This document shows, one piece after another, positions 1-64,000 of a stretch of 64,000 bases of DNA. Source of the stretch: Desertivirga brevis (GTDB taxonomy: Bacteria > Bacteroidota > Bacteroidia > Sphingobacteriales > Sphingobacteriaceae); contig NZ_JAFEWF010000012.1 of NCBI RefSeq assembly GCF_017355835.1, positions 145,860-209,859 of the forward strand, written 5' to 3'. Position numbers and translations under genes: made by a program. Below the pieces are notes generated by a model. That model worked only from the letters and a program-made list of their open reading frames with translations, did not search any database and was not told where the DNA came from. Positions within the stretch are counted from its first letter, which is position 1, and the number at the start of each line of letters is the position of its first letter.

Positions 1-2
1 GC

Positions 3-125
3 CTGCGTTCAAAAACCTCGAGGCCTGGAGAGGTTTACCTTGAGGCCGGTTACCAAAACCATTCCAGTTTTTCCAAAGCCTTCAAACAGTACTTCGGTGT
101 ACTGCCAAAAGACTACTTACATTGA
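3..125 (+). CDS. AraC-family regulator, C-terminal end (partial)
   Basis: The window opens inside this gene; about 40 codons remain before the TGA stop. The visible residues match the second helix-turn-helix of AraC/XylS regulators: the stretch AGYQNHSSFSKAFKQYFG followed by LPKDYLH is the usual helix and C-terminal tail that contacts DNA. Nothing can be said about its sensor domain. The next gene, an ester-cyclase-like protein, starts 76 bp downstream on the same strand but has its own candidate promoter, so they need not be co-transcribed. The family call is firm; the target genes are unknown. Confidence 0.8.
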   Translation: MRSKTSRPGEVYLEAGYQNHSSFSKAFKQYFGVLPKDYLH

Positions 126-180
126 GCTTTTAAACTTATTTTCTGAACTTCCAGCACTGAAGCAACAGCGGTGCAGCTTA

Positions 181-188
181 TAATTTTG
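181..188 (+). promoter_or_regulatory. Candidate -7 box TAATTTTG
   Basis: The sequence matches the Bacteroidota -7 consensus TAnnTTTG and lies 13 bp before the ATG of the ester-cyclase-like gene. No TTG is seen at the usual -33 distance, so this is a weak call. Confidence 0.3.
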
Positions 189-201
189 ATAAAAAAATAT
201 T

Positions 202-612
202 ATGAGCACAGAAACTAACAAAGAAATCGTAACCCGCTACAACAAGGAAGTTATAGAAGGCTGCAACATGGATGTATTAGAGATTTTAACGACTCCTGGT
301 TTTGTTAATCATTCCGCAGCTCCGGGCATGCCAGAAGGGGTGGAGGGAATGATGTACTTTTTTAAGCAAATCCTGCATAGTTCCTTCTCCGAGGTCAGGG
401 TTGAGATCAGAGAGATGTTGGCGGAAGGCAATAAAGTTGCTACCAGGAAAGAAATTACTGCAATGCATACGGGTGAACTAATGGGCATACCTGCTACAGG
501 AAAAACCATCACTTTAAAAGTGATCGATATTCTTGCAATTGACAATGGAAGGATTTCTGACCACTGGGGCGAGAATAATTTTATAGCGGTGCTGCAAAGT
601 TTATCACAATAG
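202..612 (+). CDS. SnoaL-like / ester cyclase family protein
   Basis: A 136-residue cytosolic protein with the NTF2-like alpha+beta barrel pattern of SnoaL polyketide cyclases. It has an N-terminal helix (NKEIVTRYNKEVIEG), a central VNHSAAPGMPEG segment like the family's FVDHS..PG motif, and a GELMGIPATGKTITLKVIDI strand region. Bacterial homologues are usually called ester cyclases but rarely have known substrates; many act on small hydrophobic compounds. There is no signal peptide. It stands alone between an AraC gene end and a GH43 gene, and its role next to the carbohydrate genes is unknown. Confidence 0.75.
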   Translation: MSTETNKEIVTRYNKEVIEGCNMDVLEILTTPGFVNHSAAPGMPEGVEGMMYFFKQILHSSFSEVRVEIREMLAEGNKVATRKEITAMHTGELMGIPATGKTITLKVIDILAIDNGRISDHWGENNFIAVLQSLSQ

Positions 613-893
613 CACCAAGTAAAAGATGAAATAAATTGAACAAATGTTCCATTCATCTCTACATCTGTGACACTTCAAAGAAGATCAGTAGTCTAGATTT
701 GCATTCGATATAAGCACTAACATTAGAATTGGCCCCGTCTCATTATCAAAGGCCCGGCATGAATGCTTGCAATTATAAACACATAGACACACTAGCGATT
801 AATTTGATTAGCACCACGGCTTTTTAAACCTGGGGATACGATCTGTTGGCAAAAGCCAAAGGGTTGCAGCTGGTCAAAAATTAAGATTTTGAA

Positions 894-2978
894 ATGAAAA
901 GTAAGATCACCGTTTTTTTATTTATTACCACATCCCTTTTAGCTGCGGTAGGTGTAAAAGCTCAGACTACTGCTTTATCCCCTGAGCAGTCCGCGAAAGG
1001 GTTCGTTCATACAGCAGCAGGAAATCCTTATCTTCCTCTTTGGGAACACGTGCCGGATGGCGAGCCCAGGGTTTTCGAAGATCCTGACAAGCCTGGTAAG
1101 TATCGTGCTTATATTGTTGGTTCGCATGATGTAAGGGTCAATAGCTACTGCGGAGCTGATATAAGGATGTGGTCAGCACCGGTAGAAGATCTAACGAGCT
1201 GGCGTGATGACGGGGCTATCTTCACCTATCAGATGGATGGACAGTGGGATGTAATGTATGCGCCGGATCTGGTGGAGGTAAAAAGGAGGAACGGTAAGAA
1301 GGAGTATTATTTGTATCCCCATAGCCGTGGAGCTAATAGAATAGCAATGGTAGCTAAAGGAGATCGTCCTGATGGGCCTTTTACCCCTATAAATTTAACT
1401 GCTGACGGAAAGCGAACCTTACCTGGAAGTATTCTCGGATTTGATCCGGCAGTATATATAGAGCCTGTTGATGATCCCAAAGACCCCGATTACAAGATCG
1501 GCTTCAGAGCTTACGGGTATTGGGGCTTTCAAAAGTCTTCTGCAGCGCAACTGGATCAGAATACAATGTATTCACTTAGGCCGGGAACAGAAATCATTGA
1601 ACGTCTGATTCCTGCCAGTTCCCGTTATGGAGTTCTTCGTGATCCGCAAGGTACAGAGTTCCCTAAGATCTATCCGGGTGAAGACCTTGGTACATTTAAC
1701 TTTTTCGAAGCTTCATCCATTCGCAAGGTGGGCAATAAGTATGTGTCCATTTACAGTGGTTACTCCGGACCGGAGTACGGTATAAGCAGTTCTAACTCTA
1801 CCTTGAGGTATGCCGTGGGAGATTCACCTTTAGGTCCCTGGAAAGGGGGGGGCGTTCTGGTAGATTCACGCGCCCCAGTGCTAAACCAGGACGGAACTGC
1901 AATTGTAGGAACGAACGCAGGGCATAATACGCATGGAAGCATTGAGCTGATCAACGGACAGTGGTATGTCTTTTACCACAGACCCCCGCGAGGATTTGGA
2001 TACGCACGCCAGGCAGTGGTTGCTCCTGTAGCAATAAAGTGGGACGAGAAGCCGGTTTCCGAAGGCGGAACAGTTTCCATTCGCGCTTACGATCCTTATG
2101 CCAAAGATAAAATATGGACTGCAAGGAGCAGTGATGGAAAAGAATATAAAGGTGCTGAAGTTACTTCAGAAGGGTTCCATTTTTATGGACTTAACCCTTA
2201 TCAATACTATTCAGCAGGATATGCCTGTTATCTTTCACGGGAAGTTTCAATGGACGATTCATGGGATATCTGGGATAATCATATGCCTGTTTCTAACATT
2301 AAGAACTGTTCGATCGTTGGGTTTAAATATTTTGGTTTTGGCGGACTTAAGACTGCGAAAAATGGTATCAAACCCTTTGAAGGAACTCAAAAAGGAAATC
2401 AAACGGCCTTCAATGTATTTCTTACCCCAAAAACAAGCAGGTCATTCAAAGTAAATGTTTGGTTAGACGGACCATGGGATAATAAGACCTGGAAAGGGAC
2501 GAAGATGGGGGAAATTATTGTTCCTGCCGGTTCGAAGCAGGAGGCAAGGCAGTTTAGTATCGATGTATCGAAGTTTGTAGACCATTTGGGTGAAAAACAC
2601 GCTGTTTACTTGGTGACTGAAGGGGAAGGCGGCGAAGCACTGTGCGAGCTGCAAGGTGTAGGATTCAGTTCGAAGAAAAAGAAACTGGTTCGCCCTATTG
2701 TGCCTATTGTCGACATAGCTGTCGACGGAAAGTCGCTGGAATTACCAAAAACACCGGTCAGATCTACGAATGAAAATGGAATACTAGGTTATAATATCTA
2801 CGAAGTGAATTATAGCCCGGCAGCTGTAGATAGAATACCTGTTATTGCTGCTTCTGCCAGTAGCCCTTCGGTTAAAGTTAAGGTAACTCAGGCAACAACT
2901 GTCCCAGGAACAGCTATTGTGGATTTTAATTATAATGGGGTTGTTAAAACTTATCGGGTTGTATTTCCTGCAAAATAA
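894..2978 (+). CDS. Secreted GH43-like glycoside hydrolase with C-terminal beta-sandwich regions
   Basis: A 694-residue protein with a signal peptide (residues 1-23, ending VKAQ). The five-blade propeller region spans about residues 45-400. GEPRVFEDPD (about 57-65) holds the likely catalytic base, FDPAVYIE the pKa-modulating Asp, and NFFEASSIRK (Glu272) the likely general acid. The remaining 290 residues look like a carbohydrate-binding-type module followed by an Ig-like tail. GH43 enzymes cleave arabinofuranosides, xylosides or galactosides with inversion; the neighbouring arabinose and galactose enzymes favour alpha-L-arabinofuranosidase or exo-beta-galactosidase activity. It is followed by two hairpins and seems to be a single-gene unit. 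Confidence 0.75.
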   Translation: MKSKITVFLFITTSLLAAVGVKAQTTALSPEQSAKGFVHTAAGNPYLPLWEHVPDGEPRVFEDPDKPGKYRAYIVGSHDVRVNSYCGADIRMWSAPVEDLTSWRDDGAIFTYQMDGQWDVMYAPDLVEVKRRNGKKEYYLYPHSRGANRIAMVAKGDRPDGPFTPINLTADGKRTLPGSILGFDPAVYIEPVDDPKDPDYKIGFRAYGYWGFQKSSAAQLDQNTMYSLRPGTEIIERLIPASSRYGVLRDPQGTEFPKIYPGEDLGTFNFFEASSIRKVGNKYVSIYSGYSGPEYGISSSNSTLRYAVGDSPLGPWKGGGVLVDSRAPVLNQDGTAIVGTNAGHNTHGSIELINGQWYVFYHRPPRGFGYARQAVVAPVAIKWDEKPVSEGGTVSIRAYDPYAKDKIWTARSSDGKEYKGAEVTSEGFHFYGLNPYQYYSAGYACYLSREVSMDDSWDIWDNHMPVSNIKNCSIVGFKYFGFGGLKTAKNGIKPFEGTQKGNQTAFNVFLTPKTSRSFKVNVWLDGPWDNKTWKGTKMGEIIVPAGSKQEARQFSIDVSKFVDHLGEKHAVYLVTEGEGGEALCELQGVGFSSKKKKLVRPIVPIVDIAVDGKSLELPKTPVRSTNENGILGYNIYEVNYSPAAVDRIPVIAASASSPSVKVKVTQATTVPGTAIVDFNYNGVVKTYRVVFPAK

Positions 2979-2993
2979 AGGTAAGCAAACACT

Positions 2994-3020
2994 AACCAGT
3001 TAAAGGGGAAGCTGGTTTTT
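2994..3020 (+). terminator. Rho-independent terminator after the GH43-like gene
   Basis: AACCAG and CTGGTT pair across a 12-nt loop and are followed by a short T run, 16 bp after the stop codon. Confidence 0.6.
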
Positions 3021-3055
3021 GTATCACCTGCTCCTTTTACATTTTATTTTAAATT

Positions 3056-3080
3056 AACGGTGAGTGCCAACTCACCGTTT
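3056..3080. terminator. Perfect 10-bp stem-loop, possible second terminator
   Basis: AACGGTGAGT and ACTCACCGTT pair perfectly around a GCCA tetraloop. There is only a short T tract downstream, so it could also be a protein-binding palindrome or an RNA-stabilising hairpin. Confidence 0.4.
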
Positions 3081-3149
3081 CCGGTTTTAGCCGTTATTTA
3101 TCATACATCTAATTGGGTGTAACCAAGACAAACTACAGACGTATTACCT

Positions 3150-3587
3150 ATGCACTTACAAGTTCTGGTAATAGCAAAAGACATTGGGATCAGATGGATA
3201 GCGGAAGGTAATCTGCGTGCTTCCCGGCCTATTACTACCAGAATAAGTTTATTTAACTATTTTTTGATGACTGTTGGTAATTGGAGTTCGACTCAACAAG
3301 GTATTTTAAATTATTCTAATCCATTTAAACGGGTATTTATTCCGAGGGAAGAAATAAGTAAAATCGACTCTATGGAAGGATCTTCTGTTTACAGATGGAT
3401 GATACATGCTGCAGAGATGGCAGAAGCAACATTAGAAGACGTTCAAGCCTTTAATTTTGTATTCGTTTACGCTATGGGCCTGGCGGGTTCAGACCTTTCG
3501 GAAGCTGCCTTCTCAATGTCTTTAGCGAAGCAGAAGGAAGTCCTTTCCCATAAGAGAATAAACTTCTTGCTGGACAAAAAGAGATAA
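3150..3587 (+). CDS. Hypothetical protein of unknown family
   Basis: A 145-residue open frame starting at ATG; I do not recognise the family. There is no signal peptide or clear transmembrane segment. The C-terminal two thirds look like a helical soluble domain (EGSSVYRWMIHAAEMAEATL then LAGSDLSEAAFSMSLAKQKE), with a charged tail. The N-terminal 45 residues are of lower complexity, so the true start could be internal. The gene is isolated, with hairpins upstream and a long non-coding stretch downstream. It could be a lineage-specific gene or the remnant of a longer one. Confidence 0.45.
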   Translation: MHLQVLVIAKDIGIRWIAEGNLRASRPITTRISLFNYFLMTVGNWSSTQQGILNYSNPFKRVFIPREEISKIDSMEGSSVYRWMIHAAEMAEATLEDVQAFNFVFVYAMGLAGSDLSEAAFSMSLAKQKEVLSHKRINFLLDKKR

Positions 3588-3627
3588 TTATGTAAAGGTA
3601 ATTTTGTTGTGTTCAAAATGCCTATAA

Positions 3628-3888
3628 TTATTTATGCCTGTAGACCTTTATCCGGTAGCCGTCAAGACGGTTCCAATCCATCTTCGGTGCCAACCACCTA
3701 AAACTCTTGCTATCCCTGAGTATTGTCTATACATAAGTTTGTGAAAGTCCTACTTTGCTCGAAAAAATCTTAATTCGAAAGTATTTGCTTAGCCAGTGGT
3801 CGATTTTTTCATTTGCATGTACGTGTTTCTTGGAGCCGGCGATGCGGCAGCTGGTTCGCGGTAGGTCTATTTTACGGATCAAAAAGAG
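3628..3888 (-). pseudogene. Possible coding relic with one in-frame stop
   Basis: The minus strand reads as 87 codons broken only by a TAG at 3727-3729. The downstream part ends in a protein-like stretch (DSKSFRWLAPKMDWNRLDGY, then a basic tail and TAA). I cannot assign a family. The bias towards Lys, Arg and aromatic residues suggests a decayed gene, but a chance open frame is possible. Confidence 0.25.
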
Positions 3889-4000
3889 TTAAGATACTTC
3901 TTATTTTGATTACAGGACCAATACAGGAGACCACTCAATTCTTAAAAGGTAACATATCCGTTGCAATCTGGTTGAAAAATGTAAAGTAGGATGTAAAAAG

Positions 4001-4008
4001 TAAATTTG
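4001..4008 (+). promoter_or_regulatory. Candidate -7 box TAAATTTG
   Basis: An exact TAnnTTTG match 171 bp upstream of the DUF2264 gene start. A TTG lies 26 bp upstream, further than the usual 18-20 bp, so support is modest. Confidence 0.3.
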
Positions 4009-4179
4009 TATCAATAGCTATCGCTATTTACTACTAATTATACTATTGAATAAAACACATCCTCTTTCGCCTTTTACTCTTTTCAGTGCCAGAACCGGAG
4101 AAAAGTCGGATAAGGTGAATAAGAACCTTTAATAGGAGTGTTTTATAACAGGCTTCAAAGAATAACAGCATTTACATAA

Positions 4180-6234
4180 ATGAATTTAAAATACAAGTTT
4201 TTGTGTACCCTGGTACTTTGTGTACTGTGTGAGATTTCCCGCGCTCAGGTTCTTACAACAGACAGTCTTGCAAAGTTGAAACAATCCGCAGGTACTGAAA
4301 TGATATTTAATGTTTCCAACCCGGATTTTAAATTAAGTCCCTTTACTGGTATGACAAGAAAGCATTGGAAGGAGGCAGGATTATATTTATTAAGTGGTGC
4401 ATTCAGCTATATAAAGAGTATTCAGGATCCAATGAAGTTTCCGAAGCAGGAAGGCAAGAGCTATCCCCGGGATGGCAAGCCTAATGCAACAGAGAATATG
4501 GAAGGCTTATGCCGTACCATGTTCATCGCAGGCCCTTTGCTTAAAGAACATCCTGATCTGGAAATGAACGGTATTAGGATCGGCGATTATTACAGGTATC
4601 AGATAGAAAAAATGCTGATTCCGGGGAGTGATACTTACATAGAGCCTCTTGGGGCGAAAGGAGGGCCAAGTCAGAAGCTTGTTGAGTTTGGAGGACTTGC
4701 TGTCTCACTGCTCACGGCACCGGAAGTTTTTTGGAACCCCTTGCCGCAAAAAACCAAGGAAGTCCTTGCAAAAACAATGTTAAGTTATGGGGAAGGCCCA
4801 ACCATCGCCATGAACTGGCGTTATTTCAATATCATGATCCTTAGCTTCTTCAAAAGTCAGGGTTATACAGTGAAAGAGAAGTACCTCGAGGAGCTTTTGC
4901 AAAAAACGCTAAGTCAATATCAGGGGCAAGGCTGGTATCATGACAGTCCCTACTACGACTACTACAGTATGTGGGCATTTCAGATGTATGGTAAGATCTG
5001 GACGGAATACTTTGGGAACAAATATTATCCTGAATATGGAAAACGGCTTGAAGCGAATTTTGCTGAGCTTCAGGATAACTACCCCTATATGTTTTCCAGA
5101 AATGGTGAAATGATCATGTGGGGAAGAAGTATTTCCTATCGTATGGGTGCGGCGGTGCCATTTCCATTAATGGGCTTTAAAAATAACCCGGAGATTAACT
5201 ATGGTTGGATGAGACGAATTGCATCCGGCTCAATCCTTCAGTTTCTGCGAAACCCCAATTTTTTGAAGGATAGTATTCCTACCCTTGGTTTTTATGGTGC
5301 ATTTGAGCCTGCTGTTCAAACTTACAGTTGCAGGGGAAGTGTTTATTGGCTTGGCAAACTTTTCCTTGGACTTTTGGTACCAGAGAGCAGTCAGTTCTGG
5401 AAAGAAAAGGAGAATGAAGGTCCCTGGGAGAAGGAATTAGAAGAAGATAAAGTGTATAATAAGTTTGCCTCTTCATCAAATATCCTTATTACAAACTATC
5501 CATCGATAGGAGCCTCTGAGATAAGAGCATGGTGTAATAGTAAAACCGTAGGTGTTTATCAGGGGACTGAGAATTACACCCGTTTGTCGTACAATAGCGC
5601 TTTTCCCTGGCAGGCAGATGGAAAGAATGGTGAGGTATCTATGAACTATACTTTCAAAAATAGAAAAGGAGATTGGGAAGCCTTACGTGTATTTAATTTT
5701 TCCAGTTATGAAAATGGGTTTTATGTTCGTAAGGCGGTTTTGGCATCCGATACAACAGTAGGGATTGACCTGGCAGAAATGACATTACCCGGTGGAATTC
5801 TCCGGGTTGATCGTGTTAACAGTCCTGGCCCCATTAGTTTCAGGTTGGGGCACTATTCTTTACCTGCAACCAAGGGCGAGATCATCAGCAGAACAAAACG
5901 GATAAATGGAAAGAATATAAAGATCATTGATAACGGTTCTTATCAGCTTGCCATGGTCCCTCTGGCCGGTTGGCAGGATATGAGTGTTATTGAATCCTCA
6001 GGTTTGCATCCCGTCCATTCAAAGAGCTCCGTGATCAACGTTTCTAATACATTTAATGGAAAGGGAAGTGACCCAGGTATTTTTGCAAGCTTGATGTTAT
6101 GGAAGCGATCTGGTGAGAAGTGGAAGAAGGAAGAGCTACTTCCAGTTGTTAAGGTAGAAAGATCACCAGGAGTTGAAAATAAGCAAATCAGGATAACATT
6201 CCGTGATGGAAAGACCGGCCTATTGAGTTATTAA
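4180..6234 (+). CDS. Exported DUF2264 protein, probable GH154-like glycoside hydrolase
   Basis: A 684-residue protein with a signal peptide (1-22, ending SRA before Gln). The N-terminal 400 residues have the DUF2264 pattern of an (alpha/alpha) barrel. Conserved blocks include [15 protein letters not shown] (about 108-122), [13 protein letters not shown] (about 212-224) and [20 protein letters not shown] (about 251-270). The C-terminal half is beta-rich. DUF2264 proteins in Bacteroides arabinogalactan loci include beta-glucuronidases classed as GH154; I recall this link rather than prove it here. A role in removing uronic acids from pectin or arabinogalactan side chains would fit the neighbours. 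The gene is followed convergently by an AraC gene with only 27 bp between them. Confidence 0.7.
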
Positions 6235-6261
6235 CGATTGATCATTTACATCTATCTGGCT

Positions 6262-7260
6262 CTATCTCAGGGATTTGTCATTCATTGAAGAGTACTTCTT
6301 CGGTGCTTGACCCGAGTACCGCTGGAACAAGCGGCTGAAGTGGCTCAGGTTTGTAAATCCAAGTTGGAAACCCACTTCAGCGACAGACCTATGGGATTGT
6401 TTTAGTAAATATGCGGCTTCTGCCATCCGTTCATTTTGATAGAAGTTATAAATCGTATCCCCAAAAACCTGCTTAAATAATTGCTTCATTTTGGTTTCAC
6501 TCATTCCTGCAAATCTGGCCAGATCAGGAAGTCTCGGAGGTTTACTAAGATCAGCGATAATTGCAGCTCTTATTTCATATAACATAGCCACATCCCGGTT
6601 GTTTATGGAGTTGTGTTGTTCGACCTGCCGGTCTAGTAGTTTTTTAATTAAAAGATATAACAGTTCCAGAACTTTAGCTTTGTAGAATAGATACCCTAAC
6701 TCGCTTTGCTCATTTGATTCTGCCAGTTGTTTTACTATTCTGTCTATTTCCGGAGTCATGCTTTCGTGATAAAAGAAAGGGACCTCGCTATTGAGAATTG
6801 TTTGAACCAGGTGATTGGTTATCTCCAACTGGAAAAAAGATCGTAGAAGAGTTGTACTTATACTTATAACTGCAAAATACACTTTAGATCCTTCAGCGAA
6901 AAAACTCTCTGTACCCAGGGAGCTTGATGCTACCTGAATTGCTGCACTGGAAGCGTTTGAAGGCCTTGTAATTTCTATCCCTTCGGAAGAATCGGCCGAT
7001 AAAGTTTCGTGACTGTTGAAAACGATGGATATTAAGTCATTTTTGTCGTCGGAAGAAATGCGTCTTAGATGAAGATCTTGGACAAGGGTATAATGGTGCA
7101 AAACAAACTTCAGTTGTTGCTCTACCTCTATCTTTTTTATGAATCCATTGCCAAGCCAGGTAGGAATAGATAGTTTGTTCTGCACTACCGGTACTTTTAA
7201 CTTTTCAGCAAAGCTTGAAAGAATATTAAGCGAAGGATTAACAGTAAATTCAATAGTCAT
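6262..7260 (-). CDS. AraC-family transcriptional regulator
   Basis: A 332-residue cytosolic regulator. The C-terminal 100 residues carry the AraC double helix-turn-helix: LPDLARFAGMSETKMKQLFK for the first and VAEVGFQLGFTNLSHFSRLF for the second, followed by the typical SGQAPKKYS end. The N-terminal 230 residues form an unassigned sensor region without membrane segments. It is convergent with the DUF2264 gene and lies downstream of an alkene reductase gene on the same strand, 173 bp apart. It may control either the reductase or the flanking glycosidase genes; the sequence does not decide. Confidence 0.85.
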   Translation of the reverse strand: MTIEFTVNPSLNILSSFAEKLKVPVVQNKLSIPTWLGNGFIKKIEVEQQLKFVLHHYTLVQDLHLRRISSDDKNDLISIVFNSHETLSADSSEGIEITRPSNASSAAIQVASSSLGTESFFAEGSKVYFAVISISTTLLRSFFQLEITNHLVQTILNSEVPFFYHESMTPEIDRIVKQLAESNEQSELGYLFYKAKVLELLYLLIKKLLDRQVEQHNSINNRDVAMLYEIRAAIIADLSKPPRLPDLARFAGMSETKMKQLFKQVFGDTIYNFYQNERMAEAAYLLKQSHRSVAEVGFQLGFTNLSHFSRLFQRYSGQAPKKYSSMNDKSLR

Positions 7261-7433
7261 GTAAAGATGCTTCGTGCCGTTTTTACAATTTATAAAAGTA
7301 CAGCCAGATTTGAAAATCTCTTAAGAAATCTTTCGAATGCTGGCTGTACTGACCATTAAAGTAGTGATGAACAGGTGTAGGGGCATTAAAACGTTTCTGC
7401 TAAGCTCTTGAAAGACCATTTACCGCCTTAAGA

Positions 7434-8513
7434 TTATACCATTTCTTCTTTCAGCGTTGGGTAGTCTGTATAGCCCGACTCTCCAACAGTATAGAGAGTA
7501 GTAAAGTCAGGTTGATTGAGGTTTGCTCCAAGTTCAATTCTTTTATCAAGGTCCGGATTAGCCAGGTAGCTTCTACCGAAAGCCACAAGGTCTGCAAATC
7601 CAGCCTCTAAGGCCTGTTCAGCTGTTTCTGGCGTCAGTGCATTACAGAGGATTATTGTTCCACTAAAATTAGCACGTATAGCATTAAATGTTCTTTGTGG
7701 AATCATTGGATTAGCACTGATATGGATGTAAGCGATGCCAGCTTTTTCCATTTCTGCAGTAAGATAACTGTAGGTGTCGTGCACATCGTCCTGGTTGTAA
7801 GGCTGCAGGTCTCCTAACTGGGAAAACGGCGAAAACCGGATACCAACTTTTTCCTTCCCTATAGCGTCTGAGATTTGTGTTACTACATCGATTGCAAATT
7901 TAGCACGGGCTTGAATACTGCCTCCGTACTCATCTGTGCGATTATTTACATTGGGATTTAAGAATTGTTCTACCAGATACCCATTGGCTCCGTGGATCTC
8001 TACTCCGTCGAAACCTACCTCTATTGCATTCCGGGCTGCAGTGGTGAAATCACTCACAACTCTCCTGATTCCTTCTATTGAAAGAGCGGCAGGTTGCGAA
8101 TGGTCCTGCATGCCTTTTGTATCGGTGAAGATCTGTCCCGCTGCCTTAATATCTGATGGGCCAAAAAGCGTTGTCCCTGCAGGCAGATTATCGGTATGGC
8201 CAATCCGGCCTGTATGCATCAGCTGAATGAAGATCTTGCTATTGCCCGCATGAACTTTTTCTGTTACCCTCTTCCAGCCTTCAGTCTGAGCTTGATTAAA
8301 TATTCCGGGAATTCTGGCATAGCCCAAAGCTTCAGGGTCAGGTGCCGTTCCTTCAGTGATAATTAGTCCGGCACCTGTTCTCTGACCATAGTATTCGGCC
8401 ATCAAATCATTCGGCAGATTATGAATTGCTCTGCTTCTGGTCATAGGCGCCATCACCAGGTGATTCTTAAGAGTAAAGTCCTTCTTGGAATACGATTTTA
8501 AGATATTGTTCAT
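7434..8513 (-). CDS. Alkene reductase, old yellow enzyme family (FMN)
   Basis: A 359-residue TIM-barrel flavoprotein of the NemA/OYE class, which uses NAD(P)H to reduce activated alkenes such as enones and nitro compounds. Visible marks are the FMN-binding start NHLVMAPMTRSRA (about 17-29), LMHTGRIGH, the active-site HGANGYLVEQFLNP block, and NRTDEYGGS with the phosphate-binding region after it. Length is normal for the family. It is cytosolic, has no link to glycan breakdown, and is probably a detoxification or stress enzyme. The upstream gap to the divergent GH35 gene (274 bp) should hold both promoters. Confidence 0.93.
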   Translation of the reverse strand: MNNILKSYSKKDFTLKNHLVMAPMTRSRAIHNLPNDLMAEYYGQRTGAGLIITEGTAPDPEALGYARIPGIFNQAQTEGWKRVTEKVHAGNSKIFIQLMHTGRIGHTDNLPAGTTLFGPSDIKAAGQIFTDTKGMQDHSQPAALSIEGIRRVVSDFTTAARNAIEVGFDGVEIHGANGYLVEQFLNPNVNNRTDEYGGSIQARAKFAIDVVTQISDAIGKEKVGIRFSPFSQLGDLQPYNQDDVHDTYSYLTAEMEKAGIAYIHISANPMIPQRTFNAIRANFSGTIILCNALTPETAEQALEAGFADLVAFGRSYLANPDLDKRIELGANLNQPDFTTLYTVGESGYTDYPTLKEEMV

Positions 8514-8787
8514 AACATTTTATTTGTGTATCCCAAAGTTCGCTAGTTAATTAAGCTGAAAATAGCGCTAAAAGACATAATAAGAGTCCTATCCGGCAGA
8601 ATTGTGCCGGGTTTTGACAGGTGATTTATAATATAAACTTTCCTAAAAAGAATACTTTGCCCTCCTACAAAGAACGAAAGGAAAGATCCTAATGAAAAAT
8701 CTCATATATTTTACAATAAGGAGTATAAAAACTTCTTTACTTTGTCTTGAATCTGGAACTTTATAACTTGCCAATTACCTGTTTACT

Positions 8788-11166
8788 ATGACGCTAAATA
8801 AGCATGCCCTGTACATCAATGCCCGGCTTTTTATTTTTACAATTTTGTTTGCTGTACTTGCAATGCATGTTCATGCTCCTGCAAGGGCGCAAAGCCCTGG
8901 AACGTTCACGTTGGGCAATAAGGAGTTTTTGTTGAACGGAAAGCCCTTTGTGATCCGGGCTGCCGAGCTTCACTATCCACGTATCCCTAAAGAATATTGG
9001 GAACACCGGATCCAGCTTTGTAAGGCAATGGGCATGAATACAGTGTGTATCTACCTTTTCTGGAATATTCACGAGCAGAAGCCTGATGTGTATGATTTTT
9101 CCGGGCAGAACGATGTGGCTGAATTTGTAAGACTGGTTCAGAAGAACGGAATGTATTGCATCGTTCGTCCTGGACCCTATGTATGTGCAGAGTGGGACAT
9201 GGGCGGCCTTCCCTGGTGGTTATTGAAGAAAAAAGACATCGCAGTACGCTCCATGGAGGACCCGTATTTTATAACGAGGACACAGAAATTTCTAAAGGAA
9301 GCAGCCAAGCAACTGGCACCGCTCCAGATTCAAAACGGTGGAAATATTATCATGGTGCAGGTTGAAAATGAATATGCAACTTTTGGTAGTGACGGGCGCT
9401 ATATGGAAACCATAAGGAATAGCGTCAGAAGTGCTGGATTTGACAAAGCGCAGTTATTCAGATGCGACTGGTCTTCCAATTTCAATAAGTATCAGCTGGA
9501 TGGAGTAGCTACCACACTGAATTTTGGTGCAGGATCAAATATTGATAATCAGTTTAAGAAATTTCAGGAGATCTATCCTACGGCACCTTTAATGTGTAGT
9601 GAGTATTGGACCGGCTGGTTTGACCACTGGGGAAAGCCACATGAGACACGTTCTGTAAATACCTTCATCGGGAGCCTGAAAGATATGATGGACAGAAAAA
9701 TATCCTTCAGTTTATACATGGCCCATGGGGGGACTTCTTTTGGGCAATGGGGTGGAGCAAATGCACCGCCTTATTCTGCCATGGCAACTTCTTACGATTA
9801 CAATGCTCCTGTGGGCGAGCAGGGAAACATTACGGAGAAATTTTTTGCAGTCCGGGATCTTTTGAAAAACTATTTGCAGGAAGGGGAGATTTTACCTGAT
9901 CCTCCAGCTGAGAAGCGTGTTATCACGATTCCGGAGTTTGAGTTGAACGAATCTGCTCCTTTGTTTGAAAACCTGCCGCCGGGGAAAAGAACAGAGACAA
10001 TAAGACCGATGGAAGATTTTGATCAGGGCTGGGGACGTATATTATACCGCACAACCATTGCTGCCTCAGCAGCAAAGCGTAAGATCGTGATCACAGAATT
10101 GCACGATTGGGCTTCTGTATTTATTGATGGAAAACCAATCGCGAAGCTAGACCGTCGAAGAGGAGATAATACTGTGGAAATTCCCGCTTCACAAACGAAG
10201 CTTAGGTTGGACATCCTGGTAGAAGCAACCGGAAGGGTTAATTACGGGAAGGCTATAATAGACCGTAAGGGGATTACCGAGAAGGTAGAAATAACTGAGG
10301 GATCAGGATTGAAAGAAATCAAAGACTGGACAGTTTACAATTTTCCGGTTGATTATAACTTCCAAAATAAGTACACCAGGTTCTCCTCTAGACAAGTGAC
10401 AGGACCTGCCTGGTATAGGGGAAAATTTATTCTTCGAGAAACAGGAGATACTTTTCTGGATGTTAGCACCTGGGGAAAAGGAATGGTATGGGTAAATGGA
10501 CATAATCTGGGCCGTTTTTGGAAAATAGGTCCTCAACAAACCCTGTTTGTTCCGGGTGTTTGGCTGAAGAAGGGTGAAAATGAACTATTGATCTTAGATG
10601 TAGACCAGCCTTCTTCAGCGAAAGTTGCTGGCTTAGCCAAGCCTATATTGGATAAGATAAATCCTGACGCCTCTCTTTTAAGTCGGTTTATAGGGCAGAA
10701 TTTAGATCTGTCGAACGAAGTTCCGGTGTCAAAAGGTGAGTTCGGGCCGGAAGAAGGTTGGAAAACAATCAAATTTGACAAGGCACACACAGGGCGGTTT
10801 TTTTGTTTCGAGGCGTTGAGCGCCCAGCAGGCTAATGACCCACTAACCACGGTCGCTGAACTGGAGTTAATCGGGGATGACGGAAATAACCTGGCGCCTC
10901 TTAAATGGAAAGTAGTTTATGCCGACAGTGAAGAAGTAACTGCAAGTAATAGTTCAGCTGATAAGGTGTTTGATACTCAGGAATCAACATTTTGGCAAAG
11001 TCAGTCATCAGGTGCAAAGCCATCTCATCCTCATCATCTCTTAATCGACCTGGGAGAGGTTGTCTCTGTTAGTGGGTTTAGATATTTGCCAAGGTCTGAT
11101 AAGAAGACCGGAGGCATGGTTAAAGGATACAGGATTTATTTGAAGAACGCAGCTTTTAAATTTTAA
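8788..11166 (+). CDS. Exported GH35 beta-galactosidase with C-terminal discoidin-like module
   Basis: A 792-residue protein with an N-terminal signal segment (about 1-34, ending ARA). The GH35 barrel covers about residues 38-360: RPGPYVCAEWDMGG, the acid/base Glu195 in VENEYATFG, and the nucleophile Glu272 in CSEYWTGWFDHWG. Beta-sandwich domains follow, with the conserved WGKGMVWVNGHNLGRFW jelly-roll signature. The last 125 residues resemble an F5/8 type C domain that may bind galactosides. The enzyme removes terminal beta-galactose with retention, probably in the periplasm. It precedes the first sigma/FecR/SusCD cassette, so it likely belongs to the same locus. Confidence 0.92.
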   Translation: MTLNKHALYINARLFIFTILFAVLAMHVHAPARAQSPGTFTLGNKEFLLNGKPFVIRAAELHYPRIPKEYWEHRIQLCKAMGMNTVCIYLFWNIHEQKPDVYDFSGQNDVAEFVRLVQKNGMYCIVRPGPYVCAEWDMGGLPWWLLKKKDIAVRSMEDPYFITRTQKFLKEAAKQLAPLQIQNGGNIIMVQVENEYATFGSDGRYMETIRNSVRSAGFDKAQLFRCDWSSNFNKYQLDGVATTLNFGAGSNIDNQFKKFQEIYPTAPLMCSEYWTGWFDHWGKPHETRSVNTFIGSLKDMMDRKISFSLYMAHGGTSFGQWGGANAPPYSAMATSYDYNAPVGEQGNITEKFFAVRDLLKNYLQEGEILPDPPAEKRVITIPEFELNESAPLFENLPPGKRTETIRPMEDFDQGWGRILYRTTIAASAAKRKIVITELHDWASVFIDGKPIAKLDRRRGDNTVEIPASQTKLRLDILVEATGRVNYGKAIIDRKGITEKVEITEGSGLKEIKDWTVYNFPVDYNFQNKYTRFSSRQVTGPAWYRGKFILRETGDTFLDVSTWGKGMVWVNGHNLGRFWKIGPQQTLFVPGVWLKKGENELLILDVDQPSSAKVAGLAKPILDKINPDASLLSRFIGQNLDLSNEVPVSKGEFGPEEGWKTIKFDKAHTGRFFCFEALSAQQANDPLTTVAELELIGDDGNNLAPLKWKVVYADSEEVTASNSSADKVFDTQESTFWQSQSSGAKPSHPHHLLIDLGEVVSVSGFRYLPRSDKKTGGMVKGYRIYLKNAAFKF

Positions 11167-11199
11167 TAGATTGATAAAAAATTGATATAACGAAACGCG

Positions 11200-11256
11200 G
11201 GTTTCAATGTTTAATAGCCAGCATTGAACCTTTAAGCCGGGTACCTGTTTTTTTTA
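11200..11256 (+). terminator. Possible terminator after the GH35 gene
   Basis: GGTTTCAATG pairs with CATTGAACC with one bulge; an eight-T run follows about 20 nt later. The geometry is imperfect, so confidence is low. Confidence 0.3.
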
Positions 11257-11307
11257 AATATAGTTTTATAACCCTGGCTTGGAACAGAGAGCAGAATTGT
11301 TATCGAT

Positions 11308-11892
11308 ATGTTAGAAAAGGACTTAGAAAATATTTTAATAGCAGTTGCTTATCGAAACGACGAGTTAGCGTTCAAGGATCTTTACTACCAGTATTTTAAC
11401 AAGCTGTATAATTTTGCCCTGCCTATCGTTAAATCTGGGGAAATCGCAGAGGAGGTTGTGAACGATGCCTTTATTAGCCTCTGGAATAATCGCGCAGAGC
11501 TTCCTGCAATCAGGAATTTCAAAGTCTACATCTATACTGCAGTGAGGAACAGGTCATTAAATGCCAGCTCCCGCCTGAAAGTTCATGACCATCTAGCGCT
11601 GGATGAAGTGGACTTAAAGTTTTATACAGACTATCAGCATGCTGATGATAAATTGTTAGCGGAAGAACTTACTGAAATCCTGAACAATTCTATTGAAAAA
11701 TTGCCTGCTCAGTCGAAAGTGATCTTCCGTTTGGTAAAGGAAGATGGCTTGAAACACAAGGAGGTAGCCGAATTAATGAACCTTTCAATTAAGAGCATCG
11801 AGTATCACATGGGTAATGCCTTAAAGAAGGTTTGGGAGACTTTCGTAACCTACTACGACTCGGCTGCAAAAAAAAATCAAAAAAAACTTTAA
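11308..11892 (+). CDS. ECF RNA polymerase sigma factor (cassette 1)
   Basis: A 194-residue sigma-70 factor of the Bacteroidetes ECF type. Region 2 is at about residues 15-85 (DLYYQYFNKLYNFAL, then EEVVNDAFISLWNNR). Region 4 is at about 125-180, with LKHKEVAELMNLSIKSIEYH as its helix-turn-helix. It should direct RNA polymerase to the SusC/SusD genes when released by the FecR anti-sigma encoded 55 bp downstream. The order sigma, FecR, SusC with STN domain, SusD is the standard trans-envelope signalling arrangement. Confidence 0.93.
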   Translation: MLEKDLENILIAVAYRNDELAFKDLYYQYFNKLYNFALPIVKSGEIAEEVVNDAFISLWNNRAELPAIRNFKVYIYTAVRNRSLNASSRLKVHDHLALDEVDLKFYTDYQHADDKLLAEELTEILNNSIEKLPAQSKVIFRLVKEDGLKHKEVAELMNLSIKSIEYHMGNALKKVWETFVTYYDSAAKKNQKKL

Positions 11893-11947
11893 CTCTCTTT
11901 AGGGTGCCGCCCAATTCTTGTGTCTTTATTGTCAGGAACACCTGAAA

Positions 11948-13036
11948 ATGATCAAACAGATCTGGATACTCATAGCAAAAAAGTTTAGTGGCGACGCCTC
12001 GGAAGAGGAGTTACATGAGCTTGAGAAGCATTCTAGTGGAAAAAATGCCAGCTTTCCTACTAATGCTTTAGAGGAGATCTGGCATAATACTACTACATAT
12101 GGGGTTGACGAAACGAGAGAACTTGATAAACGCTGGGAGAGGTTTGAAAAGACATGGAAGCAAGATCTCAGCGAATTACCTATAGAAAGTGATGAGCGAC
12201 CAGCGGGAAGGGATTTTTTCCTCAAGAATATCTGGCAATCCACTTACTTCCGCTACGCAGCAGTAGTTTTATTGACAGTTACCACTGGTTACCTTTTTTG
12301 GCCATCCAAAGGCAGGGATGTAATTACTGCAATGGAAGCCCCCGCAGTTGGTGTCAGCAAGCTTATTTTACCGGATGGTAGCAGTGTATGGCTTAATTCT
12401 GGAAGTAAGATAACCTTTAAGAACAACAGTAAAACGAATTGCAGGGAAGTAAACCTTACTGGCGAAGCATATTTCGATGTTGCTAAAGATGCCCGGCATC
12501 CCTTTATCGTTACTACTCCGACCTTCACAATTAAAGTATTGGGAACAGCGTTCAATGTAAAGTCTTATGAAAGATCAGAGCAATCAGAAGCTACTCTCGT
12601 TCATGGGAAAATTGAGTTGTCCCTGTTAAGGAGGCCCGAAACCAAGTACATTTTAAAGCCCTCCCAGAAGCTGATGGTGACCAGTGCTTCAACTCCAAAG
12701 GGTAGAAGAGATATCAAAACAGCAGAGGCAAGCAGAAATGACGAGTTTTTAGCAGTAGAACTAACCAGGGTTGAGGACTCAAGAGCAGAAGGTATTCCGG
12801 TTGAAATATTATGGTTTAAAAATCACATTAATTTTGATAACGCCACTTTTGGTGAGGTTGCTCTAATGATGGAGCACAAGTATAATACGAAGCTTGTATT
12901 TAAGAACGACAATCTGGCCAGCATCAAGTTTTCGGGAAAATTTAAAGATGAAACCCTCGAAGAAGCGCTAAAAGAATTGAATGCCATTATAGACTTTAAG
13001 TATCAGATCAGCAAAGACGAAGTTCTGATCTATTAA
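11948..13036 (+). CDS. FecR-type anti-sigma factor (cassette 1)
   Basis: A 362-residue inner-membrane anti-sigma protein. I prefer the ATG at 11948 (MIKQIWILIAKK) over an upstream in-frame TTG because it matches the usual short cytoplasmic start. One transmembrane helix lies near residues 98-116 (YAAVVLLTVTTGYLFW). The periplasmic FecR domain follows, with the typical LPDGSSVWLNSGSKITF and EAYFDVAKD motifs, and a C-terminal secretin/STN-like DUF4974 region ends the protein. It should bind the STN domain of the downstream SusC and hold the sigma factor until ligand transport. Confidence 0.92.
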   Translation: MIKQIWILIAKKFSGDASEEELHELEKHSSGKNASFPTNALEEIWHNTTTYGVDETRELDKRWERFEKTWKQDLSELPIESDERPAGRDFFLKNIWQSTYFRYAAVVLLTVTTGYLFWPSKGRDVITAMEAPAVGVSKLILPDGSSVWLNSGSKITFKNNSKTNCREVNLTGEAYFDVAKDARHPFIVTTPTFTIKVLGTAFNVKSYERSEQSEATLVHGKIELSLLRRPETKYILKPSQKLMVTSASTPKGRRDIKTAEASRNDEFLAVELTRVEDSRAEGIPVEILWFKNHINFDNATFGEVALMMEHKYNTKLVFKNDNLASIKFSGKFKDETLEEALKELNAIIDFKYQISKDEVLIY

Positions 13037-13109
13037 TTATTAAACAACCAATCATGTTAAACCTAAAAGGAGAAGGCCTATGTAGATAGTTGTAAAAACC
13101 AATAAAGCA

Positions 13110-13139
13110 AAACGGGAAATGCGCCAACATCCCCCGTTT
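13110..13139 (+). promoter_or_regulatory. Leader stem-loop between FecR and SusC (cassette 1)
   Basis: AAACGGG and CCCGTTT form a 7-bp stem around a 16-nt loop (AAATGCGCCAACATCC), 64 bp before the SusC start. No T run follows, so it is not a normal terminator. Matching hairpins sit in the same place in cassettes 2 and 3. Confidence 0.45.
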
Positions 13140-13203
13140 AATAATGCTATAACTAACTAGTACATTTTCAAGAAACCAATAGTTACAGATCAAATACTAA
13201 TTT

Positions 13204-16200
13204 ATGAAAAAAAAGTATTGCCGCATAACCGTATGCAGGCATGAACGTCTTTTAAAATACTTCCTGATGTTCAAATTCACAATGGTCCTAATCCTGATAG
13301 CATCTCTACAGGGTTTTTCGAAAGGATATGGTCAAAAAATCAACTTAAGCGTTCAGGGAGCCAGGTTGAAAAAAGTTTTAAATGAGCTGGAAAGGCAGAC
13401 GGATTATCGCTTCTTTTACCAGGACCAAATAATAAATCAGGTTCCTAGGCTATTTTCTATCAATGCAAATAATGATGAAATTAACAATGTACTGAGCAAG
13501 CTATTTAATGGAACTAACATAACGTACTCTCTGCGTGAGGGAAAGGTGATCATTCTAACAGAAAAAGGAAGCCAGGCACAGACGTTAATTACCGGTACCG
13601 TAGTTGACGAAAAAGGAGAAGCACTGCCCGGAGTAAGTATCAAAATAAAAGGAACGAATACAGGAACATCAACAGATGTTAACGGTAAGTTCAGGATCAG
13701 CGTTCCGAACGAAAATGCAGTCCTTGTATTCTCTTTCATGGGCTTTACTCCGGTAGAACAAGCTGCCACAAAAACAGATATAAGGATTGTCCTTAAGTCG
13801 AGTGCAACAAGCCTTTCAGAAGTTGTAGTTGTGGGTTATGGAACACAAAGAAGGGCTACGGTAACAGGGTCGGTAGCCAAAATCACTTCGGAAAATATAG
13901 AAGAACGTCCGATTACCCGGGTCGAGCAGGCATTACAAGGCCAAATGGCAGGGGTAGCAGTAAGGAATACATCAGGATCTCCTGGCGCTGATATTCAGGT
14001 TCGTGTTCGCGGAGCTGCTTCACTTACCGGATCGTCTGATCCTTTATATGTTGTAGATGGGGTTCCTCTGGATAATCTTTCAGGTATCAATCCTGCCGAC
14101 ATCGAATCTATTGACGTGTTAAAGGATGCAGCATCTGCGGCAATCTATGGTTCACGTGGTTCGAACGGTGTGGTTTTCGTTACAACTAAGCGCGGAAAAA
14201 AGGGTGCTAAACCTACTATCTCGGTAAGTGGTTATACTGCCTTATCGAATGTGGAAAGAAAGGTGGATGTAATGACCCCCGACCAGTGGATCGATTTCAA
14301 TAAGAAATGGTACGACAGGCAATGGACAATAAACAACCCCACGCAAAATCCTAATGCCTCGCAGGAGGAAAGGTTAGCGTTTGCAAGGGCGACAACTCGT
14401 CGTTTATATGGCACAAGAGATTCTTTAGCGCTTATCCGGAATACCTATGGAATATACGACCCATGGTGGGGAACAGACCGAATCGAGGCTATAGATTGGC
14501 AGGATGCTTTATTTAGAAATGCCCCTGTGAATGATCTTCAAATAAATTCAACTGGTTCCACGGAAAACTTAAGTTACGCTGTTTCTGCGGGTATTTTTGA
14601 TCAGGAGGGGATAGTTGAAGGCTCATCATTCAGACGTTATTCTTTCAGGGCTAACCTGGATGCGAGAATTAACAAGCGAATTAAGATAGGAGCTAACCTG
14701 GCTCCTTCATTAGGAGTGTTAAAAGGGCCAAATGTTGATGGAAGGGATAATGCCGTGGCCCGTTCCTTAAGTTTTCCAGGTTGGGTGCCGGCTGGAGCTG
14801 GAAAAATGGCAGGAGCGGACCCATATAAGTTTTATGATAACTGGGGAACAGGACCCAATAACGTTAGTCCCTATGTTCAATCTGTATATAACGAGAGGAA
14901 TCGTAACGATATTCGTCTGAACACCTCATTAACCACTACTGTTAATATCCTGGATGGTCTGGATCTAAACGGGCTGGTGGGTTGGAATATCCGGGAAAAC
15001 AGAGAACGGGGCTATTCTCCTACCTGGATACAGGGAACTTGGAATCAGGCGACGCCCGGTCAATTGTCTACCTCAAGGTATTCAACTACTAGCGGATATC
15101 AGTTACTAACTCAGGCAACCTTAAACTACACAAAGAAACTTGGGAATCATAACCTGGATGGATTGCTTGGTATTTCCCAGGATAAATCAGGGAACGAGTA
15201 CACCGAGCAAAGTCTCACAGGGTTTCCAAACGATAAATCCTGGATATTTACTAAGGAGAAAGCAACTACAGTAAATTTGAACTCGGTAGATGCTGATAAA
15301 TTTGCATTAATATCTTACTTCGGAAGACTTCAGTATAATTACAATCTCAAATACTTGTTTTCTGCCTCATTTAGATATGATGGATCATCGCGCTTCGGTC
15401 CGAATAAGAAATGGGGCTTTTTCCCCGCCTTATCTGCCGGATGGTTGCTTAAAGAAGAAGAGTTATTTAAAAATATAAGCTGGTTAAGTACAGCTAAACT
15501 AAGAGCAAGCTGGGGTGTAGCTGGTAATGACCGTATTGGAGGAGCCAATTATGTTTCCAGCATGGGTGCTTTAAACTATCCGCTCGGAGATCTTCAAGCT
15601 ATTAACAATGGTTATGTGGTTAGTAATATTGCTTATTCTGACCTAAGATGGGAGAAGTCTGACAGTTATAACCTTGGTATTGATTTCGGTGCTTTTAACG
15701 ACCGGATCTTTGTTACCGCAGATGCCTACTATAAAAAGACAAGCGATTTGCTTTTAAATACTCCAATCTCCCTTAGTACAGGATTCTCTAACATGATCAG
15801 GAACGTTGGTAATATCGACAATAAGGGATTTGAGTTAGGGATCAATACAAGGAACCTTGTAGGGGCATTTAAATGGAATTCTAATTTCAATTTGTCCTTA
15901 AACAGAAATAAGATCACGAAGCTGGCCGGTGATAATACAGATATTCGCCTGGGACAGGGAAATACAATTATTCAGCGCGTAGGTAACCCTATTAACTCTT
16001 ACTACTTACTTAAAGCTACAGGGGTTCTCCGTGAAAGCGATTTTGACAGGGTAGGAAACAATTGGGTGGCTAAAGTGCCGGTGTGGTCAGGTCAAAAACC
16101 TGGAGATACTAAATATGAGGATATAAGTGGCGACGGAAGAATAACTTCTGCAGATTACTCTGTTGTAGGAAACTACCAGCCGAAGTTTGAATATGGTTTT

Positions 16201-16668
16201 ACCAATACTTTCTCCTTTAAAAGATTTGACGCATCGGTATTTATCCAGGGAAGAGTAGGTGGAGACCTTTTATCCATCGGTTCACGAGGTTGGAACCGGG
16301 CTACCAGTGATCCTCGTTGGTCATATATGGAACAGTGGCTAACTAAAGCATATTGGTCAGAGGCTGAGCCTGGAGATGGAAAAGTGCCTGCGTTTTTCTC
16401 TGCTGTAACCAGTGAGTACGATACCAACTGGATGTACGATGCCAGCTACCTGAGAATTAAAAATATAAGTTTTGGTTACACTTTCCCGGTTAAGAATACT
16501 TTTTTGAGGAGCGCAAGGGTATACACTTCTTTGGAAAACGTATACATGTGGGATAACTATTATCCTGGTTTTTCTCCGGAAGGAGCGACACAGGATAATG
16601 CATCTGCCGACTGGGGTGCATATCCACAGGCCCGTACTTTGTCATTTGGTCTTTCAGCATCGTTCTAA
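13204..16668 (+). CDS. SusC/RagA TonB-dependent transporter with STN domain (cassette 1)
   Basis: A 1154-residue outer-membrane transporter. After a long signal region (about 1-43) come an STN domain (about 46-118, for signalling to FecR), a carboxypeptidase-like regulatory domain (about 128-205), a plug (VVVVGYGTQRRATVTGSV, about 206-223, through GVVFVTTKRG) and a 22-strand barrel ending in the aromatic FGLSASF terminus. It works with the SusD lipoprotein encoded 15 bp downstream to import oligosaccharides with TonB energy. Its substrate is inferred from neighbours to be an arabinose/galactose-rich glycan fragment. The STN domain matches the sigma/FecR pair just upstream. Confidence 0.95.
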   Translation: MKKKYCRITVCRHERLLKYFLMFKFTMVLILIASLQGFSKGYGQKINLSVQGARLKKVLNELERQTDYRFFYQDQIINQVPRLFSINANNDEINNVLSKLFNGTNITYSLREGKVIILTEKGSQAQTLITGTVVDEKGEALPGVSIKIKGTNTGTSTDVNGKFRISVPNENAVLVFSFMGFTPVEQAATKTDIRIVLKSSATSLSEVVVVGYGTQRRATVTGSVAKITSENIEERPITRVEQALQGQMAGVAVRNTSGSPGADIQVRVRGAASLTGSSDPLYVVDGVPLDNLSGINPADIESIDVLKDAASAAIYGSRGSNGVVFVTTKRGKKGAKPTISVSGYTALSNVERKVDVMTPDQWIDFNKKWYDRQWTINNPTQNPNASQEERLAFARATTRRLYGTRDSLALIRNTYGIYDPWWGTDRIEAIDWQDALFRNAPVNDLQINSTGSTENLSYAVSAGIFDQEGIVEGSSFRRYSFRANLDARINKRIKIGANLAPSLGVLKGPNVDGRDNAVARSLSFPGWVPAGAGKMAGADPYKFYDNWGTGPNNVSPYVQSVYNERNRNDIRLNTSLTTTVNILDGLDLNGLVGWNIRENRERGYSPTWIQGTWNQATPGQLSTSRYSTTSGYQLLTQATLNYTKKLGNHNLDGLLGISQDKSGNEYTEQSLTGFPNDKSWIFTKEKATTVNLNSVDADKFALISYFGRLQYNYNLKYLFSASFRYDGSSRFGPNKKWGFFPALSAGWLLKEEELFKNISWLSTAKLRASWGVAGNDRIGGANYVSSMGALNYPLGDLQAINNGYVVSNIAYSDLRWEKSDSYNLGIDFGAFNDRIFVTADAYYKKTSDLLLNTPISLSTGFSNMIRNVGNIDNKGFELGINTRNLVGAFKWNSNFNLSLNRNKITKLAGDNTDIRLGQGNTIIQRVGNPINSYYLLKATGVLRESDFDRVGNNWVAKVPVWSGQKPGDTKYEDISGDGRITSADYSVVGNYQPKFEYGFTNTFSFKRFDASVFIQGRVGGDLLSIGSRGWNRATSDPRWSYMEQWLTKAYWSEAEPGDGKVPAFFSAVTSEYDTNWMYDASYLRIKNISFGYTFPVKNTFLRSARVYTSLENVYMWDNYYPGFSPEGATQDNASADWGAYPQARTLSFGLSASF

Positions 16669-16683
16669 TCAAAAATCAACGCA

Positions 16684-18195
16684 ATGAAACAAACGAAAAT
16701 CAAAATATTAACAATATTGCTTGCATTAGCAGTATCTTCTTGTAATAAGGATCTTATTGACATTGGTCCTATAAGCAACAATACAACAGAGAGTTTCTAT
16801 ACCTCGGAAGTTGAAGTAAGACAGGCAGTTGTAGGCATCTATGCCAGACTTGGAAGAAACGGAACTAACACTGATTTTGCAACCGATTATTACTGGCTTG
16901 CTTCTGAAAACAGATCGGATCTCCTTTATTTAGGAGCCGAAACCAGTGCTCAGAACAATCAGCTGGAATTTAGGAAGTTTTTAACATCACCTACCAATTC
17001 GGGGGTTTCAGGAATTTACTCCCGCCTTTATTCTTTAATAAAGGATGCAAATAATTTACTGGCAAGAACGAAGGAAGGTGAATATACGAGGTATCGTGCT
17101 GAAGCCATGTTCCTTAGAGCCTTCGCTTATTCGGAGTTGGCTAGATCATTTGGACCTGTAGCCCTTGTAACCACCCCGATTGAAAGCGATCAGGCTGTTT
17201 CCCTGCCGAGAGCAAGTTTGACAGAGGTTTATGCTCTCATTATCTCCGATCTTGAATTTGCAGGAGCTAATCTGAACAAATTTTACACAGGAGCAGAATC
17301 TGGCCGGATAGGAAGCGTAGCTGCTAAGGCTCTGCTGGGGCAGGTGTATATGACTATGGGCGGTTACCCTTATAATGATGCTACAGCTTATGGAAAAGCC
17401 GAAGCGACATTCGCAGGCATCATCGCAGATGTAGATACACGCTGGCAGCCTGATTACAGTAAGCTATTTATCCTGGCAAACGAGAATAAGAACGATATTT
17501 TTTCTATTCAATTTGCATCAGGGGGACTTAATGTAGGTTCGAGTTTGCCTGGTTTCATCACCAGTTCCAGTTCAACCGGAACTCCTTATCCGGATTGGGT
17601 GTTCACCTCTTACTCCAATCAGGGACAGGATGTTAGGGTAGATAGTGCTGTTGTGAAAGAGATGAAAGCAAATAACGATCTTCGGTTTGCTCCATCAATT
17701 GATGAAGGGTATTGGGCGGATAAAGCACATACTACCTGGGTAAGCAGAGCAATTGTGACCAAATTCCTGGAAAAGGATCCTACCAATGCGACGATTAAAT
17801 CATGGAACGACTTTCCAAGGAATTTTCCGATCATAAGACCTGCTGATGTATACTTGTACTATGCAGAGGCATTGATCAGGAATGGGAAAGCCGGTCAGGC
17901 AAGAACCTTTGTTAATAAGATAAGAACGAGAGCAGGCCTTCCAGCTTTAACTGCCGATCCTACTATGGAAGATATAAAGAGAGAAAGGAAGTTCGAGTTC
18001 ATTGGTGAGGGAAGAAGATTTTTCGACCTGGTAAGATGGGGGGAAACGGAAGCGTTAGAAACCCTTACTGCGTTTGCAAGACATTATCATTCTCTTACTA
18101 ATGGTCAGTTGCCAACCAAAAGAGATTTGCTATTACCTATTCCACAGGATGAAATGAAGACCAGGAATAACTGGGAAAACAACTTTGGCTATTAG
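16684..18195 (+). CDS. SusD/RagB surface glycan-binding lipoprotein (cassette 1)
   Basis: A 503-residue lipoprotein with a lipobox cysteine at residue 20 (AVSSC). It has the SusD pattern: an N-terminal segment with TPR-like helices (EAMFLRAFAYSELARSFG), a variable binding region, and the C-terminal RagB part with YLYYAEALIRNGKAGQA and ERKFEFIGEGRRFFDLVRW. It forms the lid of the SusC transporter encoded just upstream and captures oligosaccharides at the cell surface. A strong terminator follows. Confidence 0.95.
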   Translation: MKQTKIKILTILLALAVSSCNKDLIDIGPISNNTTESFYTSEVEVRQAVVGIYARLGRNGTNTDFATDYYWLASENRSDLLYLGAETSAQNNQLEFRKFLTSPTNSGVSGIYSRLYSLIKDANNLLARTKEGEYTRYRAEAMFLRAFAYSELARSFGPVALVTTPIESDQAVSLPRASLTEVYALIISDLEFAGANLNKFYTGAESGRIGSVAAKALLGQVYMTMGGYPYNDATAYGKAEATFAGIIADVDTRWQPDYSKLFILANENKNDIFSIQFASGGLNVGSSLPGFITSSSSTGTPYPDWVFTSYSNQGQDVRVDSAVVKEMKANNDLRFAPSIDEGYWADKAHTTWVSRAIVTKFLEKDPTNATIKSWNDFPRNFPIIRPADVYLYYAEALIRNGKAGQARTFVNKIRTRAGLPALTADPTMEDIKRERKFEFIGEGRRFFDLVRWGETEALETLTAFARHYHSLTNGQLPTKRDLLLPIPQDEMKTRNNWENNFGY

Positions 18196-18220
18196 TTTAG
18201 CTTGATTCGGTTAATATCTG

Positions 18221-18251
18221 GAGGCTGTCTGTATGGACAGCCTCTTTTTAT
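18221..18251 (+). terminator. Rho-independent terminator closing cassette 1
   Basis: GAGGCTGTC pairs with GACAGCCTC around a 6-nt loop and is followed by TTTTT. Confidence 0.85.
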
Positions 18252-18386
18252 TTATGGGCCTTTTATAGCCGAGTTGTTAAAGGAAAAATATAAATGTAAT
18301 TTAGACAATTGCAAGAAGAATGTTACCTTAGGGTTTCAAACTAACAACCAATTATAGCGCGCGATTCACGCTACTTAAAAACATTT

Positions 18387-18992
18387 ATGGCTTCAAAGGA
18401 TTTTAAATATTTGGAAGACAGTTCGCTTTTTGAGTTGGTGAAGCTGGATAATAAGCAAGCCTTTGACGAGCTCTATAACCGGCATTGGGAAAAGCTTTTC
18501 TTGTATCTGGTTCGGGTGATAAAAGACCAAGAGGAAACCAAAGATATTCTACAAGAGGTTTTCGTTTCATTATGGAACAGAAGATTAGAATTGGACAACA
18601 TTGAATCCATAAGTGCCTACCTTTTTTCATCTGTTCGTTTTAAGGGCTTGAACTACCTGCAAAGAGAAAGTAAAAAGAGCTTTATCATTGATGCCTTGTT
18701 AATTCAGTCAGAACAGGAGGATAATTCCCTCGACTCAATTCAAGCTGTTAGAGACATAAATAGCCTGCTGGATAAGACCATTGAAAAACTTCCTTCCAAA
18801 ATGCAACAGGTTTTTATTCTTAGTCGTAAGGAACAACTGTCATACAAGGAGATAGCCCAGCAGCTCAGTATTTCAGATAAAACTGTTAAAAAACAGATTA
18901 GTAACGCTTTAAAAATATTCCGCCTTAGTCTGCAACGCGAAAAGTTAATCAGTCTCTTACTGTTTATTAACCTGCTTCTTATATCTAAATAA
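18387..18992 (+). CDS. ECF RNA polymerase sigma factor (cassette 2)
   Basis: A 201-residue ECF sigma factor. Region 2 is at about 18-90 (ELYNRHWEKLFLYLVRV, then TKDILQEVFVSLWNRR). Region 4 is at about 130-185 (SYKEIAQQLSISDKTVKKQI). The hydrophobic C-terminal end (LISLLLFINLLLISK) is unusual for a cytosolic sigma factor and may touch the membrane or its anti-sigma partner. It starts 135 bp after the cassette 1 terminator and precedes its FecR partner by 63 bp. Confidence 0.93.
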   Translation: MASKDFKYLEDSSLFELVKLDNKQAFDELYNRHWEKLFLYLVRVIKDQEETKDILQEVFVSLWNRRLELDNIESISAYLFSSVRFKGLNYLQRESKKSFIIDALLIQSEQEDNSLDSIQAVRDINSLLDKTIEKLPSKMQQVFILSRKEQLSYKEIAQQLSISDKTVKKQISNALKIFRLSLQREKLISLLLFINLLLISK

Positions 18993-19055
18993 TTTTTTTT
19001 TAGAAAAATCTACTACCACAGGCCTGCTTAATGTACTTACTTATACTAACCGATT

Positions 19056-20042
19056 ATGGACAAGGAAAGACTTATCTCTTTATTAGACCGGCATGCAAGA
19101 GGAACATGCACTTTGGAAGAGGAGCGCGAACTTAATTTATGGTTCGAAAAGGCCTCTGAAAAGGGAGACTGGTCATGGTCTGATACTGAGAAAAGACAAA
19201 TAGATGTAGAACTTAAAGAAAGTATTGATAGGACTATTCAAAAAAGTGTTTTTATAAATCGATCTTACCGCGGCTTCCTCAAAATTGCAGCAATGCTAAT
19301 GTTGATATCGGCAATTGCATTTCTTTTTTGGCAACATCACCCCTCAAATGCTAAATCTGTTATTGAATACGCCGTGTCTAAAGCAGAAGCTGGAAAAAGA
19401 GTAAACCTTAAGCTGAGCGATGGTACTATGATCATCCTGAATGCAGGAAGTCGCTTAAAATATCCTTTGAGCTTTGGTGACAACATTCGAGAGGTTGAAC
19501 TACTAGAAGGGGAGGCGTATTTTGATGTTGCCCATGATGATACAAAGCCATTTATTGTTATCAGCGATAAAACCCGAACCCAGGTACTTGGAACAGCCTT
19601 CAACATCAGGGCGTACCGGTCATTCGAAGATATAAAGATCACTGTAACGAGAGGAAAAGTTGGGGTTTGCAAAACCGATAAGAACAACAGGTCTGTTGGA
19701 GCTGCGATCCTACTATTACCCAATGAACAGTTGCAGATCAGCCGCAGTACAGGAGATCAGAAGAAAGTTCATACTGATGGAAATGAGATCCTCGGTTGGA
19801 CGCAGGGTAAACTTATATTCAATAATGAGCGAATGGCCGACGTAACTACTCTTCTTGAAAATACCTATGGAGTGCAATTTAAGTTTGCCAATGAAACTAT
19901 TGGAAGGATAAGATTTAGCGGGTTTTTCAACTCCAGCGACAGTTTCAAAGAAATACTATTTTCTATTGCAAAAGCTAACAACCTAAAATATATCCAAACA
20001 GGAAATACCATCACATTCAAACTAACATCAATTAACCCTTAA
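19056..20042 (+). CDS. FecR-type anti-sigma factor (cassette 2)
   Basis: A 328-residue protein with a cytoplasmic sigma-binding segment (about 1-70), one transmembrane helix (about 74-91, FLKIAAMLMLISAIAFLFW), a FecR domain (LSDGTMIILNAGSRLKYP; EGEAYFDVAHD) and a C-terminal DUF4974-like region from about 245. It should hold the cassette 2 sigma factor and respond to the STN domain of the SusC encoded next. It is similar in plan to, but clearly diverged from, the FecR of cassette 1. Confidence 0.92.
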   Translation: MDKERLISLLDRHARGTCTLEEERELNLWFEKASEKGDWSWSDTEKRQIDVELKESIDRTIQKSVFINRSYRGFLKIAAMLMLISAIAFLFWQHHPSNAKSVIEYAVSKAEAGKRVNLKLSDGTMIILNAGSRLKYPLSFGDNIREVELLEGEAYFDVAHDDTKPFIVISDKTRTQVLGTAFNIRAYRSFEDIKITVTRGKVGVCKTDKNNRSVGAAILLLPNEQLQISRSTGDQKKVHTDGNEILGWTQGKLIFNNERMADVTTLLENTYGVQFKFANETIGRIRFSGFFNSSDSFKEILFSIAKANNLKYIQTGNTITFKLTSINP

Positions 20043-20073
20043 TATGAACGCTATGACATAAGAATGTACAAAA

Positions 20074-20138
20074 AAACCGGCATGAGCTGGTCAAACCGGT
20101 TTCAGACAGCTTCCTAACGCCAATTATTCGGCTGTCTG
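20074..20138 (+). promoter_or_regulatory. Leader stem-loops between FecR and SusC (cassette 2)
   Basis: The first hairpin pairs AAACCGG with CCGGTTT around a 15-nt loop containing ATGAGCTGGT. The second pairs CAGACAGC (20103-20110) with GCTGTCTG (20131-20138). They end 46 bp before the SusC start and resemble the leader in cassette 3. Confidence 0.45.
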
Positions 20139-20184
20139 CCTTTTAGATAATAAACGCATTTATTAACCAAACATCATCAAAGGT

Positions 20185-23100
20185 ATGAAAAATTATACCA
20201 CAAGGACGAACTATGCCCTAAAGCAAACTATGAGAATTAGTTGTCAAATCTTCTTCGTACTGGCTTTAAGTACTCAACTTCTGATTGCTAGTACTTCTGA
20301 AGGACAAGTTGCATCTGAAGTTAAAATTGACTTGCAGGCCGAGAATAAAGGCTTGAAGAATATCCTGAATACTATTCAGAAGAAAAGCGGATTAAGATTT
20401 ATTTATAATGATAAGCTGATAGACACTTACCGTAACATCAGCATTTCTGAGAAGAATAAGCCGGTGAATTATATTCTGAAGGAGATTCTCAAGAATACCG
20501 AGCTGGATTACCTTGAACAGAACAAGAAAATTATCATTATTACCAGGACAACATCTCGTAAAACCAAGGAAGTTTCAAGGACAGAGCTTTTGGATATACC
20601 TGTTAAAGGTGTGGTGAAAGATGAAAAAGGTGAGTCTCTTATTGGGGTAAGCATCAAGATCAAAGGAGGAACAAGGGGGGCAACTTCAAGCGCACAAGGA
20701 ACATTCAACCTCTTGGTACCGAATGAAAATACAGTTCTTGTTTTTACCTATCTGGGCTACGAAACGCTTGAAGTTCCCTTAAATGGTCGAACGAGTGTGG
20801 AAGTTATCCTTCGCGAATCACGTAGTAACCTGAACGAGGTAGTGGTGATCGGCTACGGTTCGCAGAAGAGGGCCAATGTAACGGCTTCTGTTGCTACAGT
20901 AAAGGCTGAGAATTTTGTAAAAGGACCTGTTCAGGATGTCGGACAATTGATCCAGGGAAAAGTGGCCGGATTAACTGTATCAAATCCGAACGGAGATCCT
21001 ACAGGAAGTTCCCAAATCCTTTTAAGAGGAAATACAACCCTGTTTGGCGCCAATACGGACCCTCTTGTTATCATAGACGGGGTACCGGGTACTCTCAGAA
21101 CAGTTGCACCGGAAGATATAGAATCTATAGACGTGTTAAAAGATGGCTCGGCCGCCGCAATATACGGAGTAAGAGGAACCAACGGGGTAATCCTTATTAC
21201 AACCAAGCGTGCAAGTGGAAGCTTTAGTAATGCGGTCGACTATAGCGGCTCTGCAAGTACCCAGACGATAGCAAAGCATCCGGAAATGCTTAAAGCTGAA
21301 GATTATAGGGCGCAAATAGCTTCGGGAACGAGGGAGGCTAACCAAGACTATGGGGCTTCCACAAACTGGTTGGATGAACTAACTCAAACCCCTGTAACTC
21401 AGATCCACAATTTGACTTTTAGGGGAGGTAATAATAAGACTAATTACCTGGCCTCTTTAAATTATAGGGCATTGGAAGGCATTTTCCTTAAGTCGGATAA
21501 CAAAACCTTTACGGGAAGGGTAGATGTGAATCATTTCATGCTAAATGATAAACTGAGGATCAATCTCACTCTATTAAATCAGAACAATAATTTCACCCAA
21601 ACGCAAAATGGAGGCTCGTTCAATGGCTATACCTACAGGCAGGCATTGATACGTAACCCAACAGAGGCTGTATTTGGAGCGGACGGGAAGTGGCTTGAAT
21701 TACCTGGGAATTTCAATTATGAAAATCCGCTGGCCAGGATCTATGAAAGTGATGGACAAACAAAGGGTATAAATTCCAGGGTGAATGGTACACTGGTGTA
21801 CAATCCAGTAAAAGGACTAAGGCTGTCCTCTCTTTTTTCTTACAACAGGTTCAACTCTAATTCAGGCTATTCAGAAACAAAAAATCATATTTCCAACATC
21901 AGGGATAATATGAACGGATATGCAGCAGTCGGAAGTTCCCTGTCAATCGACCGGTTGATGGAGCTGACTGCAGAATATTCAAACAAGATCAAGGATCACC
22001 AGATAACTTTGTTAGGCGGTTATGGCTACCAGGAACAAGAATCATATAATAATTTTATACAGAATTGGGACTTTACGATTGATGACTTTGGCTATAACAA
22101 TATTGGGTTAGGACGAGCAATAAAGGATGGCAAGGGAGCAATAGGAAGTGGAAAAGGCGAATCTAACCTGGTCAGTTTCTTTGGCCGCCTTACGTATAGC
22201 TATAAAGATAAGTATCTCTTAATGGCGAATGTTAGGCATGAAGGGGCTAGTCAACTTTTTGGCGCAAACAGACCCTTCGGTACCTTTCCTGCCGTTTCTG
22301 TGGGATGGCGGATTACTAACGAAGGCTTCATGAAGAATCAAAAGATTTTTGATGATCTGAAGCTGAGAGCGGGCTATGGCGTAACTGGCAATCCACCTTC
22401 CGGCGGTTTTCTTAGTCAGGCACTCCTTAGATTTGGATCTTTTGTGTACAGTGACGGAAAATGGATACAGGTGTTAGAGCCTTCAACTAACCCGAATCCA
22501 TATATCCGCTGGGAAGAGAAGCATGAAGCTAATTATGGCTTAGATTTCAGCATGTTCAAAGGGCGAGTTTTTGGAAACCTCGATTACTATGAGCGAAGGA
22601 TAAAAGGGCTGCTCTATGATTACCAGGTTCCAAGTCCTCCAAACTTATATCCCTCTACAAGAGCTAATGTGGGTACTATGGAAAATAAGGGACTTGAAGC
22701 GATTGTAAGTGTGGTTCCTGTCAAATCTAAGAAAATCAATTGGACCACAAGTTTTAATTTCTCTACAAATACAAATAAGTTAACGAGTTTGTCTAACGAT
22801 TTATACAAGGCTACAAATGACTATTTCCCTACTGGAGAAACCGGAGAGCCTATCCAAACATTTACCAATATTGTTTTCATTGGGAAAGGTATCGGAGACT
22901 TCTATGGGTTTAAGGTGGTGGATATTGATGAGAATGGTAAATGGATCTATGAAGATAATAATGGCGATCGGGTGCCATCAGCAAATTTTGCCCGAACCTT
23001 CGAGAATAAAAAGGTGCTTGGCAATGGACTTCCAAAGTATTATGCCGGTTGGAACAATAACTTCCAGTTCAAGAACTTCGATCTGTCTGTAACTATGAGA

Positions 23101-23490
23101 GGGGCCTTCGACTACCAGATCCTGAACTTCGAAAGAATGTACCTCGAAAATCCGACGATTAAAAATTATAACCGATTAAAGTCTTCTGAAGACAAGGTGT
23201 TTGGCAAGGCACTATTGAATGAGCCCCTGGAGTTTAACAGTTACTACATCGAAGATGGAGATTTCTGGAAGATCGATAATATAACATTCGGATACAGCTT
23301 CAATAATTTGAAAACGAAGTACTTGAAAAGCGCAAGGCTCTACGGAAGTTGCTTGAATACGTTTGTAATAACTAGATACTCAGGGATTGATCCGGAAGTA
23401 AACAGAAGTGGTCTTTCGCCTGGTAATGACGTTAGAGACCGCTATCCTACCACACGTACTTTCACTGTCGGACTTAATCTAAACCTTTAA
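20185..23490 (+). CDS. SusC/RagA TonB-dependent transporter with STN domain (cassette 2)
   Basis: A 1101-residue outer-membrane transporter: signal segment to about 41, STN domain about 47-121, carboxypeptidase-like domain about 140-215, plug starting at VVVIGYGSQKRANVTASV, then a barrel ending FTVGLNLNL. It works with the SusD lipoprotein encoded 100 bp downstream, a larger gap than in cassette 1. The GH127, GH43 and GH2 genes that follow suggest arabinose- and galactose-containing oligosaccharides as cargo. Regulation should be through its own sigma/FecR pair. Confidence 0.95.
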   Translation: MKNYTTRTNYALKQTMRISCQIFFVLALSTQLLIASTSEGQVASEVKIDLQAENKGLKNILNTIQKKSGLRFIYNDKLIDTYRNISISEKNKPVNYILKEILKNTELDYLEQNKKIIIITRTTSRKTKEVSRTELLDIPVKGVVKDEKGESLIGVSIKIKGGTRGATSSAQGTFNLLVPNENTVLVFTYLGYETLEVPLNGRTSVEVILRESRSNLNEVVVIGYGSQKRANVTASVATVKAENFVKGPVQDVGQLIQGKVAGLTVSNPNGDPTGSSQILLRGNTTLFGANTDPLVIIDGVPGTLRTVAPEDIESIDVLKDGSAAAIYGVRGTNGVILITTKRASGSFSNAVDYSGSASTQTIAKHPEMLKAEDYRAQIASGTREANQDYGASTNWLDELTQTPVTQIHNLTFRGGNNKTNYLASLNYRALEGIFLKSDNKTFTGRVDVNHFMLNDKLRINLTLLNQNNNFTQTQNGGSFNGYTYRQALIRNPTEAVFGADGKWLELPGNFNYENPLARIYESDGQTKGINSRVNGTLVYNPVKGLRLSSLFSYNRFNSNSGYSETKNHISNIRDNMNGYAAVGSSLSIDRLMELTAEYSNKIKDHQITLLGGYGYQEQESYNNFIQNWDFTIDDFGYNNIGLGRAIKDGKGAIGSGKGESNLVSFFGRLTYSYKDKYLLMANVRHEGASQLFGANRPFGTFPAVSVGWRITNEGFMKNQKIFDDLKLRAGYGVTGNPPSGGFLSQALLRFGSFVYSDGKWIQVLEPSTNPNPYIRWEEKHEANYGLDFSMFKGRVFGNLDYYERRIKGLLYDYQVPSPPNLYPSTRANVGTMENKGLEAIVSVVPVKSKKINWTTSFNFSTNTNKLTSLSNDLYKATNDYFPTGETGEPIQTFTNIVFIGKGIGDFYGFKVVDIDENGKWIYEDNNGDRVPSANFARTFENKKVLGNGLPKYYAGWNNNFQFKNFDLSVTMRGAFDYQILNFERMYLENPTIKNYNRLKSSEDKVFGKALLNEPLEFNSYYIEDGDFWKIDNITFGYSFNNLKTKYLKSARLYGSCLNTFVITRYSGIDPEVNRSGLSPGNDVRDRYPTTRTFTVGLNLNL

Positions 23491-23590
23491 CTAACAAACC
23501 TGCAATTTATTCATTAGCGCGAGGTGGAATTTCAGAGGATATTGCTATCGCTGAGATGTTTACAGTAGTCGCAAGTAAACGGAATGTAAT

Positions 23591-25222
23591 ATGAAAACCA
23601 ATTTAAAATATATAAAAGGATTCTTGTTTTCCTCTATTCTTTTAGGCAGTTTTTCCTGTACTAAATTGAAAGATGACCCTTATACCACGATCATTTCGTC
23701 AGAGCTCACAGTTACTGATCAAAGTAGTGCAGCCCTTCTGGGAGCAGCATACTCAAACTGGCGCTTTGTTTTACTGGATTGGGATGGATTGTGGAGAGCA
23801 CAAGAACTTTCCGCCGATCAGGAAGTAATTCCTGGCCGCCCAAACGGCTGGGTAGATGGAGGCGTGTATAAAAGGATCCACGATCATAAATGGACAGCAG
23901 ACGAAGGAATAGTCGTCAATACCTGGGGCCGTACCTATGCCGGAATTACTAACTGCAACAGGTTGATCTACCAGATAGAAACAGAATTAATCCCTCTGGG
24001 AGCAAGAAAGGAAGCAACAATAGCAGAGTTAAGAGCTTTAAGAGCTTCCTATTACTATGTGCTATGCGATATATTTGGTAATGTCCCAATTGTAACTCAA
24101 TTTGATTTGCCTGAAGGCTTTTTACCTCAGCAAAGTACGCGTAAGCAAGTATTTGATTTCATAGTAAAGGAATTGACTGAAGCAATTCCATTACTAAACG
24201 AGAAAAATGATGCTTCTACCTATGGCAAGTTTAACAAATGGACGGCTTATACCCTGCTTGCTAAAATGTACCTTAATGCTCAGGTCTATTCAGGAACGGC
24301 CGAGTGGACGAAATGTATAGAAGCTTGTAATGCTGTTATTAATTCGAATGCAGGCTACCGCTTGGAAGCAGATCAGAAAAATGTGTTTCTAACTAATAAT
24401 CAGAACTCAAAGGAGATAATCTTCGCTTTGCCTCTGGATGAGAACTACACCAATAACTGGAACGCCTTTGATCTTCATATGCAATCCCTTTCCCCGGAGA
24501 ATCAAAAGACGTATAATTTGCTATCTGCTCCATGGGGGGGGATGGCTGCAATTCCTCAGTTTATAAGTACTTATGATAGCGAGGACCAGCGCTTCAGGAA
24601 AAATTGGATAAAGGGGCAACAGTTTGCAGCTGATGGAACTCCTCTAGTGGGCACTATGGGAGCCACTAAAGACAAGCCTCTTATTTATATCAACGAAATT
24701 CCAAGCATCGATTTTGGAGAATCTGTGCATGGTTTACGCTTGGGGAAATTTGAAATAAAAACGGGCGCTACTGTTCAGCTTAGCAACGATTTTCCCCTAT
24801 TTCGATATGCTGATGTATTAATGATGAAGGCTGAAGCGCTTTTGCGTACGGGACAGGCCGATGATGCTGCACTTATCGTAACTGAACTCAGACGTAGGGC
24901 TTTCACGGGAGCTCCGGACAAAGCTGTTGTTACCGGTGCGCAACTTCAGATGGGAAGCACTTATAACTATGGTCGCAGGGATAAGGATCTCAGCACCACC
25001 GAGGGCGGCGCTAATATCACCTTTGGCAGGTTTCTCGATGAACTAGGATGGGAGTTTGATCAGGAAGGAAGAAGAAGGCAAGACATGATCCGTTTTGGTG
25101 TCTTTACCACCAAATCATGGTTTTCTCATAATGCCGATAATAATAGTGATAAAAATCTTTATCCGATTCCAAGGCCAGAGATAGCTAAAAACCCTAATCT
25201 AACACAAAATAAAGGCTATTAA
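23591..25222 (+). CDS. SusD/RagB surface glycan-binding lipoprotein (cassette 2)
   Basis: A 543-residue lipoprotein with the lipobox cysteine at residue 23 (GSFSC). TPR-like helices with RALRASYYYVLCDIFGNVP are typical of SusD, and the C-terminal part carries RYADVLMMKAEALLRTGQA and LDELGWEFDQEGRRRQDMIR. It partners the preceding SusC. A terminator follows, so expression of the downstream GH127 gene needs readthrough or its own promoter. Confidence 0.95.
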   Translation: MKTNLKYIKGFLFSSILLGSFSCTKLKDDPYTTIISSELTVTDQSSAALLGAAYSNWRFVLLDWDGLWRAQELSADQEVIPGRPNGWVDGGVYKRIHDHKWTADEGIVVNTWGRTYAGITNCNRLIYQIETELIPLGARKEATIAELRALRASYYYVLCDIFGNVPIVTQFDLPEGFLPQQSTRKQVFDFIVKELTEAIPLLNEKNDASTYGKFNKWTAYTLLAKMYLNAQVYSGTAEWTKCIEACNAVINSNAGYRLEADQKNVFLTNNQNSKEIIFALPLDENYTNNWNAFDLHMQSLSPENQKTYNLLSAPWGGMAAIPQFISTYDSEDQRFRKNWIKGQQFAADGTPLVGTMGATKDKPLIYINEIPSIDFGESVHGLRLGKFEIKTGATVQLSNDFPLFRYADVLMMKAEALLRTGQADDAALIVTELRRRAFTGAPDKAVVTGAQLQMGSTYNYGRRDKDLSTTEGGANITFGRFLDELGWEFDQEGRRRQDMIRFGVFTTKSWFSHNADNNSDKNLYPIPRPEIAKNPNLTQNKGY

Positions 25223-25249
25223 CTCGTATACGGGTTGATTTAATTGGTG

Positions 25250-25279
25250 GTCATCGGGCTAAGCCCGGTGACTTTTTTA
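25250..25279 (+). terminator. Rho-independent terminator after SusD (cassette 2)
   Basis: GTCATCGGG pairs with CCCGGTGAC (one G-T pair) around a 5-nt loop, followed by six T residues. Confidence 0.8.
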
Positions 25280-25314
25280 ACGAACTCACACAACTATAGA
25301 TATACTTTCAAGTG

Positions 25315-27369
25315 ATGAAAACAAGTACATTAATTAAAACAACTTTAATTCTGGCCTTTTCAGGAACTTTGGCGATTTCATACGCTCAGCAGAAAGACTA
25401 CCCTATTCAGGCAGTAAACTTTACCTCTGTGAAATTTACCGATAATTTTTGGTTGCCGCGTCTCCGGATAAATCATACATCCACTATTCCCGCATCCTTC
25501 GAACGTTGTGAAAATACCGGACGAGTGAAGAATTTTGAGATGGCTGCAAACCGCTCTGGTAAATTCTGCACCACATTCCCTTTTGACGATACAGATATTT
25601 ACAAAACTATTGAGGGAGCATCTTTTTCCCTAAGCCTATTCCCTGATAAGAAACTGGAGCAGTACATTGACGGCTTGATCGTTAAGGTCGCTATGGCTCA
25701 GGAGCCGGATGGTTATCTCTATACAGCTCGCACGATTGATCCTGCGCACCCCCATGCCTGGGCAGGACTGCAACGCTGGGAAAAAGAGCGTGAATTAAGT
25801 CACGAGTTATATAACTCCGGCCACTTGTATGAAGCTGCTGCTGCCCATTATTATGCCACAGGGAAAAGATCACTGCTTAATATCGCTTTAAAAAACGCTG
25901 ATCTGGTTTGTTCTGTCTTTGGACCTGGAAAAATGCATGTAGCCCCGGGTCATGAGATCGTGGAGATGGGACTGGTAAAACTATATCGAATTACCGGAAA
26001 AAAGGAATACCTGGAATCGGCAAAAGACTTTATTGACGAGAGAGGACATTATGCCAAGTATGACAAGAATAGCAAAGATCCATGGAAAAGCGGGGCCTAT
26101 TGGCAAGATCATAAACCTGTTTTAGAGCAGAAGGAAGCAATAGGGCATGCTGTAAGAGCAGCTTACTTATATGCGGGTGTAGCCGATGTAGCCGCTCTTA
26201 CAGGTAATCAAGCTTACCTAAAGGCTATAGACAGTATTTGGGAGAATACAGTTAGTAAGAAAATGTATGTGCAAGGAGGTTTGGGGGCGGTACCTGGTGG
26301 TGAAAGGTTTGGTGATAATTATGAGCTTCCTAACACAACGGCCTATAACGAAACCTGCGCGGCAATTGCTAATGTATATTGGAACCATCGCATGTTCCTG
26401 CTGCATGGCGAGGCTAAGTACATAGACATTCTGGAAAAGAGCTTGTATAATGGATTAATTTCGGGAGTGGGTCTGGATGGTAAGTCATTCTTCTATAGCA
26501 ATGCCATGCAGGTGAAGAATAGCTTTTCGCACAGCGCTTTGGAGCATGGCCGTTCAGGTTGGTTTGACTGTTCCTGCTGTCCTACAAATGTGTCACGACT
26601 TCTTCCGTCAATCCCTGGATATGTATATGGCCAGAAGGATAAAGACATCTACGTAAATCTTTTCGTTAGCAGCAATGCGACTTTTAGCGTTAAGGGTAAG
26701 AAGGTAAACATCGAGCAACAGAATAATTATCCCTGGCAGGGCGCTCTAAGGTTTGTAGTTTCTCCCCAGGCCTCAACAAACTTTAATATGAAAATTCGGA
26801 TTCCTGGGTGGGCAAGGAATGAAGCTATGCCTTCCAATCTTTATCAATTTACAGACAAAACAGACACGAAAGTTGAAATAAAAGTTAATGGTAAAGTTGT
26901 AAATTACCAGGGGGACAAAGGTTATGCAACGATCAGCAGGGCCTGGAAAAAGAATGATGTGGTGGAAGTAAACCTTCCCATGGAAGTACGCAGAGTGATT
27001 GCCCACGAAAAGGTAAAAGATGATGTTGGCAAAGTAGCTCTTCAACGGGGACCAATTGTTTACTGTGCAGAGTGGGTAGACAACAATGGTAAAGCTTCTA
27101 ATCTTCTGGTACCTGTAAACGCTTCATTTCAAACAGAATTCCGCCCGGAGCTTTTAAATGGCGTTACGATAATCAAAGCCAAGGTACCCGCTATTGAAAT
27201 TGATGCAATGGGTCAGAACGTAACAACGGTGCAAAGAGACCTAACTGCTATCCCATATTATTCATGGGCTAACAGAGGCAAGGGAGAAATGCTTGTATGG
27301 TTTCCTCAGCAGATAAAAGATCTGGATGTTATAACGACGGAACTTGGAGATAAAAGTGTGGGTAAATAG
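25315..27369 (+). CDS. Exported GH127 beta-L-arabinofuranosidase-type enzyme
   Basis: A 684-residue protein (DUF1680/GH127). The ATG at 25315 is preferred over the in-frame GTG just before it. The signal peptide is at about 1-24 (ending SYAQ). The zinc-cysteine active site of the family is intact: Glu346 and Cys348 in NETCAAIANVYW, and Cys421-Cys422 in DCSCCPTN, where one Cys is the nucleophile in characterised members. The (alpha/alpha) barrel includes HELYNSGHLYEAAAAHYYAT; beta domains follow. It would release beta-L-arabinofuranose, or act on a related sugar as some GH127 members do, probably in the periplasm. Confidence 0.9.
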   Translation: MKTSTLIKTTLILAFSGTLAISYAQQKDYPIQAVNFTSVKFTDNFWLPRLRINHTSTIPASFERCENTGRVKNFEMAANRSGKFCTTFPFDDTDIYKTIEGASFSLSLFPDKKLEQYIDGLIVKVAMAQEPDGYLYTARTIDPAHPHAWAGLQRWEKERELSHELYNSGHLYEAAAAHYYATGKRSLLNIALKNADLVCSVFGPGKMHVAPGHEIVEMGLVKLYRITGKKEYLESAKDFIDERGHYAKYDKNSKDPWKSGAYWQDHKPVLEQKEAIGHAVRAAYLYAGVADVAALTGNQAYLKAIDSIWENTVSKKMYVQGGLGAVPGGERFGDNYELPNTTAYNETCAAIANVYWNHRMFLLHGEAKYIDILEKSLYNGLISGVGLDGKSFFYSNAMQVKNSFSHSALEHGRSGWFDCSCCPTNVSRLLPSIPGYVYGQKDKDIYVNLFVSSNATFSVKGKKVNIEQQNNYPWQGALRFVVSPQASTNFNMKIRIPGWARNEAMPSNLYQFTDKTDTKVEIKVNGKVVNYQGDKGYATISRAWKKNDVVEVNLPMEVRRVIAHEKVKDDVGKVALQRGPIVYCAEWVDNNGKASNLLVPVNASFQTEFRPELLNGVTIIKAKVPAIEIDAMGQNVTTVQRDLTAIPYYSWANRGKGEMLVWFPQQIKDLDVITTELGDKSVGK

Positions 27370-27408
27370 TTCGGGATTTTAATACAGAGGTATGGATAAA
27401 CCTAATGG

Positions 27409-27564
27409 ATGAAACTGGACCTCTTACAAGGTGCACAAGTAGAATTTATGCTGGATTTACTAAAATCCCATGCAGAAAAAAACTGCAGGGTTAAAATAAA
27501 AGATCAAAGAATTAAAATGAAAACTATCTTCATCTTTACATTGGCGGCTGGAATTAGAACGTAA
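27409..27564 (+). other. Orphan 51-codon open frame in a degenerate-looking gap
   Basis: An ATG-started frame (MKLDLLQGAQVEFML, then a charged middle and a short hydrophobic end) fills part of the 250-bp gap between the GH127 and GH43 genes. The end resembles a cut-off signal peptide (MKTIFIFTLAAG). It may be a relic; I see no family. Confidence 0.2.
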
Positions 27565-27615
27565 TTTAGTGGCTGTACTACTTGCCAATTATATCTGAAA
27601 CAACAACCAAATTCG

Positions 27616-28731
27616 ATGGATTCTTGCATGACTTTTCATCTTTTGTTTATTTTATTTTCTTTCTGTTCTATGCGCCTCATAAGGGTTCATTCACCAGTGG
27701 GAGTTTTCGTAAGTCGCGTTCATGTATTACCCGGTCTGAAACCAGGTTTTTTTAAGCAGATTGCCTTACTTTTCTTTCTTTCCTTATCGATTAATATATC
27801 ATCTAAGGCACAAAGTAAAGGCGGCGATCTGCATCGCTTGGCCTCAAGCGGCAATCCGATAATAACGGATAAGTATACTGCAGATCCTGCTGCACTTGTA
27901 AAAGGGGATACACTTTGGCTATTTACCGGTCATGATTCAACCGGAAATCAGAAAGGTTACAAAATGAAGGACTGGCTGGTCTATTCGACTACCGATATGA
28001 ATAACTGGGTAGAGTATCCTGTCCCAATGAAGATCCAGGACTTTACCTGGGCGAAAAGCGGCGACGCTTATGCGGGACATGTAGCAGAAAGGAATGGGAA
28101 ATATTACTGGTATATTAGTACTAATTGGACAGGTATCGGAGTAGCAGTTGCCGATCGGCCAGAAGGACCGTACAAGGACGCTTTGGGCCGCCCCTTATTA
28201 ACTAATAAAGATTGTTTCGCTTCCAAACACTCCTGGGCCTGTATTGATCCTGCAATATTTATCGATGATGATAAACAAGCCTGGATCTTTTGGGGGAACC
28301 GCCATTGTTACTATGCAAAGCTGAAGGAAAATATGATCGAATTAGACGGACCGGTAAGGCAAATGAACTTTGAGGGATTCAATTTTACCGAGGCTCCCTG
28401 GATCCATAAAAGGAATGGAAAATATTATCTTTCGTATGCTACAGGCTTCCCTGAAAAAATTGCTTATGCGATGGCTGACAAGATTGATGGACCGTATAGC
28501 TATAAAGGAATCCTCAATGAGATTGCCGGCAATAGTAACACCAATCATCAAGCCATTATTGAGTTTAAAAAGAACTGGTATTTCATTTATCACAACGGTG
28601 GCATACAGGATGGAGGCAGCAGTTATAGTCGTTCTGTTTGTGTGGATGAACTGAAGTATAATGCTAATGGAACTATTAAGAGAGTAGCGATGACTTCGGA
28701 AGGGGTGGCAGGTTTGAAAAAAGCGAAGTGA
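27616..28731 (+). CDS. GH43 family glycoside hydrolase
   Basis: A single-domain propeller enzyme of up to 371 residues. Numbered from 27616, the catalytic set is Asp90 (base, YTADPAAL), Asp211 (pKa Asp, CIDPAIFID) and Glu259 (acid, FTEAPWIHKRNGKYY). Members cut arabinofuranosides, xylosides or galactans. The start is uncertain: the likely signal sequence (FFKQIALLFFLSLSINISSKAQ) lies 45 residues inside the frame, so translation may begin at the ATG at 27670 or at a later non-ATG codon. It is followed 102 bp later by the GH2 gene on the same strand. Confidence 0.88.
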   Translation: MDSCMTFHLLFILFSFCSMRLIRVHSPVGVFVSRVHVLPGLKPGFFKQIALLFFLSLSINISSKAQSKGGDLHRLASSGNPIITDKYTADPAALVKGDTLWLFTGHDSTGNQKGYKMKDWLVYSTTDMNNWVEYPVPMKIQDFTWAKSGDAYAGHVAERNGKYYWYISTNWTGIGVAVADRPEGPYKDALGRPLLTNKDCFASKHSWACIDPAIFIDDDKQAWIFWGNRHCYYAKLKENMIELDGPVRQMNFEGFNFTEAPWIHKRNGKYYLSYATGFPEKIAYAMADKIDGPYSYKGILNEIAGNSNTNHQAIIEFKKNWYFIYHNGGIQDGGSSYSRSVCVDELKYNANGTIKRVAMTSEGVAGLKKAK

Positions 28732-28833
28732 TAAGATGCTCATTCGAAATCGAGAACTTGGGCCCTGTTATATCCTGTGACCAGTCGAGGAGATTCACTA
28801 TATTATAATGCCAATTGTAAATCATACTGACCA

Positions 28834-31332
28834 ATGATGAAATCATTCAAACATCCTCTTATTGCTTTAAGCCTATTGCTGCTGCTTACAAAAAGTCTTC
28901 ATGCTCAGCCAGGCTTCGGCCAGATTGAAAAAATTAATTCTGATTGGCGGTTTCATCTTGGAGAGGTGGACCCTGGAAAGCAATTGGACAACCGCGACCG
29001 TTCATGGAAAGCAGTACAGTTACCGCACGATTGGACGGTTAAGCAAGACTACGATCCCTCCCTTGCCAGTGCTACTGGTTTCCTTCCCGGTGGTATTGGT
29101 TGGTACCGAAAAACCTTGGCCATTCCTAAGGAAGATGAAGGAAAAAAAGTTTATCTCTACTTTGAAGGTGTTTATAACCGAAGCGAGGTTTTTGTAAATG
29201 GCAAGTCAGTAGGAAAACGGCCTAATGGCTACATATCATTTAATTATGATATAACACCCCATCTTAATTTTGGCACTGATAATCAGATTGCAGTTCGTGT
29301 TGACCATAGTCAGGATGCTGATTCACGCTGGTATACAGGCTCTGGTATCTACAGGGACGTGTATCTTGTTCGAGCCAACCCTGTGCATCTGGAGCAGTGG
29401 GGCGTATATGCATTTCCAGAATTGAAGGGAAGCAAAGGAGTATTACATATACAAACTGATGTAAGAAATGAATTGCCCCACGATGCCAGCATTACGGTTG
29501 TGAATGAATTGCTTGACAGAAGCGGAGCTGTTATTGCCAGGAGAACAAGCGGATTGACCGTGACCAAAAATAATCGAAAGGAAATTAAAGCAGACCTTTC
29601 TGTTAACAATCCGGCGTTATGGAGCTTAGAAACCCCTAATCTTTATAGGCTTCGCACAATAATACTTCAGGACAAAAGAATTATAGACAGCACTTCAGTA
29701 ATCACTGGTTTTAGAACCTATAAGTTTGATCCCAATAAGGGATTCGCGCTTAATGGTAAAAATATGAAAGTAAAAGGTGTATGCCTGCACCATGATGCGG
29801 GTGTGCTTGGGGCAGAAGTTTATCCGGAAGTTTGGCGCCGCCGTCTTTTAGCATTAAAATCCCTTGGAGTAAATGCTATTCGGACCAGCCATAATCCACA
29901 GGCTCCTTCATTGTATGATCTATGCGATGAACTCGGTTTGCTGGTTATGAATGAGGCGTTTGATGAATGGGAATTTCCTAAGCGAAAATGGCTGCAGGGT
30001 TGGAACGTTGGAACTCCGGGCCATCAGGGAGCTTTCGATTTCTTTAAAGAGTGGGGAGAACGTGACCTGGGCGACATGGTAAAAAGAGATCGTAATCATC
30101 TTTCGATATTCGCCTGGAGTATTGGTAATGAGGTAGACTACCCCAACGATCCATACTCACATCCCATACTGGATGGAGATAAGAATGCCGGCTTTACGCA
30201 GGCAATGTACGGAGGTTATAAGAAAGATGCCCCTGATGCAATGCGATTGGGAGATATTGCCAGAAGGCTTGCGGCGGTGGTTAGAAAGTATGATACAAGT
30301 CGCCCGGTCACGGCAGGCCTGGCAGGCGTGGCGATGTCTAACGAAACTGAATATCCCTCAACCTTAGACATCGCTGGTTATAATTATACCGAAAGTCGTT
30401 ATGTCTCAGATCATAAACGCTACCCTAAACGTGTTATTTACGGTAGTGAAAATCGTCACGACCTCGGCGCGTGGAAAGCTGTTGTAGAAAATGAACATAT
30501 ATTTGGTCAATTTTTGTGGACTGGTATTGATTATTTAGGGGAATCCGGCCGCTGGCCAGCAAGAGGGTTTTATTCAGGGTTACTGGATTTTGCAGGGTAT
30601 ATCAAACCCAGAGGATATTTCCGCCAGTCCCTTTGGTTGAATAAGCCGATGGCCTACCTCGGCACTTATCCACTTAAAGGGGGTGGAGCTTCCGCGGATG
30701 CCTGGTCTGTACTTGAGAATGCACAGGCACCGCAACGAAATCCAATTCCATCCATGGACGCCTGGCCAATTTGGAATTACCACACAGGGCAGATAATACG
30801 GGTGGTTACCTACACTAATGCAGCTAAAGCCCGTTTGGAATTAAACGGCACCGTTGTTGGCCAGACTAAAGACTACGACCAGAAAACCGGGATCATTTAT
30901 TGGGATATTCCTTATGCCGACGGAAAGCTTGAAGTGATCGGTATGGATGCTGCTGGGAGAGAAACCGTTCGTCACCGACTTCAATCCAGCAAGCGCTCGT
31001 ACGCAATTAAAGTGCTACAAGGGGATCAAATGCAGGTAAGGGGAGATGGCGGTGTGGCGCAAATTGAGCTTCAGATCGTCGACGAGAACGGCGTTCCGGT
31101 AGTTAATGCCGACGATGAGATAACTTGTGAGATTGCCGGAAGTGGGAGACTACTGGGTATGGAAGCGGGAGATAACTCAGATGTAGGTGATTATACAGAC
31201 AATAAGCAAAGGGTTTTCCAAGGTAGAATGATTGTCTACATTCAAAGTAATGGTAAGCCAGGCGATGAAGTGATGGTGCGTTTAAGTGCACCCTGGCTTA
31301 AGTCTTCCTCTATGAAGATCAAATGTCGATGA
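28834..31332 (+). CDS. Exported GH2 beta-galactosidase/beta-glucuronidase-type enzyme
   Basis: An 832-residue protein with a signal peptide (1-24, LHAQ). Domain order is a sugar-binding jelly roll (about 35-210, with WRFHLG, LPHDWTV and GVYNRSEVFVNG), an Ig-like domain, a GH2 barrel (about 310-600) and C-terminal DUF4982-like and Ig-like regions. Catalytic residues are Glu433 (acid/base, SIGNEVDYP) and Glu539 (nucleophile, YGSENRHD). Family members release beta-galactose, beta-glucuronic acid or other beta-linked sugars. It closes the first carbohydrate region and ends at a bidirectional terminator shared with the convergent phosphodiesterase gene. Confidence 0.92.
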   Translation: MMKSFKHPLIALSLLLLLTKSLHAQPGFGQIEKINSDWRFHLGEVDPGKQLDNRDRSWKAVQLPHDWTVKQDYDPSLASATGFLPGGIGWYRKTLAIPKEDEGKKVYLYFEGVYNRSEVFVNGKSVGKRPNGYISFNYDITPHLNFGTDNQIAVRVDHSQDADSRWYTGSGIYRDVYLVRANPVHLEQWGVYAFPELKGSKGVLHIQTDVRNELPHDASITVVNELLDRSGAVIARRTSGLTVTKNNRKEIKADLSVNNPALWSLETPNLYRLRTIILQDKRIIDSTSVITGFRTYKFDPNKGFALNGKNMKVKGVCLHHDAGVLGAEVYPEVWRRRLLALKSLGVNAIRTSHNPQAPSLYDLCDELGLLVMNEAFDEWEFPKRKWLQGWNVGTPGHQGAFDFFKEWGERDLGDMVKRDRNHLSIFAWSIGNEVDYPNDPYSHPILDGDKNAGFTQAMYGGYKKDAPDAMRLGDIARRLAAVVRKYDTSRPVTAGLAGVAMSNETEYPSTLDIAGYNYTESRYVSDHKRYPKRVIYGSENRHDLGAWKAVVENEHIFGQFLWTGIDYLGESGRWPARGFYSGLLDFAGYIKPRGYFRQSLWLNKPMAYLGTYPLKGGGASADAWSVLENAQAPQRNPIPSMDAWPIWNYHTGQIIRVVTYTNAAKARLELNGTVVGQTKDYDQKTGIIYWDIPYADGKLEVIGMDAAGRETVRHRLQSSKRSYAIKVLQGDQMQVRGDGGVAQIELQIVDENGVPVVNADDEITCEIAGSGRLLGMEAGDNSDVGDYTDNKQRVFQGRMIVYIQSNGKPGDEVMVRLSAPWLKSSSMKIKCR

Positions 31333-31489
31333 ACGAGAAAGAACCATTGACTAGTGCAGTTTTTTCAAATCCGGCGATACAACGGCTTTAGTACTGGTAC
31401 AGTGGTTTCAGAAACAGCGTGAGTCCTTGGCAAGTGAAGATTTAACTAATTGGAATATAGTAAGGAATATAGGAGCCGAACTTTATAAT

Positions 31490-31540
31490 AAATGCCCTCA
31501 GAGAGTTAGATGTCCGCTGAGGGCATTTCGTTATTTTTTG
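31490..31540. terminator. Bidirectional terminator between GH2 and phosphodiesterase genes
   Basis: AAATGCCCTCAG and CTGAGGGCATTT form a perfect 12-bp stem with a 15-nt loop. T runs lie on the right for the plus strand. The two flanking genes are convergent. Confidence 0.85.
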
Positions 31541-32871
31541 TTCGTGCTTAATACGGAAGGCAAAAACTTGCCGTCGGGAGCATTAAATTCAAAGCCTAAT
31601 AATTTGGCTACTATTGGAGCGATGTCTTCCAGAGCCATTTGCGGTATTACAGTGCCTTTTTCTATGCCTGCTCCTGCCGCGATAAATCCGGTTTGTATTT
31701 CATGGAAATCTGGATAAAATCCGTGGGTTCCTCCCTTAGCCGGTTTAAGAGGTTCACCCTCCGTCGAGCCATTCATACTAATGCCTTTCATAGGAGCTAA
31801 AGCTAAAACAGCATTGGGATCTGCCCCTATTTTATCAAGCTCAGAACGTTCAACTATCCGGAATAAGCTACGGTACTTTTGAGGAAGACCATTTAAAAGG
31901 GCTTTTACCTCGTTTAGTGTTTTTGTATCGCCTTTTTTGCTCAGATGCAAAAACGCCGAACCGCTTGCGGTATGGAACATCGCTTTCCAGCCTTCGTTGT
32001 TTTTAGCACCTGCAAGCCCTTTTTCAGCCAGCCATACATTTGGAGCAAGAGCTGAATGAATATCTGAAAATCCATGATCGCCGGTAATGATTATAGCAGT
32101 TTGATCTTTGATACCTGCTTTTTCAAGTCCGTCAATCAAGTTTGATACTGCATGATCTGCCACTGCTACTGCTCGTCGAACTTCTGCTCCCGAGCGTCCA
32201 TGTTTATGTTGGGCTCCGTCAACACTCACAATGTGTATGGTTAGCAAGCTAGGCTTATACTTCTGAAGAATGTAGGCAGCCATACGGCTGTTGTTCTCGT
32301 CAATGTCAAAGTACTGCAGATTTAAACTGCTTGCTTCGATATGTCCGATAACTTTATCGGTCATTTCTTCGAATAAGCCTCTAGGTGTTGCTGATTCGCT
32401 TATGGCTCCCCTGCGGTCAGAAGGATCTGTTTTCGACCATATCTCGGGAAGGTTATAGTCAATTGGAGCTCCAACCGTTACTGGCCATGATACTGAAGCT
32501 GTTTTCAATCCGGCTTTTTTTGCGGCTGCCCATATCGTTTCTGATTTTACTTCTTTGGCCTCTGTAGGCCAGTCACCTCTTCCGTTAGTCTGGAATGGGG
32601 TGTTGTAGTAAATGCCATGACGTGCAGGTAAAGCTCCGGTTACCAAAGTAGTATGCGATGGATAGGTAACACTGGGAAATATGGATCTTACCTCTTCAGC
32701 ATAAACACCATTAGCTTTTATGCTCTGCAGGTTGGGTGCTGGCCAGGAGGGATCCAGATAGAAATCAGGACGAAAGCCGTCAATACTAACGAGTATGACG
32801 TGTTTTGCTGGTTGAGCAGCTGCTGCCAAAACAACTGCAGTTGCTATAATCGTTGAAAATATCCTCTTCAT
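31531..32871 (-). CDS. Exported phosphodiesterase of the nucleotide pyrophosphatase (NPP) type
   Basis: A 446-residue alkaline-phosphatase-superfamily enzyme with a signal peptide (about 1-19). The first metal Asp31 is in VSIDGFRPDF, and the nucleophile is probably Thr69 in SVTYPSHTTLVTG, which fits NPP phosphodiesterases rather than Ser-type alkaline phosphatases. ITGDHGFSD and GTHGFYP carry further metal ligands. It would cleave phosphodiester or pyrophosphate bonds in nucleotides, sugar nucleotides or phospholipid head groups in the periplasm. It ends a minus-strand operon, 20 bp after the SusD gene, so its product probably processes what that SusCD pair imports. Confidence 0.88.
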   Translation of the reverse strand: MKRIFSTIIATAVVLAAAAQPAKHVILVSIDGFRPDFYLDPSWPAPNLQSIKANGVYAEEVRSIFPSVTYPSHTTLVTGALPARHGIYYNTPFQTNGRGDWPTEAKEVKSETIWAAAKKAGLKTASVSWPVTVGAPIDYNLPEIWSKTDPSDRRGAISESATPRGLFEEMTDKVIGHIEASSLNLQYFDIDENNSRMAAYILQKYKPSLLTIHIVSVDGAQHKHGRSGAEVRRAVAVADHAVSNLIDGLEKAGIKDQTAIIITGDHGFSDIHSALAPNVWLAEKGLAGAKNNEGWKAMFHTASGSAFLHLSKKGDTKTLNEVKALLNGLPQKYRSLFRIVERSELDKIGADPNAVLALAPMKGISMNGSTEGEPLKPAKGGTHGFYPDFHEIQTGFIAAGAGIEKGTVIPQMALEDIAPIVAKLLGFEFNAPDGKFLPSVLSTNKK

Positions 32872-32891
32872 TGAATTGCTGGAATTAGTAT

Positions 32892-34316
32892 TTAGTTAAG
32901 GAATGGAAAAATTTCCTTAGCCTGTTTATTCTGGACCAGTATTTTGTTCATGTCAAATTTCATGGTCACCAGGTTCGATGTGCGGTCGTATGTGAAATCG
33001 TCCATTCCCCTGTTGAGAGGTATAAATGCAGGTATTTGGGCTTTGATATCTTGAGAGGTAATGTTACTGTTGTTCAGCTGTTCCGTCTGTGATACCGGAA
33101 ATTTAATTCCCAGATCTGTCATACGTCTTCCCTCGGCGAAAAATATTTCCTGACGCAGCAGATACAAAATATACATCAGATCATCCTGCGAAGTAGTATT
33201 GTCGATATCCTGAGCTGTGACCTTTGTACCTGAGATTGTATATGCTGTTATGTTTCCCGCCTGCCGGTTTAATACATATCCGCTTTTTACAGGAGCTGCT
33301 GGATCGAACTTTAGGTTGGCTGCAGTAAGCGCATAGTCTGTCCGGTTTCCGCCGTTCCGGGTCTCTTTCTTGTCGTCAAGAGAAACGGTGGGCCTTTTGG
33401 AAACCACTTCATCTAACATATTTTTCAATGTAGTTTTTCCAGCTGCCAGGTCGCCAGATGAGATTTGAGCTTCGGCAATAATAAGGTAGGCCTCTTCAGC
33501 TTTGGCAATACTAACAGGTTTTTGTTCCTGGTTTGCAGTTCCTACATGATAATACTTCGGATCCAGGTAATCCAGACGGGGTAAAGGGGCGAACTCGTTG
33601 GTAGTGGATGAGAATATATAGGTTTGAAAATCGTTAGATACTCCATTTACACCATCAAATGTAACTTGTTTCAAGAGCGTCTTATTGCTCAAAGCTTCAT
33701 TTGCGAAACGGGTTGCATTTGCGGCATCTCCAAGATCATAGTACGCACGCGCTTTAACTATATTGTATACCAGTTTTTCGTTGGCAATAGTTTGCAAATC
33801 GATAGCCTGGTCCAGGCTGGTAATCGCCATTCTAAAGTGCTCCTGAGGTGTAATTGCCACAGCCCCTCTTGCTGTGGGAAGGCTGACAAAAAGCTCTCCA
33901 CTCAGCAGGTGAGCGTAAGCATTTATAAACAGGATTTCAGCCCGGTCATTAGCAGTGGTGGATGCATCGCTGTTCACGATCGTATTTATGCCATATTCCG
34001 ACATTTCCCGCAGGCGGTGGACGGCAACTTGAAGGTTATTTACGTCAAGATCGAAATAATCGATCTGTGGGATATCGAACACTTTGCTGCTAAGAGTCCG
34101 GTTATTAAAGTAGTTGTCGGAGACTAGTTCAGAACTTACCACTGCCTGGTTAATGGTAAGTGCAAATTGGCGTCGTAAACCATTGAGCCAGGTTTTGGTC
34201 ACCTCTGGCGTGGTAAGGTAGACTTCATCCGTAATATTTGGATTTTCGACATCACAACCTGATAAAAGAGTGGGAACAATGAGTGTAGTATATAGAATGT
34301 TTTTGATTATTTTCAT
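32892..34316 (-). CDS. Divergent SusD/RagB-like lipoprotein (cassette 3)
   Basis: A 474-residue lipoprotein with lipobox cysteine at residue 20 (LLSGC). It lies 10 bp after a SusC gene, which supports the SusD role. The fold pattern is helical and TPR-like (EILFINAYAHLLSGELF; AYLIIAEAQISSGDLAAGKT; LYLLRQEIFFAEGRRMTDLG), but it differs strongly from the other three SusD proteins in the window, so its ligand is probably not an ordinary plant glycan. It should sit on the cell surface and bind substrate for the cognate SusC. Confidence 0.85.
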   Translation of the reverse strand: MKIIKNILYTTLIVPTLLSGCDVENPNITDEVYLTTPEVTKTWLNGLRRQFALTINQAVVSSELVSDNYFNNRTLSSKVFDIPQIDYFDLDVNNLQVAVHRLREMSEYGINTIVNSDASTTANDRAEILFINAYAHLLSGELFVSLPTARGAVAITPQEHFRMAITSLDQAIDLQTIANEKLVYNIVKARAYYDLGDAANATRFANEALSNKTLLKQVTFDGVNGVSNDFQTYIFSSTTNEFAPLPRLDYLDPKYYHVGTANQEQKPVSIAKAEEAYLIIAEAQISSGDLAAGKTTLKNMLDEVVSKRPTVSLDDKKETRNGGNRTDYALTAANLKFDPAAPVKSGYVLNRQAGNITAYTISGTKVTAQDIDNTTSQDDLMYILYLLRQEIFFAEGRRMTDLGIKFPVSQTEQLNNSNITSQDIKAQIPAFIPLNRGMDDFTYDRTSNLVTMKFDMNKILVQNKQAKEIFPFLN

Positions 34317-34326
34317 GTTGAAGGAT

Positions 34327-37300
34327 TTAAAAGTTTAGCCTGATGTTTCCAAGGAACTGACGGGGAGCTGAATACGTGGCATAGGATACCCCTCCGGTAG
34401 TAGCTCCGTTTTGTCCCTGGGTGCTACCACTTATAGTAGCCTCCGGATCGAAGCTTGAGGACGAGAAGTTTAAAGGGTTTACAGCACTGAAACCAATGGA
34501 AACACCCTTTATTGCTCCTTTAAGGTAGCGTGGGGCAAAGGTGTAAGTGGCGCCAATGGTCCTCACTTTGATGAAATCAGTTTTTTCTACAAATCTGTTT
34601 GTAACATCGAGCCAACGGGTTCTTTGACTTTTGTCGATCTCGGCCTGAGGGATTCCCTCTGTATCGGCTCCATAATTAAACCGGAACTGCCGGTCGAAAG
34701 AAACGGCGAAAGCTCCTTTTTGGTAGTCGGCATTAGCGAAGATGCTCAGAGCCTTATATTTGAAATTAAGACCCATACTTCCAAAAAGGTCGGGCAAGGT
34801 TGTGCCAAGATAAGATTGCGGGGTAGTGCTTGTTAAAAGTCCACTATCGTCGAATACGCCAAGGTTGCCTCTGATAAAACCTACCGGATAACCTTCCTGG
34901 ACCACAGTTTGAACCGTCCGTGCGCTGAAACCGTTAATATTGAACGGAGCAGCACCACCTGAGCTGACCACTTTATTATATAGCGTGTTCAAGGAAGCGT
35001 TAATGCTTAATGTGTAACTCTTTTTCTGCAGCGGTACGAACACTGTGTTGAACTCCAATCCCCGGTTTAAAATTTCTCCTATATTTCTAAATTGATTGAT
35101 CTCACCTGTCGATGGAGCCGGAGGTGTGGAGAACAGAGCATCGCGGGTTGCTGAGTGATAGAAGCCTCCGGTAATCAGGATGCGGTCGTTCAGGAAACCC
35201 AGATCTATACTGGCTTCCAGCGTACCTGTTTTCTCGGGTTTAAGGTTCGGGTTCCCTGGCTGTCCAAAGTAGGCGGCCTGTGCTCCATTGAAGCCGGAGA
35301 AGGAAATGGTACGTTGATTACTGAATGGTACGGGAAGGTTACCTGCCAAACCATAATTACCTCGAATTTTCATTGAAGAGATTACGCTTCGCAGGGGTTC
35401 AAAATACTTCTCAGTTGAGGGTATATAGGATAAGCCAATTTTAGGGTAGTACTGTAATCCTATGTTATCTCCAAAGGCTGGGTTACCATCTGCTCGTAGT
35501 CCGAGATCAAGGAATAGTTTATTTTTAAATCCAACGTTCTCCTGAACATACATCCCGTAATTGACAGCTTCAAGATAAGCTTCAGTACTTGTGCGCGACG
35601 CTGCATCCCTGATTATACGGGCACCATCACGAATATTATCACCACGGTATTGTATCTGTTGATCCTCGTTACGGAACAGCTGCCAACCAATTGTGCTGAC
35701 AAAAGAGAAGTCAGCTAATTTGAGTTCATATTGCCCGTTGGTTTCAAAGGTGAGACCCAAATATTTACGGTCAAAATTATCTATAAAACCCTGGTTGTTC
35801 ACGGCAGCATTGGTGGTATGTGAAATGTATTTATTGGTTTGGATTATGGTTTGACGCTGCACCCGGTAATCGACACCTCCGGTAGCTTTAAACACCAAGT
35901 TTTTTAGTGGGGAGTATTTGAAAACCTGAGAGGTGATAAAGCGGTTAACGTTAATGTTATTGTCCTGTAAACGTTCTGCTTCGTCAACGTAAGCTTTGAT
36001 TGCCGTAAACTCCTCTTCGGATTGTGCGTCGAGATTTGGATTGAATTTCGGACCAGTTATCGATGATGCTCCGCTTTCTGCAAACCATAGGCCTGTATAA
36101 CCTCCCTGATTACCATTACGGTTTCGCTTAAATGTATTGTTCGTATAGCTGAATGAGCTTTCGTAAGTTAACTTGCTGCCCAGGGCGGCATTGAAACCCG
36201 ACCGAAAGTCTATTTTTCTGTTATGGTTTTGGTTGAAAATCTGCACGCCCTGAGTGTTTAAATAGCCAGCCGAGAAGCTGTACCCTACCGAGCCTTTGCT
36301 TCCATTTATACCAAGATTATGTTTCTGAAATAACCCGTTTTCAAAGAGCAGATCTTTTGTGCGTTTATACTTAAGAAAGTCCGTGGTCGGAGTTTCAACA
36401 CCCGTCTGCGTTTCGATCGTAATGCTAGTTCGTTCAGGTCCGCTTTTCTTAGTAATGATCTGGATGACGCCATTAGCTGCGTCTGATCCGTAGAGCGTGG
36501 TTGCCGCACCTCCATTAACAAATTCAACCTTTTCTATGTTTTCCAATGGAATATCGGCAATAGAACTAATGGCTGCGCCAGAGGCACTGCCGCCGCTAAG
36601 TGTTGAGTTTGTATTTAAATTATCAAGGCGGACGCCATCAACATAAATGATAGGAGTAGAATTAATGAAGCCCGAATTGACACCTCTTGAGCGCATGATT
36701 GAAGTTGCTCCTGCCTGTCCGCCTGTTAATCGTATCTGGGCGTTTGGCAGCTTGGCCTGCAATAACTGATCAAATCTTGTAGCGGGGATATCTTGTAATT
36801 CTTTTTCCCCGATAGAAATTACATTGGTTGACAACCGTCTCTTGCTTATGTTTATTCCTTGCCCGGTTACTACCACTTCATCCAGACCGGTCCTGTCTGC
36901 CTCAAGCATGATGCGTAAAGGAGATTTTACCAACTCTGCGTTCAATACGATCCTTTGGGTTCGGTATCCTATGTAGGAGACGGACAAAACCGGATCGGCA
37001 GCAGTAATTTTCATGTTGAGTGTGAAGTTACCGCGGGCATCTGTTTGTGTTCCAAAGGTTGTTCCAACAATTCCAAGTGCTACACCTATAAGGGGTTCAC
37101 CAGTTTGCTTATCTGTAACCAAACCCGTAATGGAGAGGGGAAATGTAACGTTTGTTCGGCCGGGAACGGAGTGAATAACCGGTTTGTAAACATCAAGGAT
37201 TATCTCCCGGGTATTAATTTGCCTTATGGTCCCCTGATAATCTTTCACGAGAAACTCGAGGACTTCAAGAACCGTTTTGTTCTGTGCAGCAATCGTAACT

Positions 37301-37557
37301 TTACGGTTTGCGTTTACGGCCTCGGCATTGTAGCCAATGGAAAAAGCTGATTTTTTTTCAACTATCTTTAATACATCTCGTAATGTTTGCTGTTTAACTT
37401 CCAATGAAATCCTTACTTCTTTCATGGATTGTCCGGAAGTGGGGGTGTTGGCTAATACCAATGCTTGAACTAGTATAATAAGCGCCAGTGTAAGTTTCAT
37501 TTTTAAACCAAAAAGTAGCCTGATCAGGTTGTTAGAACCCGAGTAAAATTTTTGCAT
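34327..37557 (-). CDS. SusC/RagA TonB-dependent transporter with STN domain (cassette 3)
   Basis: A 1076-residue outer-membrane transporter: signal segment (about 1-43), STN domain (about 48-125), carboxypeptidase-like domain (about 140-215), plug beginning DEVVVTGQGINISKRRLS and containing SRGVNSGFINSTPIIYVDG, then a barrel ending FLGNIRLNF. The plug start (TGQG instead of VGYG) marks it as a different SusC branch from the others here. With its sigma/FecR pair upstream, SusD partner and phosphodiesterase downstream, it forms a self-contained uptake locus for an unknown, possibly phosphodiester-bearing, substrate. Confidence 0.94.
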   Translation of the reverse strand: MQKFYSGSNNLIRLLFGLKMKLTLALIILVQALVLANTPTSGQSMKEVRISLEVKQQTLRDVLKIVEKKSAFSIGYNAEAVNANRKVTIAAQNKTVLEVLEFLVKDYQGTIRQINTREIILDVYKPVIHSVPGRTNVTFPLSITGLVTDKQTGEPLIGVALGIVGTTFGTQTDARGNFTLNMKITAADPVLSVSYIGYRTQRIVLNAELVKSPLRIMLEADRTGLDEVVVTGQGINISKRRLSTNVISIGEKELQDIPATRFDQLLQAKLPNAQIRLTGGQAGATSIMRSRGVNSGFINSTPIIYVDGVRLDNLNTNSTLSGGSASGAAISSIADIPLENIEKVEFVNGGAATTLYGSDAANGVIQIITKKSGPERTSITIETQTGVETPTTDFLKYKRTKDLLFENGLFQKHNLGINGSKGSVGYSFSAGYLNTQGVQIFNQNHNRKIDFRSGFNAALGSKLTYESSFSYTNNTFKRNRNGNQGGYTGLWFAESGASSITGPKFNPNLDAQSEEEFTAIKAYVDEAERLQDNNINVNRFITSQVFKYSPLKNLVFKATGGVDYRVQRQTIIQTNKYISHTTNAAVNNQGFIDNFDRKYLGLTFETNGQYELKLADFSFVSTIGWQLFRNEDQQIQYRGDNIRDGARIIRDAASRTSTEAYLEAVNYGMYVQENVGFKNKLFLDLGLRADGNPAFGDNIGLQYYPKIGLSYIPSTEKYFEPLRSVISSMKIRGNYGLAGNLPVPFSNQRTISFSGFNGAQAAYFGQPGNPNLKPEKTGTLEASIDLGFLNDRILITGGFYHSATRDALFSTPPAPSTGEINQFRNIGEILNRGLEFNTVFVPLQKKSYTLSINASLNTLYNKVVSSGGAAPFNINGFSARTVQTVVQEGYPVGFIRGNLGVFDDSGLLTSTTPQSYLGTTLPDLFGSMGLNFKYKALSIFANADYQKGAFAVSFDRQFRFNYGADTEGIPQAEIDKSQRTRWLDVTNRFVEKTDFIKVRTIGATYTFAPRYLKGAIKGVSIGFSAVNPLNFSSSSFDPEATISGSTQGQNGATTGGVSYATYSAPRQFLGNIRLNF

Positions 37558-37624
37558 ATTTGAATGTTTTAATGTTTTAACCGATCATTAGAATTTGCAG
37601 ACTGCTGCTTCAGCTGCCTGCTGC

Positions 37625-37655
37625 AACCGGATGATGTTACCAGCATTATCCGGTT
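37625..37655 (-). promoter_or_regulatory. Leader stem-loop between FecR and SusC (cassette 3)
   Basis: On the minus strand AACCGGAT and ATCCGGTT form an 8-bp stem around the 15-nt loop AATGCTGGTAACATC, 67 bp before the SusC start. The loop closely matches that of cassette 1 (AATGC....AACATC). A second pairing (TTGCAG with CTGCAA) follows downstream. Confidence 0.45.
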
Positions 37656-37680
37656 ATTTGTTTTTGTTTACCTTTTCATT

Positions 37681-38661
37681 TTAGTCCCTGATAATAATTT
37701 TATTGTTGCTGACGATGAACTTATGCTTTGTTAAAGTGGAAAGCACATTTAGGGCATGACCTAAAGAAGGATTAGCCATTTTCATAGTATAATGCCTGCT
37801 CGGAATACTGGTGGTTTGTAAAATCACTTGTTTTGAAAAATGCCTGCTCAAAAGTGAGGCGATCTCTGGTAAAGTGAAATTATCTATGTACACAGTATTA
37901 TTACGCCAAGAAAGGATCTCCGATGTTGATTCGTCCTTTATTTCACTCTGTTTAGTTTTAAGATCATAGGTAAGCGTCTGATTTTTGACAATACCCTGGG
38001 TGAGGACAGAGGGCTCTGATTTTGGAATGCTCCTTAATATCTTGACTATGCCTGTAGCTACTGAAACCTTTATATGTCCAAGATCTCTATAGGCTCTGAT
38101 ATCGAATGATGTTCCTTTGACTACCGTTTTTAATTCTCCTGAGGTAATTACGAAAGGTTTATCCGGATTTTTTGTAACATCAAAAAAGGCTTGCCCTTCC
38201 AGACTTACCTTACGGTCATGATCATTATAATCGGAGCTGATCACCAGACGTGAATTGCTGTTGAGCTCAACTACAGTGCCGTCATCCAGTGTAATAGTTT
38301 TGCGGGTGTTATTTGTGGTATTTACTACTCTTTCCTCTGGCCTAAGGGGCTTAGAAGAATTCAAGTAAAGAAAGCCAATGGTAGTAAGCAACACTATTGA
38401 GGCAGCTGCAGAAACTGCAAACCACAGTCGCCTGGTTTTATTCTGTTCCTGCGGTTCCTCAATTGTTTGTTTGTCGATCCCATGGTTAATTGTCCTATAG
38501 ACAGAATCTCTGTTATGGATTTGATCTTTATCCTGTGTTGCTGAGTCGAACGATTCGTACCAGGTATCAATAGCTTGTTTTTCGGAGTCGCTTGCTTGTC
38601 CTTCCAGATATTTTAGAAGTATCGACTTTAATTGTTTGTTGCTATACTTTTCTGAGTCCAT
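37681..38661 (-). CDS. FecR-type anti-sigma factor (cassette 3)
   Basis: A 326-residue inner-membrane anti-sigma protein: cytoplasmic region (about 1-80), one transmembrane helix (about 81-101, LWFAVSAAASIVLLTTIGFLY), FecR domain (LDDGTVVELNSNSRLVIS; GQAFFDVTKNPD) and a C-terminal DUF4974-like region (HALNVLSTLTKHKFIVSNN). It is co-oriented with the sigma gene 65 bp upstream and the SusC gene downstream, and should relay transporter occupancy to that sigma factor. Confidence 0.92.
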   Translation of the reverse strand: MDSEKYSNKQLKSILLKYLEGQASDSEKQAIDTWYESFDSATQDKDQIHNRDSVYRTINHGIDKQTIEEPQEQNKTRRLWFAVSAAASIVLLTTIGFLYLNSSKPLRPEERVVNTTNNTRKTITLDDGTVVELNSNSRLVISSDYNDHDRKVSLEGQAFFDVTKNPDKPFVITSGELKTVVKGTSFDIRAYRDLGHIKVSVATGIVKILRSIPKSEPSVLTQGIVKNQTLTYDLKTKQSEIKDESTSEILSWRNNTVYIDNFTLPEIASLLSRHFSKQVILQTTSIPSRHYTMKMANPSLGHALNVLSTLTKHKFIVSNNKIIIRD

Positions 38662-38726
38662 CCATCTATACTATCCTGGAAAGTGCTTGGAGGTACTTTA
38701 AGAGAAGGTTAAGTTTAGGTAAATCT

Positions 38727-39335
38727 TCAGGGATCAGATATGCCAGCAGCAATCACAATGAGAAGCGCAAGGAAATCGGGATCGTATTCCTTTATCCGGC
38801 TCCTTAATTTGTCGAGGGTAATGGAGATGTTGTTCTTTACCGTCTGTTCAGAAACTTCAAGGTATGCAGCAATTTCCTTGATAGATAAACCTTTTTCCCG
38901 GCTTAAAAGATAAGGCGTTTTTAACCTGTCGGGCAAGTTGTCAACTGTATTTCTTAATAACTTACTTAATTCTTTAACCTCTATAGAACTATCTAGGTCG
39001 GAACCCACCGCAAGTGAAAGCAAAGAGCTAAGCTCAACGCTACGGTTTATAGCATTACTCTCTTTACTGAAATAATCGATTACTGCGTATTTTGCAGATT
39101 TGAATAAATACGACGCAATACTTTGCTTATCATCGTGCTGGACAGTTTCACGGTTGCGCCACAAGGAAATAAATATTTCCTGAATGATGTCCTGCGCCTC
39201 GTCCTTGTCTTTTATGCGACGGTAAACATGCTTGAACATCTCCTCCCAATAGCGGTTTACCAGGATTTTGAAGGCAAAGTGATCGTTATTTTTCACTCTT
39301 TCCAGTAACAGAGAATCTGTTTCAGCATTCAACAT
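38727..39335 (-). CDS. ECF RNA polymerase sigma factor (cassette 3)
   Basis: A 202-residue ECF sigma factor with region 2 (ILVNRYWEEMFKHVYRRI, then EAQDIIQEIFISLWRNR) and region 4 (LSIKEIAAYLEVSEQTVKNN). It heads the minus-strand operon sigma, FecR, SusC, SusD, phosphodiesterase. The chosen ATG leaves only a few bases after a perfect -7 box, so the transcript may have almost no leader, or the true start may lie inside the frame. Confidence 0.92.
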   Translation of the reverse strand: MLNAETDSLLLERVKNNDHFAFKILVNRYWEEMFKHVYRRIKDKDEAQDIIQEIFISLWRNRETVQHDDKQSIASYLFKSAKYAVIDYFSKESNAINRSVELSSLLSLAVGSDLDSSIEVKELSKLLRNTVDNLPDRLKTPYLLSREKGLSIKEIAAYLEVSEQTVKNNISITLDKLRSRIKEYDPDFLALLIVIAAGISDP

Positions 39336-39339
39336 GGGA

Positions 39340-39347
39340 CAAAGCTA
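39340..39347 (-). promoter_or_regulatory. Candidate -7 box TAGCTTTG for the cassette 3 sigma gene
   Basis: An exact TAnnTTTG match on the minus strand, only 4 bp before the ATG at 39335. No -33 TTG at the standard spacing was found. If used, the mRNA would be leaderless or nearly so. Confidence 0.3.
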
Positions 39348-39600
39348 AAGGGCTTGTTTAAACTCTATATTAAGTTAAATCAGATTCTGGGCTTTTTTTA
39401 CAGTCTTATTGGTACTTCTTAAGGGAAGAAGGTCATCTAAAAACTTTCATCCTTTTTTTGCGAGCTTCTGTTGATAAAGGTTTTCTTCGCCGCCTGCTCT
39501 TTGTACTCCTGCGGGAACCAGTTGCCACTTAATCATTTAACATTTTAGAAATGTTAATTTTGGTTATATGACCTATCTTAGAATAACAAAATGTTAGGGT

Positions 39601-39726
39601 ATGCATCTATTAAAATCAGTCCTGTGCTTGGTTAGAGGGCATAAGTGGAGATATCGATTTGACGGCACCAAAAAGAAATGTGCGTGGTGCAAGAAACGGG
39701 TGGTAATTCATAAGCTTACCATGTGA
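39601..39726 (+). CDS. 41-residue CxxC microprotein
   Basis: A short ATG-to-TGA frame encoding a basic peptide (MHLLKSVLCLVRGHKWRYRF, then the CAWCKKR segment). The GHKW followed by C-x-x-C layout recalls tiny zinc-ribbon proteins such as DUF1660-type prophage proteins, but one Cys pair alone would need dimerisation or the upstream Cys9 and His14 to bind metal. It lies in an otherwise gene-free 413-bp gap. AGGG is immediately before the ATG. Function unknown. Confidence 0.45.
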   Translation: MHLLKSVLCLVRGHKWRYRFDGTKKKCAWCKKRVVIHKLTM

Positions 39727-39748
39727 TTTAATTGAGATTAACTCAGGT

Positions 39749-40243
39749 TCATTGGTCGCCAAATTGTGTTCCTATAACACTGTTGCGGTATAGCTGAAAT
39801 TGAGGCATGAAATCAAAGTCACTATTTGCCTTATATGCAGGCTCTAATACAATGGTCCACCTAAAGTCTTCTGAAAGCTCCACCGAGCTCCAGAAGAAAA
39901 CTGCTTCCAATTCCTCTAAACTTACGTCCTGTCCTTTTTGCCGGAGGTACTGTTTCAATTGGAAAAGTAAAATGCTTTTGAGCCCTTGGTACTGCCTTGC
40001 CAATTCAACTACCTCCGACAATTGTTCTGCACTTGGACCGGATAGGCCAGATGAAAAGATCCTTAGCTCAATATCGTATTCTGCAGCTATATTATGGACC
40101 TGGCCCGACCAATAATAACGGGAACCTTCCTGGTTGAAAAACAACAGGCCGATGTCGGGAATAATTACGCTGTGACTGTATTTCCGTTTGGAAGAGGGAG
40201 CAATTGCCTTCCGTAATTTATCCCAAAGGTTTAATATCTTCAT
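39749..40243 (-). CDS. Conserved-looking hypothetical protein, TCS-linked operon gene 2
   Basis: A 164-residue soluble protein of unknown family, mixed alpha/beta, with no signal peptide or membrane helix. Its middle (FNQEGSRYYWSGQVHNIAAE) and C-terminal half (EELEAVFFWSSVELSEDFRW) suggest a compact single domain. Its ATG follows directly on the stop codon of the upstream 107-residue membrane protein gene, so the two are almost certainly translated together. The operon promoter carries the same TTAAG repeats as the divergent two-component genes, so it is probably part of that regulon. Confidence 0.65.
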   Translation of the reverse strand: MKILNLWDKLRKAIAPSSKRKYSHSVIIPDIGLLFFNQEGSRYYWSGQVHNIAAEYDIELRIFSSGLSGPSAEQLSEVVELARQYQGLKSILLFQLKQYLRQKGQDVSLEELEAVFFWSSVELSEDFRWTIVLEPAYKANSDFDFMPQFQLYRNSVIGTQFGDQ

Positions 40244-40567
40244 TTAACTCGCTTTAAGCTTCCTCACATATTGAATTAACAAGCCTCCTGCTTTTTGAAG
40301 GACTCCCAGATATTGGAAGCTTAGCTTTAAGGCAAACACTATTAAACCTAGCTCCCAATTTATAATTAGCATAACAACCAGTAGACCTAATTCGAACCAG
40401 TATAGGTATTCCATCCACAAGGGCAAGAGAGTAAAGTTCGAAGGCAGAACTCCTTTTTTAACCAGTCTTATTTGTTTTTTATCGAAAGAAACAATTGCGG
40501 TAATAATCAGGTAAATTGAAACGATGGCTAAAGAAACAAGACTAATGGTGTTATTAAAGATTAACAT
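40244..40567 (-). CDS. Small membrane protein, TCS-linked operon gene 1
   Basis: A 107-residue protein with an N-terminal transmembrane helix (about 9-27, LVSLAIVSIYLIITAIVSF) and a hydrophobic pair of helices at about 51-88 (LYWFELGLLVVMLIINWELGL, then ALKLSFQYLG). The basic C-terminus (YVRKLKAS) is likely cytoplasmic. No known family was recognised. It is divergent from the response regulator gene and shares the 258-bp intergenic region, where a TTAAG-repeat promoter faces it. Its stop codon abuts the start of the next gene. Confidence 0.7.
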   Translation of the reverse strand: MLIFNNTISLVSLAIVSIYLIITAIVSFDKKQIRLVKKGVLPSNFTLLPLWMEYLYWFELGLLVVMLIINWELGLIVFALKLSFQYLGVLQKAGGLLIQYVRKLKAS

Positions 40568-40602
40568 GTGAATTTTTGTATTTATATCCTATACACAACA
40601 TT

Positions 40603-40636
40603 CAAAGTTGAAAGCTGTACCTTAAAATTGCCTTAA
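40603..40636 (-). promoter_or_regulatory. Regulated promoter of the 107/164-residue operon
   Basis: On the minus strand two TTAAG half-sites (40636-40632 and 40625-40621) are 11 bp apart, and a CAACTTTG -7-like box (7 of 8 to TAnnTTTG) starts exactly 15 bp after the inner half-site, at 40610-40603. This is the same geometry as the three other promoters in this region. Confidence 0.65.
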
Positions 40637-40673
40637 AACTTATTGAAGAAAAGAAAGGTGCTTTTCCATGCTT

Positions 40674-40707
40674 TTAAGGTGTTTTTAAGGATTGCAGGGT
40701 ACATTTG
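40674..40707 (+). promoter_or_regulatory. Autoregulated promoter of the response regulator leader RNA and TCS operon
   Basis: TTAAG half-sites at 40674 and 40685 (11-bp step) are followed by a perfect -7 box TACATTTG at 40700-40707, 15 bp after the second half-site. OmpR/PhoB-type regulators bind head-to-tail repeats with this step, and the repeats occupy the place of the -33 element. Confidence 0.7.
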
Positions 40708-40710
40708 AAT

Positions 40711-40779
40711 GATGTTGGCTGGAGTGTTGCTGGCATCATCCATAAGTTCAGAGCCCTAGCAATAGGGCTTTGTTTTTTG
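40711..40779 (+). ncRNA. Candidate small RNA / attenuated leader of the response regulator gene (sibling 1)
   Basis: Begins a few bases after the TACATTTG box. Hairpin 1 pairs GATGTTGGC (40711-40719) with GCTGGCATC (40729-40737), including three G-T pairs. The single-stranded linker ATCCATAAGTTCAG follows, then a terminator hairpin AGCCCTA-GCAA-TAGGGCT (40752-40769) and TTTGTTTTTT. It ends 47 bp before the response regulator ATG, so it could be a free RNA, an attenuator, or both. A near copy lies at 44117-44176. Confidence 0.6.
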
Positions 40780-40825
40780 TAGGAAAGTCGTCGGGGAAAT
40801 TACATGAGATAACGCGTCAAATGCT

Positions 40826-41509
40826 ATGGTGAAAATTCTTATTCTGGAAGATGATCGAAAAATGGCTTCTGAGTTGAAGTTGTTCTTGAAAAATAATGGG
40901 TTCAATTGTGAGGTGGTTCATGATGGAGGTGTTTTTCTGAATATGGACCTGGGTAAATTTGCGTTGTATCTTTTAGATATTAACGTTCCGACGCTAAATG
41001 GAATAGAAGTTTGTAAACGTATCCGTGAAAGCAATAGTTTAAGCCCCATTCTGATGCTCACAGCTTATAGTTCTGTTTCGAATAAGGTGCAGGCACTTAA
41101 CTTTGGAGCAGATGATTATTTAGTTAAACCTTTTCATCTTGAAGAGCTTCTGGCGCGAATTAATGCCCTGCTTAGGAGATCGGCAAGAGAAGTTAAAGAG
41201 GAGGAGGATGTGATCTACACAGTAGATGACCTGGAAGTTAATATATCAGAAATGAAAGTTCAACGAGCTGGAAAGCAAATTGAATTGACACCTAAAGAGT
41301 ACAAGTTACTTGCATTGCTGGCTAAGGCGAAAGGACGCACTGTTTCTAAGCAAGTTATTTCTGAGGAGGTCTGGGATATTAACTTTGAGACAGGAACAAA
41401 CACGATTGAGGTTTATATCAACTTTCTGAGAACAAAAATCGATAAAGGCTTTAATTCCAAACTAATTCACACCCGGACAGGATATGGCTATTATTTAAAG
41501 AAGATCTAA
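40826..41509 (+). CDS. OmpR-family DNA-binding response regulator
   Basis: A 227-residue regulator. The receiver domain (about 1-118) has the full site: acidic pocket Glu8-Asp9-Asp10, phosphoacceptor Asp51, Thr79 and Lys101. The C-terminal winged helix (about 128-226) shows ELTPKEYKLLALLAKAKGRT and FLRTKIDKGFNSKLIHTRTG typical of OmpR/PhoB proteins. It is followed one base later by the sensor kinase gene. It is the natural candidate for binding the 11-bp-spaced TTAAG repeats at its own promoter and at three others nearby. Confidence 0.95.
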   Translation: MVKILILEDDRKMASELKLFLKNNGFNCEVVHDGGVFLNMDLGKFALYLLDINVPTLNGIEVCKRIRESNSLSPILMLTAYSSVSNKVQALNFGADDYLVKPFHLEELLARINALLRRSAREVKEEEDVIYTVDDLEVNISEMKVQRAGKQIELTPKEYKLLALLAKAKGRTVSKQVISEEVWDINFETGTNTIEVYINFLRTKIDKGFNSKLIHTRTGYGYYLKKI

Positions 41510-41510
41510 A

Positions 41511-42881
41511 ATGAATCTTAAACTCCGATTTTCATTAGCCTTCAGCCTTCTTTTTTCATTGCTCCTTGCAGCCTTGATGCTAACCATATACTATTTGTTC
41601 TCAAACTTCCGCCAGGAGGAATTTCGCGACAGGCTCTCAGAAAAAGCAGAAACAACAGTGAAACTTCTTGTAGAAGTAAAAGAGGTTGACTACCAATTAA
41701 TGAAAATAATTGATAGAAATAGTATCAATCGATTATACAACGAAAAGACGCTTGTATTTGATGATGAAATGAAGCTTATTTATAATAGTATAGATAATGC
41801 CAGGGTTAGTTGGACAAAAGAGGACTTGAAAAAAGTAAAGGAGGAGAATTTAACCTTTAAACGATATAAGGAATATGATGTATTAGGCATTCATTACCCC
41901 TATTACAATAAAGACTACTACGTGTTAATTTCTGCCGAAGACAAATATGGGAACAACAAACTCAGATATCTGAAATACCTTCTAGCGGTTTCATTTGTGG
42001 TCAGCGTAGTTCTTGTTTGGGTTCTCTCATTTTATTTAAGCAAAATGAGCCTTAAGCCGCTTGACAGTTTCAGGAAGGAAATTCAGGAAATTACAGACAA
42101 AAATTTAAATAAAAGATTAAGCGAGCCAACAGCCGCGGGTGAAATTCAGGCACTATCCTATTCTTTTAATCAGATGATGAATAGGATTGATTCTGCCTAT
42201 CAAAGCCAGAAATCATTTACCGGAAATGCTTCGCACGAGTTGCGAACACCTATCGCTAAAATTTTAGCACAACTGGAGAATGTTATGGGAGACAGGGATA
42301 TCTCAGCCAGTGTAAGAAATACCTTGAACAGTGTAATTGAAGATGCAACACAATTGTCGGAGATAGTGACTTCCTTATTATTACTCTCTGAAATTAATAA
42401 TAAGGGGGATTACGCAAGCTTTTCAAAAGTCAGGTTAGATGAAATTATTTTTGCTTCGTCAGCCCAGGTGGCCAAGTTTCATCCTGATTTTAAGTTTCAA
42501 TTTGAAATAGAACCGTCGTCTTCAGTTGATCTGAATTTAGAGGTGAACGCTGATGAAATACTTTTACAGATAGCTTTTGCCAATTTATTTAGGAATGCCT
42601 TTGTTTACTCAGAGAATAGAACGGTACAGTGTAAGATAAATCAGGCGGGAGGGAATTTGGAGGTAGTTATCACGAACACCGGTCCAACCCCTAAAGTTAA
42701 AGATACTTCGGAACTTTTTAACACCTTTACCCGCGGCGATAATGTAATGGAAAAAGCCGGTAGCGGTATCGGCTTAAGTATTGTAAAACGCATCTTGCAA
42801 TACCATTTTGCTATCGTTGAATATAAAACACCCACCTCAAATTTAAATGTTCTGGTAGTAACTATTCCTAATAGTATTTAA
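41511..42881 (+). CDS. Two-component sensor histidine kinase
   Basis: A 456-residue inner-membrane kinase. Transmembrane helices are at about 8-30 and 155-176, enclosing a 120-residue periplasmic sensor region with no recognised domain. HAMP is at about 177-230, the dimerisation/phosphoacceptor helix has His242 (NASHELRTPI), and the HATPase domain shows ANLFRNAFVYS (N box) and AGSGIGLSIVKRIL (G box). It is translationally coupled to the response regulator gene. The sensed signal is unknown; the OmpH-type chaperone gene in its probable regulon hints at envelope stress. Confidence 0.94.
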   Translation: MNLKLRFSLAFSLLFSLLLAALMLTIYYLFSNFRQEEFRDRLSEKAETTVKLLVEVKEVDYQLMKIIDRNSINRLYNEKTLVFDDEMKLIYNSIDNARVSWTKEDLKKVKEENLTFKRYKEYDVLGIHYPYYNKDYYVLISAEDKYGNNKLRYLKYLLAVSFVVSVVLVWVLSFYLSKMSLKPLDSFRKEIQEITDKNLNKRLSEPTAAGEIQALSYSFNQMMNRIDSAYQSQKSFTGNASHELRTPIAKILAQLENVMGDRDISASVRNTLNSVIEDATQLSEIVTSLLLLSEINNKGDYASFSKVRLDEIIFASSAQVAKFHPDFKFQFEIEPSSSVDLNLEVNADEILLQIAFANLFRNAFVYSENRTVQCKINQAGGNLEVVITNTGPTPKVKDTSELFNTFTRGDNVMEKAGSGIGLSIVKRILQYHFAIVEYKTPTSNLNVLVVTIPNSI

Positions 42882-42933
42882 GCCCATATTAAGCTCCCTT
42901 TAAGCTGATTTTAAGATCGTCAGGCAATATTTG
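42878..42933 (+). promoter_or_regulatory. Regulated promoter of the OmpH-like gene, four phased TTAAG sites
   Basis: TTAAG occurs at 42878, 42889, 42900 and 42911, an exact 11-bp step. An AATATTTG box (7 of 8 to TAnnTTTG) begins at 42926, again 15 bp after the last half-site. The first repeat overlaps the kinase stop codon. Confidence 0.75.
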
Positions 42934-42988
42934 CGTACTGATTAAGGTATGAATTACCTGGTATTCCATTTATTAATTGTTTATAAGT

Positions 42989-43540
42989 ATGCAGTATAAG
43001 ATGCTATTTCTGGTAGTCCTTTTTCATATTTCGCTTGCTGGCTTTTCTAAAGCGTTTGCTCAGCAAAAGCTTGGTTATATAGATTCTGAGGCACTATTGA
43101 TAGCATTACCTGAATTTAAGGCAGCGGAAGCTGCATTCGAGAAGTTTCAAAAACAGAAGCAATCGGAGTTGGAGGGTATGGATAAGAACCTAAGTTCAAG
43201 GATTTCGCAATATGAAGGGAAGTATCGAAATTTAAGTGAAGCTAACCGGGAGGTGCTTGAAAAAGAATTGAAAGCTCTGGCTGCAGAGATTGAGAATTTA
43301 AAGGAAAAGCTTGAAGAGACCTCGCTTAAATCGCAAGAGGACCTCGCTTCACAGCAGGAGAAACTATACGCTCCGGTTTTAGAAAAAGCACAACTTGCTA
43401 TTAAAGCTCTTGCTAAGGAAAAAGGATATTCTTATGTTCTGGACGTTTCACAACCTGGTTTACTCTTTTTCCAAGGTGAGGATCTTACTCCAGCCGTAAA
43501 AGAGAAATTAATTACGAATTCTGGTACTGCAAAAAAGTAG
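42989..43540 (+). CDS. OmpH/Skp-family periplasmic chaperone
   Basis: A 183-residue protein starting at the ATG at 42989 (an in-frame TTG lies 12 bp earlier). The signal peptide is at about 1-25 (SKAFAQ). It then begins KLGYIDSEALLIALPEFKAA, the classic OmpH start, followed by a long charged coiled coil (about 50-120, with KELKALAAEIENLKEKLEET) and the C-terminal ALAKEKGYSYVLD strand. Skp-type trimers escort unfolded outer-membrane proteins across the periplasm. It lies directly behind the kinase gene but has its own four-site promoter. Confidence 0.92.
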   Translation: MQYKMLFLVVLFHISLAGFSKAFAQQKLGYIDSEALLIALPEFKAAEAAFEKFQKQKQSELEGMDKNLSSRISQYEGKYRNLSEANREVLEKELKALAAEIENLKEKLEETSLKSQEDLASQQEKLYAPVLEKAQLAIKALAKEKGYSYVLDVSQPGLLFFQGEDLTPAVKEKLITNSGTAKK

Positions 43541-43665
43541 CAGATACGGGATTATAAGGCAAGTATTTTAGGGGCCTGAAAACGAAAACAAGTCATGGAA
43601 TTCGGCGACAGGCAGAACCAGTAATGATTGTTGTATAGTGAAAGATTAAATACTTGGTTATCCAG

Positions 43666-44031
43666 ATGAGTTCTAAAGTTCTAGTACAAGAGGGAGATAA
43701 GGATGTTGGCGAACTAATAAAAGTGATCTTAGAAAGCGCAGGGCATCAGGTAGTGTTGCTACGTAATGTGGAGAACTTACTTCAGGTGGCATCAAGATAT
43801 TCGCCAGATCTTATTATTATAGACCATGTTTTACGCGATGATCCTATTTTAGACCTTTGTAATCAGGCCAGATTTAATCAGGCAACCGCAAGAACTCCAA
43901 TTCTGATCACCTCAACCAGTCCTCGCGCTAAAGAACTTTTGTCTATTTCTAAGGCTGATGATTTACTCGAGAAGCCGTTTGACATCGGTGTTCTTGTCGA
44001 AAAAGTATCAAATTGCATTTCTTGCAAGTAA
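43666..44031 (+). CDS. Stand-alone response regulator receiver protein
   Basis: A 121-residue single receiver domain, started at ATG 43666 rather than at the in-frame TTG at 43654. It has acidic residues in VQEGDKD, the phosphoacceptor Asp in LIIIDHVLRDD, a Thr/Ser pair in ITSTSPR, and Lys in LEKPFD. There is no output domain, so it should act through protein contacts or as a phosphate sink, possibly for the neighbouring kinase. The start of the usual DD pair is altered to EGD, but phosphorylation still seems possible. Confidence 0.85.
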   Translation: MSSKVLVQEGDKDVGELIKVILESAGHQVVLLRNVENLLQVASRYSPDLIIIDHVLRDDPILDLCNQARFNQATARTPILITSTSPRAKELLSISKADDLLEKPFDIGVLVEKVSNCISCK

Positions 44032-44079
44032 AATGAAGTGGGGGGATATGCCATGAAATAGGCTACCAAGCAATCGGTT

Positions 44080-44113
44080 TTAAGCCTTTTTTAATCCCCA
44101 TGTTTTTATTTTG
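44080..44113 (+). promoter_or_regulatory. Regulated promoter of the second small RNA
   Basis: TTAAG at 44080 and a near site TTAAT at 44091 (11-bp step) precede TTATTTTG at 44106-44113 (7 of 8 to TAnnTTTG), again starting 15 bp after the second half-site. Confidence 0.5.
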
Positions 44114-44116
44114 TTC

Positions 44117-44176
44117 GTATCAGTTTTCCCAACTGAAATCCATCATAAGTTAAAGCCCTAGTAATAGGGCTTTATT
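44117..44176 (+). ncRNA. Candidate small RNA (sibling 2)
   Basis: Hairpin 1 is CAGTT-TTCCC-AACTG (44121-44135). The linker AAATCCATCATAAGTT follows, then hairpin AAAGCCCTA-GTAA-TAGGGCTTT (44152-44173) and a short T-rich tail. The linker differs from sibling 1 mainly by a CAT insertion, and the terminator stem and GNRA-type loop are nearly the same. An alternative is a plain terminator of the receiver gene that ends at 44031. Confidence 0.5.
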
Positions 44177-44334
44177 CCTGCCTATAATACGAAATCTTTG
44201 AACCTGGCATCTCAAATAATGTCTCTCTTCATCATGGTAAGTTAATGCTACAAAGCGGTATGGGCATGGATACTAAGGTGAGTTATTTTGGTTACTTAAA
44301 ATAAAGTAGTTACTCTGTGTCAAGCAGAATTACC

Positions 44335-44342
44335 TAAATTTG
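44335..44342 (+). promoter_or_regulatory. Candidate -7 box TAAATTTG for the pectinesterase gene
   Basis: An exact TAnnTTTG match 35 bp before the ATG. There is no clear TTG at -33, which may mean an activator is needed. Confidence 0.45.
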
Positions 44343-44377
44343 ACACCCATATTTAACTACACATTCACACTTAGAAT

Positions 44378-45355
44378 ATGATACGGAACAAAAGTAAGAC
44401 TTTAGTAAGTTGCCTTATAACTTGTTTGCTGTTGTGCCTCAGCTCACTCCCCCTGTTTGCGAAAAAGAAGCAGATTGTAGTTGCTCTGGACGGTAGCGGC
44501 GACTTTAAGACAGTAAGTGCAGCGATCAATTCAGTTCCTGATAATAATAGTTCAACTATAGTTATCTACATAAAGAACGGTATTTATAAGGAGAAGCTCA
44601 CGATCCCAAAACTGAAAACGAATATAGCCCTGGTGGGCGAAGATGTAAATAAAACTATTTTAACCTACGACGATTACGCATCAAAGAAAGACAAAGCGGG
44701 AAAGGACATTGGTACCTCACGATCAGCAAGCGTCTTTGTGCTTTGTAATGATTTCGTGGCAGAAAACATCACTTTTGAAAATTCTTCAGGTCCTGTTGGA
44801 CAAGCCCTCGCAATGTCAGTGGGTGGAGATAAAGTCTTTTTCAAAAACTGCAGATTCCTGGGTTTTCAGGATACAATTTATACTTCAGGAGGAAATACCC
44901 GCCAGTACTTCTACAAATGCTATATTGAAGGAACCGTCGATTTTATATTTGGTGCAGCAATAGCCGTTTTCGATGAATGTGAAATCTTCTGCAAACGCAG
45001 TGGGTACATTACCGCTGCCTCAACGCCGGAGGGGCAGAAGTTTGGGTACGTGTTTAGGGAATGCAAAATTACCGGAAGCGCTCCAGACAATTCATTCTTC
45101 CTTGGTCGTCCATGGAGGCCTTATGCCAGGGTGGTCTTTCTGAAATGTGACCTTCCTGCCTTAATTAAGGCTGAAGGATGGGACAACTGGCGAAAGGAAA
45201 GTAACGAACAAACTGCCTTTTATGCAGAATATAAAAACAAGGGGAAAGGCTTTCAACCCAATAAGCGAGTGAAATGGTCTAAGCAGTTAACAAAGGAAGA
45301 GGCTAAAGAATATTCAACAACAAATATTTTTGGAGGATGGAATCCTCGGCAATAG
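44378..45355 (+). CDS. Exported pectinesterase (CE8 pectin methylesterase)
   Basis: A 325-residue protein with a signal peptide (about 1-28, LPLFAKK). The right-handed parallel beta-helix of CE8 is clear: SGPVGQALA (Gln142), GFQDTIYT (Gln164, Asp165), the nucleophile region GTVDFIFGAA (Asp188) and LGRPWRPYA (Arg244, Trp246). It removes methyl groups from homogalacturonan so that lyases and hydrolases can act. It heads a plus-strand group with two SGNH acetylesterases and a SusC/SusD pair. No pectate lyase gene is in the window. Confidence 0.94.
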   Translation: MIRNKSKTLVSCLITCLLLCLSSLPLFAKKKQIVVALDGSGDFKTVSAAINSVPDNNSSTIVIYIKNGIYKEKLTIPKLKTNIALVGEDVNKTILTYDDYASKKDKAGKDIGTSRSASVFVLCNDFVAENITFENSSGPVGQALAMSVGGDKVFFKNCRFLGFQDTIYTSGGNTRQYFYKCYIEGTVDFIFGAAIAVFDECEIFCKRSGYITAASTPEGQKFGYVFRECKITGSAPDNSFFLGRPWRPYARVVFLKCDLPALIKAEGWDNWRKESNEQTAFYAEYKNKGKGFQPNKRVKWSKQLTKEEAKEYSTTNIFGGWNPRQ

Positions 45356-45499
45356 TGATTCCAGATTAATCTAATCATTAATGCGAAGAAGTGAAAGAAG
45401 ATGCACGAGGAGCATTAAGCCATGTAAAAGCCTGTAAACCGATGTCAACAGGTTAATAGCCAATGCAAGAGTAGAATAAGTTACGTTTAATTGCGATGT

Positions 45500-46264
45500 A
45501 TGAAACCATATTTAATATACAGTTTTATTGCCTTGGGATTTCTGGGGCTGGCATTTACATCCTCGCCCAGGAAAATGAGGGTCTTTTTGGTGGGCGATTC
45601 TACCATGTCTGAAAAGCAAATATCTGCTTACCCTGAAACTGGTTGGGGCATGGTGTTTTCAAAGTTTATAGACACATCAAACACCGTAATTTATAATGTA
45701 GCCCAGAATGGCCGCAGTACAAAGTCCTTCAAAGAAGAGGGCCGCTGGGCACCGGTAGTGGATAGTCTTCAGAAAGGCGATATCGTTTTAATTCAGTTCG
45801 GTCATAATGACGAGATCCGAACCAAGGTACAATCAACAACCGAAAAGGAGTTTCAAAATAACCTGGAGAAATACGTAGCCGATGTGAAAAGGAAGAAGGC
45901 GATTCCTGTTTTAATTACCCCGGCAGCAAGAAGGAGCTTCGGAGCGGATGGAAAACTGGAAGATACTCATAAAATCTATTCGGAGCTGGTACGTAAAGTG
46001 GCAAGGAAAAAGAAAGTGGCACTTGTAGAATTAGATCGGCAAAGTCAGGCCCTGTTGCAGAGCTGGGGACCTGAAAGATCGGTATGGTTATTTAATCATC
46101 TGAAACTGGGCCAGAATCCTAACTATCCTGAAGGGAAAGAAGACAATACTCATTTTAGCGAGTTAGGAGCAAGGAAAATGGCTGAGATTGTTTATGCCGA
46201 ATTGAAAGCTCTGAATCCGGGCGGAATAAATGAACACTTCTTTAAAGCAAAACCTAAAAATTAA
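45500..46264 (+). CDS. SGNH esterase, rhamnogalacturonan acetylesterase-like (CE12), copy 1
   Basis: A 254-residue protein. I take the ATG at 45500 over a TTG 9 bp upstream. The signal segment is at about 1-20. SGNH blocks are visible: FLVGDSTMS (nucleophile Ser), QNGRSTKSF (Gly block), IQFGHNDE (Asn block) and DNTHFSELGA (catalytic Asp-His). CE12 enzymes remove acetyl groups from rhamnogalacturonan I. The next gene is a paralogue starting 11 bp later, so the two are probably one operon. Confidence 0.9.
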   Translation: MKPYLIYSFIALGFLGLAFTSSPRKMRVFLVGDSTMSEKQISAYPETGWGMVFSKFIDTSNTVIYNVAQNGRSTKSFKEEGRWAPVVDSLQKGDIVLIQFGHNDEIRTKVQSTTEKEFQNNLEKYVADVKRKKAIPVLITPAARRSFGADGKLEDTHKIYSELVRKVARKKKVALVELDRQSQALLQSWGPERSVWLFNHLKLGQNPNYPEGKEDNTHFSELGARKMAEIVYAELKALNPGGINEHFFKAKPKN

Positions 46265-46274
46265 GGATAGAACT

Positions 46275-47042
46275 ATGCGCATCTTTAATAAACTTACAGC
46301 TATAGCCCTGGTATTAACGCTTTGTTCTTTTGTGTTAAGGGATCCGGATCGAATCACTGTTTATCTGGTTGGCGATTCTACTGTATGTACCCAGCCTGTT
46401 TCTCAGGCACCGGTAACCGGTTGGGGAACTCCCTTTGCGGTCTTTTTTGATAAAACAGTTAAGGTTGAAAACCATGCTAAGGGAGGTAGAAGTACAAGGA
46501 CGTTTATCGGTGAGAACCGGTGGCAGCCAGTCGCTGATGCATTAAAGGCGGGTGATTACGTATTCATGCAATTTGGCCACAACGATGAGGCTAAGGAACC
46601 GCAATATGCTGAACGTTATACTTCGCCTGAGGATTACCGTAAAAATCTAATTCGTTTTATAACAGAGACTCGCGCAAAAAGGGCATATCCTGTTCTTGTA
46701 ACTCCCGTTTCGAGGAGGAAATTCAGTCCGGAAGGCAAAGCTCTGGAAACGCATATCGAATACTCTAAGATCGTAGAAGAGATCGCTTCAGGGTACAAAG
46801 TTCCAATGGTAGACCTGGATAGAAGAAGCAGGGCTTTATATGAAAAATTTGGACCGGAGGGTTCTAAAACCTTATTTAATATTTCAGAGCCTGGAGTAAA
46901 TCCTCAATTTCCGGAGGGAGCTAAAGACAACACTCATTTTAGCGAATACGGAGCAAGGCTGCTTGCAGAATTAGTTCTCGATGAAATAAGGAAACTGAAC
47001 CTGGAATTAACCAGCAGGGTGGTAAAACCAAAAGCAAAATAG
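46275..47042 (+). CDS. SGNH esterase, rhamnogalacturonan acetylesterase-like (CE12), copy 2
   Basis: A 255-residue paralogue of the preceding protein. The ATG at 46275 is chosen because it begins a good signal peptide (MRIFNKLTAIALVLTLCSF); an upstream in-frame ATG at 46230 would overlap the previous gene. Blocks are VYLVGDSTVC, KGGRSTRTF, MQFGHNDE and DNTHFSEYGA. The pair are clearly related but well diverged, so they may prefer different acetyl positions (for example O-2 and O-3 of galacturonate). This is an inference. A terminator follows. Confidence 0.9.
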   Translation: MRIFNKLTAIALVLTLCSFVLRDPDRITVYLVGDSTVCTQPVSQAPVTGWGTPFAVFFDKTVKVENHAKGGRSTRTFIGENRWQPVADALKAGDYVFMQFGHNDEAKEPQYAERYTSPEDYRKNLIRFITETRAKRAYPVLVTPVSRRKFSPEGKALETHIEYSKIVEEIASGYKVPMVDLDRRSRALYEKFGPEGSKTLFNISEPGVNPQFPEGAKDNTHFSEYGARLLAELVLDEIRKLNLELTSRVVKPKAK

Positions 47043-47117
47043 GGAAGCGCTGTTATTATTATTCACCAGCCGTCATTACCGTTTCTCGATTTCCTGGTGG
47101 CCAATCCGGCGTAATTA

Positions 47118-47143
47118 GTACACCCTTTGGTGTGCTTTTTTTG
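47118..47143 (+). terminator. Rho-independent terminator of the esterase operon
   Basis: GTACACC pairs with GGTGTGC (one G-T pair) around a 4-nt loop, followed by TTTTTTT. Confidence 0.8.
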
Positions 47144-47241
47144 ATATTAAATCTGTGATATTTAGTATTTTAATTCGTAATCCAGATCATTTTATTCCAT
47201 TGTTAAAGGTCCCATATTTGTAGTAGTTAAAAGGAACGGCA

Positions 47242-47301
47242 ATGGAAATTTTAAAAAGAATTTTTAGCACTCTAACTAACTTTTTGGAAAGTTTGGATTA
47301 A
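47242..47301 (+). CDS. Candidate 19-residue leader peptide or microprotein
   Basis: ATG-to-TAA frame MEILKRIFSTLTNFLESLD, an amphipathic helix-like peptide, with AAGGA 9 bp before the ATG. It sits between two terminators (47118-47143 and 47362-47400) in a 621-bp gap before the fourth SusC. A -7-like CATATTTG lies about 30 bp upstream. It may be a tiny stand-alone gene or a chance frame. Confidence 0.3.
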   Translation: MEILKRIFSTLTNFLESLD

Positions 47302-47361
47302 GAGAAGAAAACTGTTAAAATCAGTTTTGATAAAGTAATTCTCCTCTCAGGCAGGATTTAG

Positions 47362-47400
47362 AAAAAAAGGGCGAACCGTGAGGTATATTGCCCTTTTTTT
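47362..47400. terminator. Terminator with perfect 11-bp stem
   Basis: AAAAAAAGGGC and GCCCTTTTTTT pair around a 17-nt loop. The A and T runs make it work in either direction. It ends the putative short unit containing the 19-residue frame. Confidence 0.75.
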
Positions 47401-47615
47401 GTGAAAATCAATTCGTTTATTTAAGGCCACTAAGAACCTTCCAATTACTTTCATCCTCCGTTTTTGAGCATCTGCTCATGAAGGTTTTATTTTGGTTGAT
47501 CTTTCGCAAACCACATCACTTTAGCATTTCATATACGAATATCCTTTTCATTTCAATATTAAATTTTAAACGGGACTTCCTGCTAAGTTTAATGTAAAGT
47601 CGAAAGTTCTTTAAC

Positions 47616-47644
47616 TTGAGCTTTAAATACCGGGAATAGCTTTG
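47616..47644 (+). promoter_or_regulatory. Promoter of the fourth SusC/SusD operon
   Basis: TTG at 47616-47618 and TAGCTTTG at 47637-47644 (18-bp spacer) match the Bacteroidota consensus. The ATG lies 20 bp after the box. Confidence 0.6.
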
Positions 47645-47663
47645 CGACCAAATCGAGAAGCTA

Positions 47664-50600
47664 ATGAAACTCAAAAGTTCTACTATTATTTTTTTTATTT
47701 CAGCTCTTTTGCTGCTCTTCCATGCGGGGGTGTATGCACAAACACGAACAGTTAGCGGTACTGTCAGCGACAATAAGAACGAATCGTTGCCAGGAGTAGG
47801 TGTAGTATTAAAAGGTACTAAAACTAGCGCAACTACAGATGCTAATGGAAAGTATGTAATAAACAATGTTCCTGAAAATGGTATTCTGGTTTTTACATTT
47901 ATAGGGTTTGGTACGAGGGAAGTTCCGGTTGCGGAGAAGTCTGTAATTAATGTGAAGCTTGAATCTGATACGAAAGCACTGACTGAAGTAGTGGTGGTAG
48001 GTTATGGAGTGCAGAAAAAAGCCAACCTGACTGGAGCTGTTGAGTACATCTCAGGCGAGGTATTACAGAACCGCCCTGTTCCTAATCTTACGCAGGCCAT
48101 CCAAGGGGCAATTCCTAACCTTAATATTAGGATGATGGATGGAAAGCCAACTCAGGCTCCCAATTTTAACGTGCGTGGAGTTACCTCTATTGGACAGGGT
48201 GGAAATGCGCTGGTTCTTATTGATGGGTTTGAAGGCGATCCAAGTTTGCTTAATCCAAATGATGTTGAGTCTATTTCTGTGCTGAAGGATGCGGCATCCT
48301 CCGCCATTTACGGTGCGAGGGGTGCTTTTGGTGTGGTTCTTATTACCACTAAAAAGCCTCAGAAAGGACGAACCACAGCATCTTTCTCATCGAATTATGC
48401 ATTCAAGCAACCATTGCAGGTCCCAGATTTTGTCACCGACGGATATACCTGGTCTAAAATGTTTGCAGAGGCCTTTGTAAATGGAGACGGGGCTTTCCCT
48501 CAAAATGCAAATAAAACCCAAAAGTTCTCACAAGCGTATCTGGATGAGTTTAAAAGAAGAGTAGAGTCTGGGCAGCCCTATAATGAAGTTGAAGTAAACC
48601 CTACAACAGGTGAATACACCTATTATGGAAGCACCGACTGGTACGGGCACTTATACAAGAAAAACACTGGTGCTATAGAAAACAACGTGTCTGTTAGCGG
48701 AAGCGCAGAGAAGGCTTCTTTTCTGGTTTCTGGCAGGTTTTTGAATCAGGACGGTCTTTTTAGATACAATACAGATGATTATAGTATGCAGAATATCAGG
48801 GCAAGAGGCACTGTGGATTTATTCAGGTGGTTAACAGTAGAAAACAATGCTGATTATTCTGTGATGAAGTATCATAACCCGATCAACGTGGGAGAGGGCG
48901 GAGGAATCTGGAGAAACATTGCAGATGAAGGACATCCAACAGTTCCTATGTTTAATCCTGATGGATCTCTTTCGTTTACGGCGGCGTATACGGTCGGCGA
49001 TTTCTATTATGGAAAGAACGGCATTGATACTACAAGAAAAGTGTTCAGGAACATCACCGGTCTTAGGGCAAAGTTCTTTGATAATAAATTCAGGGTAAAC
49101 GCCGACTTTACCTTCAGGAATACTGATGGAGGAGTAAATCGTAGAAGGGTTCAGGTGCCTTACAGTACAGGTGCAGGACAGCTTGCCTATGTGGGTACTA
49201 CAACCAATGATCTTCTCTTTTCTAGTAGAGAGACCAGGTATTTAGCTACCAACATTTACGGAGAGTTTGAAAATACGTTCAGGGACAGGCATTACCTTAA
49301 ATTTATGGCCGGGTACAACTACGAACAGTCTACCTTAAATGCTCTTCTTACACAGCGAAACGGAATTATTTTCGATGATGCCTTCGATTTGAACCTGGCG
49401 TTAGGGCAGGCTATAACTACCGGGGGTGGTTATGAGAAATGGGCAATACTTGGCGGTTTCAGTCGCTTGAATTATTCCTTTGCCGACCGGTATTTGTTAG
49501 AGGTTAACGCTCGCTATGACGGCTCGTCTAAGTTTCCGCAAGATCAACGCTTTGGCTTCTTCCCTTCCGTATCCGCTGGATGGAGAATTAATCGTGAGCC
49601 ATTCTGGAAGATTTCTCCCAAATTTGTCTCTGATCTGAAACTTCGCGCTTCTTACGGATCCTTGGGCAATGGTAATATTGATTCCTATGCCTATCAGGAG
49701 CTTTTTAGAATTGTACAGTCCCCGATAATCCTTAATGGTACAAAACCTCAAACTACTAGCCAGCCCGCAGTTTTGCCTCAAGGTATAACCTGGGAAACTT
49801 CAACTACCACTAATATTGGTTTAGACCTTGGCATGTTATCTAACCGCTTATCTTTCTCGGGAGATGCCTATATCCGAAATACTACCGACATGTTTACGGT
49901 AGGCTTAACACGGCCGGCTACTTTTGGCAATACGGTTCCTAAAGGCAATTTTGCCGATCTTCGTACCAGAGGATGGGAGCTGTCGTTGAGCTGGAGAGAC
50001 AAGATAGGAGGGAAATCCAAGCCCTTCAACTATAATGTCCGTTTGATGCTTTCGGACAATAAATCGAAGATCACACGGTATAACAATGAGAATAAGCTTT
50101 TGAGCGACTATTATGAGGGACAGACTTTGGGAGAGATCTGGGGTTATGAAACCGAAGGCTTTTTCATAGATCAGGCTGATATTGATGCCCACGCTAAACA
50201 AAGTCCTCAGATGCGAGCGTCGCCTACAAATATTTGGTATCCTGGAGATATAAAACTTCGTGACCTGAACAATGATGGTTTTATTAATGTAGGAACTAAC
50301 AGTGTGAACAATCCCGGCGATAGACGGATCATCGGCAACTCGGCTCCGAGATATCAGTATGGAATAAATCTTGGAGCAGACTGGAGCAACTTCTCTTTCT
50401 CTGCATTTTTCCAGGGAGTGGGTAAACAGCAATGGTACCCAAGTACTGAGACTGAGATGTTCTGGGGCCAGTATAACCGTCCTTATAACAACATCCCCAC
50501 ATTTCATCTTGGCAATATGTGGACGCCAGAAAATACAAATGCCTATTTCCCTAGAACCATGTCGCGTGCCGCTTCAAACAACACGAGCAGAGAGTTAGGG

Positions 50601-50894
50601 GTGGCACAAACGCGCTACCTGCAAAATGTAGCTTACCTGCGTATGAAAAATATCCAGATTGGATATCAACTTCCACAAAGGCTGATATCCAGGATCGGAG
50701 CGCGTACAGCCAGGCTTTATCTATCGGGTGAAAATTTATTTACGTACTCTCCGCTGTACAAGATCATGAAGACCATCGACGTTGAGAACGCTGTTCCTGC
50801 TGATCAGGTGCTAAACCCTAATAGTACAAATGGTGATGGTTATAATTATCCGATGATGAAGAGCTTTTCAGCTGGAATAAACTTTGGCTTTTAA
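47664..50894 (+). CDS. SusC/RagA TonB-dependent transporter without STN domain
   Basis: A 1076-residue outer-membrane transporter with signal peptide (1-25, VYAQ), carboxypeptidase-like domain (about 28-105), plug beginning VVVVGYGVQKKANLTGAV and a barrel ending SAGINFGF. Unlike the other three SusC proteins here it has no STN domain, and no sigma/FecR pair is adjacent, so it must be controlled another way. Its position behind the pectinesterase and two acetylesterases suggests transport of homogalacturonan or rhamnogalacturonan oligosaccharides. Confidence 0.95.
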   Translation: MKLKSSTIIFFISALLLLFHAGVYAQTRTVSGTVSDNKNESLPGVGVVLKGTKTSATTDANGKYVINNVPENGILVFTFIGFGTREVPVAEKSVINVKLESDTKALTEVVVVGYGVQKKANLTGAVEYISGEVLQNRPVPNLTQAIQGAIPNLNIRMMDGKPTQAPNFNVRGVTSIGQGGNALVLIDGFEGDPSLLNPNDVESISVLKDAASSAIYGARGAFGVVLITTKKPQKGRTTASFSSNYAFKQPLQVPDFVTDGYTWSKMFAEAFVNGDGAFPQNANKTQKFSQAYLDEFKRRVESGQPYNEVEVNPTTGEYTYYGSTDWYGHLYKKNTGAIENNVSVSGSAEKASFLVSGRFLNQDGLFRYNTDDYSMQNIRARGTVDLFRWLTVENNADYSVMKYHNPINVGEGGGIWRNIADEGHPTVPMFNPDGSLSFTAAYTVGDFYYGKNGIDTTRKVFRNITGLRAKFFDNKFRVNADFTFRNTDGGVNRRRVQVPYSTGAGQLAYVGTTTNDLLFSSRETRYLATNIYGEFENTFRDRHYLKFMAGYNYEQSTLNALLTQRNGIIFDDAFDLNLALGQAITTGGGYEKWAILGGFSRLNYSFADRYLLEVNARYDGSSKFPQDQRFGFFPSVSAGWRINREPFWKISPKFVSDLKLRASYGSLGNGNIDSYAYQELFRIVQSPIILNGTKPQTTSQPAVLPQGITWETSTTTNIGLDLGMLSNRLSFSGDAYIRNTTDMFTVGLTRPATFGNTVPKGNFADLRTRGWELSLSWRDKIGGKSKPFNYNVRLMLSDNKSKITRYNNENKLLSDYYEGQTLGEIWGYETEGFFIDQADIDAHAKQSPQMRASPTNIWYPGDIKLRDLNNDGFINVGTNSVNNPGDRRIIGNSAPRYQYGINLGADWSNFSFSAFFQGVGKQQWYPSTETEMFWGQYNRPYNNIPTFHLGNMWTPENTNAYFPRTMSRAASNNTSRELGVAQTRYLQNVAYLRMKNIQIGYQLPQRLISRIGARTARLYLSGENLFTYSPLYKIMKTIDVENAVPADQVLNPNSTNGDGYNYPMMKSFSAGINFGF

Positions 50895-50916
50895 TAAAAT
50901 TTTAAATCTCATTCAA

Positions 50917-52695
50917 ATGAAAATACAATATCTATGGTTAATGCTGTTTAGCCTGCTAATCACTGCTTGCGAAACGCTCGACCAGGAACCGGAATCTACA
51001 GCAACAAAAAGTGCTGTGTTTGGTACTGAAAATGGATTGAAGTTATATACCAATTCTTTTTACAACATGTCATTCTTGCCACGAAATGCAATCGGTTTGG
51101 ATGCAATGTCTGATTATCTTGCCGTTAAATCTGTTGAGAGCTTTATTCAACCTGGTGTCTTTTCTTCTGCCCTTAGTACAGGCTGGACATGGACCGACCT
51201 GAGGAACATTAATTATTTTATTGCGAACTGTAATAATCCGGCCGTACCTGCTGATATACGAAACAACTATTTGGGAATAGCAAGGTATTTCAGAGCATAC
51301 TTTTATATGGAGAAGGTGAAACGATTTGGTAATGTGCCATGGATTGGTAAACCACTTGAGGTAGATGATCCCGCACTATATGCTGGACGGGATACACGAG
51401 AGCTGGTGATGGACTCGGTCCTTGCCGATATCAATTTCGCTTGTGCCAATATAAAAGCAACGAACGATCCTTCTCGTACAACAGTTACCAAGTATGTGGC
51501 CTATGCGTATAAGTCCCGTCTTTGCCTTTTCGAAGGAACCTTCAGAAAGTACCATACTGAACTTAACCTTCAATCTACTGCAGATGTATGGCTTAACAAT
51601 GCAGCAGCTGCAGCAAAGGAGGTTATGGATAAGGGAGGATATTCGATAAATACAGCCGGAGGTGCAGGAGTATCTTACCGTCAGGTTTTTACTAGTAACG
51701 CACCTGTCGCCAATGAAGTTTTGCAGGCTTCGGTAAGTGATCTGAACCAGGGCGTGCTTAACGACGCCAACTGGTGGTGGACCAGCGGAACGTATGGGGC
51801 AAAAGCAAGTTTTATCCGCACCTTTATTAATACTTATTTGAAGCTTGATGGTACTCCTTTCACCAGCGACCCATCCTATAAAACAATGTTGTTCAAAGAT
51901 GAGGTGAAGAACAGAGACCTGCGACTGAAGCAAACTATCAGGTCTGGAGATTACAAACGGATTAACGGTGGTGTACAAGTACCAGCGCCTCCTGTTTTTT
52001 CGTACACGTTTACCGGGTACCAACCTATCAAGTATACTCTCGACGATATGTATTATGACGCAGGGGCGTTGAACACAAATGCTATACCTCTTTTCCGCTA
52101 CGCAGAAGTGCTGCTAAACTATGCAGAGGCAAAAGCTGAACTTGGTACTCTTACTGATGCAGAATGGGCAGCGACAATAGGAGTCCTTCGCGCCAGAGCA
52201 GGTATAAGCGGCGGACTAAGCACGAAACCTACAGTAGCAGATCCTTATTTAGTAACAAATTATTTTCCTGGAATAAGCGATCCGGTTATACTTGAGGTCA
52301 GACGTGAAAGAGGGATAGAACTGAGCCTGGAAGGCTTCCGTTTTAGTGATATCCTGAGATGGAAGAGGGGCGCATTAATGGAGCAGGAGTGGAACGGATT
52401 TTACGTACCATCGCTTGGTACTCCTATGGATCTTAATGAAGATGGAATTCAGGATGTAGCCTTTTATCAGGGCACCAAACCTTCACCGGCTATAGCAGGA
52501 GTTACTTATGTTGATGTTTCTCCAGCAATAGGCGGTAAAACAAATTCCCAATTGTTGAAAAATGGAAATAGCGGAGAGCTTATCTGGATGAATGAAATTC
52601 CAAGAAAATGGGAGGATAAGATGTATTATTACCCTATTCCTCAAAACGACTACCAGAGGAATCCGCAGTTAGGGCAAAATACCGGCTGGAAGTAA
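50917..52695 (+). CDS. SusD/RagB surface glycan-binding lipoprotein (pectin module)
   Basis: A 592-residue lipoprotein. The ATG at 50917 gives a clean lipobox with Cys18 (LLITAC); an upstream frame start overlaps the SusC end and is unlikely. SusD features include IARYFRAYFYMEKVKRFGNV, FRYAEVLLNYAEAKAELG and LEVRRERGIELSLEGFRFSDILRW. At 592 residues it is longer than the other SusD proteins here. It pairs with the SusC encoded 22 bp upstream, and a long terminator hairpin follows. Confidence 0.94.
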   Translation: MKIQYLWLMLFSLLITACETLDQEPESTATKSAVFGTENGLKLYTNSFYNMSFLPRNAIGLDAMSDYLAVKSVESFIQPGVFSSALSTGWTWTDLRNINYFIANCNNPAVPADIRNNYLGIARYFRAYFYMEKVKRFGNVPWIGKPLEVDDPALYAGRDTRELVMDSVLADINFACANIKATNDPSRTTVTKYVAYAYKSRLCLFEGTFRKYHTELNLQSTADVWLNNAAAAAKEVMDKGGYSINTAGGAGVSYRQVFTSNAPVANEVLQASVSDLNQGVLNDANWWWTSGTYGAKASFIRTFINTYLKLDGTPFTSDPSYKTMLFKDEVKNRDLRLKQTIRSGDYKRINGGVQVPAPPVFSYTFTGYQPIKYTLDDMYYDAGALNTNAIPLFRYAEVLLNYAEAKAELGTLTDAEWAATIGVLRARAGISGGLSTKPTVADPYLVTNYFPGISDPVILEVRRERGIELSLEGFRFSDILRWKRGALMEQEWNGFYVPSLGTPMDLNEDGIQDVAFYQGTKPSPAIAGVTYVDVSPAIGGKTNSQLLKNGNSGELIWMNEIPRKWEDKMYYYPIPQNDYQRNPQLGQNTGWK

Positions 52696-52710
52696 TAGAA
52701 TATTGCTATA

Positions 52711-52750
52711 ACAAGATGCCGGCTTCAAAGCCGGCATCTTGTTATCTTTT
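52711..52750 (+). terminator. Long terminator hairpin after the pectin SusD
   Basis: A 14-bp perfect stem (ACAAGATGCCGGCT with AGCCGGCATCTTGT), extendable by about three pairs, with a TCAA loop and a T-rich tail. Confidence 0.85.
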
Positions 52751-52804
52751 CCCCACTCTTGTTTCAAGCAAGGCATTTCTGTTTCTTTTATACCCAAAAT
52801 CCAT

Positions 52805-53929
52805 TTATCCTTTGCTACCTCTTATAAACTCATTTACAGTCTGATTTAGTTCTTCATGACGTTCCATTAGTCCCATATGTCCCGCTGGTGTTAGGGTTAT
52901 TACCCTGGATCCAGGTATACGTTGATTCATTTCATAACTAGCTTCTGGCTTCGTTAGTTTATCTGAGTCTGCAGCCACAATCAGGACAGGGATTGAGATG
53001 CTGGTAAGTACTGAAGTGGCGTCATAATTAAACATTCCCAGAACTCCGCGCGCGGTGACAGCAGGAGGAGCCATTGCTGATAAAAGACTTGCGAAGTCTA
53101 GTTGTGCTGGTGTTTGCGTTCCTGCAAAGGTGAGGAAGCGTGTCATCATCAGCATGTTGCCGTTCGAATAGCTCATCCATCTGCTCAGCCAAACAAGAGG
53201 AGAGAACAGGATCATTAACCAGCATATAGGTTTAAGTACAGGATTCTGTAATGCAATTAAAAGTTTATTTAGGATAGCCGTTTTTGTTGGATTAGTATAG
53301 GTAGTATGTTCCAGCACCAGTCCCATAATACCGGTAAGCTTTTGTTTAAACATTTTGCAAAAGGTAAGTATTGTCATGCCACCAATACTGTGTCCCCATA
53401 AAATAGGATTAACGGGTTGTGTTTTTTCCAGAACGTCGTTTAGAACTGAGGCTAAGTTCTCTAAGGAAAAGTCTTTATTATCCGGACGACGGGATTTTCC
53501 CAGGCCTGGTAGATCAATAAGGATTAAGTGGTAATCTTTACCAAAATACTTCTTCTGATAATACCATTGCATACTGTTCGAATTCCACCCATGCACAAAT
53601 ACGATACTTTGACGTCCTTTAATTCCATAATGCTCAATGTTGATTAATGAACCATCTGATCTTCTAAGTTCTTCTTGGTCCTGACTTCTTTCAGGTTTGG
53701 GCTCGTCTTCACCTCTTCTTTTTCGGCTCAGTAATAGCTTGATTATGCTCCTCCCTCCTGAAAGAATATAAAGAAGCAAAACTATAGCTCCTATGAGACA
53801 AGCGCGGGCATACTCGTCATCCAGTGTGTCCCGGTATACGTACCACTCCCGCCATAAATAAATGTCAGCTCCTAGAAAAAGTAGGGATAGCAAATCTGCA
53901 AGTAATAATCCTAATAGCAGTAGGGGCAT
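52805..53929 (-). CDS. Membrane-anchored alpha/beta hydrolase
   Basis: A 374-residue protein with two N-terminal hydrophobic helices (about 2-24 and 42-66), then a charged linker and an alpha/beta-hydrolase domain from about 95. The oxyanion segment is FVHGWNSNSM, the nucleophile Ser181 is in GHSIGGM, the acid is in VAADSDKLT, and the catalytic His is in GHMGLM. The family includes lipases, esterases and epoxide hydrolases; substrate unknown. It stands alone with a terminator on either side and has no link to the pectin genes. Confidence 0.85.
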   Translation of the reverse strand: MPLLLLGLLLADLLSLLFLGADIYLWREWYVYRDTLDDEYARACLIGAIVLLLYILSGGRSIIKLLLSRKRRGEDEPKPERSQDQEELRRSDGSLINIEHYGIKGRQSIVFVHGWNSNSMQWYYQKKYFGKDYHLILIDLPGLGKSRRPDNKDFSLENLASVLNDVLEKTQPVNPILWGHSIGGMTILTFCKMFKQKLTGIMGLVLEHTTYTNPTKTAILNKLLIALQNPVLKPICWLMILFSPLVWLSRWMSYSNGNMLMMTRFLTFAGTQTPAQLDFASLLSAMAPPAVTARGVLGMFNYDATSVLTSISIPVLIVAADSDKLTKPEASYEMNQRIPGSRVITLTPAGHMGLMERHEELNQTVNEFIRGSKG

Positions 53930-53980
53930 AATTCTTATGTTTTAAAAGTTCTTGATTATTCGATAGACAGGTTTTTAATA

Positions 53981-54013
53981 AAAAAAAGCCTCTCATCCGA
54001 GAAGCTTTTTATT
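53981..54013. terminator. Terminator between SPW-protein and hydrolase genes
   Basis: AAAAAGCCTCTC and GAGAAGCTTTTT pair with one mismatch around ATCC. Both sides have A/T runs. It lies just after the minus-strand SPW gene stop. Confidence 0.7.
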
Positions 54014-54024
54014 TTAAAATGTTT

Positions 54025-54417
54025 TTAGTGAGAGGGACTGATACCTCTGTCCAGATGATGATGATGAGAATGTTGTGACTCTCTTTCTGTGAACAGACCA
54101 GCGCCAATTTCAAGAATACCCATAATTAAATGCGGCATGTATACCTGCTCGTCAAAATTTAACAACCATGGAGATGCTGCCAGGAAGATACCTGCTAATA
54201 CATCCATTGTTAAGTGGGTCGACATAGAAAGAACCTTTTTGCCTCCACCTTCATAATCCGTTAGGAAAGACATCAAAAGGATCACGGCACCAACAATAAC
54301 TGCCGACCATTTAGCCCCCTCTACATCAGCGAACCCTAAAATCCAGGGAGCTGCAATCAATATTACACCCGACATGTAATCTAACACGGCGTGGAATTTT
54401 CTGCTTATGAATCTCAT
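54025..54417 (-). CDS. SPW-repeat membrane protein
   Basis: A 130-residue integral membrane protein with four predicted helices in two repeats. Each repeat has the SPW-type motif: AAPWILGF (about 22-29) and AASPWLLNF (about 81-89). It ends in a His-rich soluble tail (SQHSHHHHLDR) that could bind metal. SPW proteins are common in soil Bacteroidota, often without known function. It has its own terminator. Confidence 0.85.
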   Translation of the reverse strand: MRFISRKFHAVLDYMSGVILIAAPWILGFADVEGAKWSAVIVGAVILLMSFLTDYEGGGKKVLSMSTHLTMDVLAGIFLAASPWLLNFDEQVYMPHLIMGILEIGAGLFTERESQHSHHHHLDRGISPSH

Positions 54418-54817
54418 AGATAGTTTTTTTGTTTCAGATCACTAAAGTCCAATAGACGTGCCAAAAGAATTTGAAGCAGAGTCTAATTGGGAAAACAGGT
54501 AGTTTCCGGGGTGGTCCTTTTTTAGGGTGTTTTAATCCTCAGCTTTTTCGGGATTGCTTTAGCTTTCCGTTATCCTATTCTTAATCCCAACTTTTGTATG
54601 TGTGCGAGATTCCTCTTACATCCCTCACCGATAAGTCCACCTTTTTTAGATTTACTGTGGACCCAACAGGGAAAGAAGGGGACAAAAGTGGGAGTACATA
54701 TAAAGTGTGGGAATAAGTAGGACGAAGTCAGATTAAAAGAAAATTGTGATGTGAAACATTTTTTCCTTTGACGGTATCTTTTATCTTGCTTTGTCAGTCA
54801 CTTAAACTTTAGAACTC
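54418..54817. other. 400-bp spacer between divergent genes
   Basis: It must carry promoters for the SPW gene and the 313-residue protein gene. A TTTG and a TTGCTTTG (one mismatch from TAnnTTTG) lie about 30-55 bp before the ATG at 54818. I see no gene, repeat or RNA structure. Confidence 0.5.
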
Positions 54818-55759
54818 ATGGCCATTATAGATAAGAAAGGAATTCTTCATGGACCTGTTGATAATATCGTGTACCGCTATTACAGGGGAATGCAAATTGC
54901 GCAGATGAAGCCTACCAAGGTTAAGCAAACCGTTGCCAGTAAAGAAGCGAGCCTTGAATTTGGTCTGGCTGCCAGTGCCGCAGCAAGTATCCGGGCAGTT
55001 TTTAGCCGTGTTTTTAAAGGGAATGATGGGGGAATGGCTAACCGGCTTACTGCAGTAACCTTAAAAAGCATCAAAACTGCTACTCATAAGCGCAGAGGCG
55101 AAAGGGATGTGCATGATGGAGACCCCGATATGTTCTCGGGCTTTCAGTTTAACCTTAATTCCCAGGTTGAAGATTGCCTCCGGGTAAAGCCTCAAGTTCA
55201 ATTTAACGATGATGGAAAGTTGTTTGTTCATATTCCTGCTTTCAGCGCAAAAGATCTTCGCGGGCCTGGTGCTGATCATTTTGTCATCCGGTTCCTGGCT
55301 GTATCATTTAACTTCAAAAGCTCCATTGCAAGTTATTTAAGCAGCAAGGAGATCAAAATAAAACAAGGAGAGGGGTTTGAAGGTGCTGAAATAGAGATCC
55401 TTGAGTCACTTCCTCCAGGTCGTCTGGTTTTGCTTGGTATGTTTATTCATGCCTACAAATGCGATCATTTTGATGGCTATACCCGCATTAATAATAAAAC
55501 ATGGAGCCCAGGAGGAATAATAGGCGGATGGCAGGCCCCGGCACAGGAAGAGCCAGAAGCGAACAGTGAGCGTGAAAAAGAAATTGCCGCGGTAGGTGAT
55601 GTTCCAATGGATCCATTACCCTATTCCGGCCATGAAATTCTAAAGAAATTTAAAGATCTATGGGCCAAACAGGACAAAAAGCTACAAGATAAAATAAAGG
55701 AGAAACCCAGTGTGCCGGATATAGATGAAGAACTTCCGGTAGGCGATTTTAGTATTTGA
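54818..55759 (+). CDS. Hypothetical protein, possibly DUF6266-like
   Basis: A 313-residue soluble protein without signal peptide. The N-terminal part (KKGILHGPVDNIVYRYYRGM, then a QMKPTKVKQT segment and a run of small residues) resembles the layout of DUF6266-type Bacteroidota proteins, which start with a Gly-rich segment followed by a phage-like structural fold; this is a weak resemblance. The middle is beta-rich and the C-terminal 80 residues are charged and Pro-rich (QEEPEANSEREKEIAAVGD). Isolated gene. Function unknown. Confidence 0.55.
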   Translation: MAIIDKKGILHGPVDNIVYRYYRGMQIAQMKPTKVKQTVASKEASLEFGLAASAAASIRAVFSRVFKGNDGGMANRLTAVTLKSIKTATHKRRGERDVHDGDPDMFSGFQFNLNSQVEDCLRVKPQVQFNDDGKLFVHIPAFSAKDLRGPGADHFVIRFLAVSFNFKSSIASYLSSKEIKIKQGEGFEGAEIEILESLPPGRLVLLGMFIHAYKCDHFDGYTRINNKTWSPGGIIGGWQAPAQEEPEANSEREKEIAAVGDVPMDPLPYSGHEILKKFKDLWAKQDKKLQDKIKEKPSVPDIDEELPVGDFSI

Positions 55760-55848
55760 TTGAAATGTAAGGAATGGGTTCTGGATTAGAAGCAGATCAA
55801 TAGTCCTTAAATTCCAGCTATTGATGACTCGGTAAGGCGCTAAGGAAC

Positions 55849-55881
55849 AAAAAAGCCCTGAAGCTATGAGAGCAGCAGGGC
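55849..55881 (-). terminator. Terminator of the CcsBA gene
   Basis: On the minus strand GCCCTG and CAGGGC pair around a 15-nt loop and are followed by TTTTTT, about 70 bp after the CcsBA stop. Confidence 0.7.
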
Positions 55882-55951
55882 AACCTAAACCTTATCACAA
55901 TTATATATTATACGAACGTTTTTTTAGAATAGTATACGTGCGTCTTAAATT

Positions 55952-58900
55952 TTATTTCCGCCTGGTCTTTTGCGCAGCGGCTGGCTTTGGAACTACAACA
56001 GGCTTGCTTTTATATCGTCTGTAAGAAACTATTGCCAAAATAGCTACAATTGAAATTGTAATATAAACCCATGACGGAATTGGAACAGGATCACCCTGAG
56101 CATAAGAATGCAGTCCACTTAGATAGTAATTTACACCAAAATAGGTCATGATAATGACTGAAAAGGCAAGCAGTGAAAGTAAGTTGAACAGGTATTTGCC
56201 TCGCATTCCCGGTATAAGTCTCAGATGGAGAACAAATGCGTAAACGATCACTGAAATAAACGCCCACGTTTCTTTAGGATCCCAGCTCCAGTAGCGTCCC
56301 CAGCTTTCATTTGCCCATATACCACCAAGGAAAGTACCAACTGTTAAAAGGAATATCCCCACTGTTAGCGACATCTCGTTCACGATGCTTAGTTCATTAA
56401 CAGAAGCGGCTACTTTTTTTCCGATCTTTTTATGGTCGATGATATAAAGGACCAATACTACAGTGCCTAATAAAGCACTTAATCCGAAAAAACCGTAGCT
56501 GGAAGTGATGATAGCAACATGCACCATTAACCAATAGGATTTAAGCACAGGTACCAGTGGCGTGATCTGAGGGTTCATTTGTGAACCACCATGTGCAAAT
56601 CCCATTAAAATAACTGCGATGAGACATCCTGCAGCTGGAATAAAAGCATTACTGTTACGGTACAGCAGCAAACCAGACATAACCCCGATCCAGCTGATAA
56701 ACATTACAGCTTCATACCCATTGCTCCACGGTTCGTGTCCGGATATATACCAGCGCACTCCCAGTCCGAACATCTGTAAAAAAGCTCCTATACTTATCAA
56801 TATCAGTAAAATCTTTACAGCTTTGGCCAAAGTTTTTGATTCGCTGAAAAGCCTTCCAAATGCAAGAGCAAGGATCAAGGTGCCCAGCAGGGCGTACGCA
56901 ATCATTAACTTCAGGAATATATTCCAGGAATTGTAGCGCACCTCCATTTCAATTTTTGCAGCTGACGGTACAATGTCTTTGCCCAGCTGGAGCTGGATCT
57001 GTTTAAGAGCTCCCAACTTCTGTTCGGCCTCATTCCAATTTCCGGTCTGGATTGCATTATTAACGCTTACCATGTAATCGACTGCTGCATTTGGTTTAGC
57101 TGGACTATTCGCAACTGGGGCCTGAGGCGCACTCCAGGTATTGTTTTTATCTCCTGCGATAGGGAAGACTCGCAAATATTGACCATTGAGTAATTGTTGC
57201 ATCACCTGCAGTTTGTCGTTCAATTCAATGATATCCTTGTCATATCCGTTTTGTTCAGACGGCTTTTTTGCGAAAGATTTCAAATATTCATCTTTCAAGC
57301 GAAAATCTACGCTGCCATCAGGAGTTTGACCAAGAAGGTTTACCATGCTGGTGTATCCTTCTTCATTTGCCTCTACCGCTTGAAGTAATCCCGGGCCTCC
57401 TTTAGAGCCAACTTTTATCAGGGGTACATTAACCCAATCAAACGGGCGCGCAGACATAGACAAAAAGAATTGGTTTGCGCTTAAGTTATAAAAGCGGTCC
57501 TTGCGGTAAAGCTTCCGTAGGATTTCCAGCGCCATAGTATTTACCGGCTCTATACGTCCATCAATATTCTGTACCAGCAAACGGCCAAACTTGTCTGCAT
57601 GAGCTTCATCAATATGAACAGTATTTGCAAATGTTTTAGCATCAAGCATCTGGCCTGCCAGGAGCTGTTGGATGGCGGCAGCATGATCATGATTTGGTGC
57701 TTCTGCCGCTGGCATTGCCGAGCTATCCTGCGTGTGAGTATGGTCATGCTGACTATGATCATGTTCGCTATGCTCATGCTGAGTATGGTCATGTCCCGCT
57801 TCTTTTCCATGCATATCAATTTCCTGGCCCTGAGCGGCGAAAGGCAGGAATAGCAATAGAATTAGGCGGGCTTTTGATTTGGATAGTTCCTTTAATTGCT
57901 GGCTTAATTTGTGAAAATTCGAACCCTTCCAAAAAAGCGTAACAAAAAGACCTAGAAATAGGAGAGCATAACCGATATAAGTTATCCGGGTTCCCCAAAA
58001 ATCGTGGTTTACAGATAGCACTGTTCCAAGTTCATCGGGGTCATAGCTGGATTGGAAGAAGCGGTAACCCTGTTCATCCAACACATGGTTCATAAATATC
58101 TTATAAGGGCGCTCGGTTTGTCCATTCTGGATAAGGACATCGGATGAATAAGCAGCGGGACTATTACTGCCCGGGTACTTCTCCATTTTGAAATCAGTGA
58201 GCTTCAAATAGAAAGGTGCCAGGTATACCCTCGATCCGTAAGCAAGTGAAATTGGAAGTCCACCGATCTCGCTTTGCGACTGAAAGTCTGTCATTCCTCT
58301 TCCTCCATAAAAAGATACTGTATCAACTGCATTTGGTGTAGTAACCTCCACTTTTAGGAAATCCAGATCGTGCTCATTTGTACGTTTGTCGCCTTCAAAA
58401 TAAACGATGTCACCTGGCGAAGCAGGCTGAGGTACAACAAAGGCTAAGTTCCCGAATTGATAAAGACTTCTGAGATGGAAATCCTGAGGTTTGTTATCTG
58501 ATGTCACCGCCTTCCTTTCCTGTGTGGCCATGATCATATAATTACCCTGAAATGGGGAAGATATGGTGTAGCCAGAGGCCGCGTCTGCAATATTAATAGC
58601 ACCAGGAGTAGGCTTATTATAGCTAACGATCATATCCTGGATGAGCTTAATACTTCCGCTTGGAATATATTTATTTACCCTTTTGCCATTTTCAACCACA
58701 ACTAGGTGCAGCGTTTGTTTACCCGAGGGGTTAAGAACAAGTGAATCCTGCGCCCGGGCATAAAAATCTATCACTCTCATCTTGACCCTTTTTCCCTTGT
58801 AATCGTATTCAGATACGAAGGATTTGTTAAAAGGCTTAAGATACCAGGGTATCCGATTTGAAAGGAGTATTACGGGAACATCATCATAAGCAAGTGCTTG

Positions 58901-59293
58901 TTCATTTAAACCTATTTGCACTTTAAAGAAGGTAGCATCCGACACTACCTCATTGCTTGAATCCCCCTCACGTATGTGCATTGTACCCTCGAAACTAATA
59001 TACCTGGTGATAAACCCTCCGATGAAGATAATGATGAAAGCCAGGTGAAATACAAGTAGGGGAAGTTTTTTTAAGGATAGCAACTGATACCTTTTGATAT
59101 TGCCCACGAAATTTAGTATCAGCAATACCATAACAAGTTCGAACCACCAGCAGTTGTAGATCAGTTGCTTGGCAACTGCAGTTCCGTAATCGTTCTCCAC
59201 AAATGTAGCCAGAGCCATAGAGAACGCATAGAAAAGCAACAGGATACCCATAGTTCGGGTAGAGAACAAAATATTTATCGTTTTAGAAATCAT
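55952..59293 (-). CDS. ccsBA: Fused cytochrome c biogenesis protein (ResB + CcsA, System II)
   Basis: A 1113-residue inner-membrane protein. The N-terminal half has ResB-like helices (about 8-30, 49-65, 76-100) and a large periplasmic part; another helix is near 440-460. The C-terminal third is CcsA, with multiple helices and the haem-handling WWD motif WGRYWSWDPKETWAF (about 998-1012). The fusion moves haem outward and attaches it to c-type apocytochromes. Between the two halves is a His-rich stretch (about 495-540, repeating DHTQHEHSEHDHSQHDHTH) plus a periplasmic insert. The fusion order is normal for Bacteroidota; the His tract is notable. Confidence 0.93.
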   Translation of the reverse strand: MISKTINILFSTRTMGILLLFYAFSMALATFVENDYGTAVAKQLIYNCWWFELVMVLLILNFVGNIKRYQLLSLKKLPLLVFHLAFIIIFIGGFITRYISFEGTMHIREGDSSNEVVSDATFFKVQIGLNEQALAYDDVPVILLSNRIPWYLKPFNKSFVSEYDYKGKRVKMRVIDFYARAQDSLVLNPSGKQTLHLVVVENGKRVNKYIPSGSIKLIQDMIVSYNKPTPGAINIADAASGYTISSPFQGNYMIMATQERKAVTSDNKPQDFHLRSLYQFGNLAFVVPQPASPGDIVYFEGDKRTNEHDLDFLKVEVTTPNAVDTVSFYGGRGMTDFQSQSEIGGLPISLAYGSRVYLAPFYLKLTDFKMEKYPGSNSPAAYSSDVLIQNGQTERPYKIFMNHVLDEQGYRFFQSSYDPDELGTVLSVNHDFWGTRITYIGYALLFLGLFVTLFWKGSNFHKLSQQLKELSKSKARLILLLFLPFAAQGQEIDMHGKEAGHDHTQHEHSEHDHSQHDHTHTQDSSAMPAAEAPNHDHAAAIQQLLAGQMLDAKTFANTVHIDEAHADKFGRLLVQNIDGRIEPVNTMALEILRKLYRKDRFYNLSANQFFLSMSARPFDWVNVPLIKVGSKGGPGLLQAVEANEEGYTSMVNLLGQTPDGSVDFRLKDEYLKSFAKKPSEQNGYDKDIIELNDKLQVMQQLLNGQYLRVFPIAGDKNNTWSAPQAPVANSPAKPNAAVDYMVSVNNAIQTGNWNEAEQKLGALKQIQLQLGKDIVPSAAKIEMEVRYNSWNIFLKLMIAYALLGTLILALAFGRLFSESKTLAKAVKILLILISIGAFLQMFGLGVRWYISGHEPWSNGYEAVMFISWIGVMSGLLLYRNSNAFIPAAGCLIAVILMGFAHGGSQMNPQITPLVPVLKSYWLMVHVAIITSSYGFFGLSALLGTVVLVLYIIDHKKIGKKVAASVNELSIVNEMSLTVGIFLLTVGTFLGGIWANESWGRYWSWDPKETWAFISVIVYAFVLHLRLIPGMRGKYLFNLLSLLAFSVIIMTYFGVNYYLSGLHSYAQGDPVPIPSWVYITISIVAILAIVSYRRYKSKPVVVPKPAAAQKTRRK

Positions 59294-59478
59294 TTAGTGT
59301 GGATTTTTGCCTGCCCAAGAAAAAGGCACCATATTAGGTAATTTTATAGGACTATTTGAGGTTTTCCAAAAATAAGATACTGGAATGATATTCATATGAT
59401 ATTGGAATGAGAGTTAGAAGGGTTAAATAGAGCATATTCGTTAGAAGGGAATACTGTTCATATTTTCTGGTTATTGGT

Positions 59479-59509
59479 TTTGATTTTATTTCCTTTTTGT
59501 CTACATTTG
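59479..59509 (+). promoter_or_regulatory. Consensus promoter of the rpsF operon
   Basis: TTTG at 59479-59482 and TACATTTG at 59502-59509 with a 19-bp spacer, 45 bp before the rpsF ATG. Confidence 0.8.
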
Positions 59510-59554
59510 CGCTCCCTTTGTCTAAGGGTTAAATAATTGATAAACAAACAGAAA

Positions 59555-59920
59555 ATGCAACAGTACGAAACAGTGATCGTTCTTACCCCGTTGTTATCTG
59601 ACGAAGCTGCGAAAGAGGTTATTGCCAAATTCCGCGGTGTTTTAACTGATAACGGAGCCGAAATTATCCACGAGGATAATTGGGGTTTGAAAAAACTAGC
59701 GTATCCAATCCAAAAGAAAACTACTGGATACTATCACCTAATTGAATTTAAGGCTCCGGGTGAACTAATTAATAAACTGGAGGTTGAATACAAGCGTGAT
59801 GAGCGTGTGATGCGTTTCTTAACGATTGCTCTTGATAAGCATGCACGTGCTTACAGCGAGAAAAAACGTAGTGGCGCTTTCAATCAGAAAAAACAACAAA
59901 CTGAGGAGGTAGCTGGATAA
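59555..59920 (+). CDS. rpsF: 30S ribosomal protein S6
   Basis: A 121-residue protein with the S6 ferredoxin-like fold: QQYETVIVLTPLLSD start, IIHEDNWGLKKLAYPIQKK and ERVMRFLTIALDKHA. The ATG at 59555 is chosen because S6 typically begins M-x-x-YE; an in-frame TTG 18 bp upstream is unlikely. It binds 16S rRNA together with S18. Its TAA overlaps the rpsR ATG by one base, a sign of translational coupling. The promoter at 59479-59509 is textbook. Confidence 0.97.
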   Translation: MQQYETVIVLTPLLSDEAAKEVIAKFRGVLTDNGAEIIHEDNWGLKKLAYPIQKKTTGYYHLIEFKAPGELINKLEVEYKRDERVMRFLTIALDKHARAYSEKKRSGAFNQKKQQTEEVAG

Positions 59921-60183
59921 TGGCAAGAGAACAAATTCAATACGTAACTGCCCCTAAAGTAGAGGACAACCGTAAAAAGTATTGCCGTTTCAAAAAGAAC
60001 GGGATCAAATATATCGATTACAAAGACGCTAACTTCCTTTTGAAGTTTGTTAACGATCAGGGTAAAGTGTTACCACGTCGTTTAACTGGTACTTCTTTGA
60101 AGTTCCAGCGTAAAGTGGCTCAGGCTGTAAAGCGTGCCCGTCACATCGGTATTTTACCATATGTTACTGATTCATTAAAATAA
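59920..60183 (+). CDS. rpsR: 30S ribosomal protein S18
   Basis: An 87-residue basic protein: KKYCRFKKNGIKYIDYKDAN, LPRRLTGTSLKFQRKVAQA and ARHIGILPYV are hallmark S18 segments. Cys and basic residues near the N-terminus are as usual. It follows rpsF with a one-base overlap and precedes rplI. The absence of ssb between rpsF and rpsR matches the Bacteroidota order. Confidence 0.97.
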   Translation: MAREQIQYVTAPKVEDNRKKYCRFKKNGIKYIDYKDANFLLKFVNDQGKVLPRRLTGTSLKFQRKVAQAVKRARHIGILPYVTDSLK

Positions 60184-60200
60184 TTGGAGGTAAGTACGAC

Positions 60201-60644
60201 ATGGAAATTATTTTAAAACAGGATGTTAAAAACCTTGGCGAGAAAGACGACGTAGTTAAAGTAAAGCCAGGTTACGGACGTAACTACTTAATTCCACAAG
60301 GATTTGCCACTTTGGCTACTCCTTCTGCAAAGAAAGTACTTGCTGAAAACTTGAAACAAGCTCAGTTCAAACAAGAGAAGATTAAAAATGATGCTCTTGC
60401 AATTGCTGCTCGTTTAGAGAACGTTAAACTTAGTATCGGCGCTAAAGCTGGTGAAAGTGGTAAAATCTTTGGTGCTGTTAACACTATTCAGGTGGCAGAT
60501 GCATTGAAGAAAGAAGGATTCGATGTGGATCGTCGTCGTATCACTTTCGAAACTGAACCTAAGTTTGTAGGTGAATACATTGCTAACTTGAACTTGCACA
60601 AAGAAGTTAAAGTTAAAGTTCCTTTTGAAGTTGTAGCTGAATAA
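60201..60644 (+). CDS. rplI: 50S ribosomal protein L9
   Basis: A 147-residue two-domain protein. The N-terminal rRNA-binding domain has MEIILKQDVKNLGEKDDVVKV and GYGRNYLIPQGFATLAT; a long helix follows (about 40-75), then a C-terminal domain with GKIFGAVNTIQVADALKK. It has a good GGAG ribosome-binding site 13 bp before the ATG, 17 bp after rpsR. A terminator ends the operon. Confidence 0.97.
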   Translation: MEIILKQDVKNLGEKDDVVKVKPGYGRNYLIPQGFATLATPSAKKVLAENLKQAQFKQEKIKNDALAIAARLENVKLSIGAKAGESGKIFGAVNTIQVADALKKEGFDVDRRRITFETEPKFVGEYIANLNLHKEVKVKVPFEVVAE

Positions 60645-60673
60645 GCTCTTTTTCGAAAGAAAAATAAAATTAG

Positions 60674-60712
60674 AGTGCTTCTGGTAATTTATCAGAAGCA
60701 CTTTTTATTTTT
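60674..60712 (+). terminator. Terminator of the rpsF-rpsR-rplI operon
   Basis: AGTGCTTCTG pairs with CAGAAGCACT around a 9-nt loop, followed by TTTTATTTTT. The T tail also forms a TATTTTTG -7-like box (60706-60713) next to the mtgA ATG. Confidence 0.85.
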
Positions 60713-60718
60713 GCCCCG

Positions 60719-61444
60719 ATGTCTCCTGCGAAGAAAAAATCCCCCAAAAAAAGCTCTAGTAGATTTTCAAGATTTATCACAGTAGCCAGGAAAGTAGTTC
60801 TATGGTTTTTTATCATTACTATATCCTGGGTTATCATCTATCGGTTCATTAATCCTCCCTTTACCTTATTGATGGTTCAAAGAGGCATTGGAGGTGTTGT
60901 GGCAGGAGAGGGATGGAAATTGGAGAAAGAATGGAGAAATTCTGAGGAGTTATCGAACAACCTGAAGCTGGCTGCGGTAGCTGGAGAAGATGCTAACTTC
61001 ATGCATCACTTTGGATTCGACTTCAAATCTATTCAAAAGGCATATGCGAAGAACAAAGCAGGGAAGCCAATAAGAGGAGGGAGTACTATAAGTCAGCAAA
61101 CTGCTAAAAATGTCTTTTTATGGCCAGGGCGATCCTATATTCGAAAGGCATTTGAAGCTTATTTCACGCTTCTGATAGAGATCTTTTGGAGTAAAGAAAG
61201 AATATTAGAAGTGTATTTGAATGTTGCAGAGATGGGCGATGGGATATATGGCGCTGAGGCAGCAACGAGGAAGTATTATCATAAATCCTCACAGAGGTTA
61301 ACCAAGGGACAAGCTGCTTTGATCATTGCAGTATTACCGAACCCAAGGAAGTGGTCTCCAGCTCATCCTACAAAATACATTTATTATAAGCAGTATCTAA
61401 TCTTAAGAAATATGAGGAGAATAGGTAAGCTTAGATTTGATTAG
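60719..61444 (+). CDS. mtgA: Monofunctional peptidoglycan transglycosylase (GT51)
   Basis: A 241-residue inner-membrane enzyme with a basic N-terminus, one transmembrane helix (about 24-43) and a GT51 domain. The catalytic Glu90 is in AGEDANFMHHFGFD; RGGSTISQQTAKNVFLW and ERILEVYLNVAEMG are diagnostic. It polymerises lipid II into glycan strands. It starts directly downstream of the rplI terminator. No penicillin-binding domain is attached, which separates it from class A PBPs. Confidence 0.95.
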   Translation: MSPAKKKSPKKSSSRFSRFITVARKVVLWFFIITISWVIIYRFINPPFTLLMVQRGIGGVVAGEGWKLEKEWRNSEELSNNLKLAAVAGEDANFMHHFGFDFKSIQKAYAKNKAGKPIRGGSTISQQTAKNVFLWPGRSYIRKAFEAYFTLLIEIFWSKERILEVYLNVAEMGDGIYGAEAATRKYYHKSSQRLTKGQAALIIAVLPNPRKWSPAHPTKYIYYKQYLILRNMRRIGKLRFD

Positions 61445-61478
61445 TGGTATTCTAATCAAATCCAAGAGTCGACCACTT

Positions 61479-61964
61479 TTATTGGGCAGAACTTAGGCTG
61501 AAAACCCTGGCGTGCCAGCTCTGCTTGAATGGAACTTCCCAATTGCTATCTAATTCTTTTTTTGTTTGAACCAGATTGTTGAATACAATAGTGTTCTCAG
61601 TGATTCTTCCTTCCTGGATTAATCTTTCGAATTCATCCCTGTTGCAGGACGATACCTCTTCTTGTTGCTTGTAGGCAATGTTAAAGCGATCGAAAAGATT
61701 TACCCGATAGTCGGCCTCAATTTGCTTCATAAGGTTAACAGATTTATCAATAGAACAGCCTGTTGCGCCTGCCTGACTCTCATCCACCATTAATATGATA
61801 AAGCGATCATATTTAATTTCTGCAGATGCTGCCAGCTGAAAACCGTGTGCTTGCCATTGACTTGTAAAGTTGCCCAATAATGCCTCTATCTCTCTTTTTT
61901 CTGTATCTGTAAAAGGTCTGTCAGAGTGATAAATCCAAACCCTTGAATTTTCTGAAATTTGCAT
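61479..61964 (-). CDS. Conserved Bacteroidota protein, often labelled ABC transporter ATPase
   Basis: A 161-residue soluble protein (VWIYHSDRPFTDTEKREIEA start; WQAHGFQLAASAEIKYDRFI; GATGCSIDKSVNLMKQIE). I recognise it as a widely conserved Bacteroidota family whose usual ABC transporter ATPase label is misleading: there are no Walker A, Walker B or signature motifs here. The conserved CSIDKSV block may mark an active or binding site. It is convergent with mtgA. Function unknown. Confidence 0.75.
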   Translation of the reverse strand: MQISENSRVWIYHSDRPFTDTEKREIEALLGNFTSQWQAHGFQLAASAEIKYDRFIILMVDESQAGATGCSIDKSVNLMKQIEADYRVNLFDRFNIAYKQQEEVSSCNRDEFERLIQEGRITENTIVFNNLVQTKKELDSNWEVPFKQSWHARVFSLSSAQ

Positions 61965-62016
61965 GGCATAAAGTTAGTTAATTCTTAAATTAGTAGAGGT
62001 TTAGCTTCTCTGAATC

Positions 62017-62481
62017 ATGTTTTATAATTGTCAAAAAGGACTGGTCCTGGTTTTGTTGCTTTTGGTGATTTTTCTTTTTTCGGCATTCTCAGATATTTCT
62101 ATCCGGGCAAATGTGAGCTGGGCTGAAAATTTCGTTAAGAGTTGTTTTGATGCGACAGCGGGTAAGCAGAAACTTAAAAAGTGGGAGCTAGTTATAACTG
62201 ATAATGGATTCTTCCGATTTAAGAAGTTCTATGTAAATGGAAAGCAGGAATATTTTTCGTTTAATTTAAAGAAGTTTGATGACTTTGATTACCTGGGCAC
62301 AGAAGAAGTAGGTGAGATTGTTTTGAGAACCAAGGAAGATGATATTATCGTTCAAACTTATAATGATCCGAAAGGAAATATAGATTCGATGGCCCGGGAG
62401 TTAAGAATTCCGGTACTTAACGTTCAGGCAGAGATGCTGGATAGTTTGAGGACAAACATGCTCGACTATACCCGTAACTGA
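62017..62481 (+). CDS. Hypothetical membrane-anchored or exported protein
   Basis: A 154-residue protein with one N-terminal hydrophobic helix (about 8-26, LVLVLLLLVIFLFSAF) that may be an uncleaved signal anchor, followed by a soluble domain of about 120 residues with many Lys and Phe (LKKWELVITDNGFFRFKKFY; KEDDIIVQTYNDPKGN). I do not recognise a family. It is divergent from the preceding gene, with only a 52-bp gap, and is followed by a terminator. Confidence 0.65.
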   Translation: MFYNCQKGLVLVLLLLVIFLFSAFSDISIRANVSWAENFVKSCFDATAGKQKLKKWELVITDNGFFRFKKFYVNGKQEYFSFNLKKFDDFDYLGTEEVGEIVLRTKEDDIIVQTYNDPKGNIDSMARELRIPVLNVQAEMLDSLRTNMLDYTRN

Positions 62482-62622
62482 TTAATGCCATACTCCTATT
62501 TAAAAAAGACTAAGAAATTGTTAATCTTTTATTGGCTACATAATATTATTGACTATTTTTGTCGCAGAAGTTAATACTCCCATAGATATGACTTTGATTA
62601 ATGATTAATGTGTTAAAATAAG

Positions 62623-62665
62623 ATGGCTCGTTTCTCCCAAGGCAGCGAGCCATACTTATTTTGTG
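62623..62665 (+). terminator. Terminator downstream of the 154-residue protein gene
   Basis: ATGGCTCG pairs with CGAGCCAT around a 15-nt loop, with a T-rich tail. It lies about 140 bp after the stop in a 349-bp gap that otherwise holds only the likely left end of an insertion sequence. Confidence 0.6.
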
Positions 62666-62742
62666 CTTTTGAGAATGGGACGTCTATTTTTAAAGAGTTA
62701 ACGCGGCTTCTTAATTCCATTTTTGATCTTTTACAATTAGTT

Positions 62743-63871
62743 GGGATCACATAGCGGATCAAGCGGAATTCTTGGGGGGAAGGAATAAAAAGTGTTTTTT
62801 TGCAAGCAGTAAAACGTAAATATTATTGTCTTGCAAGATCCATACTTACAATTAGCTACTCTTCTATTACCAAAAGGATTATTAGATTTCTTTGAATTAA
62901 AGCAGGTTCTTCAAAGAGAGTCAGGTCTTGAAATCCATCTGGAGGAAAAGAACTTTGTTCCCCATGAGTATCAGGATCAAAAGTTAGAGTCAAAAGGTCT
63001 TCTTCCCGCCGTCAGCATTCAGGATTTTCCCATTCGGGGACAAAAGGTAGCTCTGTGTATAAGACGTCGCAGATGGACAGTATTATCTACAGGAGAAATT
63101 GTTACAAGAGACTGGGACTTAGTACATAAAGGGGCACGAATGACAACAGAATTCGGTCTTTTTTTAAAAGGAATATTTGGATAACCATCCGATCAGTGCT
63201 TATCAGCTGGGTCATTACTTTAAAGTGGATGGCAAGCAGTTGCAGGAGCAATACAAGGACTATCTGAGTTATTATCATAGCTGGGATCAAAAAGAACATG
63301 CAGAGAAATGGCTGGTGTTTCCAAAGAATCAGGGCGAGTACCTTAGTATCGATGAAACCGCCCTTTCTAATGGAGAACTTTATACCATTGTTACCAATAA
63401 GGCAGCAAAAGGACGAAAGGGAGCTATTGTGGCCATGTGTAAAGGAACAGTAGCAGAAGATATTATAGCGGTACTGGAGCGTATTCCCCTAAGAGTTCGA
63501 AACAAAGTTAAAGAAGTTACCCTGGATATGGCAGCTAATATGGCTAAAGCTATTCGCCGTTGCTTTCCTCATGCCAGAAGGGTAATTGACCGCTTTCATG
63601 TTCAGAAACTAGCTTCAGATGCTGTTCAGGAACTTCGGATAAAGTATCGCTGGAAGGCCTTGGATGAAGAAAATAAGCTAATAGCCGAAGCCAGAAAGAG
63701 TAAACAGAAATACCAGCCGGAAGTATTGAGCAACGGGGATACTCTAAAACAGCTGCTTGCCAGAAGCCGCTACCTGCTTTTTAAGCCATCATCCAGATGG
63801 ACTCCCTGTCAGAAAGAACGCGCAGATATCCTGTTGCCCAGGTACCCACTTCTACAGAAAGCCTATCTGCT
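62743..63871 (+). mobile_element. ISAon1/ISL3-type insertion sequence, right end missing
   Basis: It contains two overlapping transposase frames. The left end is estimated at about 62743, in the GGGATCACATAGCGG region, but terminal repeats could not be confirmed. The right end is lost at about 63871, where sequence of a second element starts. Confidence 0.6.
62831..63184 (+). CDS. ISAon1-family transposase N-terminal protein
   Basis: A 117-residue protein starting at TTG (an ATG is lacking). It begins QDPYLQLATLLLPKGLLDFF and ends with RRRRWTVLSTGEIVTRDWDL, the pattern of the separately encoded N-terminal part of ISAon1-type ISL3 transposases, which probably binds the element ends. It overlaps the catalytic frame by 8 bases, so the second part is made by coupling or frameshifting. 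Confidence 0.8.
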   Translation: MQDPYLQLATLLLPKGLLDFFELKQVLQRESGLEIHLEEKNFVPHEYQDQKLESKGLLPAVSIQDFPIRGQKVALCIRRRRWTVLSTGEIVTRDWDLVHKGARMTTEFGLFLKGIFG

Positions 63872-63935
63872 GTGTATCCGCCCGAACAACTACATATTGT
63901 CAGTTTCAACTAGTTTCTTAAAGTTCTGCGGATAG
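63177..63935 (+). pseudogene. ISL3-type transposase catalytic part, truncated
   Basis: The frame (252 residues, TTG start) shows YLSIDETALSNGELY with the first catalytic Asp, and VTLDMAANMAKAIRRCFPHA then VIDRFHVQKL with the second. The protein loses family resemblance after YPLLQKAYLL (about 63871), and the third acidic residue, which lies further on in intact members, is missing. The last 20 residues come from neighbouring DNA, so this copy should be inactive. Confidence 0.75.
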
Positions 63936-64000
63936 AGATCTCTGATATTCTTATGGTTGATCGTCATGATATTCTCCAGGGCGTATTTTAACCATCGGTA
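63871..64000 (-). mobile_element. End of an IS66-like element (partial)
   Basis: From about 63871 the sequence no longer fits the ISL3 element and carries the 3' end of a minus-strand IS66-like gene. The start GTGTATCCGCCC may be the element end. The rest lies outside the window. Confidence 0.4.
63890..64000 (-). CDS. IS66-family transposase, C-terminal end (partial)
   Basis: Thirty-six codons are open to the window edge. The peptide YRWLKYALENIMTINHKN then RDLYPQNFKK fits the C-terminal motif of IS66 transposases (WLK..LE.I followed by L.P.N.K). The match is short, so another gene is possible. It runs opposite to the truncated ISL3 transposase. Confidence 0.45.
   Translation of the reverse strand, partial: YRWLKYALENIMTINHKNIRDLYPQNFKKLVETDNM

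Follow-up and report, generated by a model that had tools for sequence, protein, structure and literature searches.

Predicted sibling small RNAs at both ends of a two-component locus in Desertivirga

A two-component locus of Desertivirga, which we take to be a genus of Bacteroidota, is flanked in the window (the whole 64,000-nucleotide stretch of DNA that was analysed) by two short predicted non-coding units, A (~40711-40779) and B (~44118-44176). We assign a probability of roughly 0.6 to the reading that the two units are sibling small RNAs belonging to the intervening two-component system and activated by its regulator, and regard them as probably a Bacteroidota counterpart, acting in trans, of the csRNAs of streptococci. 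The forward strand between the units encodes an OmpR-family response regulator (40826..41509; Response_reg and Trans_reg_C domains, C-terminal stretch TIEVYINFLRTKI) and a sensor histidine kinase (41511..42881; HAMP, HisKA and HATPase_c). The best NCBIfam model for the kinase is of the heavy-metal type, with a score below that model's cut-off; the 25 top-ranked NCBIfam models shown for the regulator and the kinase include neither CiaR nor CiaH, and all stay below their cut-offs. An OmpH-like gene (ATG at 42989) lies downstream of the kinase, divergent genes for 107-aa and 164-aa proteins lie on the reverse strand upstream of unit A, and a pectinesterase gene lies behind unit B.

Unit A (40711..40779, forward strand, predicted length ~69 nt with the start placed from the -7 element) consists of a 5' hairpin of 9 bp (40711..40737; 11 bp, 40709-40739, with two extra 5' bases), the linker ATCCATAAGTT (40738..40748), a candidate seed or protein-binding stretch common to unit B and Desertivirga arenae, and an intrinsic terminator (40749..40779), in which the hairpin CAGAGCCCTA-GCAA-TAGGGCTTTG (40749-40772) is followed by a T-rich tail. 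Unit B (44118..44176, forward strand, predicted length ~59 nt from an inferred start) has a 5' hairpin of 6 bp (44120..44136), the linker ATCCATCATAAGTT common to unit A (44138..44151) and the terminator hairpin TAAAGCCCTA-GTAA-TAGGGCTTTA (44151..44174) with a poor T tail, TTTATTCC. The two 5' hairpins are unrelated in sequence but both paired, as the first-pass annotation had described them, while the linker ATCCAT(CAT)AAGTT and the AGCCCTA-GNAA-TAGGGCT terminator are common to both units, the terminator pair forming a 23-nt repeat with 91% identity. The claim that the two segments follow one plan is borne out by the Smith-Waterman score of A versus B (27), which is reached by none of 1000 pairs of dinucleotide shuffles, whose scores average 7.1 and peak at 14; against A, the highest score of any other 70-mer of the window is 17 (every 10 bases sampled, both strands). 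With the terminators removed, the similarity is weaker yet above chance (Smith-Waterman score: 10, reached by 3 of 1000 A/B shuffle pairs; common run of 8, found in 85 of 5000 shuffle pairs).

It is very improbable that A is a small mRNA or encodes a leader peptide. A 16-codon ATG frame from 40709 does exist in A, but the ATG frame before the terminator in D. arenae has only 6 codons and is dissimilar, and in B no ATG precedes the terminator (all by eye). With no frame conserved among A, D. arenae and B, we rejected the coding explanation of the units, in agreement with the earlier statement that coding genes do not account for the repeat.

Folding z-scores are -4.25 for A and -6.45 for B. The first-pass annotation had the linker single-stranded, which holds for B, where it is predicted to be unpaired (probability at least 0.76) save for its last base, which sits in the stem, but only in part for A, where the CATAAG part has an unpaired probability of only 0.23-0.68 and, in the minimum-energy structure but not in the centroid, pairs with the T tail; for the D. 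arenae linker the prediction is a mixture of paired and unpaired positions.

The locus carries a common promoter design, TTTAAG-N5-TTTAAG-N10-nAnnTTTG, which can be read directly from the sequence in three perfect copies and one copy with 2 mismatches inside ~3.5 kb. The perfect copies precede the divergent 107-aa/164-aa genes (40603..40637, reverse strand; in D. arenae also 0 mismatches, L001:5083, reverse strand), unit A (40673..40707, forward strand, with the -7 element TACATTTG at 40700-40707; in D. arenae 0 mismatches at L001:5119) and the OmpH-like gene (42899..42933, forward strand, with more TTAAG repeats from 42878); the first and the third of these were absent from the earlier annotation. 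The regulated promoter it had proposed for both units is exact at A, but the copy before B (44079..44113, forward strand) deviates at the last G of the second repeat (T there) and at the A of the -7 element. The window contains 5 matches to the design at up to 3 mismatches, compared with an average of 0.94 in shuffled sequences; a single one of 100 shuffles has as many. A scan of 399 genomes for the perfect design gave 5 occurrences, compared with 4 for the reversed control; three of the five belong to this locus, as present in D. arenae and genome G258. Among 13 fetched regions around related kinases, 7 have the design at up to 3 mismatches behind the kinase, which suggests that the box is tied to this regulator; Pfam was applied to the genes behind the boxes in these relatives. 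D. arenae has no box behind the kinase (best match: 6 mismatches).

The best match among known systems is provided by the csRNAs of streptococci, which are driven by CiaR of the CiaRH two-component system and are called sibling sRNAs; in their promoters a direct repeat, TTTAAG-N5-TTTAAG, stands 10 nt ahead of the core element, and an intergenic promoter followed by a terminator yields an RNA of 51-202 nt (PMC3091779, PMC4507080, PMC9603419). In the portions of these reports available to us, a survey of 61 cases lists 32 with two stem-loops, 16 with the terminator only and 13 that are more complex, and CAU is found in the anti-start region of 53 of the 61 (PMC3091779, PMC4507080, PMC9603419). 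As far as these portions go, A and B share with the csRNAs an OmpR/PhoB-type regulator, the box, the 10-nt spacing, the size (the predicted ~69 and ~59 nt fall within 51-202 nt), the two hairpins separated by a similar unpaired stretch (in A, the model pairs part of it) and CAU in the linker. The csRNA promoter is matched by A without mismatches in both the window and D. arenae, but the mismatch of B at the G position is of the kind that the survey, as available to us, discarded, and B would fail its rule. On the same basis, A and B differ from the csRNAs in belonging to another phylum, in the core promoter (nAnnTTTG instead of TATAAT), in comprising two units only, one of which (A) occupies the leader of its own regulator's gene, and in having no anti-Shine-Dalgarno stretch that we noticed; the locus has neither a streptococcal host nor CiaRH control. 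A second comparison is offered by the FopS/GibS family of Bacteroides thetaiotaomicron, paralogous RNAs (FopS ~65-70 nt) with an unpaired seed before the terminator, which act as repressors by binding target mRNAs in their 5' regions (PMC11697453). Judging from the accessible part of that source, they resemble A and B in the Bacteroidota host, the paralogy and the unpaired stretch before the terminator, but their seed is at the 5' end with no preceding 5' hairpin, FopS has 14 copies and two-component control is not among the features described there (PMC11697453). The PmrA box of another OmpR/PhoB regulator comprises the half-sites CTTAAG and NTTAAT 5 bp apart, the latter resembling the second repeat of the B promoter, but in the sections we had at hand it is described at a protein-coding promoter (pbgP) and no sibling small RNA is mentioned (PMC3973317). 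Among the titles and abstract openings returned by literature searches we found no Bacteroidota two-component system acting via sibling small RNAs.

D. arenae, whose whole genome is sequenced, is the nearest relative carrying the locus and has retained unit A before the regulator gene, as in the window. The linker of A persists there as an unbroken run of 11 identical bases (L001:5186-5196), whereas the flanks have diverged: the 5' stretch 40708-40736 is identical at 13 of 29 positions and the stretch between the T tail and the regulator ATG at 13 of 46. An alignment matching 12/12 linker bases has to bridge 2 bases inserted in D. arenae, and one pair of the A terminator stem is A-T in the window and G-C in D. 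arenae. Since an 11-base run would arise by chance with a probability of roughly 0.02 (50% background, ~40 positions), the two-species conservation of the linker is by itself modest evidence. It agrees with the conservation claimed earlier, and A does not turn out to be one of the ordinary terminators without a conserved linker that would have spoken against a small RNA. For the same reason we find it improbable that the units are mainly spacers, i.e. ordinary terminators behind regulator-bound promoters, whose boxes titrate the regulator or insulate neighbours and whose RNA is functionless. Such terminators are commonplace in these genomes, and the next match of our model R1 in D. arenae (E-value 0.038) is a plain gene terminator, but a spacer does not need a linker that is kept amid diverged sequence and recurs in B.

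In wider searches the linker-terminator family turned up nowhere beyond the window and D. arenae. As a scan of genome contigs with the kinase matched only 2 loci, homologues were drawn from 399 family genomes (19 places in 18 genomes: the D. arenae locus, the 13 fetched regions and 5 places of 34-35% identity that were left out); in none of the 13 regions does the linker precede the regulator. The linker-plus-terminator pattern occurs at 14 places in 13 of 301 genomes and at 29 places in the reversed control (own count), so we regard the matches outside D. arenae as chance. The box-plus-linker pattern was found at 3 places in 400 genomes of the order, compared with 8 in the control (own count); the two matches other than D. 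arenae, in G184 and G416, are known from the matched text alone. Model R1, used on 8 genomes, reported only the D. arenae copy as strong (E-value 9.7e-10), that copy being among the model's three source sequences; for 6 of these genomes, including D. arenae, scoring covered 150 of a larger number of first-look candidates, so weak siblings may have escaped. Unit B was not found in D. arenae and is known in the window only. Rfam 15 gave no window match at gathering score; at 40500-44400 there are 7 weak matches, each scoring under the gathering threshold of its family. The small-RNA reading of the first pass is supported as far as the plan is concerned, which matches regulator-driven sibling sRNAs, but these searches placed the family in the window and D. 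arenae only, with A alone conserved.

The position of A inside the leader of the regulator gene invites another explanation, which we consider unlikely, though the strongest of the alternatives: A could be a cis-acting attenuator that limits autoregulation of regulator and kinase by early termination, with the linker as a site for a protein or other signal and B as a displaced copy of the leader. In both species A is immediately followed by the regulator gene (T tail to ATG: 46 nt in the window, 31 nt in D. arenae), and inspection by eye of the poorly conserved stretch in between revealed no good -7 element; expression of the regulator may thus need read-through. On the other hand, no alternative antiterminator structure was seen in the folds computed for the three sequences, and conservation falls on the linker rather than on a sequence that could pair with the terminator, the 5' arm being poorly kept. 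Moreover, a leader role hardly explains B, since B carries the same module with no regulator gene downstream and the pectinesterase gene behind it has its own -7-like element (TAAATTTG at 44335-44342; by eye, letters verified).

The suggestion that the complement of the linker spans start codons found no support. The complement AACTTATGGAT occurs at 11 places in the D. arenae genome (reversed control: 8), and none of the 10 non-self exact sites is a gene start codon (own reading). RNAduplex analysis of 535 crude gene starts in 800 kb of D. arenae gave a minimum of -14.1 for the linker, a value that 73% of 60 shuffled linkers also reach; for 90% of the shuffled linkers the mean energy is lower than for the real one. 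Among 43 crude gene starts of the window, the minimum was reached by 26% of 100 shuffles for A and by 10% for B. B has a low mean energy (2% of shuffles), which we do not count as evidence given 43 starts and several tests. The linker carries CAU, but neither exact sites nor duplex energies are enriched at gene starts, and we did not adopt start-codon targets for it.

From promoters, folds and conservation we infer the following circuit for A and B as sibling small RNAs. The active kinase would phosphorylate the response regulator, which would bind the TTTAAG-N5-TTTAAG boxes and switch on four promoters, those of the divergent 107/164-aa genes, unit A, the OmpH-like gene and unit B. The A and B transcripts, each predicted to be ~60-70 nt long, would end at the terminator, and the common linker would be their working part, most likely pairing with target mRNAs near the translation start and lowering their output, so that an activator would gain a repressing arm. 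Read-through at the terminator of A may carry some transcripts on into the genes for regulator and kinase, which would result in autoregulation. Points against this reading are the imperfect promoter and poor T tail of B, known in the window only, the partly paired linker of A and its place in the regulator leader, and the lack of a box behind the D. arenae kinase. Hfq, too, was not detected in the 3 Desertivirga genomes searched, though RRM-domain proteins are present in D. arenae. We tentatively propose, at somewhat less than even odds, a csRNA-type circuit in Bacteroidota, in a lineage with no detected Hfq, in which one of the sibling RNAs arises by termination in the regulator leader, coupling the levels of regulator and small RNA, and whose likeness to streptococci reflects convergence or a long-standing DNA-binding preference within this group of regulators. 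If true, this would be a compact regulon of about four promoters, open to study in D. arenae, and a striking recurrence of promoter grammar and RNA plan across distant phyla.

The plan that the first-pass annotation had claimed for two segments flanking the two-component locus, a 5' hairpin, a linker ATCCAT(CAT)AAGTT and an AGCCCTA/TAGGGCT terminator hairpin, is present in unit A (40711-40779) and in unit B (44118-44176). The comparison of A with B yielded a similarity score of 27 (maximum of 1000 shuffled pairs: 14), and the likeness resides in the linker and terminator, far above chance; the part preceding the terminator is also similar above chance, but more weakly (85/5000 and 3/1000 shuffled pairs reach the observed value). 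Unit B, seen in the window only, has a weaker promoter and tail. Judged from its sequence, the A/B module is real and unusual, and its two units are likely to be short, regulator-driven, terminator-ended RNAs.

At this locus the response regulator, of the OmpR family, is encoded at 40826-41509 and the histidine kinase at 41511-42881. An OmpH-like gene follows 3' of the kinase, together with genes for a solitary receiver-domain protein and a pectinesterase. On the other side of the regulator-kinase pair, divergent genes on the minus strand (39749-40567) encode proteins of 107 and 164 aa, neither of which matched Pfam or NCBIfam; the only two database matches of the 107-aa protein were the window's own (100% identical) and one of Desertivirga arenae. 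Both genes share a promoter region with box control. The kinase scan of genome contigs identified D. arenae as the closest relative found (73% kinase identity), followed by a metagenome-assembled genome recorded as Williamsia (56%). The latter's locus (L002, titled Williamsia sp.) resembles that of the window, and since we take Williamsia, from its name, to be an actinobacterium, the label may be wrong.

In the promoter design TTTAAG-N5-TTTAAG-N10-nAnnTTTG, a direct repeat with a period of 11 bp (the box) is joined to the Bacteroidota -7 element, TAnnTTTG (PMC7366714). The window contains three perfect copies and B's copy with 2 mismatches, all within this locus. On the minus strand a fifth match, with 3 mismatches, lies across the regulator-kinase junction (41488-41522) and is probably due to chance, because shuffled sequences average 0.94 matches and five occurred in 1/100 shuffles. 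Four successive TTAAG repeats at 11-bp spacing were also observed 5' of the OmpH-like gene (42878-42915). The whole D. arenae genome has two perfect copies, one before the divergent gene and one before A, and 10 further places with 2 mismatches; 6 places turned up in the reversed control. Perfect copies number 5 in 399 genomes of the family, versus 4 in the control: two in D. arenae, one behind a kinase homologue in G258, and one each in G343 and G189. Across 16 regulators the C-terminal segment that presumably holds the recognition helix hardly varies, and its window version, TIEVYINFLRTKI, resembles the helix given for CiaR in PMC3091779 (VVEVYVSKVRKKL), which supports the view that the response regulator reads the TTTAAG boxes, although we infer the binding itself.

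Identities between the window and D. arenae, counted on window positions with D. arenae insertions ignored, were 12/12 for the linker of A (across a 2-base insertion in D. arenae), 18/24 for its terminator hairpin, 5/7 for the T tail, 26/35 for the promoter, 13/29 for the 5' arm and 13/46 for the post-terminator stretch; the divergent promoter scored 23/35 and the stretch between the divergent promoters 11/35. One stem pair of the terminator is changed on both sides, from A-T in the window to G-C in D. arenae. The unbroken linker run of 11 bases, ATCCATAAGTT, is the longest common to the units of both species. Since its chance at 50% background is roughly 0.02 and only two species are compared, the conservation is suggestive rather than a formal test of selection; the case gains from the linker's reappearance in B.

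The nearest described system is the streptococcal CiaRH regulon, whose csRNAs are driven by the same repeat, likewise placed 10 nt from the core promoter (PMC3091779). The survey reported there lists 61 candidate csRNA genes (51-202 nt); 32 have two stem-loops, and in 53 the anti-start region contains CAU. These sibling sRNAs, as they have been named, repress comC additively (PMC4507080), and in Streptococcus agalactiae one csRNA promoter lost much of its activity when its second repeat was replaced (PMC9603419). In Bacteroides, FopS small RNAs consist of a seed and a terminator, and bind and repress a susC mRNA (PMC11697453). Because of the csRNA and FopS precedents we favour the reading of A and B as trans-acting small RNAs, and on sequence grounds we put the odds that they are trans-acting siblings somewhat above even. 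The proposed pairing of the linker over start codons was not supported: target tests were negative in one relative, the duplex test covering 800 kb of its genome with crude start calls, so that short seeds could escape. Since A is located in the leader of the regulator gene, it may instead act in cis, or both in cis and in trans. Hfq was found in none of three genomes of the genus (D. arenae and two others); the same search was positive in 5/14 control genomes. D. arenae has three RRM matches; the RRM proteins also include RbpB, the partner of FopS. Under the favoured trans reading, the module operates in the manner of the csRNA system, yet it stands outside that family.

Kinase matches at E <= 1e-85 were found in 18/399 family genomes, at 19 places. 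Of the regions around them, 13 were retrieved: 12 belong to genomes other than that of D. arenae (~50-58% identity) and one surrounds a second D. arenae kinase (45% identical; G001:C39:347377-348723), which has its own regulator, with a best box 5' of it of 3 mismatches on the other strand. Within 400 bases 5' of the regulator, CATAAGTT was absent from the sense strand in all 13 regions and the best box had at least 3 mismatches in each; the D. arenae copy of the window locus (L001) has both. Thus the small-RNA arrangement 5' of the regulator sets the window and its D. arenae counterpart apart from these regions. Behind the kinase, the design with up to 3 mismatches was present in 7/13 regions (L064, L065, L067, L068, L071, L072, L073) and absent in L066, L069, L070, L074, L075 and L076, as well as in L001 (best 6 mismatches). 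Directly behind the kinase of G217 (L067:4539-4707) a strong terminator stands ~100 nt beyond a design with 1 mismatch, and the ATG frames that begin between the two reach 36 codons at most; this could be another small RNA, different in sequence, or else the leader of a 165-aa ORF at 4804.

At the L002 locus no close box lies near the regulator; the box there, ~5 kb from the kinase, is part of an array of four TTAAG repeats with a promoter design of 1 mismatch, before a gene for an outer membrane efflux protein (L002:10990-11046). Pfam searches with five proteins behind boxes identified outer membrane efflux proteins in L064 and L002 and small multidrug transporters in L065 and L071, with no match in L073. 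Because box promoters precede such proteins, the regulator in the relatives looks as if it governs efflux genes; the box promoters before the efflux genes of L064, L065 and L071 (outer membrane efflux protein, small multidrug transporter) offer a hint as to the signal of the kinase.
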